In this document: one piece after another, positions 1-64,000 of the stretch
Numbering within the stretch: position 1 is the stretch's first letter
How the letters are laid out: the number at the start of each line of letters is the position of its first letter
Assembly: GCA_013298845.1 (NCBI GenBank)
Contig: JAAFJN010000008.1
Location: forward strand, 1-64,000
Origin: Chitinophagales bacterium
Lineage (GTDB): Bacteria; Bacteroidota; Bacteroidia; Chitinophagales; Saprospiraceae
DNA length: 64,000 nucleotides
Direction: 5' to 3'
Program-made: the position numbers and the translations under genes
The notes under the pieces: generated by a model
What the model was told of the DNA's origin: nothing
Database searches by the model: none
Seen by the model: only the letters and a program-made list of their open reading frames with translations

Positions 1-60
1 ACGACGTTCGCGCTGTGGAGTTTGCAAATTTTTTGTCTTGTCGCTTTGTTCATTTTTCAT
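1..60 (-). CDS. possible 5' end of the next operon gene, cut by the window edge
   Basis: On the minus strand an ATG at position 60 opens a frame of 20 codons without a stop to the window edge (start MKNEQSDKTK). A second ATG nearby in another frame (beginning at position 53) is also open, so the frame is not certain. The position, directly after an RND adaptor gene, is where the inner-membrane RND pump gene would be expected, but the few residues visible do not resemble a typical AcrB N-terminus. This is a weak call based on context. Confidence 0.2.
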   Translation of the reverse strand, partial: MKNEQSDKTKNLQTPQRERR

Positions 61-138
61 GCCGAAAGATAATGGTTGGGAGTGGAATTCTCAACTCTCT
101 ATGTCAATGCTTTTCGGGCATGTCCACCTTCTCATAAC

Positions 139-1194
139 TCATATCTCCTCACTCATCTCTCTAATCTTTTTCTTTTCGGTGAGGTAGGGCGCGCCGGAGG
201 TAATGACCCGCTGCACCTGTTCCAATCCGCTGGCGATAATGGCCTGGTCACCTTCGAGGAACGCGATTTTAACCGGTAATTTTTTCACCGAAGTGCCGTC
301 TTCGGCGATGGTAAACACAAAAGCCGATTTACCGTCGCCTTCCACAATCGCTTCGATGGGCACAATGGTGTAATTGCGGGGCTGCTGCGCGTTGATGTTC
401 ACCTGGGCAAACAAACCGGGCGCAAAACGTTTGCCCTGCGGCTGTACTTTTACTTCGATGGGATAAAGACCGTTGGAAGGGTCGGCGGTGGCGGGTAGTT
501 CGCTCACCGTGCCTTTAAATGCCGTTTCCGGGTAAGCATCAAAGTGTACATCGGCGGATTGGCCCTTGCTGAGGCGCGCCCAGTCGCGGTCGCTCACGTC
601 AATTTTTACAATCCAGTCGTTAGGGCCCGTTTCAAAAAGCACAAAAACGGGCATGCCGGGGCCGATCATTTCACCTTCATTGGCCAATTTTTTGACAATG
701 GTCCCCCCGCGAACGGCGCGAATTTCGGAGTATTGGTTGTTGAACCGGGCAATCCGAACGGTTTCTTTGGCCACGTCGCGGCCCGTGGTGGCGTTTTGCA
801 ACAATTCGAGGGTGGCGCTGCTGTCTTTGTACAAGCCCTCCACGCGGGCGAGGTCGCGCTCGGCTTTTACCAAACCCTGTTCGGCTTGGTTGACCTGGGC
901 TTCAATTTCGGTTTTATCCAAAATAGCCAACAATTGCCCCGGGCGTACGACATCGCCTTCATCTACCAATATTTTACGGATAATACCGCCGGTTTTGAAC
1001 GACAAACGTTGTTCAGAAGTGGAGGTTAACGCGCCGCTGGCGTGAATGGGCAAGGCGATATTTTTACGAACAATGTCCACGGCGTTCACCGGAATCAGTT
1101 CGGTGGTACCGGTTTCGGCTGCCGCAACGGGTGTTTCTTTTGATCCGCAGGCGGCTAAAAAAAGAGCGAATATAAAAAATGGAGTATAGCGCAT
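139..1194 (-). CDS. RND efflux periplasmic adaptor (membrane fusion) lipoprotein
   Basis: The 351-residue product is a HlyD/AcrA-type adaptor that would bridge an inner-membrane RND pump and a TolC-like channel in the periplasm. It starts with a lipoprotein signal (MRYTPFFIFALFLAAC, lipobox cysteine at residue 16). A lipoyl-like hairpin half follows (about 55-95, with the segment VDEGDVVRPGQLLAILDKTE), then a coiled-coil hairpin (about 95-150), the second lipoyl half (KKLANEGEMIGPGMPVFVL) and beta-barrel/membrane-proximal domains to the end. Length is normal for the family. It lies 18 bases after the TolC-like gene in the same direction and very probably shares its transcript. The substrate cannot be read from sequence; drugs, metals or lipids are all possible. 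Confidence 0.9.
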   Translation of the reverse strand: MRYTPFFIFALFLAACGSKETPVAAAETGTTELIPVNAVDIVRKNIALPIHASGALTSTSEQRLSFKTGGIIRKILVDEGDVVRPGQLLAILDKTEIEAQVNQAEQGLVKAERDLARVEGLYKDSSATLELLQNATTGRDVAKETVRIARFNNQYSEIRAVRGGTIVKKLANEGEMIGPGMPVFVLFETGPNDWIVKIDVSDRDWARLSKGQSADVHFDAYPETAFKGTVSELPATADPSNGLYPIEVKVQPQGKRFAPGLFAQVNINAQQPRNYTIVPIEAIVEGDGKSAFVFTIAEDGTSVKKLPVKIAFLEGDQAIIASGLEQVQRVITSGAPYLTEKKKIREMSEEI

Positions 1195-1212
1195 GGTAAA
1201 AGTTTGTGCGTG

Positions 1213-2571
1213 TTATTGGGCAATGGCTTGTAAAAAGTTCAAATGAGCCTGTACGGCGGCCAGGCGCGACAACGCCGTTTGCAATTGGGCCGTGGTGACG
1301 CGGTTTTGGGCGTTGCTCCATTCGAGGTACAATACCTGCCCGGCTTTGTATTTGTTGTTGATAATTCTATAGGCTTCTTCGGCGGCTTTTTGGCCTTTTT
1401 CGGCCGACAAAATGGCGTTTTTGGCGCTTTGAAGCGCATTAAACCGGTCGGTTACCTGCATCGAAATTTGTTGTTGTACCTGGGCAATCTGATTGTCCAT
1501 TTTATTCACTTCGATGCGGGCCTCCTGGATTTTGTTTTTTTGCAACCCGCCGTCGTAGAGGTTATAGGTCATGCCCACCCGCGCCAGGATATACGCCTGC
1601 TCGCCGGGATTGTACCCAAAACCCTGAAAACCCGTTTCTCCGCCGAGGTAAAAATCGGGGCGTTTTTTGTTGGCCTGGTTCATGTCCACCACGGTATTGG
1701 CGATACTTTTGCCGGAATTGAGCAGGTTAAATTCCCGGCGACGGCTGAGGGCCGTTTGGATGGATTGCTCCAGGTCGTAATTGGGAATCATTTGGGCGGT
1801 AAACGCGGTATCGGCCTTTATTTCTTCCTGAAAACCCCGGTTGAGCAAAAAATTGACGTAAGCACGGGCCGTATTTTGTTTGCTGTTCAGGTCAAAAATC
1901 TGCTGTTCGGTTTGGCTGATTTCGTAATCGGTTTCGGCAATGATATCGCGGGTGGCGACGTTATTTTTGACCAATGACTCGTTAAAACGGCGCAATTCCT
2001 GCTGCACTTTTTGGGCGTTGTTCCAAATTTTTTCGGCTTCCACGGCCTGCATATACTGGAGGTAAGCCAACCGGATTTGGTACGCCAATTCCTGTTCGTA
2101 CACGGCCTTTTGGGCTTCGGCGTTGAGGGTCAGCAGTTCTTTGATCTGGCGGTTGTAACGCAGGTCGGTATTGTACACCGGATAAGCAAAAGTGAGTTTG
2201 GTTTCCTGAAAATTATTGGGCAAAAACTGGATTTGCTGGTTTTCCAGCACCGGGAAATTAGTGGTACCCGTGAGCGCATTTAGGGTGCTGTACGCGGGAT
2301 TGAGCAAATCGCCAATGGGAAAATCAATTTTACGACCACCGGCGGCGAGGGTATAATTGGCTTCAAAATTGACCGTCGGGTAAAACAGCGCTTTGGCCTG
2401 CCGTACCGCCAATATACTTTTTTCAATGTCCAATTGTTGGGCTTTCAGGGTCAGGTTATTGACCAAACCCAACTGCACGTATTCTTCAACGATGCCCGCA
2501 GACTGGGCCTGTAACCCGTTCCAACCGGCCAACATCACCGTGATAATCAATAAATAAGGGCGCATATTCAT
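1213..2571 (-). CDS. TolC-family outer membrane efflux protein
   Basis: Outer membrane factor (OEP family) expected to form the exit duct of the tripartite pump with the adjacent adaptor. The start is placed at the ATG at 2571 (MNMRPYLLIITVML), which gives a clean signal peptide ending near LQAQS; an ATG two codons later is equally possible. The longer frame from 2613 adds residues that precede the signal peptide. The mature part has the two OEP repeats: long helical stretches rich in Q, N, A and E, with conserved-looking turns such as LTLNAEAQKAVYEQELAY and KAGQVLYLEWSNAQNRV. The minus-strand motif TTCCTTTG at 2589-2582, close to the Bacteroidota -7 box, suggests an own weak promoter in addition to read-through from the LytTR gene. 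Confidence 0.9.
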   Translation of the reverse strand: MNMRPYLLIITVMLAGWNGLQAQSAGIVEEYVQLGLVNNLTLKAQQLDIEKSILAVRQAKALFYPTVNFEANYTLAAGGRKIDFPIGDLLNPAYSTLNALTGTTNFPVLENQQIQFLPNNFQETKLTFAYPVYNTDLRYNRQIKELLTLNAEAQKAVYEQELAYQIRLAYLQYMQAVEAEKIWNNAQKVQQELRRFNESLVKNNVATRDIIAETDYEISQTEQQIFDLNSKQNTARAYVNFLLNRGFQEEIKADTAFTAQMIPNYDLEQSIQTALSRRREFNLLNSGKSIANTVVDMNQANKKRPDFYLGGETGFQGFGYNPGEQAYILARVGMTYNLYDGGLQKNKIQEARIEVNKMDNQIAQVQQQISMQVTDRFNALQSAKNAILSAEKGQKAAEEAYRIINNKYKAGQVLYLEWSNAQNRVTTAQLQTALSRLAAVQAHLNFLQAIAQ

Positions 2572-2661
2572 AATTTTACCACAAAGGAACAATGAAACCC
2601 GCGAACCCAACAACCGATTTCGGGTGAATGGTTGTTTTAAGGCTTTGAATTGTCAACGCCC

Positions 2662-3360
2662 TTATAGTTTTTCCAAAACATCCATCACGGCCTGCTTGTA
2701 TTGCCGCCCCACCGGAATGGTATGCCCGCCAGCGTTGATTTCGGTGAGCGAATACGCCGATATGTGCGGAATGGCCACCAAAAACGACCGGTGTACGCGC
2801 AACAACTGGTGCTCTTTCAGCATCAGTTCGAGCGACGAAAGGGGGTATTTGGTCATAATGGATTCGCCGTTGGACATGTAAATACGCACGTATTCGCGCA
2901 GGCTTTCGACCATCACAATTTCGTCGAGCCACACGCGCATCATTTTTTTATTAACGTTGAAAAAATAAAAACGGCGGCCTTTGCTCGCGTGCGTCGTTGG
3001 TAGATCGGGGCGTTTAATTTTGTTGGTAGCCTGAAAAAACCGCTCAAAAGAAATAGGTTTGAGCAAATAATCGGTCACGTGCAAATCAAAACCTTCCACC
3101 GCGTATTCGTGGTAAGCGGTGGTGACAATCGTTTGCGGCGGATTAGGCAAACTGCGCAAAAAATCCAGCCCTTTTATGCCCGGCAGGTTAATGTCGAGAA
3201 AAAGAATATCCACCGATTGCGTTTGCATGGCTTCGGTGGCCTGAACGGCGTTGGAACAGCGGCCCACGTAGTGCATCCACGGCACAAACTGAATGTACTC
3301 TTCCAGTACCTGGGCGGCTAAAGGTTCGTCTTCTACAATTAAACAGTTGAGCGTAATCAT
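2662..3360 (-). CDS. LytTR-family response regulator
   Basis: A 232-residue cytoplasmic response regulator. The receiver domain covers about residues 1-118, with the acidic pair E10/D11, the phosphoacceptor Asp56 (in LFLDINLPG) and Lys101 (in YLLKPIS). The LytTR DNA-binding domain covers about 130-230, with the typical VESLREYVRIYM and LLRVHRSFLVAI segments. Its ATG overlaps the stop of the upstream LytS-like kinase (ATGA at 3360-3357), so translation is coupled and the two form a pair. Genes downstream encode an efflux channel and adaptor, which suggests (inference) that the pair controls the pump operon. LytTR proteins usually bind direct repeats upstream of target promoters; none was clear here. 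Confidence 0.92.
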   Translation of the reverse strand: MITLNCLIVEDEPLAAQVLEEYIQFVPWMHYVGRCSNAVQATEAMQTQSVDILFLDINLPGIKGLDFLRSLPNPPQTIVTTAYHEYAVEGFDLHVTDYLLKPISFERFFQATNKIKRPDLPTTHASKGRRFYFFNVNKKMMRVWLDEIVMVESLREYVRIYMSNGESIMTKYPLSSLELMLKEHQLLRVHRSFLVAIPHISAYSLTEINAGGHTIPVGRQYKQAVMDVLEKL

Positions 3361-4355
3361 GGGTAGGTAATTTTTAAAGTGGCGGAATAAGCATCGTCGG
3401 TTTCACTGGTAACCAAGGAGCCGGAATTGGGGTAAAGCAGTTCCAATTGTCGGCGGATATTTTGTAAACCAATGCCTTTTTGGGTTGTATTCGCCACCGA
3501 TGCCCGCGAATTTTCAACTTTCATTTCAAATTGTTTGCGCTGCAATCGGATCGAAATGTGCACCCAGGCTTCATCCATACTTTCGCCCGCCCCGTGTTTA
3601 AAGGCATTTTCGACCAAAGGCAACATGAGCAAAGGCGTGACGGGCTGTTTTACATCGTCAATATCGGTGTCAAATTTTACGGTGAGGCGTTCTTCGTCAA
3701 AACGCAGGCGCTCCAACTCGACGTATTGTTTTAAATGGGTGACTTCCTGTTCAATGCGCACCGTGGGTGCCGAAGAATCGTACAACAAATAGCGCAGTAA
3801 ATTGGCCAATTGCATGGCCACCGGCGCGGTTTGGTCCGATTTTACCCGCGCCAACGCGTACAAATTATTGATGGTATTGAACAAAAAATGCGGGTTTAAC
3901 TGGTTTTTTAACGCCTGCAACTCCGCTTCCGATTTTTCGGCCCGCAACGCCGTTTCGCGCCGGATAAATTCCTGCTGCCGGAAATACAACCGCGCCGTCA
4001 GGGCCGAACCCGCCGCTACGACCGAATCAAGGGTATCGGTAATAAAGCGGTGGCTGAAAAATTCAAAATTGTAGTCGGGGAACCACACCGGCCCGATGTA
4101 GACCATTTTGATAAAACGCACCATCAATCCGCCGAGCAAAATAGCCGCCAAAATACCGGCAAATGCCTTCCAGGACGGGCGCAATTTGTCGAAACACCAA
4201 AAAGACAGGTAAGTGGCGATCATGCGGGCGGGCATCATCACGCCTTCCGTGATGGCGAACTTGCCCCACTCTTTTTCGTAATTACCGTTGGAAAACGTAA
4301 AAACAAACCAATAAGCCAGCCAAAAACCGGCATGCAATAACCACCTGTTTTTCAT
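3357..4355 (-). CDS. LytS/YehU-type sensor histidine kinase
   Basis: A 332-residue membrane histidine kinase of the His_kinase (PF06580) family. Hydrophobic segments fall near residues 8-22, 42-56 and 65-85, with a further weakly hydrophobic helix about 105-125; then a short coiled coil (EFIRRETALRAEKSEAELQALK) leads to the phosphoacceptor His156 in LNPHFLFNTINNL. The ATP-binding half has the N-box (PLVENAFKHG) and a glycine motif (GIGLQNIRRQLELLY). The sensor part lacks a large extracellular domain, so the signal probably acts within or near the membrane. It is coupled to the LytTR regulator by a 4-base overlap. The minus motif CAACTTTG just upstream of the start is a poor match to a -7 box. 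Confidence 0.9.
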   Translation of the reverse strand: MKNRWLLHAGFWLAYWFVFTFSNGNYEKEWGKFAITEGVMMPARMIATYLSFWCFDKLRPSWKAFAGILAAILLGGLMVRFIKMVYIGPVWFPDYNFEFFSHRFITDTLDSVVAAGSALTARLYFRQQEFIRRETALRAEKSEAELQALKNQLNPHFLFNTINNLYALARVKSDQTAPVAMQLANLLRYLLYDSSAPTVRIEQEVTHLKQYVELERLRFDEERLTVKFDTDIDDVKQPVTPLLMLPLVENAFKHGAGESMDEAWVHISIRLQRKQFEMKVENSRASVANTTQKGIGLQNIRRQLELLYPNSGSLVTSETDDAYSATLKITYP

Positions 4356-4385
4356 GTTGCAAAGTTGGTCAAAAAATGAGGATAT

Positions 4386-4490
4386 CCGGCGTGGTTTTTA
4401 TACTGAGCGGCTGGTTTTGTACACCAACATTGGGAAACACCCAACATTTTGATGCACAAAACCAGCCGAGTCGAAATATATTTACGCCGG
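4386..4490. repeat. nested inverted-repeat element of about 105 bp
   Basis: Two nested perfect inverted repeats are visible. The outer pair is CCGGCGT at 4386-4392 and ACGCCGG at 4484-4490. The inner pair is CGGCTGGTTTTGT at 4408-4420 and ACAAAACCAGCCG at 4456-4468, with a small inner TTGGG/CCCAA hairpin. It fills the gap between the LytS-like start and the CHU_C gene stop. It could end transcription of the CHU_C gene or be a small palindromic mobile element; there is no long U-tract, so simple terminator function is doubtful. Confidence 0.6.
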
Positions 4491-4500
4491 AATCGGTTGT

Positions 4501-7263
4501 TTATTGCCGGTTGAGCAGCACTTCAATCCAGCCGCTGAGGGTCGAGTACAACACTGTATTACCGTTCACATCGGGGATAAATACGCGGCATTTGTACAAA
4601 TAAGCCCCTTCGGCCACGGGTTGGCCGTTTTGCGCGGTACCGTCCCATTGAATCGCCGGGTCTTGGGTTTCAAACACCAGATTCCCCCACCGATTGTACA
4701 CCTGCATGTCCACTTTATTCACAAAACGCCAGCCGGGGAACGGCTCAAACACGTCGTTGCTGCCGTCGCCGTTGGGCGTAAAGGTATTGGGCAATTCGTA
4801 AAAAGCGCAATTTTCGACGCAAACACTGTCGGAACGGGGACTTTCGTTGCCCAAAACATCAAACGCACTAATGGCGTAACAACCCGCCAACGAACCGGTT
4901 AACTCGTGGATAAAACGGGTACTGTCGGGGCTATTATACGTTTGCAACAAGGTGAGCGGCGAATTAATGTCGGGAGCGTACCATATTTTAAACCCGGCCA
5001 AATCATTCGCTTCGGGGCAATTGCCGGGATTATTCCAAGTCAGGATATTTTCAAACGGCGGATCGGGCGCAATCACAACGTCGCCGGTAGTGCACCGGTT
5101 GGCAATGCTAAGATCGGGGGTACAAGGCGGCACCGTGTCCACGGGAGTTCCGCAAGATTCCTGACTCCAGTTGAGCAGCGGCGACACAATACCCGCTACG
5201 CCATAAGTACCTTCGCTGCGCACTTTATAACAGTATTCGACGCCGTTTTCGAGGTTTTTGTCCTCGTAGCGGCGCGAACTGGAGACGCCAATGAGGTCAA
5301 AAATACCCGTAAAGGCATTGAGCCGGTACACTTCGTAGTTGTAGTTGTTCCACGGCACATTTTCCTGCCAGGTCAAAATATTTTTTTGATCCGAACTGCC
5401 CACGTTTAAAAACACCGACGAAGCGTTGTTGGTGCTGCCCAAGGGCGTCGAATTGCCTTTTACGTAAAAAGCCACCTGGTAATGGTAAGGCCCGCCGCTG
5501 GTATTCAGGTTGTTATCGGTAAAACAGGTATCGTTGGCCAAATAAAAAGACGGCGCCACAAACGACGCACCCGGCACCTCGGTCAAAGTGCCGCCCGTGA
5601 ACCCGTCGGCCCGGAGCAATTGGTAGCGGTAAGGCCCGGGATTGAGGATCGTATCGAGATCAGCCGCCAATGGTTTGGACCAACACACCTCCATGCTGCC
5701 GCTGGTATTCGAGGTCGTATTCACCGATACGTGGGTAATGACGGGAATATCGCGGGGCAATTGCACGCACACTTCCCGCGACGGCAAACTTTCCACGATG
5801 TTAAAAGGAGTGCCTCCGGCGGTGATTTTGGCAAATTTGGCCAATACCCGATAACAATACGTGCGGCCCCGCTGCACATTTTCATCTTTAAAATAATAAC
5901 GCCCGTCCACCTCTTTTCGGGTAATAAAAATCATTTCCGTGTATCCTTTTCCGGCCAAACCGGGCGCACAGGTATCGGGAACAAAAGGGTTACTGCCCTC
6001 CCTTCGCCACACCGAAAACCCGTAAAAAGAGTTATTTTCGGTCGTTTCGCAGAAATAAGGTTTATCCCAGGTAACTTCGACGGTACCGTCGTTCGAAGTG
6101 GCCGTTACGCCCTCGGGCGCCGGACCGACCACTTTGATACTGACACTTTTCAGGTCGGAGAGTTTGGGTTCACCGGGACTGATAGTATCGGTGGCTTTAA
6201 ACACCACCACGTAAGGCTGGTTGGAAATATGTTCGCAATCGGTGACCCAGTCAAACGTTCCTTTCAAAACGGGAAGTTGCCAGCCTTGCGGCACGGTGAA
6301 CGTCGCCGGGCTAAAAGGCGTGCTCAAAGGGCCGCCGAGGGCCGTGAGCACCACCAAATTCCCCGTGTCGGGGTCATTTGCAAACACATCGAACCGAACG
6401 GTATTCCCCGCCGTAACGCAAAATTCATCTTCCGTGGTGACAATGGGCGGGTTATTGTCGCATTTTTCCACAAAAATCTGCATGTCGCGGATGGTGGTAT
6501 CAATGGCCACCCCTCGGCGCCACGAGATAATGTAAAAGGCAATATTGTAATCTCCGGCCACCTGCGGCGATAACCACAACAGGTCGCCGCTGACCGGATC
6601 TAATTGTAAAATATTGTTCGGCCCCGGACTTACCTGATTGGGAAAACTGTAATTGGGGACGTTTTGACCACTAAATTGCAGCGGAACAATCAATTCGTAC
6701 GAAATACTGTCGCCGTCGGGGTCGTAAGCGTTGGGGTTGTGTTTAAATGGTTTTCCCACGCAGGCGCGGTCAATGGGCGGTTGTAACAAATACGGGGTGG
6801 TGTTGGTCACGCCAAATTGCACACTTTGAAAGGTAAAACTGGTTTCCACGTGAAAAGGCACCAAATCGGAAGTGGGCGGATTAACGTTGATAATACCCGC
6901 CACGCGGTTCAAATCCGTCATCGAAATGGTGTACGTGGCCTGTCCCGCGTAGGTGTGAATGGCCACGTACGTGTTGTATTTTACGTCGTTGGGGAGGGGC
7001 TGCCCGTTGCCATTGGTGCGATAAACAACCTCGCAGGGAGAACCATCGCCCCAACAAATATCCAACGAGTCGCGGTCCACGCTGGCGCTGCTGGTTTTGG
7101 TCCAGGTAATAATGGTAGCCCGGATGGTGAGCGGCCCAATTTGTTCGATATGAATTTCGCCGGCGCGGTTGTGGGTAGCCGTGGCGATAAATGGCAGTGA
7201 AAAGAACAGGCAAACTGCGAGTAACAGTTGCCGGGGCGTTTTTGTGTTCGGAAGTAGCATCAT
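4501..7263 (-). CDS. large secreted protein with gliding-motility/T9SS type B (CHU_C) C-terminal domain
   Basis: A 920-residue exported protein. A signal peptide (hydrophobic LLLAVCLFFSLPFIATA) is followed by an N-terminal region starting THNRAGEIHIEQIGPLTIRA that is recurrent in CHU_C proteins of this group, then repeated beta-sandwich modules of FN3/PKD type (for example PAPEGVTATSNDGTVEVTWDKP). The last 95 residues or so form the CHU_C domain (LPNTFTPNGDGSNDVFEPF, YNRWGNLVFE, WDGTAQNGQPVAEGAYLYK), the type B sorting signal recognised by T9SS. It is therefore likely surface-attached or released. A TACCTTTG -7 box at 7332-7325 and two short hairpins in the leader precede it. Ligand and function are unknown. 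Confidence 0.88.
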   Translation of the reverse strand: MMLLPNTKTPRQLLLAVCLFFSLPFIATATHNRAGEIHIEQIGPLTIRATIITWTKTSSASVDRDSLDICWGDGSPCEVVYRTNGNGQPLPNDVKYNTYVAIHTYAGQATYTISMTDLNRVAGIINVNPPTSDLVPFHVETSFTFQSVQFGVTNTTPYLLQPPIDRACVGKPFKHNPNAYDPDGDSISYELIVPLQFSGQNVPNYSFPNQVSPGPNNILQLDPVSGDLLWLSPQVAGDYNIAFYIISWRRGVAIDTTIRDMQIFVEKCDNNPPIVTTEDEFCVTAGNTVRFDVFANDPDTGNLVVLTALGGPLSTPFSPATFTVPQGWQLPVLKGTFDWVTDCEHISNQPYVVVFKATDTISPGEPKLSDLKSVSIKVVGPAPEGVTATSNDGTVEVTWDKPYFCETTENNSFYGFSVWRREGSNPFVPDTCAPGLAGKGYTEMIFITRKEVDGRYYFKDENVQRGRTYCYRVLAKFAKITAGGTPFNIVESLPSREVCVQLPRDIPVITHVSVNTTSNTSGSMEVCWSKPLAADLDTILNPGPYRYQLLRADGFTGGTLTEVPGASFVAPSFYLANDTCFTDNNLNTSGGPYHYQVAFYVKGNSTPLGSTNNASSVFLNVGSSDQKNILTWQENVPWNNYNYEVYRLNAFTGIFDLIGVSSSRRYEDKNLENGVEYCYKVRSEGTYGVAGIVSPLLNWSQESCGTPVDTVPPCTPDLSIANRCTTGDVVIAPDPPFENILTWNNPGNCPEANDLAGFKIWYAPDINSPLTLLQTYNSPDSTRFIHELTGSLAGCYAISAFDVLGNESPRSDSVCVENCAFYELPNTFTPNGDGSNDVFEPFPGWRFVNKVDMQVYNRWGNLVFETQDPAIQWDGTAQNGQPVAEGAYLYKCRVFIPDVNGNTVLYSTLSGWIEVLLNRQ

Positions 7264-7279
7264 AATGATATGAATTTAA

Positions 7280-7332
7280 CTGCGGTTACCCGCAGGCTTT
7301 AAACTGTTTCAAAACAGTTCCTAACAAAGGTA
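7280..7332 (-). promoter_or_regulatory. promoter -7 box and structured leader of the CHU_C gene
   Basis: TACCTTTG on the minus strand at 7332-7325 matches the Bacteroidota -7 consensus TAnnTTTG; a partial -33 element (TTGG, 7358-7355) lies 22 bases upstream. Between it and the ATG are two small hairpins: a 7-bp stem AACTGTT/AACAGTT (7302-7319) and a 6-bp stem CTGCGG/CCGCAG (7280-7295). They may be incidental. Confidence 0.45.
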
Positions 7333-7380
7333 CAGAAAACCAAACAACCCCTTTCCAATTTAAAATGGATATTTTTATCT

Positions 7381-8628
7381 TTATCCCGTGACCTGGCTGA
7401 TAACACGACCATCGGCTAATTGGGTTTCGATGGTATCGCCGGGGGTGAGTTCGGTGGCGGAACGGATAATCATACCGTCCCGGGTGGTGAGCGAATACCC
7501 GCGCGCAAGGGTCGTTTGCGGCGAAAGCGCCAAGACCAAATCGGAAATCCGGTCGAGTTCGGCGCGTTGGGTCTGGCAAATTTGCCGCGCCAGATACGGT
7601 ATGTCGCGGGCCGTGTTGGTCAGTTGTTGTTCGGCGGTGATGAATACCCTTTGAGCGCCGTTCAGTACGGCAGCGTGCACCATTTGCAGGGATTCGGCGG
7701 CGTAACGGGTCATTTTTTGGCCCCAAAAACCAATGTGCGCCGAGGTTTCCAACAACTGACTTTCAAAATGCAGGGCCGACTCCAACAAAAAATCGGCGAC
7801 GGCGGTGGGGGTTTTAAACGCCCGAAAAGCCACCAAGTCCAGCACCGATTCGTCGGTTTCGTGGCCAATACCCGCCAATACGGGCAGCGGCATTTGGGCA
7901 ACGGTACGCCCCAGGGACAGGCTGTCAAAAGCCGATAAATCAAGTTTGGCCCCGCCACCGCGAATGATCACCACGGCATCAAAATCGTGGGAGCGAGCGG
8001 CAATTTCGTCCAATGCCACAATGATCTCGGGCGCGGCGTTGCGGCCCTGAACGGCGGTAAAAAAACAGCGGTATTGAAACGTGTAATCGTAGGGGTTTTC
8101 GGCCAAATGCGCTTTAAAATCGTGAAAACCGGCCGCTTCGGGCGAGGTAATGACGGCAATGCGCTGTAAGACGACCGGAAGAGGAAGGGTTTGGTTGCGC
8201 CTTAATAAACCTTCTTTTTGCAGGGTTTCGATGGTTTGACGCCGTTGCAGCGCCATAACGCCCATCGAAAAAGTGGGATCAATGTCCTCCACGTGGAGTT
8301 TCAGGCCGTAGCGCTCGTGGAAATCCACGCGCACGAACAGGCGCGCCTGCACGTCGGATTGAAGCACCAATTCGGCCAGTTGACCGTGTTCTTTGGCCAT
8401 TCGGCGGCGGTCGCGTTGCCACACCACCGCCTGTGCCTGGGCGACGATGGTGTCATCGTCGCCCGGGAACACAGTTTGATCGGCTGTTTTTTGAATCAGA
8501 TTGAGGTAAAGATGGCCGCGCGACACGTTGGCCTCGGCAATTTCGGCGGTGATCCAAACAGGTTCGCGGAAATTGAGGGCAATAACCTGCCGAATGTGCA
8601 GGTTGAGGTCTTGCAGCGTATAATTCAT
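7381..8628 (-). CDS. xseA: exodeoxyribonuclease VII large subunit
   Basis: XseA, the catalytic subunit of exonuclease VII, which degrades single-stranded DNA in both directions together with the small subunit XseB. The 415-residue length is normal. An N-terminal OB-fold (about 1-100, with FREPVWITAEIAEANVSRGHLYLNL) is followed by the catalytic region (about 125-320, with AVITSPEAAGFHDFK, VVIIRGGGAKLDLSAFD and PVLAGIGHETDESVLD) and the coiled tail. The C-terminus carries the typical TTLARGYSLTT motif. It begins one base after the pyk stop codon and is probably co-transcribed with pyk. No xseB-like small frame is visible immediately downstream, where it often sits. Confidence 0.95.
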   Translation of the reverse strand: MNYTLQDLNLHIRQVIALNFREPVWITAEIAEANVSRGHLYLNLIQKTADQTVFPGDDDTIVAQAQAVVWQRDRRRMAKEHGQLAELVLQSDVQARLFVRVDFHERYGLKLHVEDIDPTFSMGVMALQRRQTIETLQKEGLLRRNQTLPLPVVLQRIAVITSPEAAGFHDFKAHLAENPYDYTFQYRCFFTAVQGRNAAPEIIVALDEIAARSHDFDAVVIIRGGGAKLDLSAFDSLSLGRTVAQMPLPVLAGIGHETDESVLDLVAFRAFKTPTAVADFLLESALHFESQLLETSAHIGFWGQKMTRYAAESLQMVHAAVLNGAQRVFITAEQQLTNTARDIPYLARQICQTQRAELDRISDLVLALSPQTTLARGYSLTTRDGMIIRSATELTPGDTIETQLADGRVISQVTG

Positions 8629-8629
8629 A

Positions 8630-10117
8630 TTATTCCACCACCGTCACCTTCATCATGTTGGTGCGGAAACGGCGGCCAATCGGCATGGAGCCGGTGTTGA
8701 TGATAATATCTTCGGGTTCAACGTATCCGGCTTCTTTCAAAATTTCCACCGAATCGGTAACGGTTTCGTCGGTTGAAGAAAACCGGTCGTACATAAAGCA
8801 CGAAACACCCCACACCAAATTGAGGGTATTGAGCATAGCGGGCTGATCGCTAAAGATAAAGATGTGCGCCTTGGGGCGGAAACTACTCACTTTAAAGGCG
8901 GTATAACCGGAAGTGGTCATGCCCACAATTCCTTTTGCACCCAATTCTTCGGCTACGCGGCAGGCGTTAAAACACACCACGTCCGATTGAAACGTTTTGG
9001 ACTTTTCCACCGCCGTTGGGCGTTTTCTTTCAATTTGTGGCCAGTAGTGTTTTTCGGCTTCGCGGATAATTCGGGTCATCGCCTCGATCACCAGCGTTGG
9101 GTGAGCACCCACCGAGGTTTCGCCCGACAACATCACGGCATCGGCACCGTCGAACACGGCATTGGCCACGTCGGTGATTTCGGCGCGGGTAGGCGATGGG
9201 TTGGTAATCATGGAGTCCATCATTTGCGTGGCGACGATAACCGGGCGGCTGAACTGCATACAAAGTTGGATAATCTCCTTTTGCGTAATGGGCAACTGTT
9301 CGATGGGCATTTCTACCCCGAGGTCACCACGCGCTACCATAATCCCGTTGCTGGCTTTTACAATCTCGCGGAGATTGCGCACGGCTTCGGGTTTTTCGAT
9401 TTTGGAAATTACTTTGGCACCGTGTCCGGCGGCCTGAATCCGTTCGATGAGATCAAGAATATCGCGTTCGCGGCGGACAAACGAAAGGGCAATCCAGTTC
9501 ACGGGTTGCGTCAGGATGTACTCCAGATCTTCGATGTCTTTTTCGGTCAAAGCCGGCAAACTCACGTGGGTATCGGGCAAGTTTACGCCTTTATTGCTGC
9601 TCAATACACCGCCGTGCAGGGTTTTGAGGCGTACGGTATCTACTTTATTAGTTTCTACTACCTCAAAAACGAGTTTGCCATCGTCCATCATGATGCGTTC
9701 GCCCACGTTGCAGTCTTGGGCAAAACGGTCGTAACTCATGTAGATTTTTTCCATCGTACCGAGTACTTCTTCGTTGACCAGGGTAATAACATCGCCGGTT
9801 TTGAGGGGCAATGCGTTATCTTTAATTTTACCAACGCGCAATTTTGGGCCTTGCAAATCGGCCAGAATGGCAACGTGCGCATTGAGTTCCTGGTTAATAT
9901 CGCAAATACGGTCAATCACCTGCTGGTGGTCCTCGTGCGAACCGTGGCTAAAGTTGAGGCGGAATACATCCACGCCCGCCATTACCAATTCCTTTAGTTT
10001 TTCGTAAGAACTACAGGCCGGGCCTACGGTGGCCACTATTTTTGTATTCTGCCAACCTGCCTTTCGCAAATTAGCGGGTGTTTGTGCCTGATTTAAAACT
10101 ACTGCGTCACTTGCCAT
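8630..10117 (-). CDS. pyk: pyruvate kinase
   Basis: Catalyses phosphoenolpyruvate + ADP to pyruvate + ATP, the last step of glycolysis, in the cytoplasm. The start is placed at the ATG at 10117 (MASDAVVLNQ), giving 495 residues; a longer frame starting at 10168 begins with a TTG that lies inside the -7 promoter box, so it is not used. Motifs seen: TKIVATVGPACSSYEKL at the N-terminus, LNFSHGSHEDH, the active-site block KVISKIEKPEAVRNL and MVARGDLGVEMP, and the C-terminal domain with TTSGYTAFKVSSFRP. A strong promoter precedes it, and xseA follows one base after the stop. Confidence 0.97.
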   Translation of the reverse strand: MASDAVVLNQAQTPANLRKAGWQNTKIVATVGPACSSYEKLKELVMAGVDVFRLNFSHGSHEDHQQVIDRICDINQELNAHVAILADLQGPKLRVGKIKDNALPLKTGDVITLVNEEVLGTMEKIYMSYDRFAQDCNVGERIMMDDGKLVFEVVETNKVDTVRLKTLHGGVLSSNKGVNLPDTHVSLPALTEKDIEDLEYILTQPVNWIALSFVRRERDILDLIERIQAAGHGAKVISKIEKPEAVRNLREIVKASNGIMVARGDLGVEMPIEQLPITQKEIIQLCMQFSRPVIVATQMMDSMITNPSPTRAEITDVANAVFDGADAVMLSGETSVGAHPTLVIEAMTRIIREAEKHYWPQIERKRPTAVEKSKTFQSDVVCFNACRVAEELGAKGIVGMTTSGYTAFKVSSFRPKAHIFIFSDQPAMLNTLNLVWGVSCFMYDRFSSTDETVTDSVEILKEAGYVEPEDIIINTGSMPIGRRFRTNMMKVTVVE

Positions 10118-10165
10118 AAAAGTGTTAATTCTTTTAGTGTAAAAATTACAATTACTATTTAGCAG

Positions 10166-10190
10166 CAAATGTACATCGGCTTATTGAAAT
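10166..10190 (-). promoter_or_regulatory. promoter of pyk
   Basis: The minus strand reads TACATTTG at 10173-10166, a perfect TAnnTTTG -7 box, with TTTC about 17 bases upstream as a partial -33 box. It places the transcript start about 45 bases before the chosen ATG. Confidence 0.6.
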
Positions 10191-10493
10191 ATTCGAGCCG
10201 CGAAAGTGTATTTTATATGAAATGTGTCGTTTGGTGGCGGAAGAGCGGATTATGCCGGGGGTAAAGCCGACGGGTAATTGGTCGGATATTTGGCCCTAAA
10301 ACACCATCAATCCCGGTGTAACTTAGTGTTAACCAATGATTAAGAAGCGGGCCAGCGCAAATTCGCCGGAAGGCTCCGACAGAACGCTTGAAAAAAAAAC
10401 GACTAAATCTTTTTTAAGCACGAAAATCGTCGTTCCTTTGCATCCGAAAAATTAACTTTTTCAGCATTTTAAACTAACTATTTAGAAAAAAAC
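10174..10493. other. intergenic region between pyk and acpP
   Basis: About 320 bases between two divergent genes. The right end holds a candidate acpP promoter (TTCCTTTG at about 10433-10440, one mismatch to TAnnTTTG) and an A-rich leader before the acpP ATG. The middle (10200-10400) shows no frame, repeat or hairpin that I could support. Confidence 0.4.
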
Positions 10494-10739
10494 ATGGCAG
10501 AAAATACTTCTGTAGCCGACCGCGTTAAAGCGATCATCGTTGACAAATTGGGTGTTGATATAGCTGAAGTTACACCAGAGGCAAACTTTATCCAAGACCT
10601 CGGCGCTGACTCTCTTGACACTGTTGAATTAATCATGGAATTCGAAAAAGAGTTCGATGTAAACATCCCGGATGAATCAGCAGAGAAAATCACCACTGTT
10701 GGTCAGGCTATTGCTTTCATCGAGAAGAATAACGCTTAA
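10494..10739 (+). CDS. acpP: acyl carrier protein
   Basis: An 81-residue acidic protein that carries growing acyl chains in fatty-acid synthesis on a 4'-phosphopantetheine arm. The attachment serine is Ser40 in [19 protein letters not shown], an exact match to the family signature. Length is standard. In many bacteria fabF follows directly; here the next gene is an amidohydrolase and an 8-bp hairpin with a T-run ends the transcript, so acpP appears monocistronic. Codon choice (GTT, GCT, CTC) looks biased as in highly expressed genes. Confidence 0.97.
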
Positions 10740-10778
10740 TTAAAGCGCTTCCGGCCAACGTCGGATCATTTCTGGAAT

Positions 10779-10817
10779 ATGAGTCATTCTGTTTGCGCAG
10801 GGTGACTCATTTTTTTT
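10779..10817 (+). terminator. intrinsic terminator after acpP
   Basis: Stem ATGAGTCA (10779-10786) pairs perfectly with TGACTCAT (10803-10810), followed by a run of T from 10810 to 10817. It lies 40 bases after the acpP stop and just before the amidohydrolase start. Confidence 0.75.
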
Positions 10818-10827
10818 AGCCAAATTT

Positions 10828-12009
10828 ATGAGAAAAATAACTGCTGACTGGGTTTGCCCCGTCGTTTCGGAACCCCTTGCCAATGGCGTTGTCATTTGTG
10901 ACGATGCGGGTAAAATTTTGGCCATCGAACACCGGGATCAACACGATGATTCTACCCTGGAATACCACGCCGGTACCCTTATCCCCGGACTGGTAAATAC
11001 CCACTGCCACCTCGAATTGTCGCACATGAAAGGCAAGGTGAATACCGGCACCGGTCTCATCCCTTTTATTACCGGAGTAGTCACCCAGCGCGACGCTACG
11101 CAGGAAATCATCCAGGAAGCCATCAAAAAAGCCGAACAGGAAATGCTCGACGGTGGTATTGTGGCCCTCGGTGATATTTCCAACGCCACCGATACGTTTG
11201 CCATAAAAGCCCACGGCCGGATGCGCTATTATACGTTCGTGGAATTGTTCGATTTTTTGCAAGACACTAACGCCGAAAAAACGGCCGAAGGCGGGATCGG
11301 GGTTTGGAACCAATTGGACCTGGCCCGCGACAGCGCCCGTTCGCTGGTGCCGCACGCGCCCTATTCCGTTAGCCCGTCGTTGTTTCAGGCGATTAATACG
11401 TTTAACCCGTCGGGCAATATTACCGTAAGCATCCACAACCAGGAAACGCCCCCCGAAAACCAGTTATTTTTGACCAAAACGGGCGGTTTTCTTGATTTTT
11501 ACGGCAAATTTGGCATTAGCCTCGAACAATTTGAAGCCACCGGCAGCCCCTCCATCTATTACGCTATGGAGCACATGAACCCGTATAACCGCACGTTGTT
11601 TGTGCACAATACCCTCACCACCCGCGAAGATATTGAGGCCGCCCACGCGTGGTCGCAGCACGTGTACTGGGCGACTTGCCCCAACGCTAACCTGTACATC
11701 GAAAATCGTTTGCCGAATTACGCCGCTTTTATGGAGACCAACGCCCGCCTCACCATCGGAACCGACAGCCTGACCTCCAACTGGCAATTGTCGGTGTTGG
11801 AAGAAATGAAAACCATTGCCCGTTTACAAAGTTACGTGCCGTTTCATACCTTGCTCCGTTGGGCCACCCTCAACGGTGCCGAAGCCCTTGGTTTCGACGA
11901 TTCGTTGGGTAGCCTCGAACCGGGCAAACGCCCCGGAATTTTGCTCCTCCAAGGCATGGAACCGGATTGGATTTTGGGGAAAGATGCTTCCATTCAACGT
12001 TTGGCCTAA
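10828..12009 (+). CDS. amidohydrolase-superfamily hydrolase (ATZ/TRZ/chlorohydrolase type)
   Basis: A 393-residue cytoplasmic metal-dependent hydrolase. The metal-binding HxH is His59/His61 in LIPGLVNTHCHLELSHMKG; further expected ligand regions are VPHAPYSVSP, SIHNQETPPENQ and the late Asp in IGTDSLTSN. The fold and spacing fit deaminases or chlorohydrolases of the cytosine/guanine/aminofutalosine deaminase group, acting on an amino-heterocycle or amide. The exact substrate cannot be assigned. It begins 10 bases after the acpP terminator T-run with no clear promoter box, so its transcription may depend on partial read-through. It converges with the BNR protein gene over a shared hairpin. Confidence 0.82.
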   Translation: MRKITADWVCPVVSEPLANGVVICDDAGKILAIEHRDQHDDSTLEYHAGTLIPGLVNTHCHLELSHMKGKVNTGTGLIPFITGVVTQRDATQEIIQEAIKKAEQEMLDGGIVALGDISNATDTFAIKAHGRMRYYTFVELFDFLQDTNAEKTAEGGIGVWNQLDLARDSARSLVPHAPYSVSPSLFQAINTFNPSGNITVSIHNQETPPENQLFLTKTGGFLDFYGKFGISLEQFEATGSPSIYYAMEHMNPYNRTLFVHNTLTTREDIEAAHAWSQHVYWATCPNANLYIENRLPNYAAFMETNARLTIGTDSLTSNWQLSVLEEMKTIARLQSYVPFHTLLRWATLNGAEALGFDDSLGSLEPGKRPGILLLQGMEPDWILGKDASIQRLA

Positions 12010-12011
12010 AA

Positions 12012-12056
12012 ACTGCGCGGTTGGTGGTTTTAATCCAATACCACCAACCGCGCAGT
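12012..12056. terminator. bidirectional terminator hairpin between convergent genes
   Basis: A perfect 17-bp inverted repeat, ACTGCGCGGTTGGTGGT at 12012-12028 and its complement at 12040-12056, with an 11-base loop. Read on the minus strand it is followed by TTTTT. The stop codon of the minus-strand gene (12032-12030) lies in the loop, so the right arm also encodes the last residues of that protein. Confidence 0.75.
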
Positions 12057-15000
12057 CGCCGTCTTTTTCCCTTTAAAAAATACCGTGTAAACCCCATTTT
12101 TAAGCCCCGTAATGCGGAGCGGCTGCCCGGCCGTTACGGGGGTATCCAGCCATATCTTACCGTTCATATCGGCAATCCAAACCTGGCCATTTTCGGCGGT
12201 TTGTAACCAACTGCTTTCGGCGTAAGCCGGATTGGGGAACAACCGGAGGAGGTCGCGGCCATTGGGCGGATCCAATAACACGGGCACAAACGGATTGCCT
12301 TTTTCATCAAAAGCCCACGCGCGGGTACGTGCTCCCGTGAGGCGCAATTCGGGGGTTTCGGAGCGGTTGTTTTTCCGTTTAAAACGCGTGGTAAACAACA
12401 ATCCATTCCCCGTTGCTACTTCCTCCGAAGGTTCGTACACAAACGTAACCTGACCATTCGCCGCGTTTTGGGTGTTAAAATGCAGTTCCGGAGCCATGTC
12501 CGAAAAGGCCGTGCCCGGTTCCAGCCATTCCCATTGGGCCGGATCAAATTCGAGGGTAAACTGTACGCCCGATAATCCTTTGAAGTTGGTCAACAGTGGC
12601 AGTTCTACGGTGCCGTTGGTCGCAGCGGGTTCCGACAACCAAACGGGCCATTGCGGCCATTGGCGTTCTTCGGCGGTACCCGGCCCGAAGTGCGGCAGCG
12701 CATTTTGGTCCAAATCCCCAATTTTTACCCCAATAAACGCCGGAACAACGGCATCCGTTTGTTCGAGATTGACCGTAACCTGTTCGGGAAATGTATCCAG
12801 CAGCGGGTTCGGTTGCCCCGAAAACTGGTAACTGGCCGGTATAAAACGCCACGAGGTGTTGTTTTGGAACGCCGTGTCGGTGCCCAGCAGGATTTTCCGC
12901 AGTTGCACAATGTCAAAATTGGTCACGGTTTTGGATTTATTGGCGTCGGCCGCAATTAATTTATACGGCGTATTAATCGGTTCGAGGTTCAAAATATGGC
13001 GGCTGATGAGCACCAAATCGTAAGCCGTAAGGCCGTTGGTGGGGTCGTCGTTGCGGTAGGGTTTAAAAACCACCGTGGAACAGCCCGGCAGCCCGTTGAG
13101 TTGAATCGCGCCCGTTGTGTCGCTCAAAACACCCGGTAGCACATCGGGGAAAGACGTTTTGGAAATGCCCTGCCCCAACGCATTGCGCACCATCCCGGCG
13201 GCCGAAACGGTGACCGGCGTGGAGGTTTGCACCCGGCGAATGGAATCCATCGGGAAGGTCCACACGCCGCGCCCGTGCGTGGCCGCGACCAGCCGTTTGT
13301 TGGTAAAATCGTGTTTAAAATCAAAAACCGGCACCGAAGGCATCCCTTCGCCGAGGCGATACCAGTTGGCACCGCTGTTTTTGGTGGCAAAAACGCCCGC
13401 GTCGGTGGCGGCAACCAAAATGGAATCGGCCGCGTTGGGCACCACAAAAATTTGGTTCACCGGTACCTGCGGCATATCACCCGAAATATTCACCCACGAT
13501 TGTCCATTGTCGTCGGAGCGGTGCAGGTGCGGAATATTTTCGTTGTCCCGAAACCCCGAATGCGTCACAAAAAGGCGGTTAACCTGCGTGGGTGAAGGCA
13601 CCACCGACGTAACGTAACGATTGGGCAAACCAGCAGTTATATTGGTCCAAACACCCGCCGGAGAGCGCCACCACACGTTGGCATCGGAGGTGCCAACGAA
13701 CAATTTACCGGCCAGCAACGGGGATTCACTAATGCTGCTCAACACGTGAAAACGCGGTGCAACAATGACGCCATCGGTCAAATCGCCCGAACCCGCCCCA
13801 AAACCATAACCGTTGGGGGAGGTGAGTAACCGATACGTACCCGCGTAAAAAATATAAGGCGGATGGATGGACCGAATAAAGGGCGCATCCCAGCCCACGC
13901 GATCCATCGTACCAAAAGCACTGCCGCCCGAACTCCAATTGGCTCCGTTGTTATCGGTGCCCCAAACGGTGCCGTTTTGCGTTTCTACCCAAAAAGTATC
14001 CGTCGAAGTGGGGTGAAAAGCGCAACTAAATCCGTCGGAAGCAATCACATCGGACCAGTTGTTGAGGGTAGTGCTGTTGCCGCGTTTTACCCCGTTGTCC
14101 TGCGCGCCCGTCCAATAATCATTGGGGCGGAGGGGTGTCCAGGCGGTGCGATACGATTGGGTTGCGGGTAAATTTTTACTTTTTATCCAAATTTGTTGGC
14201 CCGGTTCGTTGCGGTAGATGCCGCCGTCGTTGGCCCAATACCGACGCCCGGAAGGGCAAAACATGAGGTCGTGGCTATCGGCGTGGCCCCCGGCGGCCAC
14301 CATCCAGGAACCGTTGGCGAGGCGGCGATGCAACAAAATACCGTGAAAATAAAGGTCGTTATCGTTGGTGGGATGGAGCGATAATTTGCCAAAATACCAA
14401 CCAAAATCGGCGCAGGCATCCTCCAAAGAAGCGGTATTGAGGGTCGTCCAGGAAGTGCCGCCGTTGGTGGTCAGGTGCAGGCTTCCGGTAGTAGACAAGG
14501 TATCAATGTACAAGGCATACACTTTGTTGGGGTCTTGCTGCGACACTGCCAGCCCCGTGCGGCCATTTTTCCAGGTGGGCAGTCCTCCGCCCAGTTCGGT
14601 CCAGGTATCGCCGCCGTCGGTACTTTTGAAGACCTTGGCGTGTGGCCCGGCCACAAACGATTCGTTGCTGTTGCGCAGTCGGTTCCAAAACGAAGCGTAC
14701 AAAATTTGTGGGTTAGCGGCGCTCATCACCAAACTGCTGCACCCCGAATTATTACTCACAAACAACACTTTTTGCCAGGTTTGGCCGCCGTCGGTGGTTT
14801 TATATACGCCGCGTTCGCTCGTGCGCACGTATGGGTTTCCCATAGTTGCCACCCATAATATTTGCGGATTGGTGGGGTGAACAATAATTTCGGAAATCAC
14901 CCCGGCTTGATTTAGGCCCAGGTATTGCCACGTTTCACCGGCATCGGTGGATTTATAGACCCCATCGCCGTTGTACAGGATGGAAGGCATATTTACGTCG

Positions 15001-15479
15001 CCCGTTCCGGCGTACACGACATTGGGGTTAGAAGGGTCAAAATTGACGGTTCCGATGGATAATTGGGCAAATTCGTCAAAAACCGGGGTCCAATTATTCC
15101 CGGCATCGGTGGTTTTGAAAATGCCGCCGCCGCCAAAACCCACGAGTACCGTATTTTCGTCGTTGGGTTTTACGGCAACGGAATTGACCCGCCCGGCGTA
15201 GTTGGCCGGTCCCTGCAACGTCCACGGAGTAGTGGAAACCGTTCCGCCCGTGCAATTGGCACTGCGGTCGGCCACCGGTGCTTCCGATACCGTGCGTATC
15301 ATGCGCCGCCAGGCTTCCCAGTTGAACACCGTGTCGGGGTAGCAGCGCTGAAAGGTAAAATGGTCGTACGGCTCGCTTTTCCGCTCCAGGCTATTGGACG
15401 AAACGGCCGGTTTATGGGTATTACAAGCGGCAAAAATGCCGATACAAAAAAACAACGGGATAAATCGGTTCGGTATCAT
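12030..15479 (-). CDS. T9SS type A cargo lipoprotein with BNR/VPS10-like repeats, dockerin-like and cohesin-like segments
   Basis: About 1149 residues. The start is set at the ATG at 15479, giving a lipoprotein-like leader (FFCIGIFAAC, Cys19); the longer frame from 15518 begins with TTG inside the -33 region. Residues about 75-770 hold BNR/sortilin-type beta-propeller repeats (GGGIFKTTDAGNNWTPV, DGVYKSTDAGETWQYL, AGVFATKNSGANWYRL). At about 810-866 is a dockerin-like stretch with two loop segments (TAYDLVLISRHILNL; ADANKSKTVTNFDIVQLRKILLG). At about 955-1045 is a cohesin-like beta-sandwich (GVQFTLEFDPAQWEWLEP). The last 75 residues are a type A sorting domain (LLRLFPNPAYAESSW). Probably surface-exposed; propellers of this kind occur in glycan-active proteins, but no catalytic residues can be assigned. 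Confidence 0.85.
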   Translation of the reverse strand: MIPNRFIPLFFCIGIFAACNTHKPAVSSNSLERKSEPYDHFTFQRCYPDTVFNWEAWRRMIRTVSEAPVADRSANCTGGTVSTTPWTLQGPANYAGRVNSVAVKPNDENTVLVGFGGGGIFKTTDAGNNWTPVFDEFAQLSIGTVNFDPSNPNVVYAGTGDVNMPSILYNGDGVYKSTDAGETWQYLGLNQAGVISEIIVHPTNPQILWVATMGNPYVRTSERGVYKTTDGGQTWQKVLFVSNNSGCSSLVMSAANPQILYASFWNRLRNSNESFVAGPHAKVFKSTDGGDTWTELGGGLPTWKNGRTGLAVSQQDPNKVYALYIDTLSTTGSLHLTTNGGTSWTTLNTASLEDACADFGWYFGKLSLHPTNDNDLYFHGILLHRRLANGSWMVAAGGHADSHDLMFCPSGRRYWANDGGIYRNEPGQQIWIKSKNLPATQSYRTAWTPLRPNDYWTGAQDNGVKRGNSTTLNNWSDVIASDGFSCAFHPTSTDTFWVETQNGTVWGTDNNGANWSSGGSAFGTMDRVGWDAPFIRSIHPPYIFYAGTYRLLTSPNGYGFGAGSGDLTDGVIVAPRFHVLSSISESPLLAGKLFVGTSDANVWWRSPAGVWTNITAGLPNRYVTSVVPSPTQVNRLFVTHSGFRDNENIPHLHRSDDNGQSWVNISGDMPQVPVNQIFVVPNAADSILVAATDAGVFATKNSGANWYRLGEGMPSVPVFDFKHDFTNKRLVAATHGRGVWTFPMDSIRRVQTSTPVTVSAAGMVRNALGQGISKTSFPDVLPGVLSDTTGAIQLNGLPGCSTVVFKPYRNDDPTNGLTAYDLVLISRHILNLEPINTPYKLIAADANKSKTVTNFDIVQLRKILLGTDTAFQNNTSWRFIPASYQFSGQPNPLLDTFPEQVTVNLEQTDAVVPAFIGVKIGDLDQNALPHFGPGTAEERQWPQWPVWLSEPAATNGTVELPLLTNFKGLSGVQFTLEFDPAQWEWLEPGTAFSDMAPELHFNTQNAANGQVTFVYEPSEEVATGNGLLFTTRFKRKNNRSETPELRLTGARTRAWAFDEKGNPFVPVLLDPPNGRDLLRLFPNPAYAESSWLQTAENGQVWIADMNGKIWLDTPVTAGQPLRITGLKNGVYTVFFKGKKTATARLVVLD

Positions 15480-15485
15480 GTCGCA

Positions 15486-15518
15486 CAAAATTAAGTATAT
15501 TTTTAGAGGAATGGCCAA
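15486..15518 (-). promoter_or_regulatory. promoter of the BNR-repeat gene
   Basis: Minus strand: TTGG at 15518-15515, 21-base spacer, TAATTTTG at 15493-15486 (fits TAnnTTTG). The ATG at 15479 is only 7 bases after the -7 box, so the leader is very short or absent. Confidence 0.5.
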
Positions 15519-15787
15519 TATACAGCCGAATTACTATACATCGCGGCCTGCTCCAAGGGGCTTCTTTGGCCGCCGGGCGTTTCCATTTTGTTAAAACGAG
15601 GTTAAAATTCATTTGTTTTTCTATTGAAAATCAAATGTTTAGCAAAATTTTTAAAAAAAACCTAAACAATAGTACGTCTACTTAGTTTAATAGTAATACT
15701 ATCAAACAAAAACAAACACTGCTTTTCCCACAAACGAAAAAAGCATTTTTTGGTAAAAAGCAGATCTAATCAAAACACGTCCATACT
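15519..15787. other. AT-rich divergent intergenic region
   Basis: Between the BNR gene and the SPFH gene. It is A/T-rich, with a 13-base palindrome-like ATAGTAATACTAT at 15690-15702. No clear TAnnTTTG box was found for the SPFH gene and no frame is supported. Confidence 0.35.
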
Positions 15788-16618
15788 ATGAAACAGTACA
15801 TCAAAATTTCCGCTTTTTTGGCAAGTTTTATTGCCATTCTTATATTCCAAAGTAGTTGCACCGTTGTCCGCCAAGGCGAAACGGGCGTGAAACGGACGTT
15901 TGGTAAATACAACGACAAAGTGTACACCAGTGGCTTGCGCGGTTTTAATCCGTTCACCAGTACCATTGTAAAAGTATCTACCCAAACGGAAAATATCGAA
16001 GTGAACCTGAATATCCCATCGCGCGAGGGCCTTTCGATCCAAAGTGAGGTGTCCATTTTGTACCGTGTAGTGAGCAAATCTACCCCCGATTTGTTGCGTT
16101 CCGTGGGTTTGGACTACGAAGAAACCATCATTTTGCCCGTATTCCGCTCCGCCGTTGCCGATATTACCTCCAAATATTACGCCAAAGACATGCACTCGGG
16201 CAATCGCGGCGAAATTGAAGCGGCCATTCTTGATTTGATGATGAAAAATCTGAAGGACAAAGGTATTATTGTGGAGGCCGTTTTGTTAAAAAGTATCGCG
16301 TTGCCGCGCAGTTTGGCCAAAGCCATTGAAGATAAATTAGAGGCCGAACAATTGGCCCAACGCATGGAATTTGTGTTGTTGCAGGAAAAACAGGAAGCCG
16401 AACGCAAACGAATTCAGGCTCAGGGTACCAGCGACGCCAATAAAATTATCGCAGCCGGTCTGACGCCCGAAATCCTCCAGTTCAAATCTATTGAAGCGTG
16501 GTTGCAATTGTCCAATTCGCCCAATGCAAAAGTGATTATCAGCAACGGCAGCGTTCCGATGATGATGAACGCGGATGAAATTGGCACGGTAAAAAGTGCC
16601 GTTGGTAGTAAAAACTAA
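15788..16618 (+). CDS. SPFH/prohibitin-family membrane protein
   Basis: A 276-residue SPFH (stomatin/prohibitin/flotillin/HflK) protein. The N-terminus is hydrophobic (IKISAFLASFIAILIFQSSC) and could be a signal anchor or a lipoprotein signal with Cys24. The SPFH domain spans about 25-200 (RQGETGVKRTFGKY, GLRGFNPFTSTIVKVSTQTENIEV, SVGLDYEETIILPVFRSAVADITSKY), followed by a charged coiled coil (EQLAQRMEFVLLQEKQEAERKRIQAQG) and a C-terminal tail. SPFH proteins form ring-shaped oligomers on membranes and often modulate proteases or membrane domains; the partner is not evident here. It is followed by a strong terminator, so it appears monocistronic. Confidence 0.9.
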   Translation: MKQYIKISAFLASFIAILIFQSSCTVVRQGETGVKRTFGKYNDKVYTSGLRGFNPFTSTIVKVSTQTENIEVNLNIPSREGLSIQSEVSILYRVVSKSTPDLLRSVGLDYEETIILPVFRSAVADITSKYYAKDMHSGNRGEIEAAILDLMMKNLKDKGIIVEAVLLKSIALPRSLAKAIEDKLEAEQLAQRMEFVLLQEKQEAERKRIQAQGTSDANKIIAAGLTPEILQFKSIEAWLQLSNSPNAKVIISNGSVPMMMNADEIGTVKSAVGSKN

Positions 16619-16724
16619 ACGATTATACAGCCACCACCGGGGTTTACGCCTCGCCCAGCCATCATAAATCAGATCAACTATACATTACCCAATTAATTTG
16701 TTTGTAACAGGCAATCACTTACGG

Positions 16725-16762
16725 AAGAGGGATTCGGACAACGTTCCAGTCCCTCTTTTTTT
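16725..16762 (+). terminator. intrinsic terminator after the SPFH gene
   Basis: AAGAGGGA (16725-16732) pairs with TCCCTCTT (16750-16757), followed by T to 16762. About 107 bases after the stop codon. Confidence 0.75.
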
Positions 16763-16879
16763 GTTGATATCCGGCGAAAACCGTTAAAATAAAACCATCG
16801 GACAAATCGGATGGAGCATGTCGCGCAAAATTAAAAAAACAACCCTACCTTAGCGGCAAAATATATACCACATTTAACG

Positions 16880-17665
16880 ATGCGCTTTTCATCCCTGAAA
16901 ACCAGGACAACACCATACCTTTTTGTATCTGCGGCGGTTCTATTGTTGACTAATTGCCAAACCGATTCCAAAAATACTACCAAAGGCAGCAATGCCCCGG
17001 TCATTACTTCGGAGCGTTTTGTGCAGGGCGAAGGCGATATTAACACGAATTACTTTTCGTTTGAGGCCGAATATCCGGTGGTAAAAGAAGGTACGGCTGC
17101 CCTGCGCGATTCGGTGCAAAAATGGGTCGAAAACTGCGTGGCCGAAATATGCGCTCAAACCGAAGAAAGTGCCCCGCCCAGTATGGGTTTATCCGAATCC
17201 GCCAATGCTTTACTGGCGCTTTGGAAAAGCCCGGAGAATACGGTATCGCACGCATTTAGCCTCAAAGACACTGTTCTCATGGCCAATAATCAGTTTTTGG
17301 CCCTTCGTTTGGATTTGTACCTGAATTCCGGCGGCGCGCATCCCAACTATTTGAGCCGAATGGTGGTTTTAAACAGCCAAACGGGTGCCATTATTCCCAC
17401 GACGGATTTTATTAAAGATCCCAACGCCATTTTGCCCTTGCTGGATATCGTGTACCGGGCCGAAAAACAAGAAGCATTTGCCGAAGGAAACGCCTATATA
17501 GACAGCGCCATTGTGTTCCCAACGCAATGCGTTTTTACCGAAAAAGGCGTTCTTTTTCACTATAATACGTACGAAATTGCACCTTATGCACTGGGTGATG
17601 CCGATATTTTTATGACCTGGACGGACTTAGGTCAATCGGCGGTGAATCCAACAACAAACCAATAA
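16880..17665 (+). CDS. DUF3298/RsiV-type lipoprotein
   Basis: A 261-residue exported protein with a lipoprotein signal (VSAAVLLLTNC, Cys26). The C-terminal half (about 130-250) matches the pattern of DUF3298/RsiV-C: LYLNSGGAHPNYLSRMVVLNSQTGAIIPTTDFI and the end block GVLFHYNTYEIAPYALGDADIFM. Members include the RsiV anti-sigma extracytoplasmic domain and PdaC-type proteins; this one has no anti-sigma segment and no obvious enzyme motif. A TACCTTAG sequence at 16850-16857, one base off the -7 consensus, precedes it. The next gene follows after 15 bases, so the two are likely co-transcribed. Confidence 0.75.
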   Translation: MRFSSLKTRTTPYLFVSAAVLLLTNCQTDSKNTTKGSNAPVITSERFVQGEGDINTNYFSFEAEYPVVKEGTAALRDSVQKWVENCVAEICAQTEESAPPSMGLSESANALLALWKSPENTVSHAFSLKDTVLMANNQFLALRLDLYLNSGGAHPNYLSRMVVLNSQTGAIIPTTDFIKDPNAILPLLDIVYRAEKQEAFAEGNAYIDSAIVFPTQCVFTEKGVLFHYNTYEIAPYALGDADIFMTWTDLGQSAVNPTTNQ

Positions 17666-17680
17666 CAAATATTCAACACC

Positions 17681-18133
17681 ATGCGCGTACTTCTCATTTT
17701 TGCATTTTTGATCGGCAGTTGGACCATAACCTCTGCTCAGGAAGATACCAAAAAATCTTCGGGTCCCGTGGCCATTGCCCCCATGCCCTCCGATACCTCC
17801 TCCGCCGATAGTATGTTGGTGACGGTTATTTTAAAATACCAACAGGATAAATCCTTCTCCGAACTGCGCCGCCTGCTGGAAGCCAACGGTTTTTGGGATG
17901 TATTCCCGCCCGCCGATTCGCGGGTCGTATCCTGGAACGTCGCCGTGGGTTTTGGCCACATCGTTACCCTCAAAATGCCCGCCGATGGCGTTCGCCGCCT
18001 CTACCTCGCCATTTCCAACGGTGCTTGGGGCGCATTCAACAGCGAAGTGTTTATGTCGTACGAATACATGCCGATCTGGAAGGATTATATCGAACGCCGC
18101 CAAGACGCAAAAGAAGAACGGGAGGATAAGTGA
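17681..18133 (+). CDS. secreted protein of unknown function
   Basis: A 150-residue protein with a signal peptide (MRVLLIFAFLIGSWTITSAQ). I do not recognise the family. The body has mixed alpha/beta character (LRRLLEANGFWDVFPP, SWNVAVGFGHIVTLKMPADGVRRLYLAI) and a highly charged C-terminus (ERRQDAKEEREDK). The last codons and stop are part of the GTGAAGA tandem repeat that follows, so the original 3' end may have been altered by repeat expansion. It sits 15 bases after the DUF3298 gene. Confidence 0.7.
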   Translation: MRVLLIFAFLIGSWTITSAQEDTKKSSGPVAIAPMPSDTSSADSMLVTVILKYQQDKSFSELRRLLEANGFWDVFPPADSRVVSWNVAVGFGHIVTLKMPADGVRRLYLAISNGAWGAFNSEVFMSYEYMPIWKDYIERRQDAKEEREDK

Positions 18134-18216
18134 AGAGTGAAGAGTGAAGAGTGAAGAGTGAAGAGTGATAAGTGAAGAGTGAAGAGTGATAAGTGAAGAG
18201 TGAAGAGTGAAGAGTG
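18128..18216. repeat. tandem heptamer repeat (AGAGTGA)n
   Basis: About a dozen imperfect copies of a 7-base unit (AGTGAAG/AGTGATA) run from the stop codon of the secreted-protein gene to about 18216. Simple heptamer arrays of this sort are found between genes in many Bacteroidota and cyanobacteria; function unknown. Confidence 0.8.
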
Positions 18217-18312
18217 TATTGGTGTGGGCTTTTAAAATGTTTCTATTTTTCCTGATCCTAAAAAGCCAACGGAGCCTAATTAAAATTTACTTTCCACCGC
18301 AAATAAGGAAAA

Positions 18313-18420
18313 TTCGTAACTATCCAGCCGCTTCCCACTGACCTCTGCCGAGGTCATAGATAGCGGGAAAGCCCAAATTTCGTACGTTTTCACCGCACAA
18401 AGCGGCTGGATAGTTACGAA
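18313..18420. repeat. 108-bp element with perfect 21-bp terminal inverted repeats
   Basis: The left arm (18313-18333, core GTAACTATCCAGCCGCTT) is perfectly complementary to the right arm (18400-18420). Inside is a second hairpin, TGACCTC (18339-18345) and GAGGTCA (18350-18356). No transposase frame fits, so a small non-autonomous element or structured RNA region is most likely. A close copy of one arm occurs at 22598-22615. Confidence 0.65.
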
Positions 18421-18587
18421 AAATCAATATACACTTTAGTGCCTTCACTTTTAATATATGTACGCTTTAGCATTTTCATTTTTCAAAAAATCTTTACAAT
18501 TCAGTACTAACAAACCATTTTTCCGCAATTAGCGCTCACCCACCGCTATATATAAAATATTTTTAACACCCTTCGCGCTCCATTTTT

Positions 18588-18650
18588 CACTACTCACTAT
18601 TCACTTTTCACTATTCACTTTTCACTATTCACTTTTCACTATTCACTAAA
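18588..18650. repeat. tandem repeat of a 14-base unit (TTTTCACTATTCAC)n
   Basis: Four to five near-perfect copies of TTTTCACTATTCAC. On the opposite strand this reads GTGAATAGTGAAAA, related to the heptamer array at 18128-18216, so the two arrays bracket the gap in opposite orientation. The array ends about 6 bases before the panB ATG and occupies its leader. Confidence 0.75.
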
Positions 18651-18655
18651 AAAAA

Positions 18656-19474
18656 ATGTCTGCTGTAACATCAGAATTGAAGCGGGTTACGACCCATAGC
18701 ATACAAGCCATGAAAAACAAAGGCGAAAAGATCGCCATGTTAACGGCTTATGATTTTTCCATGGCCCGAATTCTGGACGAGGCAGGTATTGACATCTTGT
18801 TGGTGGGCGATTCGGCCTCCAACGTGATGGCGGGCCACGAAACGACCTTGCCCATTACCCTCGACCAAATGATTTACCACGCGCAATCGGTGGTGCGGGC
18901 CGTGCACCGGGCGATGGTGGTGGTGGATTTGCCGTTTGGTTCGTACCAGGCCAATTCCGAAATTGCCCTGTCGAGCGCCATTCGTATCATGAAAGAATCG
19001 GGGGCGCACGCCGTAAAACTGGAAGGTGGCTCGGAAGTGGAAGAGTCCATTAAACGCATCCTGATGGCGGGTATTCCCGTGATGGGACACCTGGGCCTTA
19101 CCCCCCAAAGCATCTACAAATTTGGGACGTATTCCGTACGCGCCAAAGAAGAAGCCGAGGCCGAAAAACTGCTCAGCGACGCGCAATTATTGCAAAATAT
19201 TGGCTGCTTTGCCCTGGTTTTGGAAAAAATTCCCGCCACCCTCACCGAAAAAGTGTCCAAAAGCCTCGAAATTCCCACCATCGGGATTGGGGCCGGTGTA
19301 CACGCCGACGGCCAGGTGCTGGTTACCCACGATATGGTGGGCATTACCAAAGACTTTAAACCACGGTTCCTGCGCCGGTACCTCGAACTGTTCGAAAGTA
19401 TCGGCGACGCTACCCGCTCGTACATTGCCGACGTAAAAGCGCAGCAATTCCCGAGCGATAAAGAACAATATTAA
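18656..19474 (+). CDS. panB: 3-methyl-2-oxobutanoate hydroxymethyltransferase
   Basis: PanB transfers a hydroxymethyl group from 5,10-methylene-tetrahydrofolate to 2-oxoisovalerate, giving ketopantoate, the first committed step of pantothenate and CoA synthesis. The 272 residues match the family length. Motifs: [40 protein letters not shown] (metal-binding DS), [33 protein letters not shown] and [19 protein letters not shown] tandem repeat fills the leader and leaves only an A-run before the ATG, so promoter and ribosome binding signals are unusual. A long hairpin follows the gene. Confidence 0.96.
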
Positions 19475-19482
19475 CGTACTTT

Positions 19483-19530
19483 CTACCGGCGTGGATAAAA
19501 TATACCATTCGCTTTTATCCGTGCCGGTAG
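19483..19530. terminator. 18-bp hairpin after panB
   Basis: Arms at 19483-19500 and 19513-19530 pair over 18 bases (CTACCGGCGTGGATAAAA with two G-U pairs). It lacks a T-run right after the stem, so it may be a processing or partial termination signal between panB and the next gene. Confidence 0.55.
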
Positions 19531-19546
19531 TCATTTATCCTTTAAC

Positions 19547-20197
19547 ATGGTGAAACAATACCTTCTCCCCGCACTTTTTTTCCTATTTTGGGGTCATATT
19601 CAGGCCCAAAACGCCTCTGCCGCCGTAGTTCACCTGGGCAGTGAACGGGGCATGTATTGGGGCTATTTTAGTCCTTATTTTGGCGCCGAATACCGCTATA
19701 ACTTTTTCCCCGGTTTGCACGCAGGCGCGGGATTAGGTTATGTCAACGACCGGCTAAAAGTCAATGCCAGCAATGCATCCGAGTTTCACCGGCTAAAAAG
19801 TATCCAGCCGTATGCAAACCTGACGTACACTTTCCCGGTGAACAACCGCCAACAATTGAGCGCGGGAATGGGTTTTAAATTAATTATGCTCCGGTTAAAT
19901 TACGTCGAAGAAATTGTGGTCAGTAGCGCCTTCACCGATGAACGCACCGTCAACCGAACGGACTACCAGGCGAATCAGCCCGCTGCTATTTTTTCGGTGC
20001 AATACGATTATTTGTTCACCGATAAATTCTTCGCCGGTCTTTCATTGCAACACGATTATCTGCTGCAAAGAGAGGATATGCAACCATTAAAAACTTCTTA
20101 CATAGAGACCGGTGGTTTTGGCACGATTACTTCGTCTTCCGAATCCGAGGCGCAATCGCTTTGGCGGTTTACGTTGCGATTGGGTTATAAGTTTTAG
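19547..20197 (+). CDS. outer membrane beta-barrel protein, unknown function
   Basis: A 216-residue protein with a signal peptide (LLPALFFLFWGHIQAQ) and alternating amphipathic strands (AEYRYNFFPGLHAGAGLGYV, YANLTYTFPV, LSAGMGFKLIMLRLNYV, AIFSVQYDYLF), ending in a terminal strand with the C-terminal aromatic (LWRFTLRLGYKF), typical of BamA-inserted barrels. This fits the eight-strand OmpA/OmpW-like beta-barrel folds annotated in Bacteroidota. No binding function can be read. It follows panB after a hairpin and converges with the DUF5916 gene (11-base gap). Confidence 0.78.
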   Translation: MVKQYLLPALFFLFWGHIQAQNASAAVVHLGSERGMYWGYFSPYFGAEYRYNFFPGLHAGAGLGYVNDRLKVNASNASEFHRLKSIQPYANLTYTFPVNNRQQLSAGMGFKLIMLRLNYVEEIVVSSAFTDERTVNRTDYQANQPAAIFSVQYDYLFTDKFFAGLSLQHDYLLQREDMQPLKTSYIETGGFGTITSSSESEAQSLWRFTLRLGYKF

Positions 20198-20208
20198 CCT
20201 TAGAACCC

Positions 20209-22497
20209 CTACACATTCAACCAATACACCACTTTCAACACCACGGTTTTGTTTTTGGGCGACAAAAACCGCACCGGCGTTGTTTCGATGCGGTTGGCAA
20301 ATGAATTATCGGTGTAGACCAAAAACACGTCGGAAACGGGCGCAAAACGCCACTGAATCCGGGTATTGATGTTAAAATTATTGGCCTGGGTATTGTATTG
20401 GAAAAAAGCGCTGGCAAACAAACTCCGGTTAATGGCCAATTCCACCGATGGCCCCAACAGGTACAAACGGTCGTTGGCGTAGGGTTCGGGCAAGTCGAAA
20501 TTAAAAATCGTGTACGTCATGCCCAAAATGCCGTAAGGCTGCAACCGGTACCGGATGTCACCCTGTAACGAATAACTTTTTCCGTTAAAATACCCACCGT
20601 ACTGCGTGGAAAGGTTCGCCTGCAAATCGTACGAAGTGCTGCTGTTGTACTCCACCGACAGGCCGTTGTAGGTATAATCGCCCGCCGGTAAGGCATCGTC
20701 ACCGGTGTTGGAGGGGTCAAATGGTTCAAACAGCCGCGTAAACGAGGAATACGCACCCACGTACAAAAAACTTTGGTCCTTAAAACCCAAATTGGTCCCC
20801 ACACTATACTCCGCGTCGGTGGTGTTAAAGTGCAAATCGGTGGTCAGGTCGCCGTTCCAACTCAGGTTAATGGTGTTCAACAAACCCTTGGGGTACCAAC
20901 GGTATTCGGCCCCGGTAAAAATACCCTGCACGCCCGGGCGCGGCACAAAACCCATGTCGGCGGTATACGTGGTATCTACCCGTTGGATACCGCCGCGAAG
21001 GGCAAATTTCCGCACGTCGTACCCAATAAATTGCGCCATCGAAGCACCGCGTTTATTGGGGTCGGGCGAAAACGAACGGTGGTAAAACGATTCGGCTTCC
21101 CAGCGGTTGTCTTTGGAGTAAAAATTAAATTCCATCCCCGCCATCCGGTTCCAGGGTTCAAAACGCGTGCGTTGTTGTTCAGTTAATTTGCCCAAAAACT
21201 GCGTTTTATCGGCCACAATGGCGCTCAACACCGAACGGGCAAACAATTTGCGCTGGGCCGTGGCCACCGTAAAATTGGTCGCCGGAATAATATTTTCTTC
21301 GGAAATATTCAATTGTCGCGTTTGCATATTGAGCAAACCCACGCGCCAGTTATCGTTGAGTTTGCCACTCAGGCGGGCACCGTACAAAATGGGCACGGGC
21401 GCGTACCGCTGCGATTGGTTCAGCGACGTATCGGCGAGGCCAATTTGCCGCGAAAAAAACGGCCGCGTATTGGGGAAGCCAAACATCGAGAACAAATCGC
21501 GGTTTTCGAGAAAAAACTGCCGCCTTTCGGGAAAAAACAACTGGAAACGGCTCAAATTCGCCACCTGCCGATCCACTTCCACCTGCGAAAAATCGGGATT
21601 GAACGTCAGGTCGAGGTTGAGCGAAGGCGTTACCCCGATTTTTACGTCGCCCCCAATTCCGCCGCCGAACGTATTGGGCCGCGCCACCACTTCCAAGTCA
21701 TCGTTGCGGGTGTAGGCTTTGCCGTAACGCCCCGACACGTAGGGAATCAGAGAAACCCCCACTTTACTTTCCGGCGGATTTTCGGCCCAGGTACCTACGC
21801 CGTAAAAGGCCAGGTTATTGGGCGCGTATTGTTGCTGCACTCGTTTCCACGCGCTCACTTCCCAGGGTTTCAGGCGGGTGCGCACAAAGTTAAAATGCCA
21901 ACTGTTTACGCCTTCGCTTACTTTGTAGCGCAGGGTTTTGAACGGAATGGCCATTTCCACGGTCCATTTATCGGGTTCGTTGTGCACCGCCGATTTCCAC
22001 ACGTTGTCCCATTCGTACGACAAATTGCTGCCATTGTCCACCAGTGCTTCCCGCTGCACGTTCATGGGGTTGACGCTGAATAAAAACCCGTTGAGGCCGT
22101 CTTTAAACGGGTCAATGAGCACATTAATGGCGTCGCTGGTTCCCGGCCCGAAGTCGCGGCGCAGGCTCTGGATGGTATAATCTTCGCGTTTTTGGTAGCA
22201 GGTAAAAGCCACGTAGAGGTAGCGTTGGTCGAAGGTGATGCGGGCCTCGGTGCGGGCATCGGCCAGGCCGGTATCCACGGGAAAGTTTTTGGTAAAGTCC
22301 ACGAGCAGATCGGCCTCGGCCCAGGCGGTTTCGGTTAATTGGCCATCGAGCACAAGGGGCGCACTGGCTTTTCGGATCTGAAAACCGTCCTCGGCGCGGG
22401 CGGTGGTTTGGGCCAAAAGCGCGTTGGAAACCAGAAAAAATACGGTACAAGCGCACCAAAAACGAAGTGGCATACGGGTCTGTTTATTTTTTGACAT
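20209..22497 (-). CDS. DUF5916 family protein with N-terminal carbohydrate-binding-like domain
   Basis: About 762 residues from the ATG at 22497 (MSKNKQTRMPLRFW), which gives a signal peptide ending at ALLAQ; the longer frame to 22593 adds residues before the signal and is unlikely. After cleavage comes a CBM9-like domain (about 30-220; LDGQLTETAWAEADLLVDF, ARITFDQRYLYVAFTCY). The rest (about 240-760) is DUF5916, a large beta-rich domain resembling an outer-membrane barrel (NTFGGGIGGDVKIGVTPSLNLDLTFNPDFSQVEVD) that ends RFLSPKNKTVVLKVVYWLNV. Members are widespread in Bacteroidota; the function is not established. A TACTTTTG -7 box at 22514-22507 precedes the start. Confidence 0.85.
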   Translation of the reverse strand: MSKNKQTRMPLRFWCACTVFFLVSNALLAQTTARAEDGFQIRKASAPLVLDGQLTETAWAEADLLVDFTKNFPVDTGLADARTEARITFDQRYLYVAFTCYQKREDYTIQSLRRDFGPGTSDAINVLIDPFKDGLNGFLFSVNPMNVQREALVDNGSNLSYEWDNVWKSAVHNEPDKWTVEMAIPFKTLRYKVSEGVNSWHFNFVRTRLKPWEVSAWKRVQQQYAPNNLAFYGVGTWAENPPESKVGVSLIPYVSGRYGKAYTRNDDLEVVARPNTFGGGIGGDVKIGVTPSLNLDLTFNPDFSQVEVDRQVANLSRFQLFFPERRQFFLENRDLFSMFGFPNTRPFFSRQIGLADTSLNQSQRYAPVPILYGARLSGKLNDNWRVGLLNMQTRQLNISEENIIPATNFTVATAQRKLFARSVLSAIVADKTQFLGKLTEQQRTRFEPWNRMAGMEFNFYSKDNRWEAESFYHRSFSPDPNKRGASMAQFIGYDVRKFALRGGIQRVDTTYTADMGFVPRPGVQGIFTGAEYRWYPKGLLNTINLSWNGDLTTDLHFNTTDAEYSVGTNLGFKDQSFLYVGAYSSFTRLFEPFDPSNTGDDALPAGDYTYNGLSVEYNSSTSYDLQANLSTQYGGYFNGKSYSLQGDIRYRLQPYGILGMTYTIFNFDLPEPYANDRLYLLGPSVELAINRSLFASAFFQYNTQANNFNINTRIQWRFAPVSDVFLVYTDNSFANRIETTPVRFLSPKNKTVVLKVVYWLNV

Positions 22498-23007
22498 TTG
22501 CGGGCGCAAAAGTAAAAAATCGCCGTTTTGCGGGGTCTTTTTCGGACAAAAAAGGGGTTGTGGGGTGCGGACGGTGGGGATTGTGGGGGGCAAGAATGTA
22601 ACTATACAGCCGCTTGTGGCGGCGATTTTTTCACTTACACATGACCTTGGTGAATACCATGAAACGCTTGGCAGGCAAATCCCGCCCGATCTGGGAATAC
22701 CTCGGTTAAATCTGGATTAGATTGATGGGACACGGATTTACACGGATTAGACACGGATTTACACGGATATTTTGTTGTGCTGAAAAATCCATAAAATCCG
22801 TGTCCATTACTGACAAGACATTTATCTGTTTTTCTATGTGATTTGGTTTGGGATTTTTTAGAAATCACCCGCACACTCCAACGCTCAAGAATACATTGTT
22901 TTCCGTAAAAGAACGTTCCAATGGGTCGTCTTCAAAAGTTCCACAATCATGGACCTATTCAAATAGTGCCATCGTGTTACACCATTATAACTCTTGTTTT
23001 TCTATCA
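22498..23007. other. intergenic boundary region with repeats before the RM island
   Basis: About 500 bases. It holds the DUF5916 promoter, one copy of the 18313-type inverted-repeat arm (GTAACTATACAGCCGCTT, 22598-22615), a duplicated 21-base direct repeat and a 12-bp inverted repeat (22728-22805). From about 22806 the sequence becomes clearly AT-rich. A short reading frame across the repeats is almost certainly not a gene. Confidence 0.5.
22728..22805. repeat. direct and inverted repeats of the ACACGGATT type
   Basis: A unit of about 21 bases beginning GACACGGATTTACACGG occurs twice in tandem (22729-22769). The inverted copy AAATCCGTGTCC (22794-22805) pairs with GGACACGGATTT (22728-22739) over 12 bases. 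Repeats of this type recur between genes in diverse bacteria. Confidence 0.7.
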
Positions 23008-26000
23008 TTATGCATTAGCAAATTCATCAGCAATCAGTTTCGCTTGTTCTAGTATAGTCTTCACGGCTTGATCTTGTTTTTCTGGTGGATAATCGTACTT
23101 CTTTAGAATCCTTTTTATCATTACCCTCATTTTGGCTTGAACGCTCTCTTTTTTGTCCCAATCAATAGTAACTGAGTTTCTAACACTTTCTACCAACTCT
23201 CTGGCTATTGTCTTCAAAACCTCATCACCCATTTTTAGTACAGCGCTATGGCTCACTTCTAATGCATCATAAAACGCCAATTCTCTAAAGTCAAGGTTTA
23301 GATTTTCACCCCGCTTATCGGCTTCTTTAATTTCATTGGCAAGTCGGATAAGTTCTTCAATGATTTCTGCGGCTGTCAATGCATTATTTTGGTAACGTTT
23401 GATAGCTTCTGCCAACATTTCGGAGAACTTTTTACTCTGAACAATATTTTTTACCGAGCGCTGCTTGATTTCATCATTGAGAAGCCTCCTCAAAAGTTCT
23501 AACGCTAAGTTCTTTCTTGGCATATTTTTCAACTCTGCCATAAACTCATCCGAAAGAATATTTAAACCTGATATTTCAGGATTCTGCAAACCAGATGCCT
23601 GGAAAATATCAATAACCTCCGTTGAAATCAACGCATCTGAAATTATTTGCCGAATGGCTGTTTCGACCTCTTCATCTGTTCGTTTTTTCTTGCTTTCTCT
23701 AAGTTTTGAAATTCTTGCCTTAATAGCTTGAAAAAAACTCAAATCATCTCTTATTGCAATAGCCTTAGGATGAGGAACTGAAATCGCAAACGCTTTGGAC
23801 AGATTGGAAACAATGGTACTATAACGCTCCTGGCCTCTGTCTAATCCTAAAATAAAATCGGTAGCGTCTAATAGAAAATTGAGTTTTTCCCTTGGCTGTA
23901 ATCCGAAAAAACGTTTGTAATCGAAACCATAGAACAAGTTTATAGCTGTTTCATAGAGTTCTTCCATTTTGGCAACTGCTTCTTCCTGATCAAACTCAAT
24001 CTTGCCTTTTCCACCGCTTGATGTATATACGCTCAGTGCCTTTTTCAAATCTTGGGCTATGCCTAAATAATCTACAATTAAGCCACCTTCCTTATCTCTA
24101 AATACTCGGTTTACCCTTGCAATTGCTTGCATGAGATTATGACCTGTCATCGGTTTATCAATATATAACGTATGCAGACAAGGAGCATCAAAACCCGTAA
24201 GCCACATATCCCGAACAATTACCAATTTTAAATCATCGCTCGGTTCTTTCAATCGGTCGCCGATGGTTTTCCTTCTTGGCTTGTTGCGAATATGCTCTTG
24301 CCAATCCAGCGGGTCTGATGAAGAACCTGTCATAATTACCTTAATGGCTCCCTTGTCATCATCACCACTATACCATTCAGGACGAATTTTGATAATCTCA
24401 TTATGCAAAGCCACGCAGATTCTGCGGCTCATACATACAATCATTCCTTTACCGTCAAATGCCTCGCTGCGTTGCTCAAAGTGTTTTACAAGGTCTGCCG
24501 CAACTTGCTTTAATCGCTTGTCGCTGCCTACAATGGCTTCTTGTTGTGTCCATTTGGCAAAGCGTTGTTGGCGTTCGGTTAGTTCGTCTTCTTCGGTAAC
24601 TTCTTCAATTCGTTGGTCAATGATTTCCTGTTCTTCAGGGTCAAGTTCTATTTTGGCTAATCGGCTTTCATAGAAAATGCGAACAGTTGCACCATCTTCA
24701 ACGGCTTGCTGTATATCGTAAATATCTACATACTCGCCAAAAATAGCTTGTGTATTCTTATCTTCTTTTTCAATAGGAGTACCGGTAAACCCAATAAAAG
24801 AGGCATTAGGTAAGGCATCGCGTATGTGGCGGGCAAAACCATCAATAAAGTCATACTGGCTTCGATGGGCCTCATCGGCAATGACTACAATATTCCTACG
24901 ATCAGATAGTTGCGGATATATTGCCCCTTTTTCTTCGGGCATAAATTTTTGAATCGTAGTGAAAACTACACCACCCGACACCACCGAAAGTAAACTTTGT
25001 AGATGACTTCTGTTCTCTGCCTGAACTGGTGTCTGCCGGATGAGTTGCTGGCAGTTACTAAATGTTTCAAAAAGTTGTTGATCCAAGTCGTTCCGGTCGG
25101 TGAGTACTACAATGGTTGGGTTATTGAGTTGTGGCGTTACTACCATTTTACCCGCATAAAAAACCATACTCAAACTTTTGCCACTTCCTTGTGTATGCCA
25201 AACTACCCCTGCCCGTTTGTCGCCTAAAAGTGCTGCGGCCTTAATCGTTGAATGAATAGCTTTGTTTACCGCGTAGTATTGGTGATACGCGGCTATTTTC
25301 TTCACTGTTTTGTCTTTGGTTTTCTCAAAAATAATGAAGTAGCGTATCAGGTCAACGATAGTTTCTTTGCGCAACATTCCGCTCAGCACTACATCCATTT
25401 CAATATTGGCCGTTGGCCTTGCAAAGAGTGTTGAATTATATATTTCGTCCAGATCTGTAGCAATAATATCAGATGGATTATCTGGTATTTTCCAACCACT
25501 AAAACGACTCCAATCGCTGGTAATGGTTCCTGCCTTGGCAAACCAACCATCTGTCACTATCAAAAAACTGTTATAATTAAATAAGGTAGGAATGGCTTGT
25601 TTGTAGGTCATCAACTGATTATAAGCGGCTTTTAGGTCGGCTTTTTCATCAGTTGCGTTTTTGATTTCAATAACAACCAATGGCAGTCCGTTGATGAAAA
25701 TGATTACGTCAGGGCGTTTTTTGTTTTGGTTTTCTACAATGGTGAATTGATTGACGGCTGCAAAATCGTTATTCTGAGGATTATGAAAATCAATCAACCA
25801 AACTTTAAAGGTTTTAACTTGCTCCCCTTCTCGGCCTTTTATATCAACACCTTCGGTAATGAGTTTGTGAAATGCTTCGTTGTTGGCTAATAAGTTGGTA
25901 AATGGAATTCGTGAAATAGTACGCAAGGCTTCTTCCCGCACTTCGGCAGGAACTTCAGGGTTAATTTTGTCAATAGCGGCTTGTAAGCGGTCGGTTAAAA

Positions 26001-26112
26001 CTACTTCATTGTATTGCCGCTCAATGTTTGCCCCATTGAGTATTTCATAGCCTTGCTCCTGCAAGGTTTGCAACGCCATTTGTTCTATTACTTCTTCTGA
26101 TAGTATGTTCAT
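23008..26112 (-). CDS. hsdR: type I restriction enzyme, restriction/translocase subunit
   Basis: The 1034-residue HsdR subunit cuts unmethylated DNA after ATP-driven translocation as part of the HsdR2M2S complex. The N-terminal nuclease has a PD-(D/E)XK motif (Pro134-Asp135, Glu149-Ile150-Lys151 in LVVIEIKN). The SF2 motor follows: Walker [10 protein letters not shown] (305-313), the DEAH-box (413-416) in [14 protein letters not shown], motif III GFTGTP, and later motifs such as [12 protein letters not shown] and [15 protein letters not shown]. The C-terminal part is helical and contacts the methylase. All key residues are present, so it looks active. Its ATG shares one base with the stop of the HEPN-motif gene (TAATG at 26114-26110), so translation is coupled. 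GC is near 40 percent on sampled lines, well below neighbours. Confidence 0.96.
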
Positions 26113-27155
26113 TATGGCACAATTAAATTTTGTAATTCAACTTTCTCTGCGTCAAACCTACTTTGCAAAGAGTCGTAGCAAACATTATTTCTGACTTTTA
26201 CTGGTTCATACCAAAACTTACTGTCTCGTTTTCCTTTATAGACGCTTAAATATGTTTCGTGCCCAGTATCATCGTGTTGGTAATGCATAAATGGCGAGAG
26301 GCTGAAAAGGTCTTCATCCCATTTAGCAAAAATCACTTCACCGGGATTAGTCATGACATAAGTAAGTCTTTCCGGTTGAACTGAAACATTGTGGTTGCTT
26401 TCTCGTTGTAAAGAATAGGCTTTAAAAATTTGAAAGTGGTATCTGCTGTCAAAACTCTCAAATCTAAGTATGCTTACATTTTCAAAGAATCTGATGTTCT
26501 TCAAAACTTTTCTAAAAAGTGGAATTACAATATTCAACTCGGCTTCCGCCTGCTCTCTTGTAGGTGTAGATGTATGCGAAAAATGGTTTCTATTATTTTG
26601 CAGATCATATAGTGATTCAATCAACTCTATTTTTATAAAGTATCCGCATTTTAAATTCAATCCATTTGCATTAGAATAATTGACAACGGCTTTGATGTTT
26701 TCTAGAATCTGCTTTAATTCATCTGTTAGTAGTATTCTTGAATTAAATTTCAAATTTGGTTGTCCACTGTGATAAACATCTGCTGTTTTTAAGTCAACAC
26801 TCTTTGCCCTTACTTCCCCCCAAACCAAAGCATTTAAAACGAAAATTACGGCTTCCCAACTATCCTTTAGATGTAAAAACTTTGAGATTGGATTTCCTGA
26901 GCCTGGACCTCTCTCGGAAAGCCAATAATTATATGCAATACTATCTGGTAGTTCCTTAAAAGCAAATTGTTTTAACTCTTCAATTTGTCTATCATAAAAG
27001 TCCGTTAATGCAATCCGGTAGGTTTCCCTTTGCATATTAAATAAGACTTCACTTGGTCTGAATGTAGCACCTAATATTTCTACTGGATTTTCGCTTTCAT
27101 CTAAATCCAAGTTGAAATCTTCGTGATCTTCATATCTCAATTCTTCTATTTCCAT
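26112..27155 (-). CDS. HEPN-motif protein embedded in the type I RM operon
   Basis: A 347-residue protein with no signal peptide or membrane segment. Residues 145-240 are helical and contain RNHFSH at 189-194, which fits the HEPN ribonuclease signature R-(N/D/H)-x3-H; HEPN domains typically act as metal-independent RNases in toxin and abortive infection systems. The N-terminal part (about 35-125) is helical as well ([29 protein letters not shown]). The C-terminal third is beta-rich ([41 protein letters not shown]) and could be a sensing domain. I do not recognise the full-length family. It lies 7 bases after hsdS and overlaps the hsdR start. Base composition is the most AT-rich of the window (one sampled 60-base line, 26581-26640, has 14 G/C). 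Confidence 0.7.
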
Positions 27156-27162
27156 AAGATCA

Positions 27163-28323
27163 TTAAGTGGTTAAAGGGTTTACGATGATTTCTCCTGACA
27201 TAAGTTTGGGCAGCAAACTATCTCTCAAATCTTTTAGGTTTTCGTTTTCTTCAATATTATCCTGGATTTTCTGGAACAATGGAAGAACTATGCTATGGTA
27301 TTCCTGAACCAATTCGCTTGGCGGGATGACAAGTTTATATTGTAGAAGTAGTTGCTGACTGATATTCTGCTGTGCTGAACCGACAGCACGGCTGACAATG
27401 TCTTGTTTTGAGTTCAGTAGAAAATTATAGATGAATGAAAAAGGATATTGTTCATTAGGTAAAAAGGCACAAATAGCTTGATTACAAGTGAATTTACCTG
27501 TGATAATTCCTATTTCACCAACTGTTGCCCCATACATTGCTATCAAAACCGAATGCTCTGGCAATAATTTGACAGAAGAGTTCTTCAAAGCATTTTCGGT
27601 TATTTTTTCTTCCGTATCAATAATAAAAGAGTTGTTGAGTTCCTTTGATTTTACCCAACCAATAATCCCATTTTCATAATATTCAGGTTTACTTCTGCTT
27701 GGTGTTCCGCCCGAAGTGGTTTTGTAAATATCTCCCAATGTCCCTACCTCCCAACTCTCAGGAATTTCCCCAAACTCACTTTGCTTTAAGTTGCCGCTTG
27801 CATTGGGATAGTTGAAATTGACAAACCACTCCTTAAAAAGCGTTCGAGCAATTTCTTCAAGGGTTTGGTTGGCAGCAAGGTTGTTTTCGATTTTATCGTC
27901 TATTGTCGAAAGTATGAACGAAATTTTTTCTTGAATTGATTTTTCAGGGATGGTAATTTCTAACTCATTTAAAACTTGAACTGTCATACTTGGCACGGCA
28001 GTGCCAACATTCATTTCTGAATAGTTAAAGGTTGTGAGTTTGTAAAAAAGAAATTTTGGGTCTATTATTTCTCTGTTGAGAATTGTGTAAAACATTGTGT
28101 CAACAGTCCAAAACGGTTTATCCAAAAAGAACAAATTATTCAGAGTCCCCTTTCTTGGAATGAGTATAGATGTATCTTGATAAAGTGCTTTGTCTGCAAA
28201 TCGCATTATTCCACCACTACCGTAAACTGGAATATCACCATCAGAAAGTGCTTTATGGTCTTTCCCATATTTAACTTCTAATACTTGTTCTAATTTATAG
28301 GTTTGCCACTCATTCAAACTCAT
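27163..28323 (-). CDS. hsdS: type I restriction-modification specificity subunit
   Basis: HsdS reads the bipartite DNA target and positions the two HsdM and two HsdR subunits. The protein (386 residues from the ATG at 28323; a TTG two codons upstream is less likely) has two target-recognition domains: TRD1 about 5-125 ([20 protein letters not shown]) and TRD2 about 190-330 ([19 protein letters not shown]), each followed by a conserved helix ([56 protein letters not shown]). The two half-targets cannot be predicted by eye. It overlaps the hsdM 3' end by 14 bases. It is strongly AT-rich, as is the following HEPN-motif gene. Confidence 0.94.
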
Positions 28324-29833
28324 ATCCAATTCTTTTTAAATTTTCACGAATGGTATTTTCTATTGCATTGTCTTTGGCAAACTGTTCGGCAAGTCTGGCG
28401 GTAAGGCTTTGCATTTTTTCATCAAAGGGCATATCGTCAGTTTGCTCGTCTTCCGTGCCTACATATCTTCCGGGCATCAGAACATAGTTGTTTTGGCGCA
28501 CTTCTTCCAAAGTGGCAGATTTGCAAAAACCGGCTATATCAGCATATCCACCATTTACATTTCGCCACATGTGGTAAGTGCTGCTAATCACGTCAATGTC
28601 GGCTTGCTCCAATACTCGGTTTCGTCTGTTTATCATTTTGCCCATTTTGCGGGCATCAATAAACAGAATGTCGTTTTCACGGTTTCGGAATTTTCCGTTC
28701 GTTTTGTTCTTTGCCAAAAACCACAGTGAAGCGGCAATGGTGGTATTGTAAAACAAGTTCGCTGGTAGCGTAACCATACAGTCCACCAATCGGGCTTCAA
28801 TCATATTTTTTCTTATTTCGCCTTCGCTGCCTGTGTTGCTGTTCATACTTCCGTTTGCCAATACAATCCCAGCCGTACCGTTAGGGCTTAGTTTATGAAT
28901 AAAATGCTGCAACCAGGCATAGTTGGCATTGCCCACGGGCGGAACGCCATATTTCCACCGCACATCATCACGCAGTTGCTCGCCTTTCCAATCACTAATG
29001 TTAAACGGCGGGTTTGCAATAATGTAATCTGCTTTTAAGTCGGGGTGTAGGTCGTTGGTAAACGTGTCGCCAAATTGTATGTTGGCGTCAATGCCACGAA
29101 TAGCAAGGTTCATTTTTGCTAATTTTACGGTGGTTGGGTTGCTCTCTTGTCCGTAAATACTCAGGTCGCCAATTTTACCTTGATGGCTTTCAATGAATTT
29201 TTCGCTTTGGACAAACATTCCGCCACTACCACAACAACCATCATAAATTCGGCCTTTATAGGGTTCGAGCATTTCTACCAAAAGCGTCACAATACTTTTA
29301 GGCGTGTAGAACTGCCCCCCATTTTTGCCTTCAGCGGCCGCAAACATTCCTAAGAAGTATTCATATACTTGTCCGAGAATATCTTCTCCTTCATGTCCAC
29401 CCCCAAACCCAATTTTACTAATTAAGTCAATGAGTTCACCCAAGCGCTGTTTATCAAGGTCAGTATCCGCATAATTTTTGGGCAACACACCTTTTAGGCT
29501 GTCGTTAATTTTTTCGATGCGGTCCATTGCCTGATCAATTAAAATACCAATTTCAGGCTGTTTGGCATTGTCTCTTAAGAACGTCCAACGAGACTTTTCA
29601 GGCACATAGAAAACATTTTCAGCCAAATATTCGTCCGGGTCTTCAGGGTTTGCCCCTGCGTATTCCCCTTGCCCTTCTTGTAGTTTATGGTGTAGTTCGG
29701 CAAAAGCGTCTGAAATGTATTTTAGGAAAATAAGTCCCAAAACAACGTGTTTATATTCTGCCGCGTCCATATTGCTCCGCAGTTTGTCAGCCGCAGCCCA
29801 AAGGGTTTTTTCGATGTCTCTTATTTCGCTCAT
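28310..29833 (-). CDS. hsdM: type I restriction-modification methyltransferase subunit
   Basis: A 507-residue N6-adenine methyltransferase that protects host targets and forms the core of the type I complex. The N-terminal helical domain (about 1-130; [13 protein letters not shown]-like start, [19 protein letters not shown]) is followed by the catalytic Rossmann domain with the SAM-binding motif [11 protein letters not shown] (197-207) and the catalytic NPPF (274-277). GGQFYTP (172-178) is the usual family block before motif I. It is the first gene of a four-gene operon with overlapping or near-overlapping frames. Promoter boxes upstream are weak (TAACTTTTG about 29860), so expression control is not clear. 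Confidence 0.96.
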
Positions 29834-30109
29834 TAATTTTTTATTTTGTTATTGTTATCAGCAAAAGTTACAGGAAACCCTGCTGATCTCATATCACTTT
29901 ATGCAACATTTTACCCCTGCTGTATTCCGATAATTAGGGACCTAAAATACTTGGATAATAATCACTTCAAAATTAGCATTTACCCCACAAAGTTACCCAA
30001 ATCCACCAAACCAAACTAATCAACCATCATTTTTTTTCAAAATTTCAAAAAAACACCACCTTCGTGCGCGTATTTACCGAATATTGCAAGCGTCCGGGCG
30101 AAGCAACCA

Positions 30110-31225
30110 TCACTGCCCCGCCACCACAAACTCAACCACCTCCGTAAACGTACTCCCGTTGAAAGTACACAGGCCATGCGCATCCGTGCCGAACCAAAGT
30201 TCGCCGTTGTTATCCTGACAAATGGCGCTGACGGCATTGCTCGGGAGGCCGTCTTTGGTGGTATAATTGGTCAAAACGCCCTCGTAATACCTCCAAACGC
30301 CCGCGTCCGCGGTCCCGACCCAAATCGCGCCGCTATTGTCTTCGTTAATCGTATATACCCGCGCCAGGGTGTTTAATCCTGACTTACCGGTGGCCCTGAA
30401 ATCCGCGTTGCCCAGTTGGTGTTCTTCGGTGACGTTGACGAGGGTGCGGCCATCGTAGCGGAACAAACCGGCTCCGTTGTTGCCCATCCAGATAGTACCC
30501 TTGCTGTCTTCCAACAAGGCCAGCACTGCGGGTCCGGCCAGTCCTTTTTCGGTGAACCACGTATGGCTTTTCCCGTCGTAGCGGCACACCCCGCGGGCTT
30601 GGGTGCCCATCCATATTTGCCCTTTTTGGTCGCGCAAGGTTGTATAAACAGCGGAGGGACTGAGCGTAAACGCCGTTTGATCGGTATTTTTTGAAGTCTT
30701 CGTCGTCCGGGGAAACGGCAAATAGGTCAGGGCCGACGAGCGGTACCGAAACACCCCGGCCCCGGCAAAAAACCACAGATCGCCGAGGGCGGCGTTCCAG
30801 TTATGGGTGGTTTCGATGGTAAAATCCGGGTTATTGGTATAAGCGGTGAAGGTAGTACCGTCAAATTTGCTGATGGCAAAACCCGCGCTTTCCAACCAAA
30901 TATTCCCAGCCTCATCTTCCTGAATGGACACAACCTGGTTATCGGCCAGCCCGTCTTTTACGGTGTATTGCACCAACGACTTTTTATCGTAGCGAAATAC
31001 CCCGGCCCCATTGGTACCGAACCAATAAGCCCCCTTTTTGTCCTGGTAAATACTGCGAATGTTTTTATCCACCCTGGTAGCATTGGACAAATAAGTCGGC
31101 GGCGGCGGGGTAGGGGCCGTTGAGACCGGCTTGTTGTTTGGATTGGCGGCGTTCTCCGGCGGTGGTGTACCGGTGCAAGCAACAAGGAGCAAGAGGATGG
31201 TCAGGCGAAGTATTTTTTGTGTCAT
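30110..31225 (-). CDS. two-component-regulator-type propeller lipoprotein
   Basis: A 371-residue lipoprotein when started at the ATG at 31225 (MTQKILRLTILLLLVACTG, Cys17). The upstream extension to 31333 has no signal and is unlikely. After a P/T-rich linker (about 25-50) come repeated Reg_prop blades: IRSIYQDKKGAYWFGTNGAG, VVSIQEDEAGNIWLESAG, VLALLEDSKGTIWMGNNGAG, VYTINEDNSGAIWVGTADAG and AVSAICQDNNGELWFGTDAH. This is the propeller found as the periplasmic sensor of hybrid two-component systems, but here it is not fused to a kinase. It could bind a sugar or partner kinase in trans. It separates two accessory modules, the RM operon and the ImmA/PIN pair. Confidence 0.8.
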   Translation of the reverse strand: MTQKILRLTILLLLVACTGTPPPENAANPNNKPVSTAPTPPPPTYLSNATRVDKNIRSIYQDKKGAYWFGTNGAGVFRYDKKSLVQYTVKDGLADNQVVSIQEDEAGNIWLESAGFAISKFDGTTFTAYTNNPDFTIETTHNWNAALGDLWFFAGAGVFRYRSSALTYLPFPRTTKTSKNTDQTAFTLSPSAVYTTLRDQKGQIWMGTQARGVCRYDGKSHTWFTEKGLAGPAVLALLEDSKGTIWMGNNGAGLFRYDGRTLVNVTEEHQLGNADFRATGKSGLNTLARVYTINEDNSGAIWVGTADAGVWRYYEGVLTNYTTKDGLPSNAVSAICQDNNGELWFGTDAHGLCTFNGSTFTEVVEFVVAGQ

Positions 31226-31354
31226 TGTACGGTTGTTTGGCGCAAAGTACGAAAGTTTGTTGTCTTTGATCTTGGCTAGGGCGGGGCGCGGAAAATACCA
31301 TTGCAGCCCATAGTTAAGAACAGCAAGGTACACTATCCGATTTTTGAAAAAAAA

Positions 31355-31386
31355 TTTGTTTTATAAAGTTTACAAACCTAAATTTG
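31355..31386 (+). promoter_or_regulatory. promoter of the XRE-ImmA/PIN operon
   Basis: TTTG at 31355-31358, 20-base spacer, TAAATTTG at 31379-31386: a full match to the Bacteroidota consensus. The ATG is 33 bases downstream. Confidence 0.75.
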
Positions 31387-31404
31387 CATTGAAATTTGTA
31401 AACT
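31367..31404. promoter_or_regulatory. operator-like inverted repeat around the -7 box
   Basis: AGTTTACAAA at 31367-31376 and its perfect complement TTTGTAAACT at 31395-31404 flank the -7 box with an 18-base gap. The spacing (28 bases centre to centre) suits a DNA-binding XRE dimer or two dimers and predicts autorepression by the gene that follows. Confidence 0.65.
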
Positions 31405-31418
31405 AAAACACAACAACA

Positions 31419-32474
31419 ATGTCTATCTTTGGAAATCGTCTCGCCATAGCCCGAAAAATGGCTGGTTTATCATTGCAAGGACTTTCTGACAAAATGGGAG
31501 GGGTAGTCGGGCGGCAGGCACTTCATAAGTATGAACAACACGAAGGTTTACCCAACAGCAGAGTGTTAATCGCTTTGGCGCAGGCTTTGAACGTTCCGGT
31601 TGACTTTTTCTTCGCTGAACCAGAAATCCAGGTTGTTTTAGAACACGTGGATTATCGGAAAAAATCCGGGATGAGTAAAACCCAACAAATGGCCATTGAA
31701 GAGCAGTGCGTTGAGGAGTTAAACCGCTATCTTTCGTTGGAATCTATCATGCAGGAAGAGAAAGAGATGTCTGAATTTGTGTTTAATAAAATGGTATCAA
31801 ACACCGACGACGTAGAAGCGGCGGCTCAACAACTGCGTAGGGACTGGGAACTTGGAGATGCTCCCATTCCAAACGTAGTGGCAATGCTTGAAGACAAGGG
31901 TTATAAAGTAATAGAACTCAATACCGATGCTAATTTTGACGGGTTGAAGGCTTACGCTGGTCGGGCCAGGGTGATTGGGCTAAATAAAAACATCGAAGAT
32001 GTTTGCCGAAAGCGATTTACTGCTTTACATGAACTGGCGCACCATGTACTCCTTTTCCCTACCGATATGCCCGAGCGGGAAAAAGAACGCCTGTGTCATT
32101 GCTTTGCAGGGGCGGTCTTATTCCCCAAGATACAAGCCAGAGAGTCTATGCATAACGAAAGGTTTCATTTTTACCTGCCAGAATTGGTGATGATAAAGGA
32201 ATACTGGGGCATTTCTATTGCTGCTCTTTTTGCCAGGGCTAAAAACTTAGGTATCATTAGTGAGCATGTCCATACCAAATTGATGATTGGCTATAATGCG
32301 CGTAAATATCGGGAGGGTGAACCCGGAAACTTTAGAGGGGAAGAACAGCCGCTCCGTTTTCGGCAGTTATTATATCGGGGGTTGGCGGAAAAAATTATTA
32401 GCATCAATGAAGCAGCATCTCTAACCCAAAAGACGGTTGGAGCACTACGAAATGAACTTGACCAACTCGTATGA
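31419..32474 (+). CDS. XRE-type HTH regulator fused to ImmA/IrrE metallopeptidase
   Basis: A 351-residue protein. Residues 5-65 are an XRE helix-turn-helix (RLAIARKMAGLSLQGLSDKM, RQALHKYEQHEGLPNS). Residues about 150-290 are an ImmA/IrrE (COG2856) Zn-peptidase with the HExxH motif His204-Glu-Leu-Ala-His208 and the third ligand region ERLCHCFAGAVLFP, where Glu223 fits the metal-binding position. The C-terminus is helical. ImmA proteases cleave repressors, and XRE-COG2856 proteins serve as antitoxin-like partners in toxin-antitoxin pairs. Its stop overlaps the start of the PIN gene (ATGA), which supports a paired system. The promoter with an inverted repeat over it points to autoregulation. Confidence 0.85.
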   Translation: MSIFGNRLAIARKMAGLSLQGLSDKMGGVVGRQALHKYEQHEGLPNSRVLIALAQALNVPVDFFFAEPEIQVVLEHVDYRKKSGMSKTQQMAIEEQCVEELNRYLSLESIMQEEKEMSEFVFNKMVSNTDDVEAAAQQLRRDWELGDAPIPNVVAMLEDKGYKVIELNTDANFDGLKAYAGRARVIGLNKNIEDVCRKRFTALHELAHHVLLFPTDMPEREKERLCHCFAGAVLFPKIQARESMHNERFHFYLPELVMIKEYWGISIAALFARAKNLGIISEHVHTKLMIGYNARKYREGEPGNFRGEEQPLRFRQLLYRGLAEKIISINEAASLTQKTVGALRNELDQLV

Positions 32475-33136
32475 AAATAGTCGTTACTGACACGAATGTA
32501 TTCATTGACTTAATTCAATCGAATACTATCGATGCGTTTTTTGAGTGTCCATTGGATATTTACACCACAGACTTGGTCATATATGAAATAAATGCGCCTG
32601 GTCAACGCGAATGCCTGGACAAATACATTTCGTCAGAACGGCTAAAAGTAATGGAACTAAGCGAAACTGAAATCGCCGAAGCCTTCGCCCTGAAAACCGA
32701 ATGTAATTTGAAACGTATCACGGACAAATCGGTACTCCTTAAAGCGATTCAAATGCAGGCTTGCCTGCTCACAGGGGATGGTGATTTACGGAAAGAGGGT
32801 AAAAGGGCTGGTTTGGAGGTCCGGGGTACACTTTGGGTATTCAGAGAAATTTGGTCGGCCGGATTATTAGATTCTACCACTTTGTTAAAAAATTTAGAAA
32901 TTCTCGACCTCAATACTCGATTACCACAAGATGCCTTGGGCGAGATGAAGCGCGTGATTTACAAAAATAGCAACCTACATCCCACCCCGCACATAAGGCG
33001 CCACTTCCTGCCCGCAAAAATCGCCCGCGAGGTATTTGTAATAAGCCGTTACCCCGATCATGGCGGCGTTATCGGTGCAATATTCAAATTTGGGGATAAA
33101 ATATTCCCAGCCTTCTTTGGCGCACAGGGCTTGTAA
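32471..33136 (+). CDS. PIN-domain nuclease, putative toxin, with C-terminus running into tsaD
   Basis: A 221-residue frame. Residues 1-130 form a PIN domain with the four acidic positions Asp7 (VTDTNVF), Glu39, Asp85 (TDKSVLL) and Asp103 (LTGDGDL), so a metal-dependent RNase is expected. About 165 residues suffice for the domain; the remaining residues (after NSNLHPTP) are encoded antisense to the last 162 bases of tsaD and probably do not belong to the ancestral protein. The ATG lies within the last codons of the ImmA gene. In XRE-ImmA/PIN pairs the PIN protein would be the toxin, though which member neutralises the other is inference. Codon use looks closer to the RM island than to tsaD. 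Confidence 0.8.
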   Translation: MKIVVTDTNVFIDLIQSNTIDAFFECPLDIYTTDLVIYEINAPGQRECLDKYISSERLKVMELSETEIAEAFALKTECNLKRITDKSVLLKAIQMQACLLTGDGDLRKEGKRAGLEVRGTLWVFREIWSAGLLDSTTLLKNLEILDLNTRLPQDALGEMKRVIYKNSNLHPTPHIRRHFLPAKIAREVFVISRYPDHGGVIGAIFKFGDKIFPAFFGAQGL

Positions 33137-33970
33137 ACCTTCGCGCAAGCCCGAGTTGGCGCTCACGCCACCGGCAATGGCCAGTTGTTTAATGCCCGTT
33201 TTTTTGGCCGATTTTTTGAGTTTTTTCAGCAAAACGGTCACGATAATGTGCTGAATGGACGCGCAAATATCAGCCAGATTTTGTTCGATAAAATCGGGAT
33301 TGGCGGCCACTTCCTTTTTTAAAAAATACAAAATGGAGGTTTTTAAACCACTAAAACTAAACCCCAAATCTTCAATGACGGGTTCGGGAAACGGGAAACG
33401 CGGGGTGCCCTGCCGCGCCAAACGGTCAATGTGCGGCCCGGCGGGGTATTCCAAACCCAACATTTTACCCGCTTTATCAAAGGCTTCCCCGGCGGCATCG
33501 TCGAGGGTTTGGCCCAAAATAGTCATGCTCAGGGGGCTGTCCACCCGGATAATTTGGGTGTGTCCACCGCTCACCGTCAGGCAAAGAAACGGAAAAGCCG
33601 GGTGGGGTTCTTCGGCAAAATGCGCCATCACGTGGGCGGTCATGTGGTCCACTTCGATGAGGGGCAACTGCCGCGCCAAGGCAAAGGCTTTGGCAAACGA
33701 GGTACCCACCAACAGCGAACCCAACAGGCCCGGCCCCCGCGTAAAGGCCACGGCGTTAATATCGGCCATGGTGATACCGGCCTTGTCAATGGCGGCTTTT
33801 ACCACGGGTACAATATTGTTCTGGTGCGCGCGCGAGGCCACCTCTGGCACCACGCCGCCGTATAAGCGGTGGATTTCCTGGTTGGCGACGCAGTTCGACA
33901 AGGGGCGACCGTCGTGAATAATGGCGGCGGCGGTGTCATCGCACGAAGACTCAATGGCTAAAATATACAT
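32975..33970 (-). CDS. tsaD: tRNA N6-threonylcarbamoyladenosine transferase
   Basis: TsaD (Kae1/YgjD family) transfers the threonylcarbamoyl group to A37 of ANN-decoding tRNAs, with TsaB and TsaE. The start is the ATG at 33970 (MYILAIESSCDDTAAAI), 331 residues; the 14-residue extension upstream lies partly in the ppiD-type terminator. Motifs: IESSCDDT, HMTAHVMAHF with the metal ligands His109/His113, the GGVSANSGLR loop and FIPKFEYCTDNAAMIG near the end. The C-terminal coding region (32975-33136) overlaps the antisense PIN frame. Confidence 0.95.
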   Translation of the reverse strand: MYILAIESSCDDTAAAIIHDGRPLSNCVANQEIHRLYGGVVPEVASRAHQNNIVPVVKAAIDKAGITMADINAVAFTRGPGLLGSLLVGTSFAKAFALARQLPLIEVDHMTAHVMAHFAEEPHPAFPFLCLTVSGGHTQIIRVDSPLSMTILGQTLDDAAGEAFDKAGKMLGLEYPAGPHIDRLARQGTPRFPFPEPVIEDLGFSFSGLKTSILYFLKKEVAANPDFIEQNLADICASIQHIIVTVLLKKLKKSAKKTGIKQLAIAGGVSANSGLREGLQALCAKEGWEYFIPKFEYCTDNAAMIGVTAYYKYLAGDFCGQEVAPYVRGGM

Positions 33971-33978
33971 GGTGTTAC

Positions 33979-34017
33979 AAAAAAAGGTGTGTACCTCACT
34001 TGGGAGATACACACCTT
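33979..34017 (-). terminator. intrinsic terminator after the PpiD-like gene
   Basis: On the minus strand the stem AAGGTGTGTA (34017-34008) pairs with TACACACCTT (33993-33984) and is followed by seven T. The tsaD ATG lies only about 9 bases beyond. Confidence 0.8.
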
Positions 34018-34040
34018 ATTATCACTGAGTGAGGTAATTA

Positions 34041-36167
34041 TTAGTAGAAATTCACGCGATTATCGGTGATATCCGCTTTTTTCTTCAGGGAGTTCATCAG
34101 GTTGGCACGAACCATTGTTTGCGCCGTTGATTTTACCTGGTTGCGGAACATCGACAAATCGGCTGGCATGGTTACAGTTGGCAAATCAACGATGGGTTGT
34201 ACCATGTAAACGCCGGTTTTGCCCGCGATGGGTTTGCTCACCTGGCCTTTAGCCAAAGAGAACACCGTACCCACTACGCGTGGTTCAGCACCACCTTTTG
34301 GCGTGTTGACCATCATCATGCTGGCACCTACTGCGGTGTCAACAGTAACGCTGTACGTGTTGGCAGCGGCCGCCAAATCGGTAATACCTTGCCATTTGGC
34401 CACGATCAACTGGGCTTTTTTGCGGTTTTTGATCTCCACTTCGTACTGTTGGCTGGCTTTGATAGAAGCCACGCTTGGTGTACCTTTTGGATTGATCACG
34501 CGCAAACCAGCCACCACGTATTTAGAATCGAAATAACCGCCGTTAGGGTCACCAATGGTAAATACCTCGCGGGATACTTCGCCCTGGTCGGTATCTTTGT
34601 TAAACGCCCATTTCACAATGTCGCGGGCATCTTTACCGGAACCGAGCAAACCAACGTTAAAATCGGCACCTTTCAAAGGTTGAGAAGATTCCAATTTCAG
34701 ATTCATAGCACCGGCTTTTGCTTCCAAATCAGCCAGTGTTTTTGCACTGTTCATCAGTTCAAGTGCTTTGTCTTTCACCACTTGCTGGGTATTTTTTGAA
34801 GGACTAACCAGTTCACTGATATAAGCCGCTTTCAAAGAAGCCTGGTTCGTAATGAACTTTTTACCGGTAATTTCGATCAGGTGCACCCCGAACTGAGTAG
34901 TTGCCGTGTACAATTTGCCCTGCTCACCGGTGTTAAAACATACTTCGTTGAACTCAGGTACCATTGCACCGTTGCCAAAGAAACCGAGGTCACCACCTTT
35001 AACGGCCGAGCCGGTATCTTCGCTATTGGCTTTGGCTACTTCGTCAAAAGTTGCTTTACCGGAACTGATAACGTTTTTGAGGCTGTCAATTTTAGCCGCT
35101 GCCGTAGCCGGATCGCGCACCAAAATGTGGCGGGCACGTACGGAGTCGGGCAATGTTTTGCGGGCCAAAATTTTAGCCACCGTCCAGGCACCAGATTCGA
35201 GGTATGGGCCAACCACCGAGTCAAGCGGAGCCGACATCAAACGATCAGCAACGCTGACGGGCAATGAACTTTTCGATTTAAAGCCACCGCCGTAAATGCC
35301 GTTGTTGTTGACAACGTACAAAGAGTCGTCTTTACCCGTCATACCAGCGATGTGTTTAGCCGCTGCATCCCGAATAGCGATGGTATCCGCAGCCGTAGGC
35401 AACACGTCGAAAGCAACGTAATCCAACACGCGGGTTTCTTCCGTTTGTTCGAACATACGTGGGTTTTCTTTCAAATACGCCGCGTAGTCGTCGTCGGTTA
35501 CTTTAATGTCGGTATCGGGTACTTTGTCGAAAGGTACACGTACATACAGGTAATCAACGCGTTGGTTGTTTTCCACAAAAGCCATTTCTGACTGCCAGGT
35601 TGGGGCATAAATGCCTTTCATTACCATAGCGGTTATTTTATCTTGCAAACGTTGTTTGATAATTTCGTTTTCCTGAATTGACCAGCGGGTGCGGAAATCA
35701 GCGTACTGCGCATCGTTGAGGGTACCCTGCTCGATGGCGGTTTTGATTTGACCCAGGCTATTCATATCTACCTGACCAGACTGCCCGCTGAAGCGCTGCA
35801 TGATGATCGGGCTGAGGTTAGCGGGATTGGAACCGAATTGAAGATCCATCAATTCGTCTTTAGGAACACCCAAACCCAATGGTTTTGCATGTTCGCGAAC
35901 AATCGCATCTTCCACAAACTGATTCCAAATTTGTTGGCGAATCTGGTAATCATTACCGGTAGAATTCGCGTAAATTGACGCTTTGTAGCGTTCAAATTCA
36001 TCACTGCGGATGTCTTTTCCGTTCACCTTACCCAAGGTATTTGCGTCCGCCGCACTATACATCTGACTGTTAGACATGATGTCCATCAGGATAAAGCCAC
36101 CAAGAGCCAATACCATTGTGGCGATCAAAATCCAACCTTTCTGTCTAATCTTACCGATTAAAGCCAT
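34041..36167 (-). CDS. PpiD/SurA-like periplasmic peptidyl-prolyl isomerase
   Basis: A 708-residue membrane-anchored foldase. A single N-terminal transmembrane helix (WILIATMVLALGGFILMDIM, about 12-32) anchors a SurA_N-like helical domain (about 35-240). The parvulin rotamase domain is at about 342-435 (ARHILVRDPATAAAKIDSLK, KGGDLGFFGNGAMVPEFNE, TATTQFGVHLIEITGK), and a second degenerate parvulin-like region and C-terminal domain follow. In E. coli PpiD helps proteins leave the Sec channel; this ortholog likely chaperones outer-membrane and T9SS proteins. A TACCTTTG -7 box at 36242-36235 gives a leader of about 65 bases. Confidence 0.9.
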   Translation of the reverse strand: MALIGKIRQKGWILIATMVLALGGFILMDIMSNSQMYSAADANTLGKVNGKDIRSDEFERYKASIYANSTGNDYQIRQQIWNQFVEDAIVREHAKPLGLGVPKDELMDLQFGSNPANLSPIIMQRFSGQSGQVDMNSLGQIKTAIEQGTLNDAQYADFRTRWSIQENEIIKQRLQDKITAMVMKGIYAPTWQSEMAFVENNQRVDYLYVRVPFDKVPDTDIKVTDDDYAAYLKENPRMFEQTEETRVLDYVAFDVLPTAADTIAIRDAAAKHIAGMTGKDDSLYVVNNNGIYGGGFKSKSSLPVSVADRLMSAPLDSVVGPYLESGAWTVAKILARKTLPDSVRARHILVRDPATAAAKIDSLKNVISSGKATFDEVAKANSEDTGSAVKGGDLGFFGNGAMVPEFNEVCFNTGEQGKLYTATTQFGVHLIEITGKKFITNQASLKAAYISELVSPSKNTQQVVKDKALELMNSAKTLADLEAKAGAMNLKLESSQPLKGADFNVGLLGSGKDARDIVKWAFNKDTDQGEVSREVFTIGDPNGGYFDSKYVVAGLRVINPKGTPSVASIKASQQYEVEIKNRKKAQLIVAKWQGITDLAAAANTYSVTVDTAVGASMMMVNTPKGGAEPRVVGTVFSLAKGQVSKPIAGKTGVYMVQPIVDLPTVTMPADLSMFRNQVKSTAQTMVRANLMNSLKKKADITDNRVNFY

Positions 36168-36234
36168 TTTAGCGTAATTATTTGATAATCAATATTTTAA
36201 TAAAAAAATCCCTTCGCTTTCTAAAAAGCAGTCG

Positions 36235-36242
36235 CAAAGGTA
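36235..36242 (-). promoter_or_regulatory. -7 box of the PpiD-like gene
   Basis: TACCTTTG on the minus strand. The -33 region is not a clear match. Confidence 0.45.
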
Positions 36243-36339
36243 AACTTTTTAAAAGGAAAAAACCTTGATTTTTTAAGGAAAATATTGAATAAAACCGGCA
36301 ATTTGAACTATCTAATCAGATGGTGGCCGAAATCCAATA

Positions 36340-36987
36340 CTACTCCCGGTTCTTTTTCGCCTTATTATGCACACTACCCGAGCCGGAAACGGCCGTAGAA
36401 ACATTACCACTAACATTAAGTGACACATCCCCGGAACCGGAAATAGCCACTTCGGCGGTTTCCCCTTTCAGCCCGGCGGCGTTTACATTGGCCGATCCGC
36501 TAATGGCATAATGCTGGTCGTCGGCTTCGCCCGAAAGCGTGAGGTTGGTGCTGCCGGAAAGGCGTACATCAAACTCTTCAACGTCGAAATTACCCTTCAA
36601 ACTGCCCGAACCACTGGACGCCAGGGTGAATTTATCGCCTTTAATGGTGTCTTCCAGTTCAATATTGCTCGAACCGCTGTTGCTGATGGATTCCAGTTTT
36701 TTGTAGGTAATGACCAGTTCAATCCGGCCGGAATTCCAACGCGCCCCTTTGCGCACCCCGATGTTCAGGTCGTTGCCTTTTTGTTTAATTTCAATGTTAT
36801 CCAGGTCCACTTTATCGGATTTTATTTCTACGCCTTCTTTATCGCCTTTGCGAAAGATAACTTTGTCGAAACCGCCACCAACGCCAACGGCGGTAAAACC
36901 GGTAAAGGACTGAAAACTGGAACTTTGGGCATTGGCACCCAATGCAAGCAGCAGCGCGGCTGCCAAAACGAATGTGATTTGTTTCAT
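36340..36987 (-). CDS. secreted GIN-domain (DUF2807) protein
   Basis: A 215-residue protein starting at the ATG at 36987 (MKQITFVLAAALLLALGANAQ) with a clear signal peptide. A longer in-frame extension to 37293 lies inside ddl and is not credible. The mature part is the GIN/DUF2807 beta-helix built of short repeats in G, S, N and D (FTAVGVGGGFDKVIFRKGDKE, SISNSGSSNIELEDTIKGD, SGSGDVSLNVSG). Such head-GIN proteins are common in Bacteroidota envelopes; function is unknown. Divergent from ddl, with a 69-base shared region holding both promoters. Confidence 0.85.
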   Translation of the reverse strand: MKQITFVLAAALLLALGANAQSSSFQSFTGFTAVGVGGGFDKVIFRKGDKEGVEIKSDKVDLDNIEIKQKGNDLNIGVRKGARWNSGRIELVITYKKLESISNSGSSNIELEDTIKGDKFTLASSGSGSLKGNFDVEEFDVRLSGSTNLTLSGEADDQHYAISGSANVNAAGLKGETAEVAISGSGDVSLNVSGNVSTAVSGSGSVHNKAKKNRE

Positions 36988-37026
36988 AGCAAAAATATTT
37001 TTTTGTTGAGTCTCAACGGACAAACA

Positions 37027-37057
37027 CAAATTTAAAGGGTTGCATACCTTTGCCCAA
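37027..37057 (-). promoter_or_regulatory. promoter of the GIN-domain gene
   Basis: Minus strand: TTGG (37057-37054), 19-base spacer, TAAATTTG (37034-37027). It overlaps the ddl promoter and start codon. Confidence 0.55.
37045..37052 (+). promoter_or_regulatory. -7 box of ddl, directly before its ATG
   Basis: TACCTTTG at 37045-37052; the ATG is at 37057, so the transcript would have almost no 5' leader. No clear -33 element. Confidence 0.45.
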
Positions 37058-38019
37058 TGAAAAATATTGCCATTCTCACCGGAGGTGACACCGAAGAACG
37101 GGTTATCTCTCTCAAAAGCGGCCAGGTCGTGTACGACCACCTGCCCAAAGACCAATACAACCTCTATCAGATTGATATTCAGGGCGCCAACTGGACCCAC
37201 ATCGGGACCGGCACTTCCATTGATAAAAATGATTTCAGCCTGACGCTGGAGGGAAAAAAAATTCAGTTCGATTGCGTGTTTGCGGCCTTGCACGGCAGCC
37301 CTTTTGAGGATGGCAAACTACAAGGCTACCTCGAAATGATGGGCCTGCCCTATACTTGTTGCAATGGTTACGTGAGTGCCCTCACCATGAGCAAACACAA
37401 TACCAAAATGCAATTGGCGTCGCTGGGGATTCCCATGGCCAAAAGCCAACTGCTGTACCGGGGCCAACCCGTTGCGGCGGAGGAGTTACTCCAAATGGGT
37501 TTGCCTTTGTTTGTAAAACCCAATACCCACGGCTCCAGTTTTGGGGTTTCCAAGGTCAAAACCCCGGAAGATTTGTTGCCCGCCATTGAAGAGGCGTTTC
37601 GCTTCGATAAAGAAGTGCTGGTGGAAGCCTTTATGCCCGGTCGCGAGTTTTCCAACGGTGTACTGACGGTAAACGGCAAAACGGTGGTGTTGCCCATCAC
37701 CGAAATTATCCCGGAAGACGAGTTTTTTACGTTCGCCGCCAAATACGAAGGCCGCGCCAAAGAGGTGACCCCCGCCCAACTTTCGCCCGAACTAACGGCC
37801 CAATGCCAGCAGCGCACCGCCAAAATTTACGAGGCGCTGGGCTGCAAAGGCGTGATCCGGATTGATTATATCCTGGTGGGCGATACTTTTTACCTGCTCG
37901 AACCCAACACCATTCCGGGCATTTCACCCGCCAGTATTGTTCCCCAACAGGCCAATGCCTACGGCTGGGACCTGGGCACTTTTTTTAGTTTGCTCATTGA
38001 AGAAGCGCTGCGCGCTTAA
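37057..38019 (+). CDS. ddl: D-alanine--D-alanine ligase
   Basis: Joins two D-alanines with ATP for peptidoglycan synthesis. The 320 residues carry the ATP-grasp fold: N-terminal ILTGGDTEERVISLKSG, LHGSPFEDGKLQGYLEMMGLPYTC (serine-binding/H-region), the central KPNTHGSSFGVSKVK, EAFMPGREFSNGVLTV, and the C-terminal metal-binding RIDYILVGDTFYLLEPNTIPG. No leader is visible between the promoter and the ATG. The stop overlaps the NlpC gene stop by 4 bases on the opposite strand (TTAA at 38016-38019). Confidence 0.96.
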   Translation: MKNIAILTGGDTEERVISLKSGQVVYDHLPKDQYNLYQIDIQGANWTHIGTGTSIDKNDFSLTLEGKKIQFDCVFAALHGSPFEDGKLQGYLEMMGLPYTCCNGYVSALTMSKHNTKMQLASLGIPMAKSQLLYRGQPVAAEELLQMGLPLFVKPNTHGSSFGVSKVKTPEDLLPAIEEAFRFDKEVLVEAFMPGREFSNGVLTVNGKTVVLPITEIIPEDEFFTFAAKYEGRAKEVTPAQLSPELTAQCQQRTAKIYEALGCKGVIRIDYILVGDTFYLLEPNTIPGISPASIVPQQANAYGWDLGTFFSLLIEEALRA

Positions 38020-38537
38020 CGCTTGGCCCCAATCACGTCACGGGCGTACAGGATTTTGGTTTTCCAGTACGACGATTGGGATACGTTTTCCACAATTACC
38101 CCGCGAGAGGTGGTGCTGTGAACGCACACAATGCCATCTTTCCCACGCGATACCACCAGTCCCACGTGCGACACGGTACTGCCATTTTGACTAAAAAAAA
38201 TCAAGTCGCCGGGCAGTACCTTGTCGAGGGGCACTTCGCGGCCTTCTTTGCTTTGGGCCACCGAAGCCGTGGATACTTTTACGTTGTGGCGGGCCAATAC
38301 AAAAGAAGTAAATCCTGAACAGTCGAACCCGGTTTTAGGGTCGCGTCCGGCGTATTTGTACGGGCTGCCCACAAATTGTTCGGCATCATCCACCACGCCA
38401 TAACGAAAGCGCATACTGGCCGTGGAGGTGGTATTGGATGGTTTGGTTTTGGGTTTGGACGGGGCTGGTTCGGTTGGTTTTAAAAAACAACCCGTCAATA
38501 ACATAGACAAAAGCGCAAAAAGCGGGATATATTTCAT
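38016..38537 (-). CDS. NlpC/P60 family cell-wall peptidase lipoprotein
   Basis: A 173-residue lipoprotein from the ATG at 38537 (MKYIPLFALLSMLLTGC, Cys17). After a P/T-rich linker (about 20-45) comes an NlpC/P60 (C40) domain with the catalytic triad visible: Cys73 (TGFDCSGFTSFV), His124 (SHVGLVV) and His140 (CVHSTT). These enzymes cut D-glutamyl-meso-diaminopimelate bonds in peptidoglycan, consistent with its placement opposite ddl. It is anchored in a membrane, likely the outer membrane facing the periplasm. Confidence 0.92.
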   Translation of the reverse strand: MKYIPLFALLSMLLTGCFLKPTEPAPSKPKTKPSNTTSTASMRFRYGVVDDAEQFVGSPYKYAGRDPKTGFDCSGFTSFVLARHNVKVSTASVAQSKEGREVPLDKVLPGDLIFFSQNGSTVSHVGLVVSRGKDGIVCVHSTTSRGVIVENVSQSSYWKTKILYARDVIGAKR

Positions 38538-38605
38538 CGTACTCCGAATGAGTGGCATTTTTTACACTTCCCGTACCGTGGAAGGTCTTGCCTCATCGAA
38601 CAATT

Positions 38606-38627
38606 AAAAAAACGCGCACCCGGCGCG
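38606..38627 (-). terminator. short intrinsic terminator after the SBBP-repeat gene
   Basis: Minus strand: stem CGCGC/GCGCG (38627-38613) with a 5-base loop, followed by seven T. Confidence 0.55.
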
Positions 38628-38667
38628 ATAATTTCCAAGAAAACACTAAAGATTCCCTAAATAAAAC

Positions 38668-40365
38668 TTAACGTTGAACCACCGCGAGTTGTTGCCGCCA
38701 CACTTTTTCGGCGCTGCGGATGGTCATTTGATAACTTCCGGCGGCAAGGGGGGCTTGCACCCAAAACTCCTCCTGCATTATTTGTTGCTGAAAAACCACC
38801 CGGCCTTCGGGGCTGGTAATGGTGCATTGCGCCGAACGTCCCGTTAATCCCGGCACCCGCACCCGGAAAGCACCCGCCGTCGGGTTGGGGTAGATATGGG
38901 CCGGTCGGGCAACCGGTGCCGATGTGCCCACGGTGCCGGTGTTGAGTTTGGCCACAAAGATACCGGCATCGTCTAACGCAAAGGAGCCGATCCGACCGTC
39001 GGGGCCGTTAAAACCAACCACGTACAAATATCCGTCCTGGTCGAGGGCAATGGCGCTGCCGTAGTCGAAATTTTCGATGGCCTCGGCTTTGTTGCCGCCA
39101 AAACTCACCGGATTCAGCGTGGTATCTTTGCCTTCTACGACCAACAAATCCGAGTTACCCTCGGAGGAAAGAACGATGTTCCCCACCGAAATATCAAATC
39201 CGTACACCCCGGCGGCGTAATACTTGCTGCCATCGGGAAGTACGGCGTTAGTCATGACCGGATAAAGGGCATCGTTTTCGTAGTTAATTTGGTACAATAC
39301 CGTCGCCGTTGTACTGTCTGCTTTCAGCATCGCCCCCACAAAACTTGAATTGGCGTTTAAGAGTGGTGCGCCGTTAAAGGTGATGTTGCTGCCCGCATCG
39401 CAGGCCAAATAGGCCGTTCCCTGGTCATCAATATCCATATCCAACACATCAACATCCCCGCCGGTTAAACCGTGCAACCATTGCGGAACGCCGTTGCGGT
39501 TGTATTTGGCGACGTACGCGTTGTGGATACCAAAAGTGCTTTTTGTAATGCCGTTGCCCAGGTTAATATTGGAGAAATAATCGCCCGTGATGTACACACT
39601 GCCGTCGGGGCCGGTTCTCACCACGCGACAAAGTGCCTGTCCGCTGCTCAAAGGAGGCGCATTAAACCAAAGCGCATCGCCGTTGGGGTTTAATTTTAGC
39701 AAAAACTGTTGGTCTTTTTTTAAACCATTGTAGGTGCTGTCGTTGTACGTTACCGAAGCGCCACCGCTCAGGCCCCCAACGATAATATTGCCGTCGGAAT
39801 CACAGTCAATACCGGCAATTCGGTTGAATGTCCCGGTGGGCGCTCCTATTTTTTTGGCCCATTGGGCTGCGCCATTGTTATCGAATTTGGCGATAAACAA
39901 TTCTTCACAAAGCCCGCTGCAATTTTTATTAACGAATATTCCGTTGCCAAAATCCAATTGAGGGGATTTTAATCGTCCGGCGACGTAAACAGTGCCGTTG
40001 TCATCAACGCCAATGCGTACACCTCGGCCAAAGAGATCATATTCGTTGCTGTTGCTGGCTCGGATGGTGTTTTTCCACAACAAATCGCCGTCGCTGTTGT
40101 AACGCAATACCATAACCCGGTCTTCATCGTCAAAACTACCGTGTTCGAGCGTAGAGCCATCGTCGAAGTTGACCGTTGAGAGATAGGTGGCGAGCAGGGT
40201 AATATTGTTATTGCCATCTACTTCGACGCCGTGCGGGTATACATCACCCTGCGAAAGGTTATCGGGGGTGACCAACGTACGCAGCCACGCAATGTCGGAT
40301 AATTGTGCAGCCGTGAAAATGGGCAAAAAAAAGAGAAAAGCAGTAATAGTAAGAAATTGCCGCAT
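38668..40365 (-). CDS. T9SS type A cargo protein with SBBP-type beta-propeller repeats
   Basis: A 565-residue exported protein. A signal peptide (FLTITAFLFFLPIFTAAQ) is followed by about ten blades of the SBBP/DUF11-like kind (MVLRYNSDGDLLWKNTI, LFIAKFDNNGAAQWAKKIG, FLLKLNPNGDALWFN, AYVAKYNRNGVPQWLHGL, each after a GNIIVGG/GSVYITGD strand). The last 75 residues are a type A sorting domain (IYPNPTAGAFRVRV, LAAGSYQMTIRSAEKVWRQQLAVVQR). Likely surface-attached; ligand unknown. A short GC hairpin with a T-run terminates it. Confidence 0.87.
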   Translation of the reverse strand: MRQFLTITAFLFFLPIFTAAQLSDIAWLRTLVTPDNLSQGDVYPHGVEVDGNNNITLLATYLSTVNFDDGSTLEHGSFDDEDRVMVLRYNSDGDLLWKNTIRASNSNEYDLFGRGVRIGVDDNGTVYVAGRLKSPQLDFGNGIFVNKNCSGLCEELFIAKFDNNGAAQWAKKIGAPTGTFNRIAGIDCDSDGNIIVGGLSGGASVTYNDSTYNGLKKDQQFLLKLNPNGDALWFNAPPLSSGQALCRVVRTGPDGSVYITGDYFSNINLGNGITKSTFGIHNAYVAKYNRNGVPQWLHGLTGGDVDVLDMDIDDQGTAYLACDAGSNITFNGAPLLNANSSFVGAMLKADSTTATVLYQINYENDALYPVMTNAVLPDGSKYYAAGVYGFDISVGNIVLSSEGNSDLLVVEGKDTTLNPVSFGGNKAEAIENFDYGSAIALDQDGYLYVVGFNGPDGRIGSFALDDAGIFVAKLNTGTVGTSAPVARPAHIYPNPTAGAFRVRVPGLTGRSAQCTITSPEGRVVFQQQIMQEEFWVQAPLAAGSYQMTIRSAEKVWRQQLAVVQR

Positions 40366-40486
40366 GAGAAGAAATTTTGTAAAAGGAAATACGTAAAAAC
40401 TTGACCGGAATGGGAGCGGCTACGCTTTTACAGAAATACAAAATTAAGAGAAATCTTTCAAATGCGCGCAGTAATGAACACAAAAT

Positions 40487-40513
40487 AAAAAAGGCCACCA
40501 TTTGGTGACCTTT
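40487..40513 (-). terminator. terminator of the tRNA-Val gene
   Basis: Minus strand: AAAGGTCACC (40513-40504) pairs with GGTGGCCTTT (40499-40490) with one G-U pair and a 4-base loop, followed by T. Confidence 0.75.
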
Positions 40514-40515
40514 TG

Positions 40516-40590
40516 TGGGCGCAGAAGGATTCGAACCTCCGACCCCCTGCTTGTAAGGCAGGTGCTCTGAACCAGCTGAGCTATGCGCCC
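40516..40590 (-). tRNA. tRNA-Val (anticodon TAC)
   Basis: The minus strand folds as a complete cloverleaf: acceptor stem GGGCGCA/TGCGCCC, D-arm with GCTC/GAGC, anticodon stem CCTGC/GCAGG with loop CTTACAA (anticodon TAC, valine), T-arm GGAGG/CCTTC with loop TTCGAAT and discriminator A. The 3' CCA is not encoded. A strong promoter lies just upstream. Confidence 0.95.
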
Positions 40591-40627
40591 TTTTTGTTTG
40601 CTTAACGTCGAGTGCGTTTAGCGGGTG

Positions 40628-40660
40628 CAAATGTACGGCAAGAGTTTTTCTTTCGCCAAA
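40628..40660 (-). promoter_or_regulatory. promoter of the tRNA-Val gene
   Basis: Minus strand: TTTG (40660-40657), 21-base spacer, TACATTTG (40635-40628), a full consensus match about 38 bases before the tRNA. Confidence 0.7.
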
Positions 40661-40741
40661 CTTTTTTGAAAGTTTTTTTCAAAAAAAATGAAAAAAATAA
40701 AAATCGCCCCAAAATCACCCAAAATCCGTTGTTTTTGGACT

Positions 40742-41728
40742 TTATCCGAAGGCAAACATAATGGTGAATATGCCGCCCAATAAAGTGAGGAACAACAATT
40801 CGGCCACTCCTTTATTTTTCAAAGACTGAAAACTAAGGGCTGTAAACGTAGAAACCGATACCCCCGCAATTAAAAAATGCGTTGTTCCGGGTTGGTTCCG
40901 AAACACTACTGTAAATATGGTGGCAAAAATTAACCAGTACAGCAGGTTGTTGTATTTCTGAATCTGGATCAGCCGTTTGTGGTAATACACGCTGTATCCC
41001 AGGATAACAATCAAAAAGAAAAACAACAGCACACCCGATTGCACCAATACCGACAGAGACTCGGGTAGGTGAAAATCCCAAAACTCAAATAAGCCCAACA
41101 AATGCTGCCGCCGGAATACACCGCCCTGGTTGTTTAAAAAAGCCCAACCCCAGCCTAAAAAACCGGGCACAAAGGCGCCGGCGAAAAACACCGCCATTTC
41201 CCGCAACTTTAAAGAGCGGACGTGCCAAATGGACAATAACAACACGGGCAACAACCACAACACGGGCAAATAAAACAAGGCCGCCGTAGCCGCCAGCAAA
41301 CCCGTGTCAAACACCGCCAGCGTGATTTCGTTGCTTTTGTAAATACTGAACAACAACCGGTACATCGGCGGGAAAAACGTAACCGCCACCAACGCCGGGG
41401 ATAAAAACTGAAAACTAGTGGTACTGGATACCACAACCACGTAAAATAAAGGCACCAGCCAGTTGCGTTCGGGGTTCACCCTACTACTGTTGACCAGCCA
41501 GTTCATCAGAATGGCCTGGCCCAATACAAATAACGTGGAAATGATCGCCGACCAGGTGGGCGCATCGGTGGTCCAGCCAAACAAAACATTGTAGATTTGT
41601 CCGGCTCCCTGCGGTGGTACGGGATCGGGCGTAATGAATCCCAGCAAAGCCGGTAAACGCATGAGCACTGTGAACAGCGCCAAGACAAAAACCGTGGTTA
41701 CCTGGTTATTTCTGAATAAACTTAACAC
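40742..41728 (-). CDS. DUF6427 family integral membrane protein
   Basis: A 328-residue protein with about eight to nine transmembrane segments (TTVFVLALFTVLMRLPALLGF at the start; LLFFFLIVILGYSVYY and LYWLIFATIFTVVF toward the end). The motif LFRNNQVTTVFVL at the N-terminus and the IWHVRSLKLREMAVFFAGAFVPG block fit DUF6427, a Bacteroidota family of unknown role. The GTG at 41728 is the likely start, 13 bases after the histidine kinase stop. It may help membrane protein or polysaccharide assembly, but that is a guess. Confidence 0.8.
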   Translation of the reverse strand: MLSLFRNNQVTTVFVLALFTVLMRLPALLGFITPDPVPPQGAGQIYNVLFGWTTDAPTWSAIISTLFVLGQAILMNWLVNSSRVNPERNWLVPLFYVVVVSSTTSFQFLSPALVAVTFFPPMYRLLFSIYKSNEITLAVFDTGLLAATAALFYLPVLWLLPVLLLSIWHVRSLKLREMAVFFAGAFVPGFLGWGWAFLNNQGGVFRRQHLLGLFEFWDFHLPESLSVLVQSGVLLFFFLIVILGYSVYYHKRLIQIQKYNNLLYWLIFATIFTVVFRNQPGTTHFLIAGVSVSTFTALSFQSLKNKGVAELLFLTLLGGIFTIMFAFG

Positions 41729-41741
41729 GCCGCGAAGGTAA

Positions 41742-43043
41742 TCATTCTATTGGAAATATAATCTCTACCGACGTGCCTTTCCCGGGGTCACTGGTCAGGT
41801 TGAGGCCCCAACCGTGCTGTTTACAAATTTCTTTGACGTAAAAAAGCCCTAATCCAAAACCTTTCACGTTGTGGACGTTGCCCGTTGAAACGCGGTAAAA
41901 TTTTTCAAAAACCCGTTTTTGGTGCTCTTTGGAAATACCCAATCCGTTGTCGGAAACTTTTAGGGTCACGCCTTTTTTGGATTTAAACAAGGCAATAATG
42001 ATTTCCGGAGGAACGTCGTTGCGGGAGTATTTGACCGCATTATCCACCAAATTGTGCAGGATATTGGTCAAATGCAGTTGGTCGGCCATAATAATCGGGT
42101 GTGGCGTTCCGAGGTGCAATTGGATGATCCCGCTTTTTTCGCCCGCTTTTAGTTCGAGCGACGGCGATAAGTTGTTGATTAATTCTTCCAGATCAACCTT
42201 CTCTTTGTTGAGTTCGAGGTTGTCTTTTTCAATTTTGGCCAATTGCAACACTTTTTCCACCTGGGTATTGAGCCGCATTACCTGTTCTTTGATAATTTTG
42301 GCGTACCGGCTCAACCGCAAATCCGTTTTGATGGTCGAACTTTGTAAAAACACATCCGTGGAAATATTGATGGTCGAAATGGGCGTTTTGAATTCGTGGG
42401 TCATGTTGTTGATAAAATCCCGCTGCAATTCCGACAATTGTTTTTGTCGCAAAATAACCCCCATTGAATAAATGAAAAACGCGATGGTCAGCAGCATCAG
42501 CAGCGAAAACACCACCACAATCCACATATTACTCAATAAATTGGCGTTTTTATCGGGGAAACGCACCCCAAAATAATAAATAAAATCAGCGTCGTTCAGC
42601 GCGGGCAGTGCGGTTGGAACGGCGGCATTATCCGAATAAATAAACCCGCTTTTATCGGCAAAACGAATGATTTTCCCGGCTACCATCTGGTTGCTGGAAC
42701 AGTCAAAAATACCGTAGTGAAAATCTTCTTTTAACCCTTGTGATTCCAACGACTCGCCCAAATAATGCTCCAAATCACCCGCTTTAAACTGGTTATTGAT
42801 GTTCACCACGTAATAGTTTGAATACGGCTGAACAATCAGGTTTTGTGAAGGCAGGGTAAACGCCGGAGATGCCGTAAAACTAAGTTTGTGGGCCGTATCC
42901 AACAATGCCTGGTACACTTTGCGGTTAAACTCGCGTTCCTGCAAATCGTAGGTTAACAGCACCCAATACGTTTGCACGGCCAACAGCGTCGCGATGGCAA
43001 TGGCACCCAGTATAATTACACGGCGGATAATGGCGTTGGTCAT
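41742..43043 (-). CDS. membrane sensor histidine kinase
   Basis: A 433-residue HisKA kinase with two transmembrane segments (about 9-30 and 170-195) enclosing a periplasmic sensor of roughly 140 residues. The cytoplasmic part has the phosphoacceptor His (about 214) in NNMTHEFKTPISTI, and a HATPase_c domain with NLVDNAVKYSRNDV, DNGLGISKEHQKRVFEKFYRV and GFGLGLFYVKEI. No response regulator lies beside it, so its partner is elsewhere. It is bracketed by DUF6089 (8 bases upstream) and DUF6427 (13 bases downstream), suggesting an envelope-related operon. Confidence 0.9.
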   Translation of the reverse strand: MTNAIIRRVIILGAIAIATLLAVQTYWVLLTYDLQEREFNRKVYQALLDTAHKLSFTASPAFTLPSQNLIVQPYSNYYVVNINNQFKAGDLEHYLGESLESQGLKEDFHYGIFDCSSNQMVAGKIIRFADKSGFIYSDNAAVPTALPALNDADFIYYFGVRFPDKNANLLSNMWIVVVFSLLMLLTIAFFIYSMGVILRQKQLSELQRDFINNMTHEFKTPISTINISTDVFLQSSTIKTDLRLSRYAKIIKEQVMRLNTQVEKVLQLAKIEKDNLELNKEKVDLEELINNLSPSLELKAGEKSGIIQLHLGTPHPIIMADQLHLTNILHNLVDNAVKYSRNDVPPEIIIALFKSKKGVTLKVSDNGLGISKEHQKRVFEKFYRVSTGNVHNVKGFGLGLFYVKEICKQHGWGLNLTSDPGKGTSVEIIFPIE

Positions 43044-43051
43044 AACTGAAT

Positions 43052-43873
43052 TTAATTGGCCATTTTAGGACAACGAACGTCGCCAAAATAGTACATTAAC
43101 CCTACTCCAAGGAACATATACATATCGTTGCGTTTGCCGTTGCCGCGTTGGCGACCCGCCAAACCCACTTGCGGCTCCACCGAACGATCGGCCAAAGCCG
43201 CCGCAATTTCGCCGCGTTGTCCGCGAACATCGCGAACATCGGCGTAGTTACCGCTTACATCATCGAGGTAATCGGTGAAGAGTTTGCGCGAACTCCACTC
43301 CACGTTGAGGCTCCAACGGTAGGTGAGGTCGTAACGCAGGCCCATACCGTAGGCCAATCCGCCCTGAAAAGTATTGTACTCTTCGCCGCGAAACTGCCCT
43401 TCGGTACCCAAATTCACCAACGTGTAGGTTTCTCCCTCGTAGTCGGCTTTGGGGTTAAAATAAAATCCGGTTGGCCCCACAAACATGTAAGGAGTAAAGA
43501 AAAAATCGCGGTGGCCGTGCACGTAGGGTAAAAAATTGAACTCAAATTGCGCCGTTCCGTCGAGCAAAATGCTGTGGAAAGACAGGTTGCGGCGTTGTTC
43601 AAATATGTTCTTCGAATCGGCATCGGTGGCGCTGATGCGGCCGTAACTGGCCCCAATGCGCACCGCAAGGCGATCGTTGAAATTATAACGGGCCGCCGCT
43701 CCACCCGCGAGGTGAATACGATTTACCCGCCAATCGGTATTTAAGTCCCCAAAATAGTTGGAAACGCCTAACCAGCCGCCAGTTTCCCAGCCGGTCATTT
43801 GTGCAGAGGTTATTTGTAAACAAAAAATAACTGCACCAAGGGTCAGTATTGTATATCTATTCAAAGTCATCAT
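43052..43873 (-). CDS. DUF6089-type outer membrane beta-barrel protein
   Basis: A 273-residue protein with a signal peptide (TILTLGAVIFCLQITSAQ). The barrel-like strands and the conserved blocks GGWLGVSNYFGDLNTDW, NDRLAVRIGASYGRISATD, FFFTPYMFVGPTGFYFNPKA and YGMGLRYDLTYRWSLNVEWSSRKLFTDYLDDVSGNY match DUF6089, a Bacteroidota outer-membrane family. The TACCTTTG -7 box at 43898-43891 gives a short leader. First gene of a three-gene operon with the histidine kinase and DUF6427. Confidence 0.87.
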   Translation of the reverse strand: MMTLNRYTILTLGAVIFCLQITSAQMTGWETGGWLGVSNYFGDLNTDWRVNRIHLAGGAAARYNFNDRLAVRIGASYGRISATDADSKNIFEQRRNLSFHSILLDGTAQFEFNFLPYVHGHRDFFFTPYMFVGPTGFYFNPKADYEGETYTLVNLGTEGQFRGEEYNTFQGGLAYGMGLRYDLTYRWSLNVEWSSRKLFTDYLDDVSGNYADVRDVRGQRGEIAAALADRSVEPQVGLAGRQRGNGKRNDMYMFLGVGLMYYFGDVRCPKMAN

Positions 43874-43978
43874 TGCTTTACTTGTGTCCGCAAAGGTACA
43901 AACGGTTGCCTATAAGTTGTGATTTTTAACGTGGACACCAAAACGCATAAACCGCATCAGGATTGTATTAAGATGCGT

Positions 43979-46228
43979 TCAACGGTATATTTCGCGCCCT
44001 TTTAACGCTTTTACCAAAATACTTTTTTTACAAGTGTTCCACACATAAGCCTTTATCTGCGCAGGTTGGGCTATTTCGGGGGGCAAAACCGTGCGCAACG
44101 ACCCGGGCCAATACACTTGTTCCCCCACGCCCATCGGGCAATATTCGGTGCTGGCGTAATGAACCGTTTTACCCGTTGCATCCGAAACCGATACCACCAA
44201 CTGGCAACAACCGCCGTTGTGTTCAGCCCGAATACCCGCCTGAATTTCCAGTTCCGCCGGGATGGTATCGCCTACGCCGTAGGTTTTAAACCAACCGGGC
44301 GAAAACCCTTCGGGGGCCACTTCGACGGCTTCGGGCAACAGATCCCAGGCCGTTACGCGGGCCATTTCGGGGCGAAACTCGGGAACCCAACCCGAAGCCG
44401 GGTCAATTTCGCGCCATTCTATTTCAAAAGCGGCGGTATCGGCCGTCCAGCCCGCCGGAATAATCCAGTCCAAAGCATCGGGGAGGCGATAGGGTTCGCG
44501 GCCATTGGGGAGTTCCAGCCACGGAGCCAGCCATACGCCTTCGCGAAACAGAGCGGGCACCAGTTTGATCCGGCGCGTTACGCCACCGGTGCGCACGTCC
44601 ATGAACACGGGTGCGTCCTTGAACAGCAGGGATTGCACCCGTCCGAGGGCCGTTTTGTGAAATGCCCCTTTGATGCGCACCGCGACGGGCTTTTGGGGAA
44701 TTTGCGCTGACCAACCTTCGCGCAGCGGCAGCGATTGCCACGCACCGCGCCAATGGTGGGCAGTGGTTTTTTCCAACAATAAAAAACGGGCGTGTCGCAC
44801 CCGAATGCGGTACCGGTCCATCATTTGTTCGAGGGTTTTGGGGGCATCCTGCAAGAGATAACGGTCATCTAAACCGCGAAACTGCCCGCCCTCGTCGTAG
44901 GGTTTGAGGTGAAAAATCACAAAATCGGGGGCGTTGGGACCGGCAAAAAAGTCAGCGTCCAATTGGTCCAACCAAGGGTGGTAGGCCGCGTAACTTTGAA
45001 TAACGTGGCGGGGCGCAACGCGCAGTTGGTTCACCGCCACCCACGAATAATGCCAGGGAAACGCATCCACCGTACCCGCGTCGATGATTTGCCGAACGGA
45101 ATCGGGTAAAACATGGGGTTGAAGCCGTTCCATGCCCGCCCGGTAAAAATGGTCGCGTTTTTCGGAAAAATGCGCCAGCCAATCGAGGCCGTTTTTCCAG
45201 CCTGTTCCCGGCCATTGGTAGGGTTGCCAGCCTTCGGCGTTGCGCAAATTGGCCCAAAAACCCAGGACAATAGCCGCCAAAACGGCCGATTTACGCCAGG
45301 AAATGGCCGTTGGTTCAAAAAAAGCCAAAGCCGCCACGGCCACCAGCAACACCCGAAATGTGGTATCGAGATGCCAAATATCTTCGCGGGAAAATCCGTA
45401 TTTCCAAAAAGCAAAAACGGGCAGTACCAATAACCACCACAACCGCCGGTCGCGGCTCAAAAACGGCCACGCAAACCAACCGGCTACGGACAGCCCGAGC
45501 GCCCACCAATTGTTGGCGGGGTAATGGCATACCGCCGCCGAATTGCCCACCGTGAGCCAAAAAGTGCCCGCGAGCATGGTACCAAATCCGTCCAATTGGC
45601 CAAAAAACACCAGCCAACCGGCCACCAGTACCGCCGGAATACTCAGCGACCACGCCAACAGGGGCCACCACCGACCCCGGAGCGCAAATTGTTGGAGCAG
45701 GGTCGCGCCCACCAACATAAAGCAGGGCAACCCGATAATGGTTTTGGTCCAAAAACCCACCGCGCTCAACCCAATGGCCGCCGCCAACCACGCAGGGCGA
45801 TTGTTATTTTGGTCAAAAAACGCCAATACAACGCCGTGCAAAACGGTGGCAAACACCAGCACATCCATCATATTTAATTTTAAAAACACCACCAAAACGA
45901 CAAAATAAGCCCAATACACGCGGGGGCTGCGCGCCTGTACCCACCGCAAACCCGTGACCACAAACAGCCACCGCAAAGCGGCATTCCAGACCAAGGCCCA
46001 CCCCAAATTATCGCCCACGGGCAACGGCGTTTGTAAAAAATCCAGCGGACCGTGCGGAAAAATCAGGTGCGCGAGGCGGGGGCGGTCGTGTACCCACAGG
46101 TGGTTGTACAGCCACGCGCAGGAGCCATCCACGGAAATATCAAACTGGGGGTACCAAGCGGGCCAGGTAAACAATACGGCCAGCGCGGCGAGCAGTGCAT
46201 TGCGGAATGTAATGGGTATAGTGGGCAA
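43979..46228 (-). CDS. large polytopic membrane protein with C-terminal soluble domain, unknown function
   Basis: A 749-residue protein. The first 330 residues or so contain ten or more hydrophobic helices (LLAALAVLFTWPAWYP, VYWAYFVVLVVFLKLNMMDV, VLLVAVAALAFFEP); the remaining 420 are soluble and probably extracytoplasmic. The start codon appears to be TTG at 46228, because the only upstream in-frame candidates are ATC and ATT before a stop. The layout (polytopic front, large periplasmic back) resembles GT-C glycosyltransferases or O-antigen-type proteins, but no diagnostic motif is convincing. I do not recognise the family. It lies alone, upstream of DUF6089, and is GC-rich like the host genome. 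Confidence 0.7.
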   Translation of the reverse strand: MPTIPITFRNALLAALAVLFTWPAWYPQFDISVDGSCAWLYNHLWVHDRPRLAHLIFPHGPLDFLQTPLPVGDNLGWALVWNAALRWLFVVTGLRWVQARSPRVYWAYFVVLVVFLKLNMMDVLVFATVLHGVVLAFFDQNNNRPAWLAAAIGLSAVGFWTKTIIGLPCFMLVGATLLQQFALRGRWWPLLAWSLSIPAVLVAGWLVFFGQLDGFGTMLAGTFWLTVGNSAAVCHYPANNWWALGLSVAGWFAWPFLSRDRRLWWLLVLPVFAFWKYGFSREDIWHLDTTFRVLLVAVAALAFFEPTAISWRKSAVLAAIVLGFWANLRNAEGWQPYQWPGTGWKNGLDWLAHFSEKRDHFYRAGMERLQPHVLPDSVRQIIDAGTVDAFPWHYSWVAVNQLRVAPRHVIQSYAAYHPWLDQLDADFFAGPNAPDFVIFHLKPYDEGGQFRGLDDRYLLQDAPKTLEQMMDRYRIRVRHARFLLLEKTTAHHWRGAWQSLPLREGWSAQIPQKPVAVRIKGAFHKTALGRVQSLLFKDAPVFMDVRTGGVTRRIKLVPALFREGVWLAPWLELPNGREPYRLPDALDWIIPAGWTADTAAFEIEWREIDPASGWVPEFRPEMARVTAWDLLPEAVEVAPEGFSPGWFKTYGVGDTIPAELEIQAGIRAEHNGGCCQLVVSVSDATGKTVHYASTEYCPMGVGEQVYWPGSLRTVLPPEIAQPAQIKAYVWNTCKKSILVKALKGREIYR

Positions 46229-46265
46229 AGGGTGTGCTTTGTTTTTCGCGGCAAAGATGTACTAT

Positions 46266-47153
46266 TTATTGGCTTGAACTGGTGTGCTTTTTGATTATTT
46301 GTTGCACTTTTTCCAATAGCATATCATGCAAGTCGGCGATTTCAACCTCGGTTTTCCCTTTTTGGTACAGTTTGATGACCATCTCTGCTTCTTTTGAGTC
46401 TTTACCTTCTGCAATCCCCTCCTCTTTACCTTGTTCACGGGCTTGTTCGGCAACTTTCAACTTCTCTTGTAACTCATCGGCCTCTTTAATGGTAACATTA
46501 TCGTAGGCGATGATTTCTTCTTTTGTCCATTGATATTTGTCTGCTTCAATGAAAGCGGTTTTAAGACCTTCGTCCTCGTTAGCAAAATCAGGGATTACGT
46601 GTAATTCTTCTGATTTTTTGATAAAAAAAGTCCATTTGTCAATTGGCGTTACCAAATCTGTTTCTTCCTTGTTGAATTTAGGCAACTCAATGAATGAAAA
46701 CTGAATGTCCTTTAATAAATGTTCTTGGGTGCTTTTATTTAATATTAGATGTCGGGTATGATAATTTGTATCCGCTCCAAATGGAAAATCCAAAATACCA
46801 ATAAAGTAGGCTGGGTTGAGCGCAGGATACTTTTCCCCTTCGTCAATTTGCATGGAATAGTCCCGTGCCATATAATACTGTACGCGTTTGTCGAACCCTT
46901 TTTTATCGGCGACCTGCATTTCGACGACGAATTTACGATTCAAATGATCAACTGCCCGCACATCGAGCACGGTTGCTTTTTCACCTGCAATGCGCGGGAA
47001 TTGGTAGGGATTTGCCAATGAAACGCTTACCACTCGTTCATCACCTTCCAATTGCAATGCGGCATTGAGAAAAGAAATGAGCGGAGCTGTTTTCTGCTCA
47101 TTGCCAAATATTTTGCGAAATGCAATGTCGTTTTTGATGTCTGCGAAGTCCAT
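46266..47153 (-). CDS. Rpn-family PD-(D/E)XK nuclease/transposase-like protein
   Basis: A 295-residue protein of the PD-(D/E)XK transposase-like family (Rpn, PF12784). The N-terminus FADIKNDIAFRKIFGNEQ, the core Asp64 ... Glu78-x-Gln80 (LDVRAV, FVVEMQVADKKGF), RVQYYMARDYSMQI and LNPAYFIGILDF are typical. The C-terminus is a charged coiled coil rich in AREQGKEEG repeats, as in many Rpn proteins. Rpn proteins promote recombination and occur as multicopy accessory genes; no inverted repeats of an insertion element are visible here. It diverges from the YhcG-like gene with a 180-base gap. GC is lower than that of the preceding membrane protein. Confidence 0.88.
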   Translation of the reverse strand: MDFADIKNDIAFRKIFGNEQKTAPLISFLNAALQLEGDERVVSVSLANPYQFPRIAGEKATVLDVRAVDHLNRKFVVEMQVADKKGFDKRVQYYMARDYSMQIDEGEKYPALNPAYFIGILDFPFGADTNYHTRHLILNKSTQEHLLKDIQFSFIELPKFNKEETDLVTPIDKWTFFIKKSEELHVIPDFANEDEGLKTAFIEADKYQWTKEEIIAYDNVTIKEADELQEKLKVAEQAREQGKEEGIAEGKDSKEAEMVIKLYQKGKTEVEIADLHDMLLEKVQQIIKKHTSSSQ

Positions 47154-47169
47154 AGAACCAATTTTAGCG

Positions 47170-47177
47170 CAAAAATA
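47170..47177 (-). promoter_or_regulatory. -7 box of the Rpn-like gene
   Basis: TATTTTTG on the minus strand fits TAnnTTTG; about 17 bases before the ATG. The -33 region (TTCG) is weak. Confidence 0.4.
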
Positions 47178-47275
47178 CGAAAATCTACGCGATGTCGAAC
47201 GATTTCCCCAATCCGGTTTTATGGATTAAGGTATCCACCTTTCCTTTTGGTGCATTTTTTTAAATAAGTTATATA

Positions 47276-47307
47276 TTTGTTTGGGTGCTTATTGATAGAT
47301 ACCTTTG
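47276..47307 (+). promoter_or_regulatory. promoter of the YhcG/DUF1016 gene
   Basis: TTTG (47276-47279), 20-base spacer, TACCTTTG (47300-47307): a full consensus match. It rules out the TTG start at 47277 because that lies inside the -33 region. Confidence 0.7.
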
Positions 47308-47333
47308 CCACTGTCACAAAAGGAATATGTAAC

Positions 47334-48437
47334 ATGGAAAACGTTACTCCACAATATGCCGCATGGCTCGCCGACTGGAAAAAGAGAATCCAGTCCGCAC
47401 AAATCAAGGCCGCACTTAGCGTTAACCGCGAGTTATTGCTCCTTTATTGGGAGTTGGGACACGACATTGCGCTCAAACAGGAAACAACACCCTGGGGCCA
47501 AGGGTTAATCCCGCGCTTCGCCAAGGATTTGAAAGCCGCATTTCCGCATTTGACGGGATTTTCTCCCCGTAACCTATTTTACATACGCAAGTGGTACCTT
47601 TTTTATCGGGAACAACTTACCGTTGAACCGGTTGAAAAATTAGACGATGCAATTGTGCAGCAAGTTGCTGCACAATTGCATGTTTTTGAAAATGAGCATT
47701 TTGCGTTTTTTATCCTTGTTCCTTGGGGACATCACCAATTTATTTTAGACAAATGCAAAACCACCCAAGAAGCCATTTTTTACCTTAAAAGAACCGTCCA
47801 AAACAATTGGAGCCGCGAGGCACTGCGTACTGAAATAAAGGGCAATCTGTACGAACGACAGGGCAAGGCCATCACCAATTTTGAGTGGACGCTTCCCAAA
47901 CCACAAAGCGACCTCGCCCTTGAAACCTTCAAAAATCCCTACAATTTTGACTTTTTGAATGTTGGCAACGAAGCCCTCGAACGCGATATTGAACAGGCCA
48001 TGATGCTGCACGTGGAAAAAGTGCTGCTCGAACTGGGCCAGGGCTTCGCATTGGTCGGGCGGCAGTACAAAATCACCGTAGAGGACGAAGATTATTTTAT
48101 TGATCTGCTTTTTTACCACACCCGCTTGCATTGTTTTGTGGTGGTGGATTTGAAAGGCGGAAAATTCAAGCCGGAGTACGCCGGAAAAATGAATTTTTAT
48201 TGTTCCGCCGCCGACGATCTGCTGCGCACGGGCATGGACGGGGCCACCATCGGGCTGATTTTGTGCCGCGAAACGGGTAAACCCACCACCGTAGAATATG
48301 CCCTGCGCGACATTCACAAACCGCTGGGCGTGGCCGAATATATCTTAACCCAAACCCTGCCCGAGAACCTGAAAGGCATTTTGCCAACCACCGAGGAATT
48401 AGAACGCGAATTGGACGAAAACTTTGACGCCTTATAG
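47334..48437 (+). CDS. YhcG/DUF1016-type PD-(D/E)XK nuclease
   Basis: A 367-residue protein from the ATG at 47334 (MENVTPQYAAWLADWKKRIQ). The N-terminal DUF1016_N half is helical (QIKAALSVNRELLLLYWELGHDIA, FPHLTGFSPRNLFYIRKWYLFY). The C-terminal PD-(D/E)XK domain (about 200-350) shows the core Asp in FIDLLFYHTRLHCFVVVDLKGGKF and a downstream LILCRETGKPTTVEYAL. These proteins are predicted nucleases, often near restriction or phage genes; the biological role is not settled. A strong own promoter precedes it. It converges with the secreted-protein gene and diverges from the Rpn gene. Confidence 0.9.
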   Translation: MENVTPQYAAWLADWKKRIQSAQIKAALSVNRELLLLYWELGHDIALKQETTPWGQGLIPRFAKDLKAAFPHLTGFSPRNLFYIRKWYLFYREQLTVEPVEKLDDAIVQQVAAQLHVFENEHFAFFILVPWGHHQFILDKCKTTQEAIFYLKRTVQNNWSREALRTEIKGNLYERQGKAITNFEWTLPKPQSDLALETFKNPYNFDFLNVGNEALERDIEQAMMLHVEKVLLELGQGFALVGRQYKITVEDEDYFIDLLFYHTRLHCFVVVDLKGGKFKPEYAGKMNFYCSAADDLLRTGMDGATIGLILCRETGKPTTVEYALRDIHKPLGVAEYILTQTLPENLKGILPTTEELERELDENFDAL

Positions 48438-48483
48438 TAACTGAACCCAAATCGAGGCAATCCCCTTCAACTAAAACTGCAAC

Positions 48484-49164
48484 TTATACACCACATTGGG
48501 CAAAAACCCCCAACGGCACAACCACCAGTATCAGGCAACGCAGGAAAGGTTGGATGAACGCGGGGCGGCCCCAAACCAACGCCGCAACGCCAGAAAACAG
48601 CCCCAAAATGGCCAACAGCAGCACCCCAGGTTGCGGTGCACTGCGCTCGGGGGCCGCCGGGGCCAAAACCAGTTTTTGCCCGTCAAAAACCAGGTTGACG
48701 CGCTGGGCATTGTCATCATTCAGGACAAAATGCTGTTTAGGGAAACCTTTTTTCAACACGATCAAAGCACTTTGATTGCGGTGAATGTGTTTAAAACTGG
48801 TGTTTTGGGCCAACACGGTAGTGATCGTTTCGGGCATTTTTTGCACTTCAAACACCACCGACGTTTCGTGCCCGACTTTTACAAAAGCATTTCCCAACAA
48901 TAACGTATCGCTACCGTTGAGGCAAAACAAGACGTTTTCCCGGAGGTGTTGCTGTACCAGCCGTTGAAAATCTTCGACGCTGGCGTAGGCATTTTCGGAA
49001 AAACGGGTCTTTACTTCTGCCTGAAAAGCGGTTAGCGACGACGTGATTTGCAGCATCCATTTGCCGTCGTCGCGTTGGAAAAGGAGGGTTGTTGAAATAT
49101 CCGGCTGATGGGCAAATACCGTCGAAAAGAACAGCAAAAACGGAAAAAAAAACAAATTTTTCAT
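48484..49164 (-). CDS. secreted/membrane-anchored protein of unknown function next to the YHYH gene
   Basis: A 226-residue protein from the ATG at 49164 (MKNLFFFPFLLFFSTVFAHQ, signal peptide). The mature part (about 20-175) has alternating strands and helices without a motif I recognise; it faintly resembles DUF6702-type exported proteins. Two hydrophobic helices at the C-terminus (GVLLLAILGLFSGVAALVWG and FLRCLILVVVPLGVFA) suggest membrane attachment. It follows the YHYH-domain lipoprotein gene by 28 bases, so the pair is probably co-expressed. Confidence 0.7.
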   Translation of the reverse strand: MKNLFFFPFLLFFSTVFAHQPDISTTLLFQRDDGKWMLQITSSLTAFQAEVKTRFSENAYASVEDFQRLVQQHLRENVLFCLNGSDTLLLGNAFVKVGHETSVVFEVQKMPETITTVLAQNTSFKHIHRNQSALIVLKKGFPKQHFVLNDDNAQRVNLVFDGQKLVLAPAAPERSAPQPGVLLLAILGLFSGVAALVWGRPAFIQPFLRCLILVVVPLGVFAQCGV

Positions 49165-49191
49165 ACACATTGGAAACAACTGGAAGGTTTT

Positions 49192-50157
49192 TTATTTGGC
49201 GTAAGCACCGTACAAACAATCAATAAAACTATTGGTACCCGGCGCGGCCACGTGGTAGTGATAACCACGCGTGTCGTCGTAGTGGCCCCGGCAATCGTCC
49301 AAATCGGTGGGTTCGTTGCCGTTGGCATCCAGTCGTTCGTACATGGCGTGGCCGTCCAGAGCATAACCAATCATGGCCGAATGGCCGTCATTTTGGGCAA
49401 TTTGGGTCGTTAAACCCGTGGCCGCGTGGTAATGGTAACCCGCCGCCAGATTGATATGCCCACCCGCGTCATCGAAGGGAGCAAGGGTGTAAGCCCCCAA
49501 AATGGCATCTTTGGGCGCGGGAGCGTCGAAGCGAACGCCGTTAAAAGCCAAACCCCGAACGGAAGGAGCGCTTGCGCCCGGTCCCATACCAAAGGAAATG
49601 GAACTCGTCAGTTTGACGGGCGTCACGGGGATATAATAGGTTTGGGTCAGGTTGGCAACGTAAGAGGGCAGGCATTCGACGCAAAAGTTCTTGTACTCCG
49701 CCCCAACGTTGGGGTTGGCGGCCGCCTGGCATTGGTCTTGGGTTTCGGTTTTGAAAATTTTACCGTTGCTGTCGTACATTTTCCAGGTGTTATCGGAGTA
49801 GAAGGTGGCCATGTTTTTGATAAACTCGCCGTCTACGTCATAGACCTGTCCGTTTTCTAACCAAATGCCCCCGGCTTCTTTGCCGTCGGTGATATTGGTG
49901 GGACACCAGGGACCCATTTGGTGGTCGGGCGGGGTGCCATTCGCCACAATTTTGTAACATTCAACCGATGCGCCGTTGGACAAGGTGCGCGTCACTTTTG
50001 TGATGGGTTCGGCCAGCCCACCCGACAAAAACAAGGTGGCATCCACGTCTTTAATGGTGCCAACGTTGGGGTCGGTGATTTGATCGTCTTTGCAGGCGGT
50101 GAAAAAAACGGCGGCAAGAATGGCGAAAGCACTGATTTTAGAAACCGGAATAGTCAT
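49192..50157 (-). CDS. YHYH-domain lipoprotein
   Basis: A 321-residue lipoprotein from the ATG at 50157 (ISAFAILAAVFFTAC, Cys22). The C-terminal half carries the YHYH domain with the signature Tyr-His-Tyr-His seen twice, in AAGYHYHAATG and TRGYHYHVAA, together with DLDDCRGHYDDT. Such histidine-rich proteins may bind metal or copper-type ligands, but the role is not established. It has no clear promoter box upstream (CTAATTTG about 50212 is off by one). Confidence 0.88.
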   Translation of the reverse strand: MTIPVSKISAFAILAAVFFTACKDDQITDPNVGTIKDVDATLFLSGGLAEPITKVTRTLSNGASVECYKIVANGTPPDHQMGPWCPTNITDGKEAGGIWLENGQVYDVDGEFIKNMATFYSDNTWKMYDSNGKIFKTETQDQCQAAANPNVGAEYKNFCVECLPSYVANLTQTYYIPVTPVKLTSSISFGMGPGASAPSVRGLAFNGVRFDAPAPKDAILGAYTLAPFDDAGGHINLAAGYHYHAATGLTTQIAQNDGHSAMIGYALDGHAMYERLDANGNEPTDLDDCRGHYDDTRGYHYHVAAPGTNSFIDCLYGAYAK

Positions 50158-50388
50158 AAAAATGCGGGATGTTGTGTGTTGCAAAAAGTGAATTCTTGTT
50201 GCGTGTTGTCCAAATTAGACGACAACCGTTTTAAAATCCTTCGGCGTGGTTGACATTTCTTTACTTTTTCGTTTTAACGGGCCCAAAAGCCCGGTGCAAC
50301 CAATTTTTAACAGTGCCCGTCTCTCCTTTTTGAACGCAATAAGCGACTAATTACCACGGATTTGAACCGCTTGTTTAAACGTTTTGCT

Positions 50389-51762
50389 ATGAAATTAAAA
50401 ACATTCACTACTTTTTGTGTGCTTGCTTATGGCGTAATGGGATTTGCGCAGGATTTATACGTTGGAACAACCGACGGGAATAACATTTTTTTTGGTCAGG
50501 TTAATCTTAGCACCTGCACTTTTTGCAGCGAAATGCAGGTACCGTTAACCGTATTCCCAACCGGCGTAGTTTCCCTGATTGCATTGCCCGGCCCCGGTGG
50601 ATTAGTGGCCGGTATTGACGGTGGCGGGGCCGTCCTGGTTTTTGATCCCCCCAATACCGTGCCGCTGGCGACCATTAATGCACCGTCGAATGTGATATTC
50701 CAGGGCGCCGAACTGGCACCCGATGGCACGGTACTTATTACAGCCATTGAACCGGTGGCCAGTGGTATAGAAATTTGTATTTACCGATTTAATCCCGTTG
50801 GCAATGCACTTTCGGAAGTGGGCTGTTTTCCAATGAATACCTGGACCCTCGGCGATATCTATTTTTGGAATGGCCAACTGTATGCTTTTGCTTTTGATCT
50901 CCAGAATGGGGGCGAACCGACCTTGATCAATATTACCCTTGGCCCGGTGCTTTCGGCCAGCGTTGTGCAGGTATTTCCCTCTTTTTTTTGTGGCGGCAAT
51001 ACCACTTCCATTGCCAGCGGCCCCAATGCCGGCATTTATGGCACCAATCTGGCATCAGGGTGTTCTGGTGTTACGATCGTGGAATCCGATCCCAACGGCA
51101 ATCCCGGCGGCACCAGTTGTTCGCTGAGTACTTTAGGGATTTTGGGTATATCGGCGGTGCCTCCGGGTTTTCCGTCGAGTAGTTGTAATTCGTGTACCAC
51201 CAATGCGGGGACCATCACCACGAATGCCAATAGTTTATGTACCAATGCCCTTTTGCAAATTACACAAACCGGCAGCACCCTCGATGCCAATGACATCACG
51301 CAGTATCTTGTTAGTACCAACTTGTCGAACCTGAGCGGCAGTGCGGTCCTGACCAGCAACTCCCCCAGCATAGCGTTTGCCAGTCCTTTGGTGGTCAATA
51401 CCACCTATTATGTGTCGGCTTTTACGGGCAATAACGTGAGCAATTCCGTGGATTTTGATGATCCGTGTTTAGATTCCACCAATGCCGTAGCGGTCATTTG
51501 GCGGCCACTTCCTTCGGTTGTGTTGTCGGTGGTCGGGGGCAATTCCAATCTTTGTGCTGGTCAGTGCCGAACGATAACGGCCTCCTTTACGGGTACCTCT
51601 CCGTTTACCTTGACCTACAATACTTCTTTTGGCGGGCCATTTACACAAACATTTAGCGGAAATACCGGGACATTTCAAGTTTGCGCCCCGGCCAATGCAA
51701 CACCCGGACTTTTGAACGTGCAGGCCACCCAATTGGTAGATTTCAGGTGTACTTGTGAGTGA
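50389..51762 (+). CDS. secreted repeat protein, probably truncated at its C-terminus
   Basis: A 457-residue protein from the ATG at 50389 (MKLKTFTTFCVLAYGVMGFAQ, signal peptide). The N-terminal half is a propeller-like region (LYVGTTDGNNIFFGQVNL, GGLVAGIDGGGAVLVFDPP). The rest contains Ig-like modules common in long CHU_C/T9SS proteins of this group (SCNSCTTNAGTITTNANSLC, NSNLCAGQCRTITASFTG). It ends abruptly inside such a module (VQATQLVDFRCTCE) with no sorting domain. A mutation or rearrangement may have removed the C-terminal part. A hairpin (51788-51804) lies just after the stop. It would be exported to the periplasm but probably not secreted by T9SS. Confidence 0.65.
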   Translation: MKLKTFTTFCVLAYGVMGFAQDLYVGTTDGNNIFFGQVNLSTCTFCSEMQVPLTVFPTGVVSLIALPGPGGLVAGIDGGGAVLVFDPPNTVPLATINAPSNVIFQGAELAPDGTVLITAIEPVASGIEICIYRFNPVGNALSEVGCFPMNTWTLGDIYFWNGQLYAFAFDLQNGGEPTLINITLGPVLSASVVQVFPSFFCGGNTTSIASGPNAGIYGTNLASGCSGVTIVESDPNGNPGGTSCSLSTLGILGISAVPPGFPSSSCNSCTTNAGTITTNANSLCTNALLQITQTGSTLDANDITQYLVSTNLSNLSGSAVLTSNSPSIAFASPLVVNTTYYVSAFTGNNVSNSVDFDDPCLDSTNAVAVIWRPLPSVVLSVVGGNSNLCAGQCRTITASFTGTSPFTLTYNTSFGGPFTQTFSGNTGTFQVCAPANATPGLLNVQATQLVDFRCTCE

Positions 51763-52014
51763 CGTGGGGGGATTTGGTTGGTACCCACCGGCCAAAGGGG
51801 CCGGAAGTCTTTGTTTTTACGGCCTAAATATTAATTGTTTTCAGCCAAAAAATCATGCAAGACGAATGGAAACCCGGTTTTCAAACACCATCCGTTTTGA
51901 TGTCATTCGTCTCTTTTAAATACCCCCAAAAACTATACAACAACCCCGAATTTGTATTAACACCGCTGCACCCACGCGCCCGACCTTTGCACCATCAAAT
52001 TAACAACCAACAAC
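51763..52014. other. intergenic region before the SDR gene
   Basis: Contains a weak GC hairpin (CCGGCC/GGCCGG at 51788-51804) and a 9-bp inverted repeat, AGACGAATG (51860-51868) with CATTCGTCT (51904-51912). A GACCTTTG at 51982-51989 is close to a -7 box for the SDR gene. No gene is supported. Confidence 0.4.
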
Positions 52015-52836
52015 ATGAGCAAAAAAGTCATTTTAATTACCGGTGCCAGTTCCGGAATGGGCAAAGACGCCGCCAAAGCATTGATTCAACAAGGCCACCA
52101 GGTGTATGCCGTGGCCCGGCGCATTGACCAAATGCAGGACCTCAAAGAACTGGGCGGGCACCCCATTCAAATGGACGTTACCAGCGAAACCGACATAAAA
52201 CACGTCATAGATACCATTATCCACCAGGAAGGCCGCATTGATGTGCTCTGGAATAACGCCGGGTACGGGCTGTACGGAGCCGTGGAAGAGGTACCCGTGG
52301 ACGAAGCCCGCAAACAATTTGAAGTCAACCTGTTTGGGTTGGCGGCAGTCACCCAGCAGGTGGTGCCGCACATGCGCAAAGCCGCGTCGGGAACAATTAT
52401 TAATACGTCTTCGATGGGTGGAAAAATGTACACCCCCATGGGCGCATGGTACCACGCCAGCAAACACGCCGTAGAAGGTTTTAGCGATTGTTTGCGACTG
52501 GAACTTCAGCCGTTTAACATTAACGTGGTGGTGCTGGAACCGGGCATTATTGTCACCGAATTTGGCGATGTGATGTTGGCCAATATCAGCAAATTTTCGG
52601 CCAAAGGCGCGTACGCGACCTTGACCCAAAAATTAGTCGCGGCCACCCAAAACATGTACCGCAGCGGACAAGGATCAAAAACGTCGGTGATTTCCGATAC
52701 CGTTACCAAAATTGTGCAGGAACGCCGCCCCAAAACCCGCTACCGCGTGGGCTATTTTGCCAAACCTATGGTGTGGTTGAGAATTTATTTGGGCGACCGA
52801 TTGTTCGATAAAATTGTAATGAGCCAGGTAAAATAG
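52015..52836 (+). CDS. short-chain dehydrogenase/reductase
   Basis: A 273-residue NAD(P)-dependent oxidoreductase of the classical SDR family. The nucleotide-binding motif is TGASSGMGKDAAKAL (TGxxxGxG, residues 9-16), the NNAG motif is present (WNNAGYG), and the catalytic Tyr146-x3-Lys150 lies in WYHASKHAVEG. The positions fit an oxidoreductase acting on a sterol, sugar or ketone; the substrate is unknown. The AraC-family regulator gene begins 32 bases later, and such SDR/AraC pairs often form one response unit. Confidence 0.9.
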   Translation: MSKKVILITGASSGMGKDAAKALIQQGHQVYAVARRIDQMQDLKELGGHPIQMDVTSETDIKHVIDTIIHQEGRIDVLWNNAGYGLYGAVEEVPVDEARKQFEVNLFGLAAVTQQVVPHMRKAASGTIINTSSMGGKMYTPMGAWYHASKHAVEGFSDCLRLELQPFNINVVVLEPGIIVTEFGDVMLANISKFSAKGAYATLTQKLVAATQNMYRSGQGSKTSVISDTVTKIVQERRPKTRYRVGYFAKPMVWLRIYLGDRLFDKIVMSQVK

Positions 52837-52868
52837 GCGTTATTTGCGCCATCAATCCGTTTTTTGCG

Positions 52869-53774
52869 ATGAAACCCATAACGCATTTAAAAAGCATTTC
52901 TGACATCAACCGCTTTGTGCAAAGTACCACCAAACACCCGCTGGTATCGGTGGTGGACTTTGGCAAAGTGGACGAATACCTGGAAGAAGGCACGCGCATC
53001 AGCGCCGATTTTTATTCCATGATGTTCAAAAACTACTGCACCAACCACCTGAAATACGGTCGGCAATCCCTCGATTTTCAGGATGGCAGTTTGATTTGTA
53101 TCGCGCCCAAACAAGTGCTCGAAATGGACCGGGAAATTGAAAAGAAAAATGACATGATGGGTTGGGGTTTGTTTTTTCACCCGGATCTGCTGCGCGGCAC
53201 TTCGTTGGGTAACAAAATGAGTGAATACACTTTTTTTTCTTACGAAACGTCGGAAGCGCTGCATTTGTCCGAAAAAGAAAAACAAAACCTGTTTGACTGC
53301 GTGCAAAAAATTGAATCCGAATTGCAGGAGAACATTGACAAACACAGCCAAACGCTGATTGTTTCCAACATCGAACTCCTGCTCAATTATTGCGCCCGCT
53401 ACTACGGCCGCCAGTTTATTACACGAAAAAACAGCAATGTCAACGCGGTATTGCAGGTGGAAAAATGGTTAAAAGATTATTTTTTAACCGAAAAAATCAA
53501 AGTATCGGGTTTACCCACCGTCAAATACCTGGCCGATCAGGTGCATTTGTCGCCCAGTTATTTGAGCGATTTGCTCAAAAAAGAAACGGGAATGACGGCC
53601 CAAGACCTGATTCATTACCACCTCATCGAAACCGCCAAAAACATTTTGCTCCACACGGACCATTCCGTTGGCGAAATTGCCTATTCGTTGGGATTTGAAT
53701 ACCCGCAGTATTTTAGCAAACTTTTTAAACAAAAAACGGGCAAAACGCCGGTGGAATATCGCAACCAAAATTAA
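52869..53774 (+). CDS. AraC-family transcriptional regulator
   Basis: A 301-residue regulator. The N-terminal part (about 1-180) is a cupin-like effector domain (VVDFGKVDEYLEEGTRI, GRQSLDFQDGSLICIAPKQV). The C-terminal two helix-turn-helices (about 205-300) show VKYLADQVHLSPSYLSDLLKKETG and VGEIAYSLGFEYPQYFSKLFKQKTGKTPVEYR, the AraC/XylS consensus. It likely controls itself and/or the neighbouring SDR; the effector is unknown. It converges with the delta-60 gene with 6 bases between stops. Confidence 0.92.
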   Translation: MKPITHLKSISDINRFVQSTTKHPLVSVVDFGKVDEYLEEGTRISADFYSMMFKNYCTNHLKYGRQSLDFQDGSLICIAPKQVLEMDREIEKKNDMMGWGLFFHPDLLRGTSLGNKMSEYTFFSYETSEALHLSEKEKQNLFDCVQKIESELQENIDKHSQTLIVSNIELLLNYCARYYGRQFITRKNSNVNAVLQVEKWLKDYFLTEKIKVSGLPTVKYLADQVHLSPSYLSDLLKKETGMTAQDLIHYHLIETAKNILLHTDHSVGEIAYSLGFEYPQYFSKLFKQKTGKTPVEYRNQN

Positions 53775-53780
53775 CCCAAA

Positions 53781-55343
53781 TTACTCCTCCACCACCAACC
53801 CCAACCCAAAAACCCGCTGCCCCAACAACGCCACTCGGTACCCACCCGGGGCCGTGCCTTCCGGCCAGCGCAAAGGCAACTGGTGGTACCCCGTTGACAG
53901 CGGGCCGGTCTCCCACTGCCCGATGCATTGCCCCTGTGCGTTGTACATCCGAACGAGGAACGCGTCGGGTTGCGCGAGTGTAAGGGCGAGGATGGCTTGG
54001 GTTCGCGCCGGATTGGGGTAAATCTGCGCCGCCGGGGTATAGGCATTGACCGATGCCGCCGACACCACCGCTCCCTGTTCGTATTGGGCCAATAACACGT
54101 CGTAACTGCCAAAACTGCCCGTTTGTCCGGCTACAATGAGTTTGCCGTTGCGCACCGCCAAGGCCAGTGCGCGATCCTGCTGGGCGTTACCCGCGTCGGT
54201 GAAAACGCGGCCGTTGTTGCCAAAATCCGGGTCGGGAAGGCCGTCGCTGCCGTAACGGAACACCGCCACGTCTTCCTGGTTACCGCTGGAACTGCCCGCC
54301 ACGATGATTTTGCCGTCGGTTTGCACGTGCACCGCGAAACCGTAGTCGCCCAGTGAACTAATATCTTCGAGCAGGATACCATCGCCGCTGAACGCATTGT
54401 CCGGCGTGCCGTTGGGGAGGTAACGAACCACCGCCAAATCGCTGATGGTGGCGGAATTGGATTGTCCCGCTACCACTAATTTGCCATCGGATTGAAGCGC
54501 GAGGGCGTAGGCTGCATCCGAGAGGGTTCCGATGGGGGTACGTATTTTTCCGGCGTCGCCAAAGGTGTTGTCGAGGGCACCGGCGGGTGTAAATTTCGCC
54601 ACGGCAAATGCGCCCGTGTTGCTGGTGGACGTTTCGCCCGCCGCCGCTATGCTGCCGTTGGGGTACAGCGCAATGGCATTGATACTTTCATTTTCGTTAA
54701 ACAGGTCAACGCGCACTTTGCCATTGGTCCCGAAACTGTTGTCGAGGGTCCCGTTGGACAGCAGGCGTACCAACGCAAAATCGCTGGTGGAGCCGTTGTA
54801 CGACCGACCGGCCAACACCATTTTGCCATCGGGTTGCAGGATCATGGCGAGGCAAAAATCCGTGGAGCCAAAGTCAACGATAACCGCCCCGGAAGTGCCA
54901 AAACCCGGATCGGGTGCGCCATTGGCCAGGTAGCGGGCCACGGCAAAATTAAATCCGCCGGAAGTGCCCAGGGTGTAACCGGCAACCACAATTTTGCCGT
55001 CGGGTTGTACCGCCACGGCCCGGCCTTCGTCGTCGCTGGAACCAAAATCGGTGGTGACTTGGCCATTGGTGCCAAAACTGAGGTCCGGCGTACCGTTACT
55101 CAGGTAGCGCATCAGCAAAAAATCGGACTGATTGTTGGTGTTGACATAGGTATTACCCGCCACCACAATGTTGGCATCGGGTTGTACTGCCACCGCAAAA
55201 GCCTGATCGTTGCCGTTACCCGCCGAGGTTATAACAATGCCGTTGTTGCCAAAATTGGGATCCAGCGCACCGGGCATCTGCGCGGCGGCGGTTACGACCG
55301 ACAGACCCGCGCATAAAAAGGGAAACAAGTGTTTTTTAGTCAT
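53781..55343 (-). CDS. T9SS type A cargo protein with delta-60 repeats
   Basis: A 520-residue exported protein from the ATG at 55343 (MTKKHLFPFLCAGLSVVTAAAQ). About nine delta-60-type repeats, each with a VQPDGKIVVAGYT/YLSNGTPDLSFGTNG pattern, occupy about 30-430. The C-terminus is a type A sorting domain (IYPNPARTQAILALTL, GTAPGGYRVALLGQRVFGLG). Delta-60 proteins are seen in many secretomes; their ligand is unknown. The gene begins one base after the stop of the upstream cargo gene, forming a two-gene operon. Confidence 0.85.
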   Translation of the reverse strand: MTKKHLFPFLCAGLSVVTAAAQMPGALDPNFGNNGIVITSAGNGNDQAFAVAVQPDANIVVAGNTYVNTNNQSDFLLMRYLSNGTPDLSFGTNGQVTTDFGSSDDEGRAVAVQPDGKIVVAGYTLGTSGGFNFAVARYLANGAPDPGFGTSGAVIVDFGSTDFCLAMILQPDGKMVLAGRSYNGSTSDFALVRLLSNGTLDNSFGTNGKVRVDLFNENESINAIALYPNGSIAAAGETSTSNTGAFAVAKFTPAGALDNTFGDAGKIRTPIGTLSDAAYALALQSDGKLVVAGQSNSATISDLAVVRYLPNGTPDNAFSGDGILLEDISSLGDYGFAVHVQTDGKIIVAGSSSGNQEDVAVFRYGSDGLPDPDFGNNGRVFTDAGNAQQDRALALAVRNGKLIVAGQTGSFGSYDVLLAQYEQGAVVSAASVNAYTPAAQIYPNPARTQAILALTLAQPDAFLVRMYNAQGQCIGQWETGPLSTGYHQLPLRWPEGTAPGGYRVALLGQRVFGLGLVVEE

Positions 55344-55344
55344 T

Positions 55345-58149
55345 TTATTGGAATTTAAGCATTTTTTGATAAAAAACCGGCGCACCATCGGCCAGTACTT
55401 CCACCGTGTACATCCCCGTCGGCAGCGCCGAAAAATCAACGGAGGGCTGACCCGGAAGCAGCGGAAGGCTGGTGACTACGCCCTGCGCCGAACAAATGCG
55501 CAACTGCAAAAATGCCTCCGTTTCCCAGTTATTCCAGTTGATGCGCAATTGGCCATCGGTGGGATTAGGGAAAAATTGCACCTGCTCTTTGGTGGTCCAC
55601 GACACCGCCCGAACGGCCGAATACGCCACGCTGCCATCCAAATCTACCAGTGCCAGCCGATAATAAACGACGTTGGGGGTATGCAGGTCGGCGCAATTAT
55701 CGGCAAAGGAATAGGTCGAATGATCGCCTTTTCCGGCTATATCACCGCGCGGTTCCCAGTTGATAGCATCGGTGCTGCGTTCAACGGTGTAATGACTGAA
55801 CCGTTGTTCAATTTCCGTTTGCCAATGCAATTCGACCCATTCATCGTCCTGCTTTTTCGCCGTAAAATCCGTTAAGGTAACGGGCAGCGCAACCTCCTGA
55901 ATATTCAGTTGAAAATTGAACCACTGGTGGTACAATGACCGGGAGGATACGACCAGATAATAGGTCTGATTGGCCACGACATTGGCGTTGTTGACCTGTA
56001 AAGGCGCATTGGTAGCGGCATTGCTGATCAGGCTACCGAGGCAGGTGGCTCCGGGTGCGTTGGGGCAATTATTAAGAAGAAACAAGGCATGCCCGTAAGT
56101 AGTCGTACCCGCCGGAACACCGGTGTTGGTCAGGGTAATATTTACCGTAGCGTTCGCCGCCAGCGTCAGTTCAAAAACGTAGTCGTTGCCGTTCATCCAA
56201 AGGGAAGTACAGGCATCGGCATTGGTGTAGGTATTGGGCAGCCCGTTCGTCGTTGCGTTGATAGAATAAGGCAGACTGACGATGCGGCGCGGGTCGGCAC
56301 AGGTACCACAGGCACCTTCATCCACGGCGGCATCGCAATCGTTGCTGATACCGTCGCATAGTTCGGGTGCGCCCGGATACACGGTGTCATCGTTGTCGTT
56401 GCAATCGGCGTCGTTGTTGACATAATTGGCCGGTGGCTGGCAGGTTTCGAGGCTGGTACTGCTGCCAAAGCCGTCTCCGTCGGCATCGAGGAAATACTCG
56501 ACCGGAAATTGCACCCCGCCGGAGATGATTTTTTTAAAAATAAACGAGCAATTATTGGTATTTTGGGTCACTTTGACGTAAAAATCGGTCAAACCACCGG
56601 CGTTGACATTGGGGGTAAATACATTGGTTGCGGCATTGTAAGTACCCGCGCTGGTACTGGCAGAGGCATCCGTGTACCAACCATTGACGGTAAAACCGGT
56701 CAGGCTGCCCAAGGTGAGCGCATCGGGCAGGGTGGCGCCGTAACAAACCGTTGTGTTGGATTTTTTTACGATAAAACGGTTATTTTGGAAACTCGTCGTG
56801 CTGGTGGGCAAAACACCGTTTTCATCGCCAATACCACCAAAATTGAGCAACAGGCCGTTGGGGAAACTATTGGAGCCGGTAGAAGCGAGTTGCAACCAGC
56901 CAAAATTGGTGAGGGTATCGTTACTGACAATCAGTTTATTATCCTGTATATCAATGATGCCGCAGGGATGGTTGATCATGGAGCCAACCGTTTTTAGCCC
57001 TTCGCCGGATGAAGTGGTGTTGACGGTGATGTGACCGTAATTCTGGTGCGTGCCTTCGTACCCGACCCGGCTGCCTTTGCTGTAGCCGTAGAGATTACTG
57101 GTGTTGCAGTTGATAACACCGGTGGCTGTGTTAATAATATCATCAAAACCAAGCAGGGCTTCAGCGGCATCTTCGATATTCAGGGTGCCGCCATTGGTCA
57201 ACAATGCAAAATCGTATTGACCACCGTGGTTAAAAAAACCGGCCCGGTTGGTGTTGGTGATATTAATCGTTGCATTGGATTCGTTGGTAAAAACATCCAG
57301 GTTTTCGATGCCTTCGTAAGAGCAGTTGGTCACACTCAAGGAGGCGCCGGAGCGGTTATAAAATATACCTTTATTGGTAATACCCGGTTCCTGATTACTA
57401 TTCAAAAGGTTGGTTAACTGAATCACACCGGCGTTGTCAAACACGTGATTTAAGGTCGCTTGTGGTTCATCATCATCGTTGTAAATGCCCGCATCACAAT
57501 TCGAAATTTGAATCCAGGCATCAAACCGGTTGTAAAAGGTACACAATACATTGGACGGCGACGAGGGACCGTTGTAAATGCCACAAAACGCCATATTACT
57601 CATCGTAATCAGGGCTTCGGACTGGTTATCAAAAGTGCCTTGTTCGTTTTGGATCCCAATATTACAATTATTGATGTTGATGGTCGCGTAATTGGTAGCA
57701 TTGGCCCGGTTCAAAATCCCTTTTTGCGTGTTGGAATTATTGCCGTTGAGTTGCAGGGTACCGCGATTAATCAGCGTGTTCCAATTAATAATCAGGTCGT
57801 TTCCCGATACCGGAGAAATGGTTAACATGCCACCCGGTTTTATTTCCCAAGTGCCGAAATTCTTACAATAACTGAACTGCGCAGTACCATAAATATTCAG
57901 CATGGGTTGAATACCGGTTGTGCCCATATTGATCACCCGCCCCAATGCCTGATAACCCGCCGGAATGGTGACCGTAATGCCATTGGTGTAAATGTTTACA
58001 TCGTCGGCGGCAGTGGGCAGGGTGCCGGTGTTCCAGTTGGTGGCAACATCCCAGTTGCCAGTGCCACCAATCCAGTGAATAACGGCCGAATGGGCCTGAA
58101 AAAAAGCAAGCAGGCCAAAGGCCAGGGATAATAGTTTAGGGTTCATCAT
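55345..58149 (-). CDS. T9SS type A cargo protein with parallel-beta-helix-like region and MopE-type metal-binding motif
   Basis: A 934-residue exported protein. The signal peptide is followed by the AVIHWIGGTGNWDVATNWNTG module found in secreted adhesin-like proteins, then a long region of N/T/G-rich short repeats resembling right-handed beta-helices (about 60-480). At about 560-620 lies a MopE-like calcium/metal-binding segment (FLDADGDGFGSS, DADCNDNDDTVYPGAPELCDG). A further beta-sandwich and a C-terminal type A sorting domain (VQFFPNPTDGQLRINW) follow. It probably ends up at the cell surface. It starts at ATG 58149 and is followed by the delta-60 gene. Confidence 0.82.
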   Translation of the reverse strand: MMNPKLLSLAFGLLAFFQAHSAVIHWIGGTGNWDVATNWNTGTLPTAADDVNIYTNGITVTIPAGYQALGRVINMGTTGIQPMLNIYGTAQFSYCKNFGTWEIKPGGMLTISPVSGNDLIINWNTLINRGTLQLNGNNSNTQKGILNRANATNYATININNCNIGIQNEQGTFDNQSEALITMSNMAFCGIYNGPSSPSNVLCTFYNRFDAWIQISNCDAGIYNDDDEPQATLNHVFDNAGVIQLTNLLNSNQEPGITNKGIFYNRSGASLSVTNCSYEGIENLDVFTNESNATINITNTNRAGFFNHGGQYDFALLTNGGTLNIEDAAEALLGFDDIINTATGVINCNTSNLYGYSKGSRVGYEGTHQNYGHITVNTTSSGEGLKTVGSMINHPCGIIDIQDNKLIVSNDTLTNFGWLQLASTGSNSFPNGLLLNFGGIGDENGVLPTSTTSFQNNRFIVKKSNTTVCYGATLPDALTLGSLTGFTVNGWYTDASASTSAGTYNAATNVFTPNVNAGGLTDFYVKVTQNTNNCSFIFKKIISGGVQFPVEYFLDADGDGFGSSTSLETCQPPANYVNNDADCNDNDDTVYPGAPELCDGISNDCDAAVDEGACGTCADPRRIVSLPYSINATTNGLPNTYTNADACTSLWMNGNDYVFELTLAANATVNITLTNTGVPAGTTTYGHALFLLNNCPNAPGATCLGSLISNAATNAPLQVNNANVVANQTYYLVVSSRSLYHQWFNFQLNIQEVALPVTLTDFTAKKQDDEWVELHWQTEIEQRFSHYTVERSTDAINWEPRGDIAGKGDHSTYSFADNCADLHTPNVVYYRLALVDLDGSVAYSAVRAVSWTTKEQVQFFPNPTDGQLRINWNNWETEAFLQLRICSAQGVVTSLPLLPGQPSVDFSALPTGMYTVEVLADGAPVFYQKMLKFQ

Positions 58150-58186
58150 GGTTGAAACAAAAGCAGTAATCGGATAAAAAATCGCT

Positions 58187-58224
58187 CAACACCCCGCGAG
58201 GTGGGGTGCCTCGGCAGGGTGTTG
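58187..58224. repeat. bulged hairpin in the leader region of the MopE-type gene
   Basis: CAACACCC ... CGAGG (58187-58201) pairs with CCTCG ... GGGTGTTG (58209-58224) as an 8-bp plus 5-bp stem with an internal bulge. It lies between the upstream lipoprotein gene stop and the next start, so it may end the lipoprotein transcript. Confidence 0.5.
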
Positions 58225-58240
58225 GCGTGTTAAGGGGTAG

Positions 58241-58702
58241 TTAGCGGAACAAAACGTCAAATTTGCCGCCGGTAATGGTTTTTTTCTTCGTTTCGTCGTC
58301 GCTGTTGTACGGCGTAAATTCAAAACTGCCCTTGACGTGGGTATCGTCAATTTCGTCGATGGTAATGGTGCCGGTTCCTTGTCCCCAAAGGGTCGAATAC
58401 GTGCCGCCGGAAGGGTCAATGTAATAGCCGTTTCGGTCGCTACTGTCCATTTTGTACGTGCCGGGGGTTGCAGTCAACGGCAAGGACATGTACATCAAAT
58501 TGACGCTGGAATTGCCGTTAATATCCGCTACGCCGTAAATCGTGAAGTAAGAACTGAAGTTGAAAGCGTAAGCGCCCAGGCCCTCCACTTTAAAATCAGT
58601 TCCGTCAATGTTGCAAGAGAATGAAGAACCGCCGTCGTCGCTTTTTTTGCAAGATGGCGCTAAAAGTGTAAGCGCAAGAAGTAAAAACAGTACTTTTTTC
58701 AT
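58241..58702 (-). CDS. small DUF6252-like lipoprotein
   Basis: A 153-residue lipoprotein (MKKVLFLLLALTLLAPSC, Cys18). The mature part has alternating beta strands: FKVEGLGAYAFNFSSYFTIYGV, MDSSDRNGYYIDPSG, GTGTITIDEIDDTHVKGSFEFT and a terminal GGKFDVLF, which resembles DUF6252-type proteins of Bacteroidota. Function unknown. Its promoter (TAATTTTG, 58747-58740) abuts the 24-bp palindrome. Confidence 0.7.
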   Translation of the reverse strand: MKKVLFLLLALTLLAPSCKKSDDGGSSFSCNIDGTDFKVEGLGAYAFNFSSYFTIYGVADINGNSSVNLMYMSLPLTATPGTYKMDSSDRNGYYIDPSGGTYSTLWGQGTGTITIDEIDDTHVKGSFEFTPYNSDDETKKKTITGGKFDVLFR

Positions 58703-58739
58703 GGTTGTAATCGCATGTTAATGGTTAAAAATGATGGGG

Positions 58740-58770
58740 CAAAATTAGGGGCAGGCGCAAGGGCTGCACA
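58740..58770 (-). promoter_or_regulatory. promoter of the lipoprotein gene
   Basis: Minus strand: TGTG (58770-58767), 19-base spacer, TAATTTTG (58747-58740). The -33 element TGTG is the outer end of the palindrome. Confidence 0.45.
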
Positions 58771-58824
58771 TCACCCGTCGGGGTGATTTTGGCGGTTTGG
58801 AAAATCACCCCGACGGGTGATGTG
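58767..58824. repeat. perfect 24-bp inverted repeat between divergent genes
   Basis: Left arm 58767-58790 and right arm 58801-58824 are perfectly complementary over 24 bases (core ATCACCCGTCGGGGTGAT), separated by a 10-base loop. It cannot be a terminator for either neighbour because both genes point away from it. Confidence 0.8.
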
Positions 58825-58851
58825 TACGTTTCTTGAATTGTTATACCTTTG
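58821..58851 (+). promoter_or_regulatory. promoter of the TPR histidine kinase gene
   Basis: TGTG (58821-58824), 19-base spacer, TACCTTTG (58844-58851); the ATG is 9 bases further. The -33 element is the right end of the palindrome. Confidence 0.55.
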
Positions 58852-58860
58852 GCTATTGAT

Positions 58861-60687
58861 ATGAAATTTGTCCAAATAGCCTTTTTTTGCTTGTTTTGCC
58901 TCGGTTGGACGGCGTTGCCGGCCCAAACCGACAGTCTGCTGGCCCTGGCCCGCACGGCACCCAACGATAGTGTTCGCCTCATTCACCTCGGCGAAGCGTT
59001 TAAACAAACGTTGTTTAACGACCCGGAACAGGGCTTGGTCATCGCGCAGGATTTTTTGCAGGTGGCCCAACGCAGCCAGGCCAAAGCCGATATTGCGATG
59101 GGGTACAATTTCATCGGGATGGGCCATTACGTGTTGGGGCGTTACGACCGCGCTACCACTTTTTACCTGCAATCCATGCACCAGGCGGAGGTCAACGCCG
59201 ATTCGCAATACGCCGCCATTGTGCTCAACAATATCGCCGCCTGTTACGAAGCGGGCAAACAACCCGACGAAGCCATTCGGTACTTTGACGAAGCCCTGCG
59301 GCGGTTTCAGCGGCTTGGCGACCAAAGTTGGGTGGCCAAGGTATCGCACAACCTGGCCCAGCAACAGTTGATCAAAAAAGACCTCGAAGGGGCTTTGCGC
59401 AATTACCAATTGGCACACCGGGCTTTTTTGGATTTAAAAGATACCCACCACGCGGGTTTGGCCCGCACGGGATTTGGCAATTATTTTTTTGAAAAAAAAC
59501 AATACGTCGCCGCGCTGGGCCATTACCAGGCCGCGCTGCCCATGCTCGACCGCCAATACGACCCCGCCGCTTACGTCGTTCAGTTGCAAAATATCACCAA
59601 TACCCTCACCCGCCTTGGCCGTTACCCCGAAGCCGAACGCCTGCTGAACGAGGCCATGCCCATTGTGCGCGAATGCAAAGCACTGGAGCAGGAAGTGAGC
59701 CTCAGTAAAGTGGCCGTGGAATTGTACCGGCAAAAAGGCGACGTAAAAAAGGCGTTTGAATGGCAGGATCGCTACATTGTTTTGTCGGATAGTTTGTTCG
59801 ATCAGGAAAAAGCCCAAGCCCTGCAAGATGCGGTGAAAAAGTACGAACTGGACCAAAAAGAGCAACAAATTACCCTGCTCAATACCGAAAATCAGGTAAA
59901 AGACCTGCGCCTGCAAAGCGCCCGCCGACAACAACTGGCCCTGCTGCTGGGCCTTGTGCTGGCCGCTTTGCTGGGCTTGGGTGGTTGGTACCTGTTGCGG
60001 CTCAAACAGCGCAGCCACCGGCAATTGACCGAAAAAAATAACCAGATCAGCGCGGCATTGGCCGAAAAAGACCTGTTGTTGCGCGAAATTCACCACCGAG
60101 TAAAAAATAATTTGCAGGTCATTTCGTCGCTGCTCAAATTACAAAGCCAGCATTTATCGGACCAGGAAGCCCTCGATGCCCTTACCGAGGGCCGCAACCG
60201 GGTACAGAGCATGGCGCTCATTCACCAAAACCTGTACCAACAAGAGCAACTCACCACCATCGAAGCGGCCGGATACGTGCAAAAACTCGCCGATGTATTG
60301 TTTCGGTCGTACAATATTCAGCCGGGCAAAGTGCACATTCAGTACGAAACCGATTCCATTTTGCTGGATGTGGATACCGCCGTGCCCATTGGCCTGATTT
60401 TAAACGAATTGATCAGCAACGCCCTGAAATACGCCTTTGATGCCCCTAAGCCCGGTTTGCTGCACATTCGCCTCCGGCGCAACGGCCCTAATGCCCTGCT
60501 GCTGGCGGTACAAGACAACGGCCCGGGCATTGATCCGGCCTTGTTCGACCTTGACAAACCGTCCGCGTCGTTTGGGCTTCGGTTGGTGCGCCTGCTGGCC
60601 GACAAACTGGAAGCCCATATTTCGGTGCGCAACGACAACGGTGCCTGCATTGAACTGGACATTCGCCAATACAAAACCATTCACTAA
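58861..60687 (+). CDS. TPR-repeat sensor histidine kinase (HisKA_2 type)
   Basis: A 608-residue kinase from the ATG at 58861 (MKFVQIAFFCLFCLGWTALPAQ, signal peptide). About eight TPR-like repeats (about 30-300; IAMGYNFIGMGHYVLGRYD, AAIVLNNIAACYEAGKQPDEAIRYF) form an extracytoplasmic sensor, followed by a coiled coil, one transmembrane helix (LALLLGLVLAALLGLGGWYLL, about 360-382) and the HisKA_2 kinase with the phosphoacceptor near residue 410 (LLREIHHRVKNNLQVIS). The ATP-binding motifs include LILNELISNALKYAF and DNGPGID. This is the classic Bacteroidota TPR/HisKA_2 layout. The paired response regulator gene begins 3 bases after the stop. Confidence 0.9.
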   Translation: MKFVQIAFFCLFCLGWTALPAQTDSLLALARTAPNDSVRLIHLGEAFKQTLFNDPEQGLVIAQDFLQVAQRSQAKADIAMGYNFIGMGHYVLGRYDRATTFYLQSMHQAEVNADSQYAAIVLNNIAACYEAGKQPDEAIRYFDEALRRFQRLGDQSWVAKVSHNLAQQQLIKKDLEGALRNYQLAHRAFLDLKDTHHAGLARTGFGNYFFEKKQYVAALGHYQAALPMLDRQYDPAAYVVQLQNITNTLTRLGRYPEAERLLNEAMPIVRECKALEQEVSLSKVAVELYRQKGDVKKAFEWQDRYIVLSDSLFDQEKAQALQDAVKKYELDQKEQQITLLNTENQVKDLRLQSARRQQLALLLGLVLAALLGLGGWYLLRLKQRSHRQLTEKNNQISAALAEKDLLLREIHHRVKNNLQVISSLLKLQSQHLSDQEALDALTEGRNRVQSMALIHQNLYQQEQLTTIEAAGYVQKLADVLFRSYNIQPGKVHIQYETDSILLDVDTAVPIGLILNELISNALKYAFDAPKPGLLHIRLRRNGPNALLLAVQDNGPGIDPALFDLDKPSASFGLRLVRLLADKLEAHISVRNDNGACIELDIRQYKTIH

Positions 60688-60690
60688 CCC

Positions 60691-61299
60691 ATGAGCCATA
60701 TCCGCGTATTGATTGTGGAAGACGAGCCGTTGGTGGCGCACGATATTGCGTCTACCCTCAGCGGCATTAATTACGAGGTGAGCGGCATTGCTTACACGGT
60801 AGCCAAAGCCCGCCACCAATTGGCCACCAACCTGCCCGATATTGTGCTCCTCGATATTCACCTCGGCACCGACACCGACGGCATTGTGCTGGCTGAACTG
60901 ATTCGACAACAGTACCAAATTCCGTTCGTGTACCTCACCGCTTACGCCGACGCGGGCACCCTCGAACGGGCCAAACGCACCTTACCGATGGGGTATTTGG
61001 TAAAACCCTACGACGAACGCGACCTGTTTGCCACCCTCGAAATTGCGCTGTATAATTTTGGACAATTACAAGGCCCCGTGCATTTCGACCTCGAACAGTT
61101 TAACGCCAACCGCGTGGGCAAACTCACTCCCCGCGAATTTGAAATTTTGCAAGACCTGTACGAAGGAAAAACCAGTCAGCAACTTTGTGATAAGTATTTT
61201 ATCAGCCTGAATACGGTAAAAACCCACATCAAACACCTGTACGAAAAACTCAACGTGCAGTCGCGCGCCGAATTGATGGTGTTGGTGCGGGGTCGGTGA
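60691..61299 (+). CDS. LuxR-type response regulator
   Basis: A 202-residue regulator, REC (about 1-120) plus LuxR HTH (about 135-200). Phosphoacceptor Asp55 (VLLDIHLGTDTDG) and Lys105 (YLVKPYD) are present. The HTH shows LTPREFEILQDLYEGKTSQQL and FISLNTVKTHIKHLYEKLNV. The 3-base spacing from the kinase makes a coupled pair. It is a good candidate to bind the 24-bp palindrome upstream of the kinase gene. Confidence 0.92.
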   Translation: MSHIRVLIVEDEPLVAHDIASTLSGINYEVSGIAYTVAKARHQLATNLPDIVLLDIHLGTDTDGIVLAELIRQQYQIPFVYLTAYADAGTLERAKRTLPMGYLVKPYDERDLFATLEIALYNFGQLQGPVHFDLEQFNANRVGKLTPREFEILQDLYEGKTSQQLCDKYFISLNTVKTHIKHLYEKLNVQSRAELMVLVRGR

Positions 61300-61305
61300 G
61301 GATGG

Positions 61306-63087
61306 TTATTGCATTTTCACCACTTTCCCCACTTTTACCACTCCATCGGTGCTGGTGCTGACCTGCCAAAAATACGCCCCGGCGGGCATGGCCAAAGTAT
61401 CCAATTCATTGATACCCAGTACAATGGCCTGATCCAGTATCAACCGGCCCGTAAGATCGAACAAGCGGAGGCGCGGACTGGCCAGTACGGTGCTGAGTGT
61501 CACCAACAACTGCTGCCGGAAAGGGTTAGGCCCCACCTGAATAGCCGCCTGCACCACCGGGTTGTGGGTTGCCGATACCGTGCTGATGGTTTTGCAATGG
61601 GTATGGCTGCCGTTGCTATTGCTCACGGTGAGGCATACCTCGTAAGTCCCCGGTGTCGCATAAGTATGCACCGGATGCCGTTCGGTACTGCTGTTGCCGT
61701 CCCCAAAATCCCACGACCACAATCCCGGTTCGTAAAAGGATAAATCGTGAAAATCAAATTGTTTGGGGTCGAGGGTATCCTGCTCGTAACGCCACCAGGC
61801 CCGGGGCAGGTTATCAATGCCGAGGGTATCGCACGGTGAACCGTCGAGTGGACCGAGGCGGTAGTTGGGGTGGTTGGGGACATTATGGGAATTAATTGTT
61901 GGAAACCGAAGAGCGCGTTCCTGCGCCATGCAGGCCAGCCCTTTTTCATCGGGATGGTGGATAGCGTTTAACCACCTTCCTGTATTGGTGGTACAAAAAT
62001 AAATTTTTCCGTCGGGGGCTAATTGCGACTGGAAAAACCGAAGGATTCCCCCTGAGGGTATTTCAGCGCGCAACAATACTTTTTCCCGCGAAGCCAACAG
62101 ATCGTTTTCTTGCAGGTCGTATTGAAAAAGTGTGTCAATGAACGTGTGGTAAAGAAATCTTGAACTGGGTGAAAAGGAAATACCTCCGAATGCCACAATA
62201 TTAACGGACGGCGGGTATTCAACCGTTCGTTGGTTAAACAGAGTACCCGTACAACGGTCAAAATCAAATAGATTAATCCATGATCCAGGGTAAGTCATTG
62301 CCGAAAAAACGCAGTATTTTGTACCATCGGGCGAAAATTTGGCTTGCCCCCCACTGCCCGGGAGAAAAAAACTTGTGCTGTGCTCTATTTTTTGCCCAAC
62401 GTGTACTCCTTGGGGATCAATCAGGATTGGATAATAATATTTTCCCCGGTAATCATTGATAATCAACCACCAATCCCGACCATTGGCGTGTTGAGCCGCC
62501 GTTATATTGCCATAACTAATAGAATCATTAACGATCACCGGAATTTCTTTTTGCATCACTTTTCCCGCACCACCGTTGGCGACAGTATTGATAATGGCCA
62601 ACGACAGGTCCTGGTTAAAAGTCCCCACGTTGTTGTTAAAAGAATCACCCGTATAAAAGAGCAGCACACTATCGGGGTGGCCCGGATAGGGTAAAAACAA
62701 CGTACCCTGTATGACCGCATCCGTGCTTTTGTAGCGTAACTCCTGGTTGGTTTCTACTACCGTCCGGTCGAGGGAATCACCACCGACCATTATTTTATGT
62801 TCACTGGACATAATGACCAAACCATCGGTATAAGCAATAAGGTCGCCCTCGCGGTTCGAAATGGAGGCGTTGTTTACATAGTGATCGGTGCCGTCTTCAA
62901 TTGGTCCTTCAACGGAGACACTTCCGGTGTAAAAACTCAATTTGGACAATCCAAATACATTACCCACCACGGGAGGCTGCGCCGTTTCGTAGCCCAATAG
63001 CCAATGGTTATCGTGGAATTGAGCGTGGGTGGTGGAGAGGTTTAGTCCTGAGAGGAAAAGGAGTACGAGGTAACGTATTGGTTTCAT
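61306..63087 (-). CDS. T9SS type A cargo protein with PKD domain
   Basis: A 593-residue exported protein from the ATG at 63087 (MKPIRYLVLLFLSGLNLSTTHAQ). The main body (about 25-400) is a propeller-like region common in secreted proteins of this group (FHDNHWLLGYETAQPPVVGNV, GQAKFSPDGTKYCVF, LAPDGKIYFCTT). A PKD domain at about 430-500 (GLWSWDFGDGNSSTERHPVHTY, TYEVCLTVSNSNGSHTHC) precedes the type A sorting domain (VQVGPNPFRQQLLVTL, GAYFWQVSTSTDGVVKVGKV). Likely surface-exposed; ligand unknown. The upstream 200 bases hold no clear promoter box. Confidence 0.87.
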   Translation of the reverse strand: MKPIRYLVLLFLSGLNLSTTHAQFHDNHWLLGYETAQPPVVGNVFGLSKLSFYTGSVSVEGPIEDGTDHYVNNASISNREGDLIAYTDGLVIMSSEHKIMVGGDSLDRTVVETNQELRYKSTDAVIQGTLFLPYPGHPDSVLLFYTGDSFNNNVGTFNQDLSLAIINTVANGGAGKVMQKEIPVIVNDSISYGNITAAQHANGRDWWLIINDYRGKYYYPILIDPQGVHVGQKIEHSTSFFLPGSGGQAKFSPDGTKYCVFSAMTYPGSWINLFDFDRCTGTLFNQRTVEYPPSVNIVAFGGISFSPSSRFLYHTFIDTLFQYDLQENDLLASREKVLLRAEIPSGGILRFFQSQLAPDGKIYFCTTNTGRWLNAIHHPDEKGLACMAQERALRFPTINSHNVPNHPNYRLGPLDGSPCDTLGIDNLPRAWWRYEQDTLDPKQFDFHDLSFYEPGLWSWDFGDGNSSTERHPVHTYATPGTYEVCLTVSNSNGSHTHCKTISTVSATHNPVVQAAIQVGPNPFRQQLLVTLSTVLASPRLRLFDLTGRLILDQAIVLGINELDTLAMPAGAYFWQVSTSTDGVVKVGKVVKMQ

Positions 63088-63235
63088 AAAGAAGAAATTG
63101 AATCCTGTAAAAGTATTATCAATGCACATGAATTTTAAAACATTTCTGCATTTATTTTCAAAAACATTTACCTAATATCACCACAACCGGGAATTTTTAC
63201 CACCACTCCACGGTTAAAGAGCCAGACTAAATGCA

Positions 63236-63261
63236 CCTCCGCCGGGATACCGCAGCGGAGG
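63236..63261 (+). promoter_or_regulatory. hairpin in the leader of the ATP-grasp gene
   Basis: CCTCCGC (63236-63242) pairs with GCGGAGG (63255-63261), 30 bases before the ATG at 63291. Possibly a leader structure; no known riboswitch is recognised. Confidence 0.35.
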
Positions 63262-63290
63262 CCATATTTCCTCATCAACGCGTTATTACA

Positions 63291-64000
63291 ATGGACAAAA
63301 AACGAGTATTGGTCATTGGCCTGGAAGCACAAGACGTGAAGGCCATCCGAGCGGAATTGGGACTGGAGTACATTCTGGTCCATTACGATTTGTTACCCAA
63401 AGTACAACTCACCAAAGGCATTCTTATGGTCGAAAGCCCTTCGGTAACCGGCAAGTATTATCCGGTGGATAAAGTTATTTTTCACGGTATTTTTGCCGAC
63501 GACTACGACTTTATTACCCTGCTGGCGTTGTGGGGCGGCCCTTGTTTGCCCAACGCCACCGGTATGATGGACCTGCGCCAACGGATCCCCGGCCTGGCCC
63601 GTGCTTTACAGGTATCGAAATTTTCCGGCATCAAACGCAGCATGGTTTTGGGCCATCAACCGTTTTACAGCCCCACCGAAGTAGTGGCCAAATGGGGTAT
63701 TTGGCATTGCGGCGAAGATAAAGCGAAATTCACGGGCGAATGGACCAGTACGGAACCGTCGGTCATCGAAGATTTTATCGAAGGCGAGGCCGTTCGGATC
63801 ATGATTGTGGGCGATCAACATTGGCAAATAAAACTCACCGGCGATACCTGGCTCAAATCCATCCACAACGAAGGGGCAGGCCAAATGCCGGTGAACAACG
63901 ACTTGCTCGAAGACAGCCAAAACATTGCCCGACACTTCAATTTGCTCACGGTGGGCGTGGATTACATGGTTGGCCACGACGGCACCAATTATTTGCTCGA
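63291..64000 (+). CDS. ATP-grasp-like ligase (RimK-type), 3' end beyond the window
   Basis: An open frame of 236 codons without a stop to the window end, starting at the ATG at 63291 (MDKKRVLVIGLEAQDVKAIRAELG). The N-terminal part has a pre-ATP-grasp alpha/beta look (KVIFHGIFADDYDFITLLALWGG, PNATGMMDLRQRIPGLARAL). The rest shows ATP-grasp-like features: IEDFIEGEAVRIMIVGDQHW, LKSIHNEGA, GVDYMVGHDGTNYLLE, where the final residues resemble the metal-binding EXN region of the family. It would ligate a carboxyl-containing substrate to an amine using ATP. Substrate and C-terminus are unknown. Confidence 0.75.
   Translation, partial: MDKKRVLVIGLEAQDVKAIRAELGLEYILVHYDLLPKVQLTKGILMVESPSVTGKYYPVDKVIFHGIFADDYDFITLLALWGGPCLPNATGMMDLRQRIPGLARALQVSKFSGIKRSMVLGHQPFYSPTEVVAKWGIWHCGEDKAKFTGEWTSTEPSVIEDFIEGEAVRIMIVGDQHWQIKLTGDTWLKSIHNEGAGQMPVNNDLLEDSQNIARHFNLLTVGVDYMVGHDGTNYLL

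What the first reader, a model, noticed from the sequence alone, without database searches (positions are those of the whole stretch)
26112..27155. HEPN-motif protein built into a type I restriction operon between hsdS and hsdR
The sequence shows a 347-residue gene between hsdS (7-base gap) and hsdR (TAATG overlap) with an Arg189-Asn190-x3-His194 motif, the catalytic signature of HEPN RNases. Known HEPN nucleases such as PrrC sit beside type I RM systems and act when restriction is blocked, but this protein has no NTPase domain and is coupled to hsdR rather than standing in front of hsdM. Inference: it may be a backup RNase triggered when HsdR or HsdM is inhibited, with the beta-rich C-terminus as sensor.
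Basis: partly seen in the sequence, partly recalled or inferred. Interest (0 to 1): 0.72.

Follow-up and report, generated by a model that had tools for sequence, protein, structure and literature searches.

The report
HEPN-type toxin gene inside restriction operon
A bacterial DNA-restriction operon carries, in the slot where the anti-phage tRNA-cutting enzyme PrrC sits, an undescribed gene that looks like an RNA-cutting (HEPN-type) emergency toxin, and its front segment resembles both another toxin-like protein found in that slot and small proteins made by phages.

Summary
Confirmed: a 347-aa minus-strand ORF lies between hsdS (7-base gap) and hsdR (TAATG overlap) and carries R189-N190-x3-H194. 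Five distinct relatives occupy the same hsdM-hsdS-X place. RNx3H is invariant in 6 of 6, as is a second HEPN hallmark, Ex3[K/R] (E114, K/R118), although the window protein is only 25-29% identical to the others. The motif follows a predicted helix, as in HEPN domains. No profile library or fold search recognises the protein, so HEPN is well supported, not proven. New: residues ~10-66 form a module that recurs at the C-terminus of a different, Abi_C protein in the same slot of other operons, and in small phage proteins. The slot is an exchangeable cargo site; two other cargo proteins carry an HsdR C-terminal (assembly) domain. Best reading: a HEPN RNase guarding the restriction system, PrrC-like in logic but not in family, tethered or sensing through the N-terminal module. 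RNase activity, docking, latency and trigger are inferred.

The parts
26112..27155 (-). gene X: 347-aa HEPN-type protein, cargo between hsdS and hsdR
   Evidence: ORF and junctions; relatives in the same place
26958..27128 (-). N-terminal module of X, residues ~10-66, shared with Abi_C slot proteins and small phage proteins
26574..26591 (-). R189-N190-x3-H194, proposed HEPN active-site motif
   Evidence: invariant R, N, H in 6 of 6
26802..26816 (-). E114-x3-K118, second HEPN motif element (Ex3[KR])
   Evidence: E in 6 of 6, K or R in 6 of 6; motif as described in PMC3710099
26496..26891 (-). helical HEPN-like region, residues ~89-220
   Evidence: AF2 helices 89-117, 147-163, 176-187, 200-220 (modest confidence)
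26118..26474 (-). C-terminal region, residues ~228-346, predicted beta-rich, function unknown
   Evidence: pLDDT mostly under 50
28310..29833 (-). hsdM
   Evidence: PF02384 E 1.3e-112
27163..28329 (-). hsdS (TTG start in the ORF list)
   Evidence: PF01420 E 4.4e-41, 2 stretches
23008..26112 (-). hsdR
   Evidence: HSDR_N, SWI2_SNF2 and T1RH-like_C domains; TIGR00348

Best explanation
X is a HEPN-type ribonuclease effector carried as exchangeable cargo in the hsdS-to-hsdR slot of a type I restriction operon, the slot that holds prrC in the E. coli prr locus. Its gene is packed tightly against hsdS and hsdR, so it is probably made together with them. The likely logic is that of a guard: X stays latent while the HsdM/HsdS/HsdR complex is intact and cuts RNA, stopping the infected cell, when a phage factor inhibits or displaces the complex. 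The N-terminal module (residues ~10-66) is the likely docking or sensing part, because it is reused on a different toxin-like protein of the same slot. Shown: operon, conserved motifs, constant slot, cargo exchange, shared module. Inferred: RNase activity, binding to the complex, latency, trigger.
For: RNx3H and Ex3[KR] in 6 of 6, the two active-site elements described for HEPN (PMC3710099, passages); motif right after a predicted helix; hsdM-hsdS-X order in 6 of 6 with junctions of -4 to +9 bases; X exchanged independently of the RM core (window vs L007: HsdR 85%, X 27%); module shared with Abi_C cargo of the same slot; slot rich in toxin-like cargo; two slot proteins with an HsdR C-terminal domain, a domain thought to assemble with HsdM (PMC5248579); PrrC precedent in the same slot.
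Against: No Pfam, NCBIfam, PADLOC or PDB-sequence match; AF2 model weak (mean pLDDT 49) and Foldseek without significant match; HEPN proteins at hand do not rank high in profile comparison. X has no HsdR-like assembly domain and no NTPase. The module also occurs as free-standing phage proteins, so it need not be an RM-docking part.
Confidence: 0.5

Rival explanations
1. X is a self-standing abortive-infection HEPN toxin. Its N-terminal module senses a phage factor or a host target directly, and the RM slot only gives co-inheritance and expression.
For: The module is related to small phage proteins; the slot also holds cargo with no evident link to the RM complex, such as Fic, GmrSD, SIR2_2 and transposase-like ORFs; DarTG2, a toxin-antitoxin pair, lies in the same slot in an E. 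coli island (PMC12255303, passages).
Against: All 6 known X proteins are in this one slot, and the module was found in none of 148 phylum genomes outside the slot except one apparent chance match; two slot proteins carry an HsdR assembly domain.
Confidence: 0.28
2. X is not a HEPN RNase but a non-catalytic subunit or regulator of the restriction complex; RNx3H is a structural motif.
For: No profile or fold recognition; similar short motifs occur in transposase-like proteins of the same slot.
Against: Two separate HEPN elements are conserved in the right order and next to the right predicted helices.
Confidence: 0.15
3. X is a passive hitchhiker in a tolerant insertion site.
For: 54 of 60 examined slots with a recognised hsdS hold some same-strand ORF of 100 aa or more.
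Against: The reading frame and motifs are kept at 25-29% identity over long divergence, always in this slot and tightly packed.
Confidence: 0.05

Closest known systems
PrrC/EcoprrI (E. coli prr locus)
   Same: RNase-type effector encoded in the order hsdM-hsdS-X-hsdR of a type I RM operon; HEPN-superfamily active site in the view of PMC3710099; proposed backup when restriction fails
   Different: X lacks the ABC-type NTPase part and PrrC's R-x3-E...H triad layout (PMC2610378, passages); no sequence similarity was detected; X has the N-terminal module and a C-terminal region of its own
Other HEPN families linked to RM operons (at least 16 clades in PMC3710099, passages)
   Same: Rx4-6H with polar residue, Ex3[KR], RM neighbourhood
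   Different: X matches none of the HEPN models in Pfam; the fused module is not among the partner domains in the passages I read
Abi_C (PF14355) proteins of the same slot (L042, L056, L057, L067, L074)
   Same: same hsdS-hsdR slot; shared module (strong in three, weak in two)
   Different: different main domain; module at the C-terminal side instead of the N-terminus; X has no PF14355 match
DarTG2 between hsdS and hsdR (RRDM island, PMC12255303, passages)
   Same: toxin-type defence genes embedded in the same slot
   Different: unrelated toxin with its own antitoxin (partly recalled)

Membership tests
HEPN superfamily | Rx4-6H with a polar residue after R | tested here: met
   R189-N190-x3-H194; R, N and H in 6 of 6
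HEPN superfamily | upstream acidic residue, typically Ex3[KR] | tested here: met
   E114 in 6 of 6, K or R at 118 in 6 of 6; definition from PMC3710099
HEPN superfamily | helical bundle with the motif at the end of helix 3 | tested here: inconclusive
   helices fit but mean pLDDT 49; Foldseek best E 0.28 to cytochrome b561, HepT (a HEPN toxin) at ranks 5 and 9 with E 1.3 and 1.6
HEPN superfamily | profile similarity to known HEPN families | tested here: inconclusive
   not detected in Pfam or by hhalign to four HEPN or HEPN-like proteins; alignments are shallow (6 rows)
HEPN superfamily | RNase activity | not testable with these tools
   needs the bench
PrrC | gene between hsdS and hsdR of a type I operon | tested here: met
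PrrC | N-terminal ABC-type NTPase domain | tested here: not met
   no Pfam match of any kind in X
Abi_C (PF14355) | match to the Pfam model | tested here: not met
   none in 6 X proteins at E up to 10
type I RM system (the operon) | HsdM, HsdS with recognition domains, HsdR with nuclease and motor domains | tested here: met

The most novel reading that the evidence does not exclude
The ~55-aa module is a portable adaptor by which different toxins (the HEPN-type X, Abi_C proteins) attach to the type I restriction complex. The small phage proteins of the same family, some of them early genes, are anti-restriction or host-takeover factors that bind the same surface, so that the phage's own protein displaces the toxin and triggers it: a homologous version of the Stp-PrrC switch.
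Probability: 0.12. Interest if true: 0.87.

Novelty: new variant of a known kind. Interest (0 to 1): 0.56.

Why it matters
PrrC is the textbook toxin that guards a restriction enzyme, but how such toxins attach to and sense the enzyme is poorly known. A small module shared by two different slot proteins and by phage proteins, together with slot proteins that carry an HsdR assembly domain, turns that question into direct binding and displacement tests and suggests that the hsdS-hsdR slot is a general dock for guard effectors.

Tried and rejected
Foldseek in PDB and BFVD: nothing at E 0.001 or better. Kinship of X to DUF4145-like slot proteins or to slot proteins with RNY[YF]EH: not found; two of the latter scanned singly hit the IS200-type transposase model, one above and one below its cut-off. 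An HsdR C-terminal domain in X: not found. My first idea that X in general diverges as fast as HsdS was dropped: the five other X proteins are 51-71% identical to each other; only the window copy is far off. PDC-M36B match of the L005 X (E 0.001, 29 residues) and phrog_10390 (E 0.0016 in one member that the output does not name) were not pursued. More relatives: none but the known two among 395 class genomes, none but itself among 17 of the genus of G376. The G240 module match (E 0.005) lies in a 529-aa ORF with no visible link; taken as chance. Of the tblastn matches of the window module in phages (43 records, all E 1 or worse) I opened two; the Salmonella phage one lies on the strand opposite to an annotated lysozyme gene and was dropped. 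Rfam: nothing at 22500-33500. Promoter-like sites 25 against 19.7 (sd 4.6) and terminator-like 10 against 9.8 in shuffles: not used. The PF18737 search found nothing, controls included, so it says nothing.

Full report
Observation. The ORF is real and lies on the minus strand: window 26112-27155, 347 aa, in the operon hsdM (28310-29833), hsdS (27163-28329), X, hsdR (23008-26112). The hsdS-X gap is 7 bases, and X and hsdR share the A of TAATG. HsdM, HsdS and HsdR have the expected domains. X matches nothing in Pfam, PADLOC or NCBIfam; its best PDB sequence match has E 0.056.

Relatives. Among 198 related genomes only the window's own has X. Of 395 genomes spread over the phylum, two have it: the window's and G376. 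A scan of one genome for each of 84,980 species with two peptide patterns made from that pair gave 5 loci (a first scan with the window protein alone gave none). One of them, L008, appears to be the G376 contig itself (same length and ORFs), so I know 6 distinct X proteins: window, G376 (L002/L003), L004, L005 (Riflebacteria MAG), L006 (Anaerolineae MAG), L007 (Pedobacter). Nothing was found in plasmids, phages or three viral-contig scans. With the 6-row profile, 395 class genomes gave only the same two. X is rare and scattered over distant lineages, which suggests horizontal transfer (inference).

Context. In 6 of 6 the order is hsdM-hsdS-X, followed directly by hsdR in 5 and by a RhuM-family gene and then hsdR in L005. 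Junctions are -4 to +7 bases on the hsdS side and -4 to +9 on the other. Window versus the five others: HsdM 73-82%, HsdR 64-85%, HsdS 28-36%, X 25-29% identity. Window and Pedobacter L007 share 85% in HsdR but 27% in X, while L007 and L003 share 67% in HsdR and 71% in X. X has thus been exchanged independently of the RM core.

HEPN or not. PMC3710099 (passages) describes the HEPN active site as Rx4-6H with a polar residue after R, at the end of helix 3, plus an upstream acidic residue, typically Ex3[KR], in helix 2. In X, R189, N190, F192, H194 and E114 are invariant and position 118 is K or R in 6 of 6. The AF2 model from six sequences has helices 89-117, 147-163, 176-187 and 200-220; E114 lies in the first and the RNx3H motif between the last two. 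That is the HEPN layout. Against it: mean pLDDT is 49, and Foldseek finds nothing at E 0.001 or better; the HEPN toxin of the MntA-HepT pair appears at ranks 5 and 9 (E 1.3 and 1.6), behind cytochrome b561 (E 0.28). hhalign of the helical region against 573 ORFs put the HEPN or HEPN-like proteins at list positions 63, 93, 139 and 254, counted from 0 with the six X proteins on top; HsdR pieces and other ORFs ranked higher. Of these four, one (L114) is over its Pfam cut-off, two (L096, L060) are below theirs, and one (L003) I call HEPN-like only from its motif (recalled). The two RiboL-PSP-type ones aligned exactly on the motif. Short motifs can mislead: five slot ORFs with RNY[YF]EH are one family, and it looks like an IS200-type transposase. 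I give about 0.8 for HEPN.

The N-terminal module. A profile of residues ~1-68 of the six X proteins, run against 573 ORFs of the surveyed loci, found besides X the 230-aa cargo protein of L042, L056 and L057 (E 5e-8 to 6e-7); the next ORF, from L067, has E 0.018. In the 230-aa protein the stretch is at the C-terminus, behind an Abi_C domain (PF14355, E 1.2e-7 for L057, the one I scanned singly), in the same hsdS-hsdR slot. hhalign gives E 1.7e-5. Two further Abi_C proteins of the slot carry weaker versions: L067 (Abi_C E 1.9e-17, module E 4e-4) and L074 (Abi_C E 7.2e-10, module E 0.25). A simple pattern for the module core, drawn up after the fact, hit 8 of 573 ORFs against 2.2 expected in shuffles; 5 of the 8 are these Abi_C proteins. 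It does not catch X itself.

Phage relatives of the module. PHROGs gave two small phage families in the same register for the window module, phrog_9396 (E 0.0037) and phrog_37123 (E 0.0048); of the five other modules scanned, four gave no family and one only two other, weaker ones. A weak tblastn hit (E 2) led to a 71-aa protein of Proteus phage 309, which has matches in 173 phage records. Nine of these proteins (alignment A9) compare with X at E 2.4e-5 and with the Abi_C slot proteins at E 7.4e-6; the second comparison had not been selected for. Scored with the X-only profile, 5 of the 9 phage proteins exceed every reported shuffle of themselves (P0001, L119, L121, L124, L125) and 4 do not (L120, L122, L123, L126); all three Abi_C proteins do. 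The phage-only profile, run over the whole 6.37-Mb genome of the window, gave one match at E 1 or better: X, E 3.2e-5. The founder P0001 had been chosen through the window, so this supports but does not independently prove the kinship. Among the 60 listed records, seven are of 41-42 kb; in six the gene lies in the first 3.2 kb and in one (MTT) at 10.8 kb. In the four of these regions that I opened it lies among small genes mostly of unknown function. T7-like phages keep early host-takeover genes at that end (established knowledge). All nine proteins are annotated as hypothetical. In 148 phylum genomes the module profile found the window, the G249 slot protein (both in its training set) and one match at E 0.005 that I take as chance.

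The slot. 75 of 395 phylum genomes have HsdR relatives at E 1e-150 or better, in 80 places. I examined 72 of the 80; of the eight left out, seven begin within 800 bases of the contig start. Four more loci came through X. In the 72, an hsdS was recognised in 60, and 54 of these have at least one same-strand ORF of 100 aa or more between hsdS and hsdR (derived, which counts 58 of 64 with the four X loci). ORFs were called mechanically, so some are insertions or spurious. Two of the 72 have X. Pfam on 103 of 109 cargo ORFs (five X relatives and one 1867-aa ORF left out) gave 70 families, among them Fic in 8 ORFs, IS200-type transposase in 6, Abi_C in 5, RhuM in 4, GmrSD_N in 4, YhcG_C in 3 and SIR2_2 in 3. 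X is one cargo of a much-used slot. This agrees with print: the prr order is hsdM-hsdS-prrC-hsdR (PMC3014915, passages), DarTG2 lies between hsdS and hsdR (PMC12255303, passages), and at least 16 HEPN clades neighbour RM systems (PMC3710099, passages).

Docking precedent in the slot. The L085 cargo of 407 aa, right behind hsdS and separate from the 1044-aa HsdR further down, ends in an HsdR C-terminal domain (E 1.5e-13 at 324-399). The L074 protein (Abi_C plus weak module) has one too (E 6.7e-7 at 340-382; PF11867 E 9.2e-5, below Pfam's cut-off). [quoted passage not shown] Two models of PADLOC's candidate family PDC-S15 match the C-terminus of our HsdR with the end of their own profiles, so such proteins may be widespread (inference). 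X has no such domain; whether its module does the same job is open.

Mechanism. Best supported: a HEPN RNase effector that guards a type I RM system as PrrC does (PrrC is silenced by EcoprrI and activated by the phage peptide Stp; PMC2610378, PMC12707154 and PMC3014915, passages), without PrrC's NTPase. Catalysis, contact with the complex, latency and trigger are inferred. The module is a stronger candidate for docking or sensing than the C-terminal region.

Literature. Nine library searches showed me no paper on this family. I saw their listings, and passages of six papers. Subscription papers and preprints are largely not covered.

Noticed in passing
L085 (407-aa ORF, oriented 3212-4435) and L074 (412-aa ORF, oriented 5777-7015): Slot proteins that carry an HsdR C-terminal (assembly) domain behind another domain: L074 behind Abi_C and a weak module, L085 behind a part that looks like an FRG domain (recalled motif, not scanned singly). 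They look like effectors that plug into the methyltransferase in HsdR's place.
   Followed up: partly
window 23008-26112 (HsdR residues 903-1025): PADLOC candidate defence family PDC-S15 matches the C-terminal domain of HsdR (E 2.4e-10) with the last part of its own profile, which suggests more proteins with a borrowed HsdR tail.
   Followed up: no
window 31419-33136 +: HTH plus M78-peptidase protein (PADLOC RmrA, E 2.7e-47) overlapping a PIN-like protein (PF01850 E 0.00048, below cut-off): a possible toxin-regulator pair beside the RM operon.
   Followed up: no
L003 1259-1957 +: 232-aa ORF with an RNSLVH motif about 3 kb upstream of the G376 hsdM; HEPN-like by motif only.
   Followed up: no
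L047, L048, L049, L062, L111 (slot ORFs): RNY[YF]EH occurs in an IS200-type transposase-like family inserted next to hsdR; the HEPN-like motif alone misleads.
   Followed up: yes
L112, L119, L120, L126 (phages 309, PM16, Lepni01, Kompost-2): Small unknown proteins of the module family lie near the left end of 41-42 kb phage genomes.
   Followed up: partly
G000:C8:10585-11103 (L114): The window's genome holds a clear RiboL-PSP-type HEPN protein elsewhere (E 1.3e-14).
   Followed up: no
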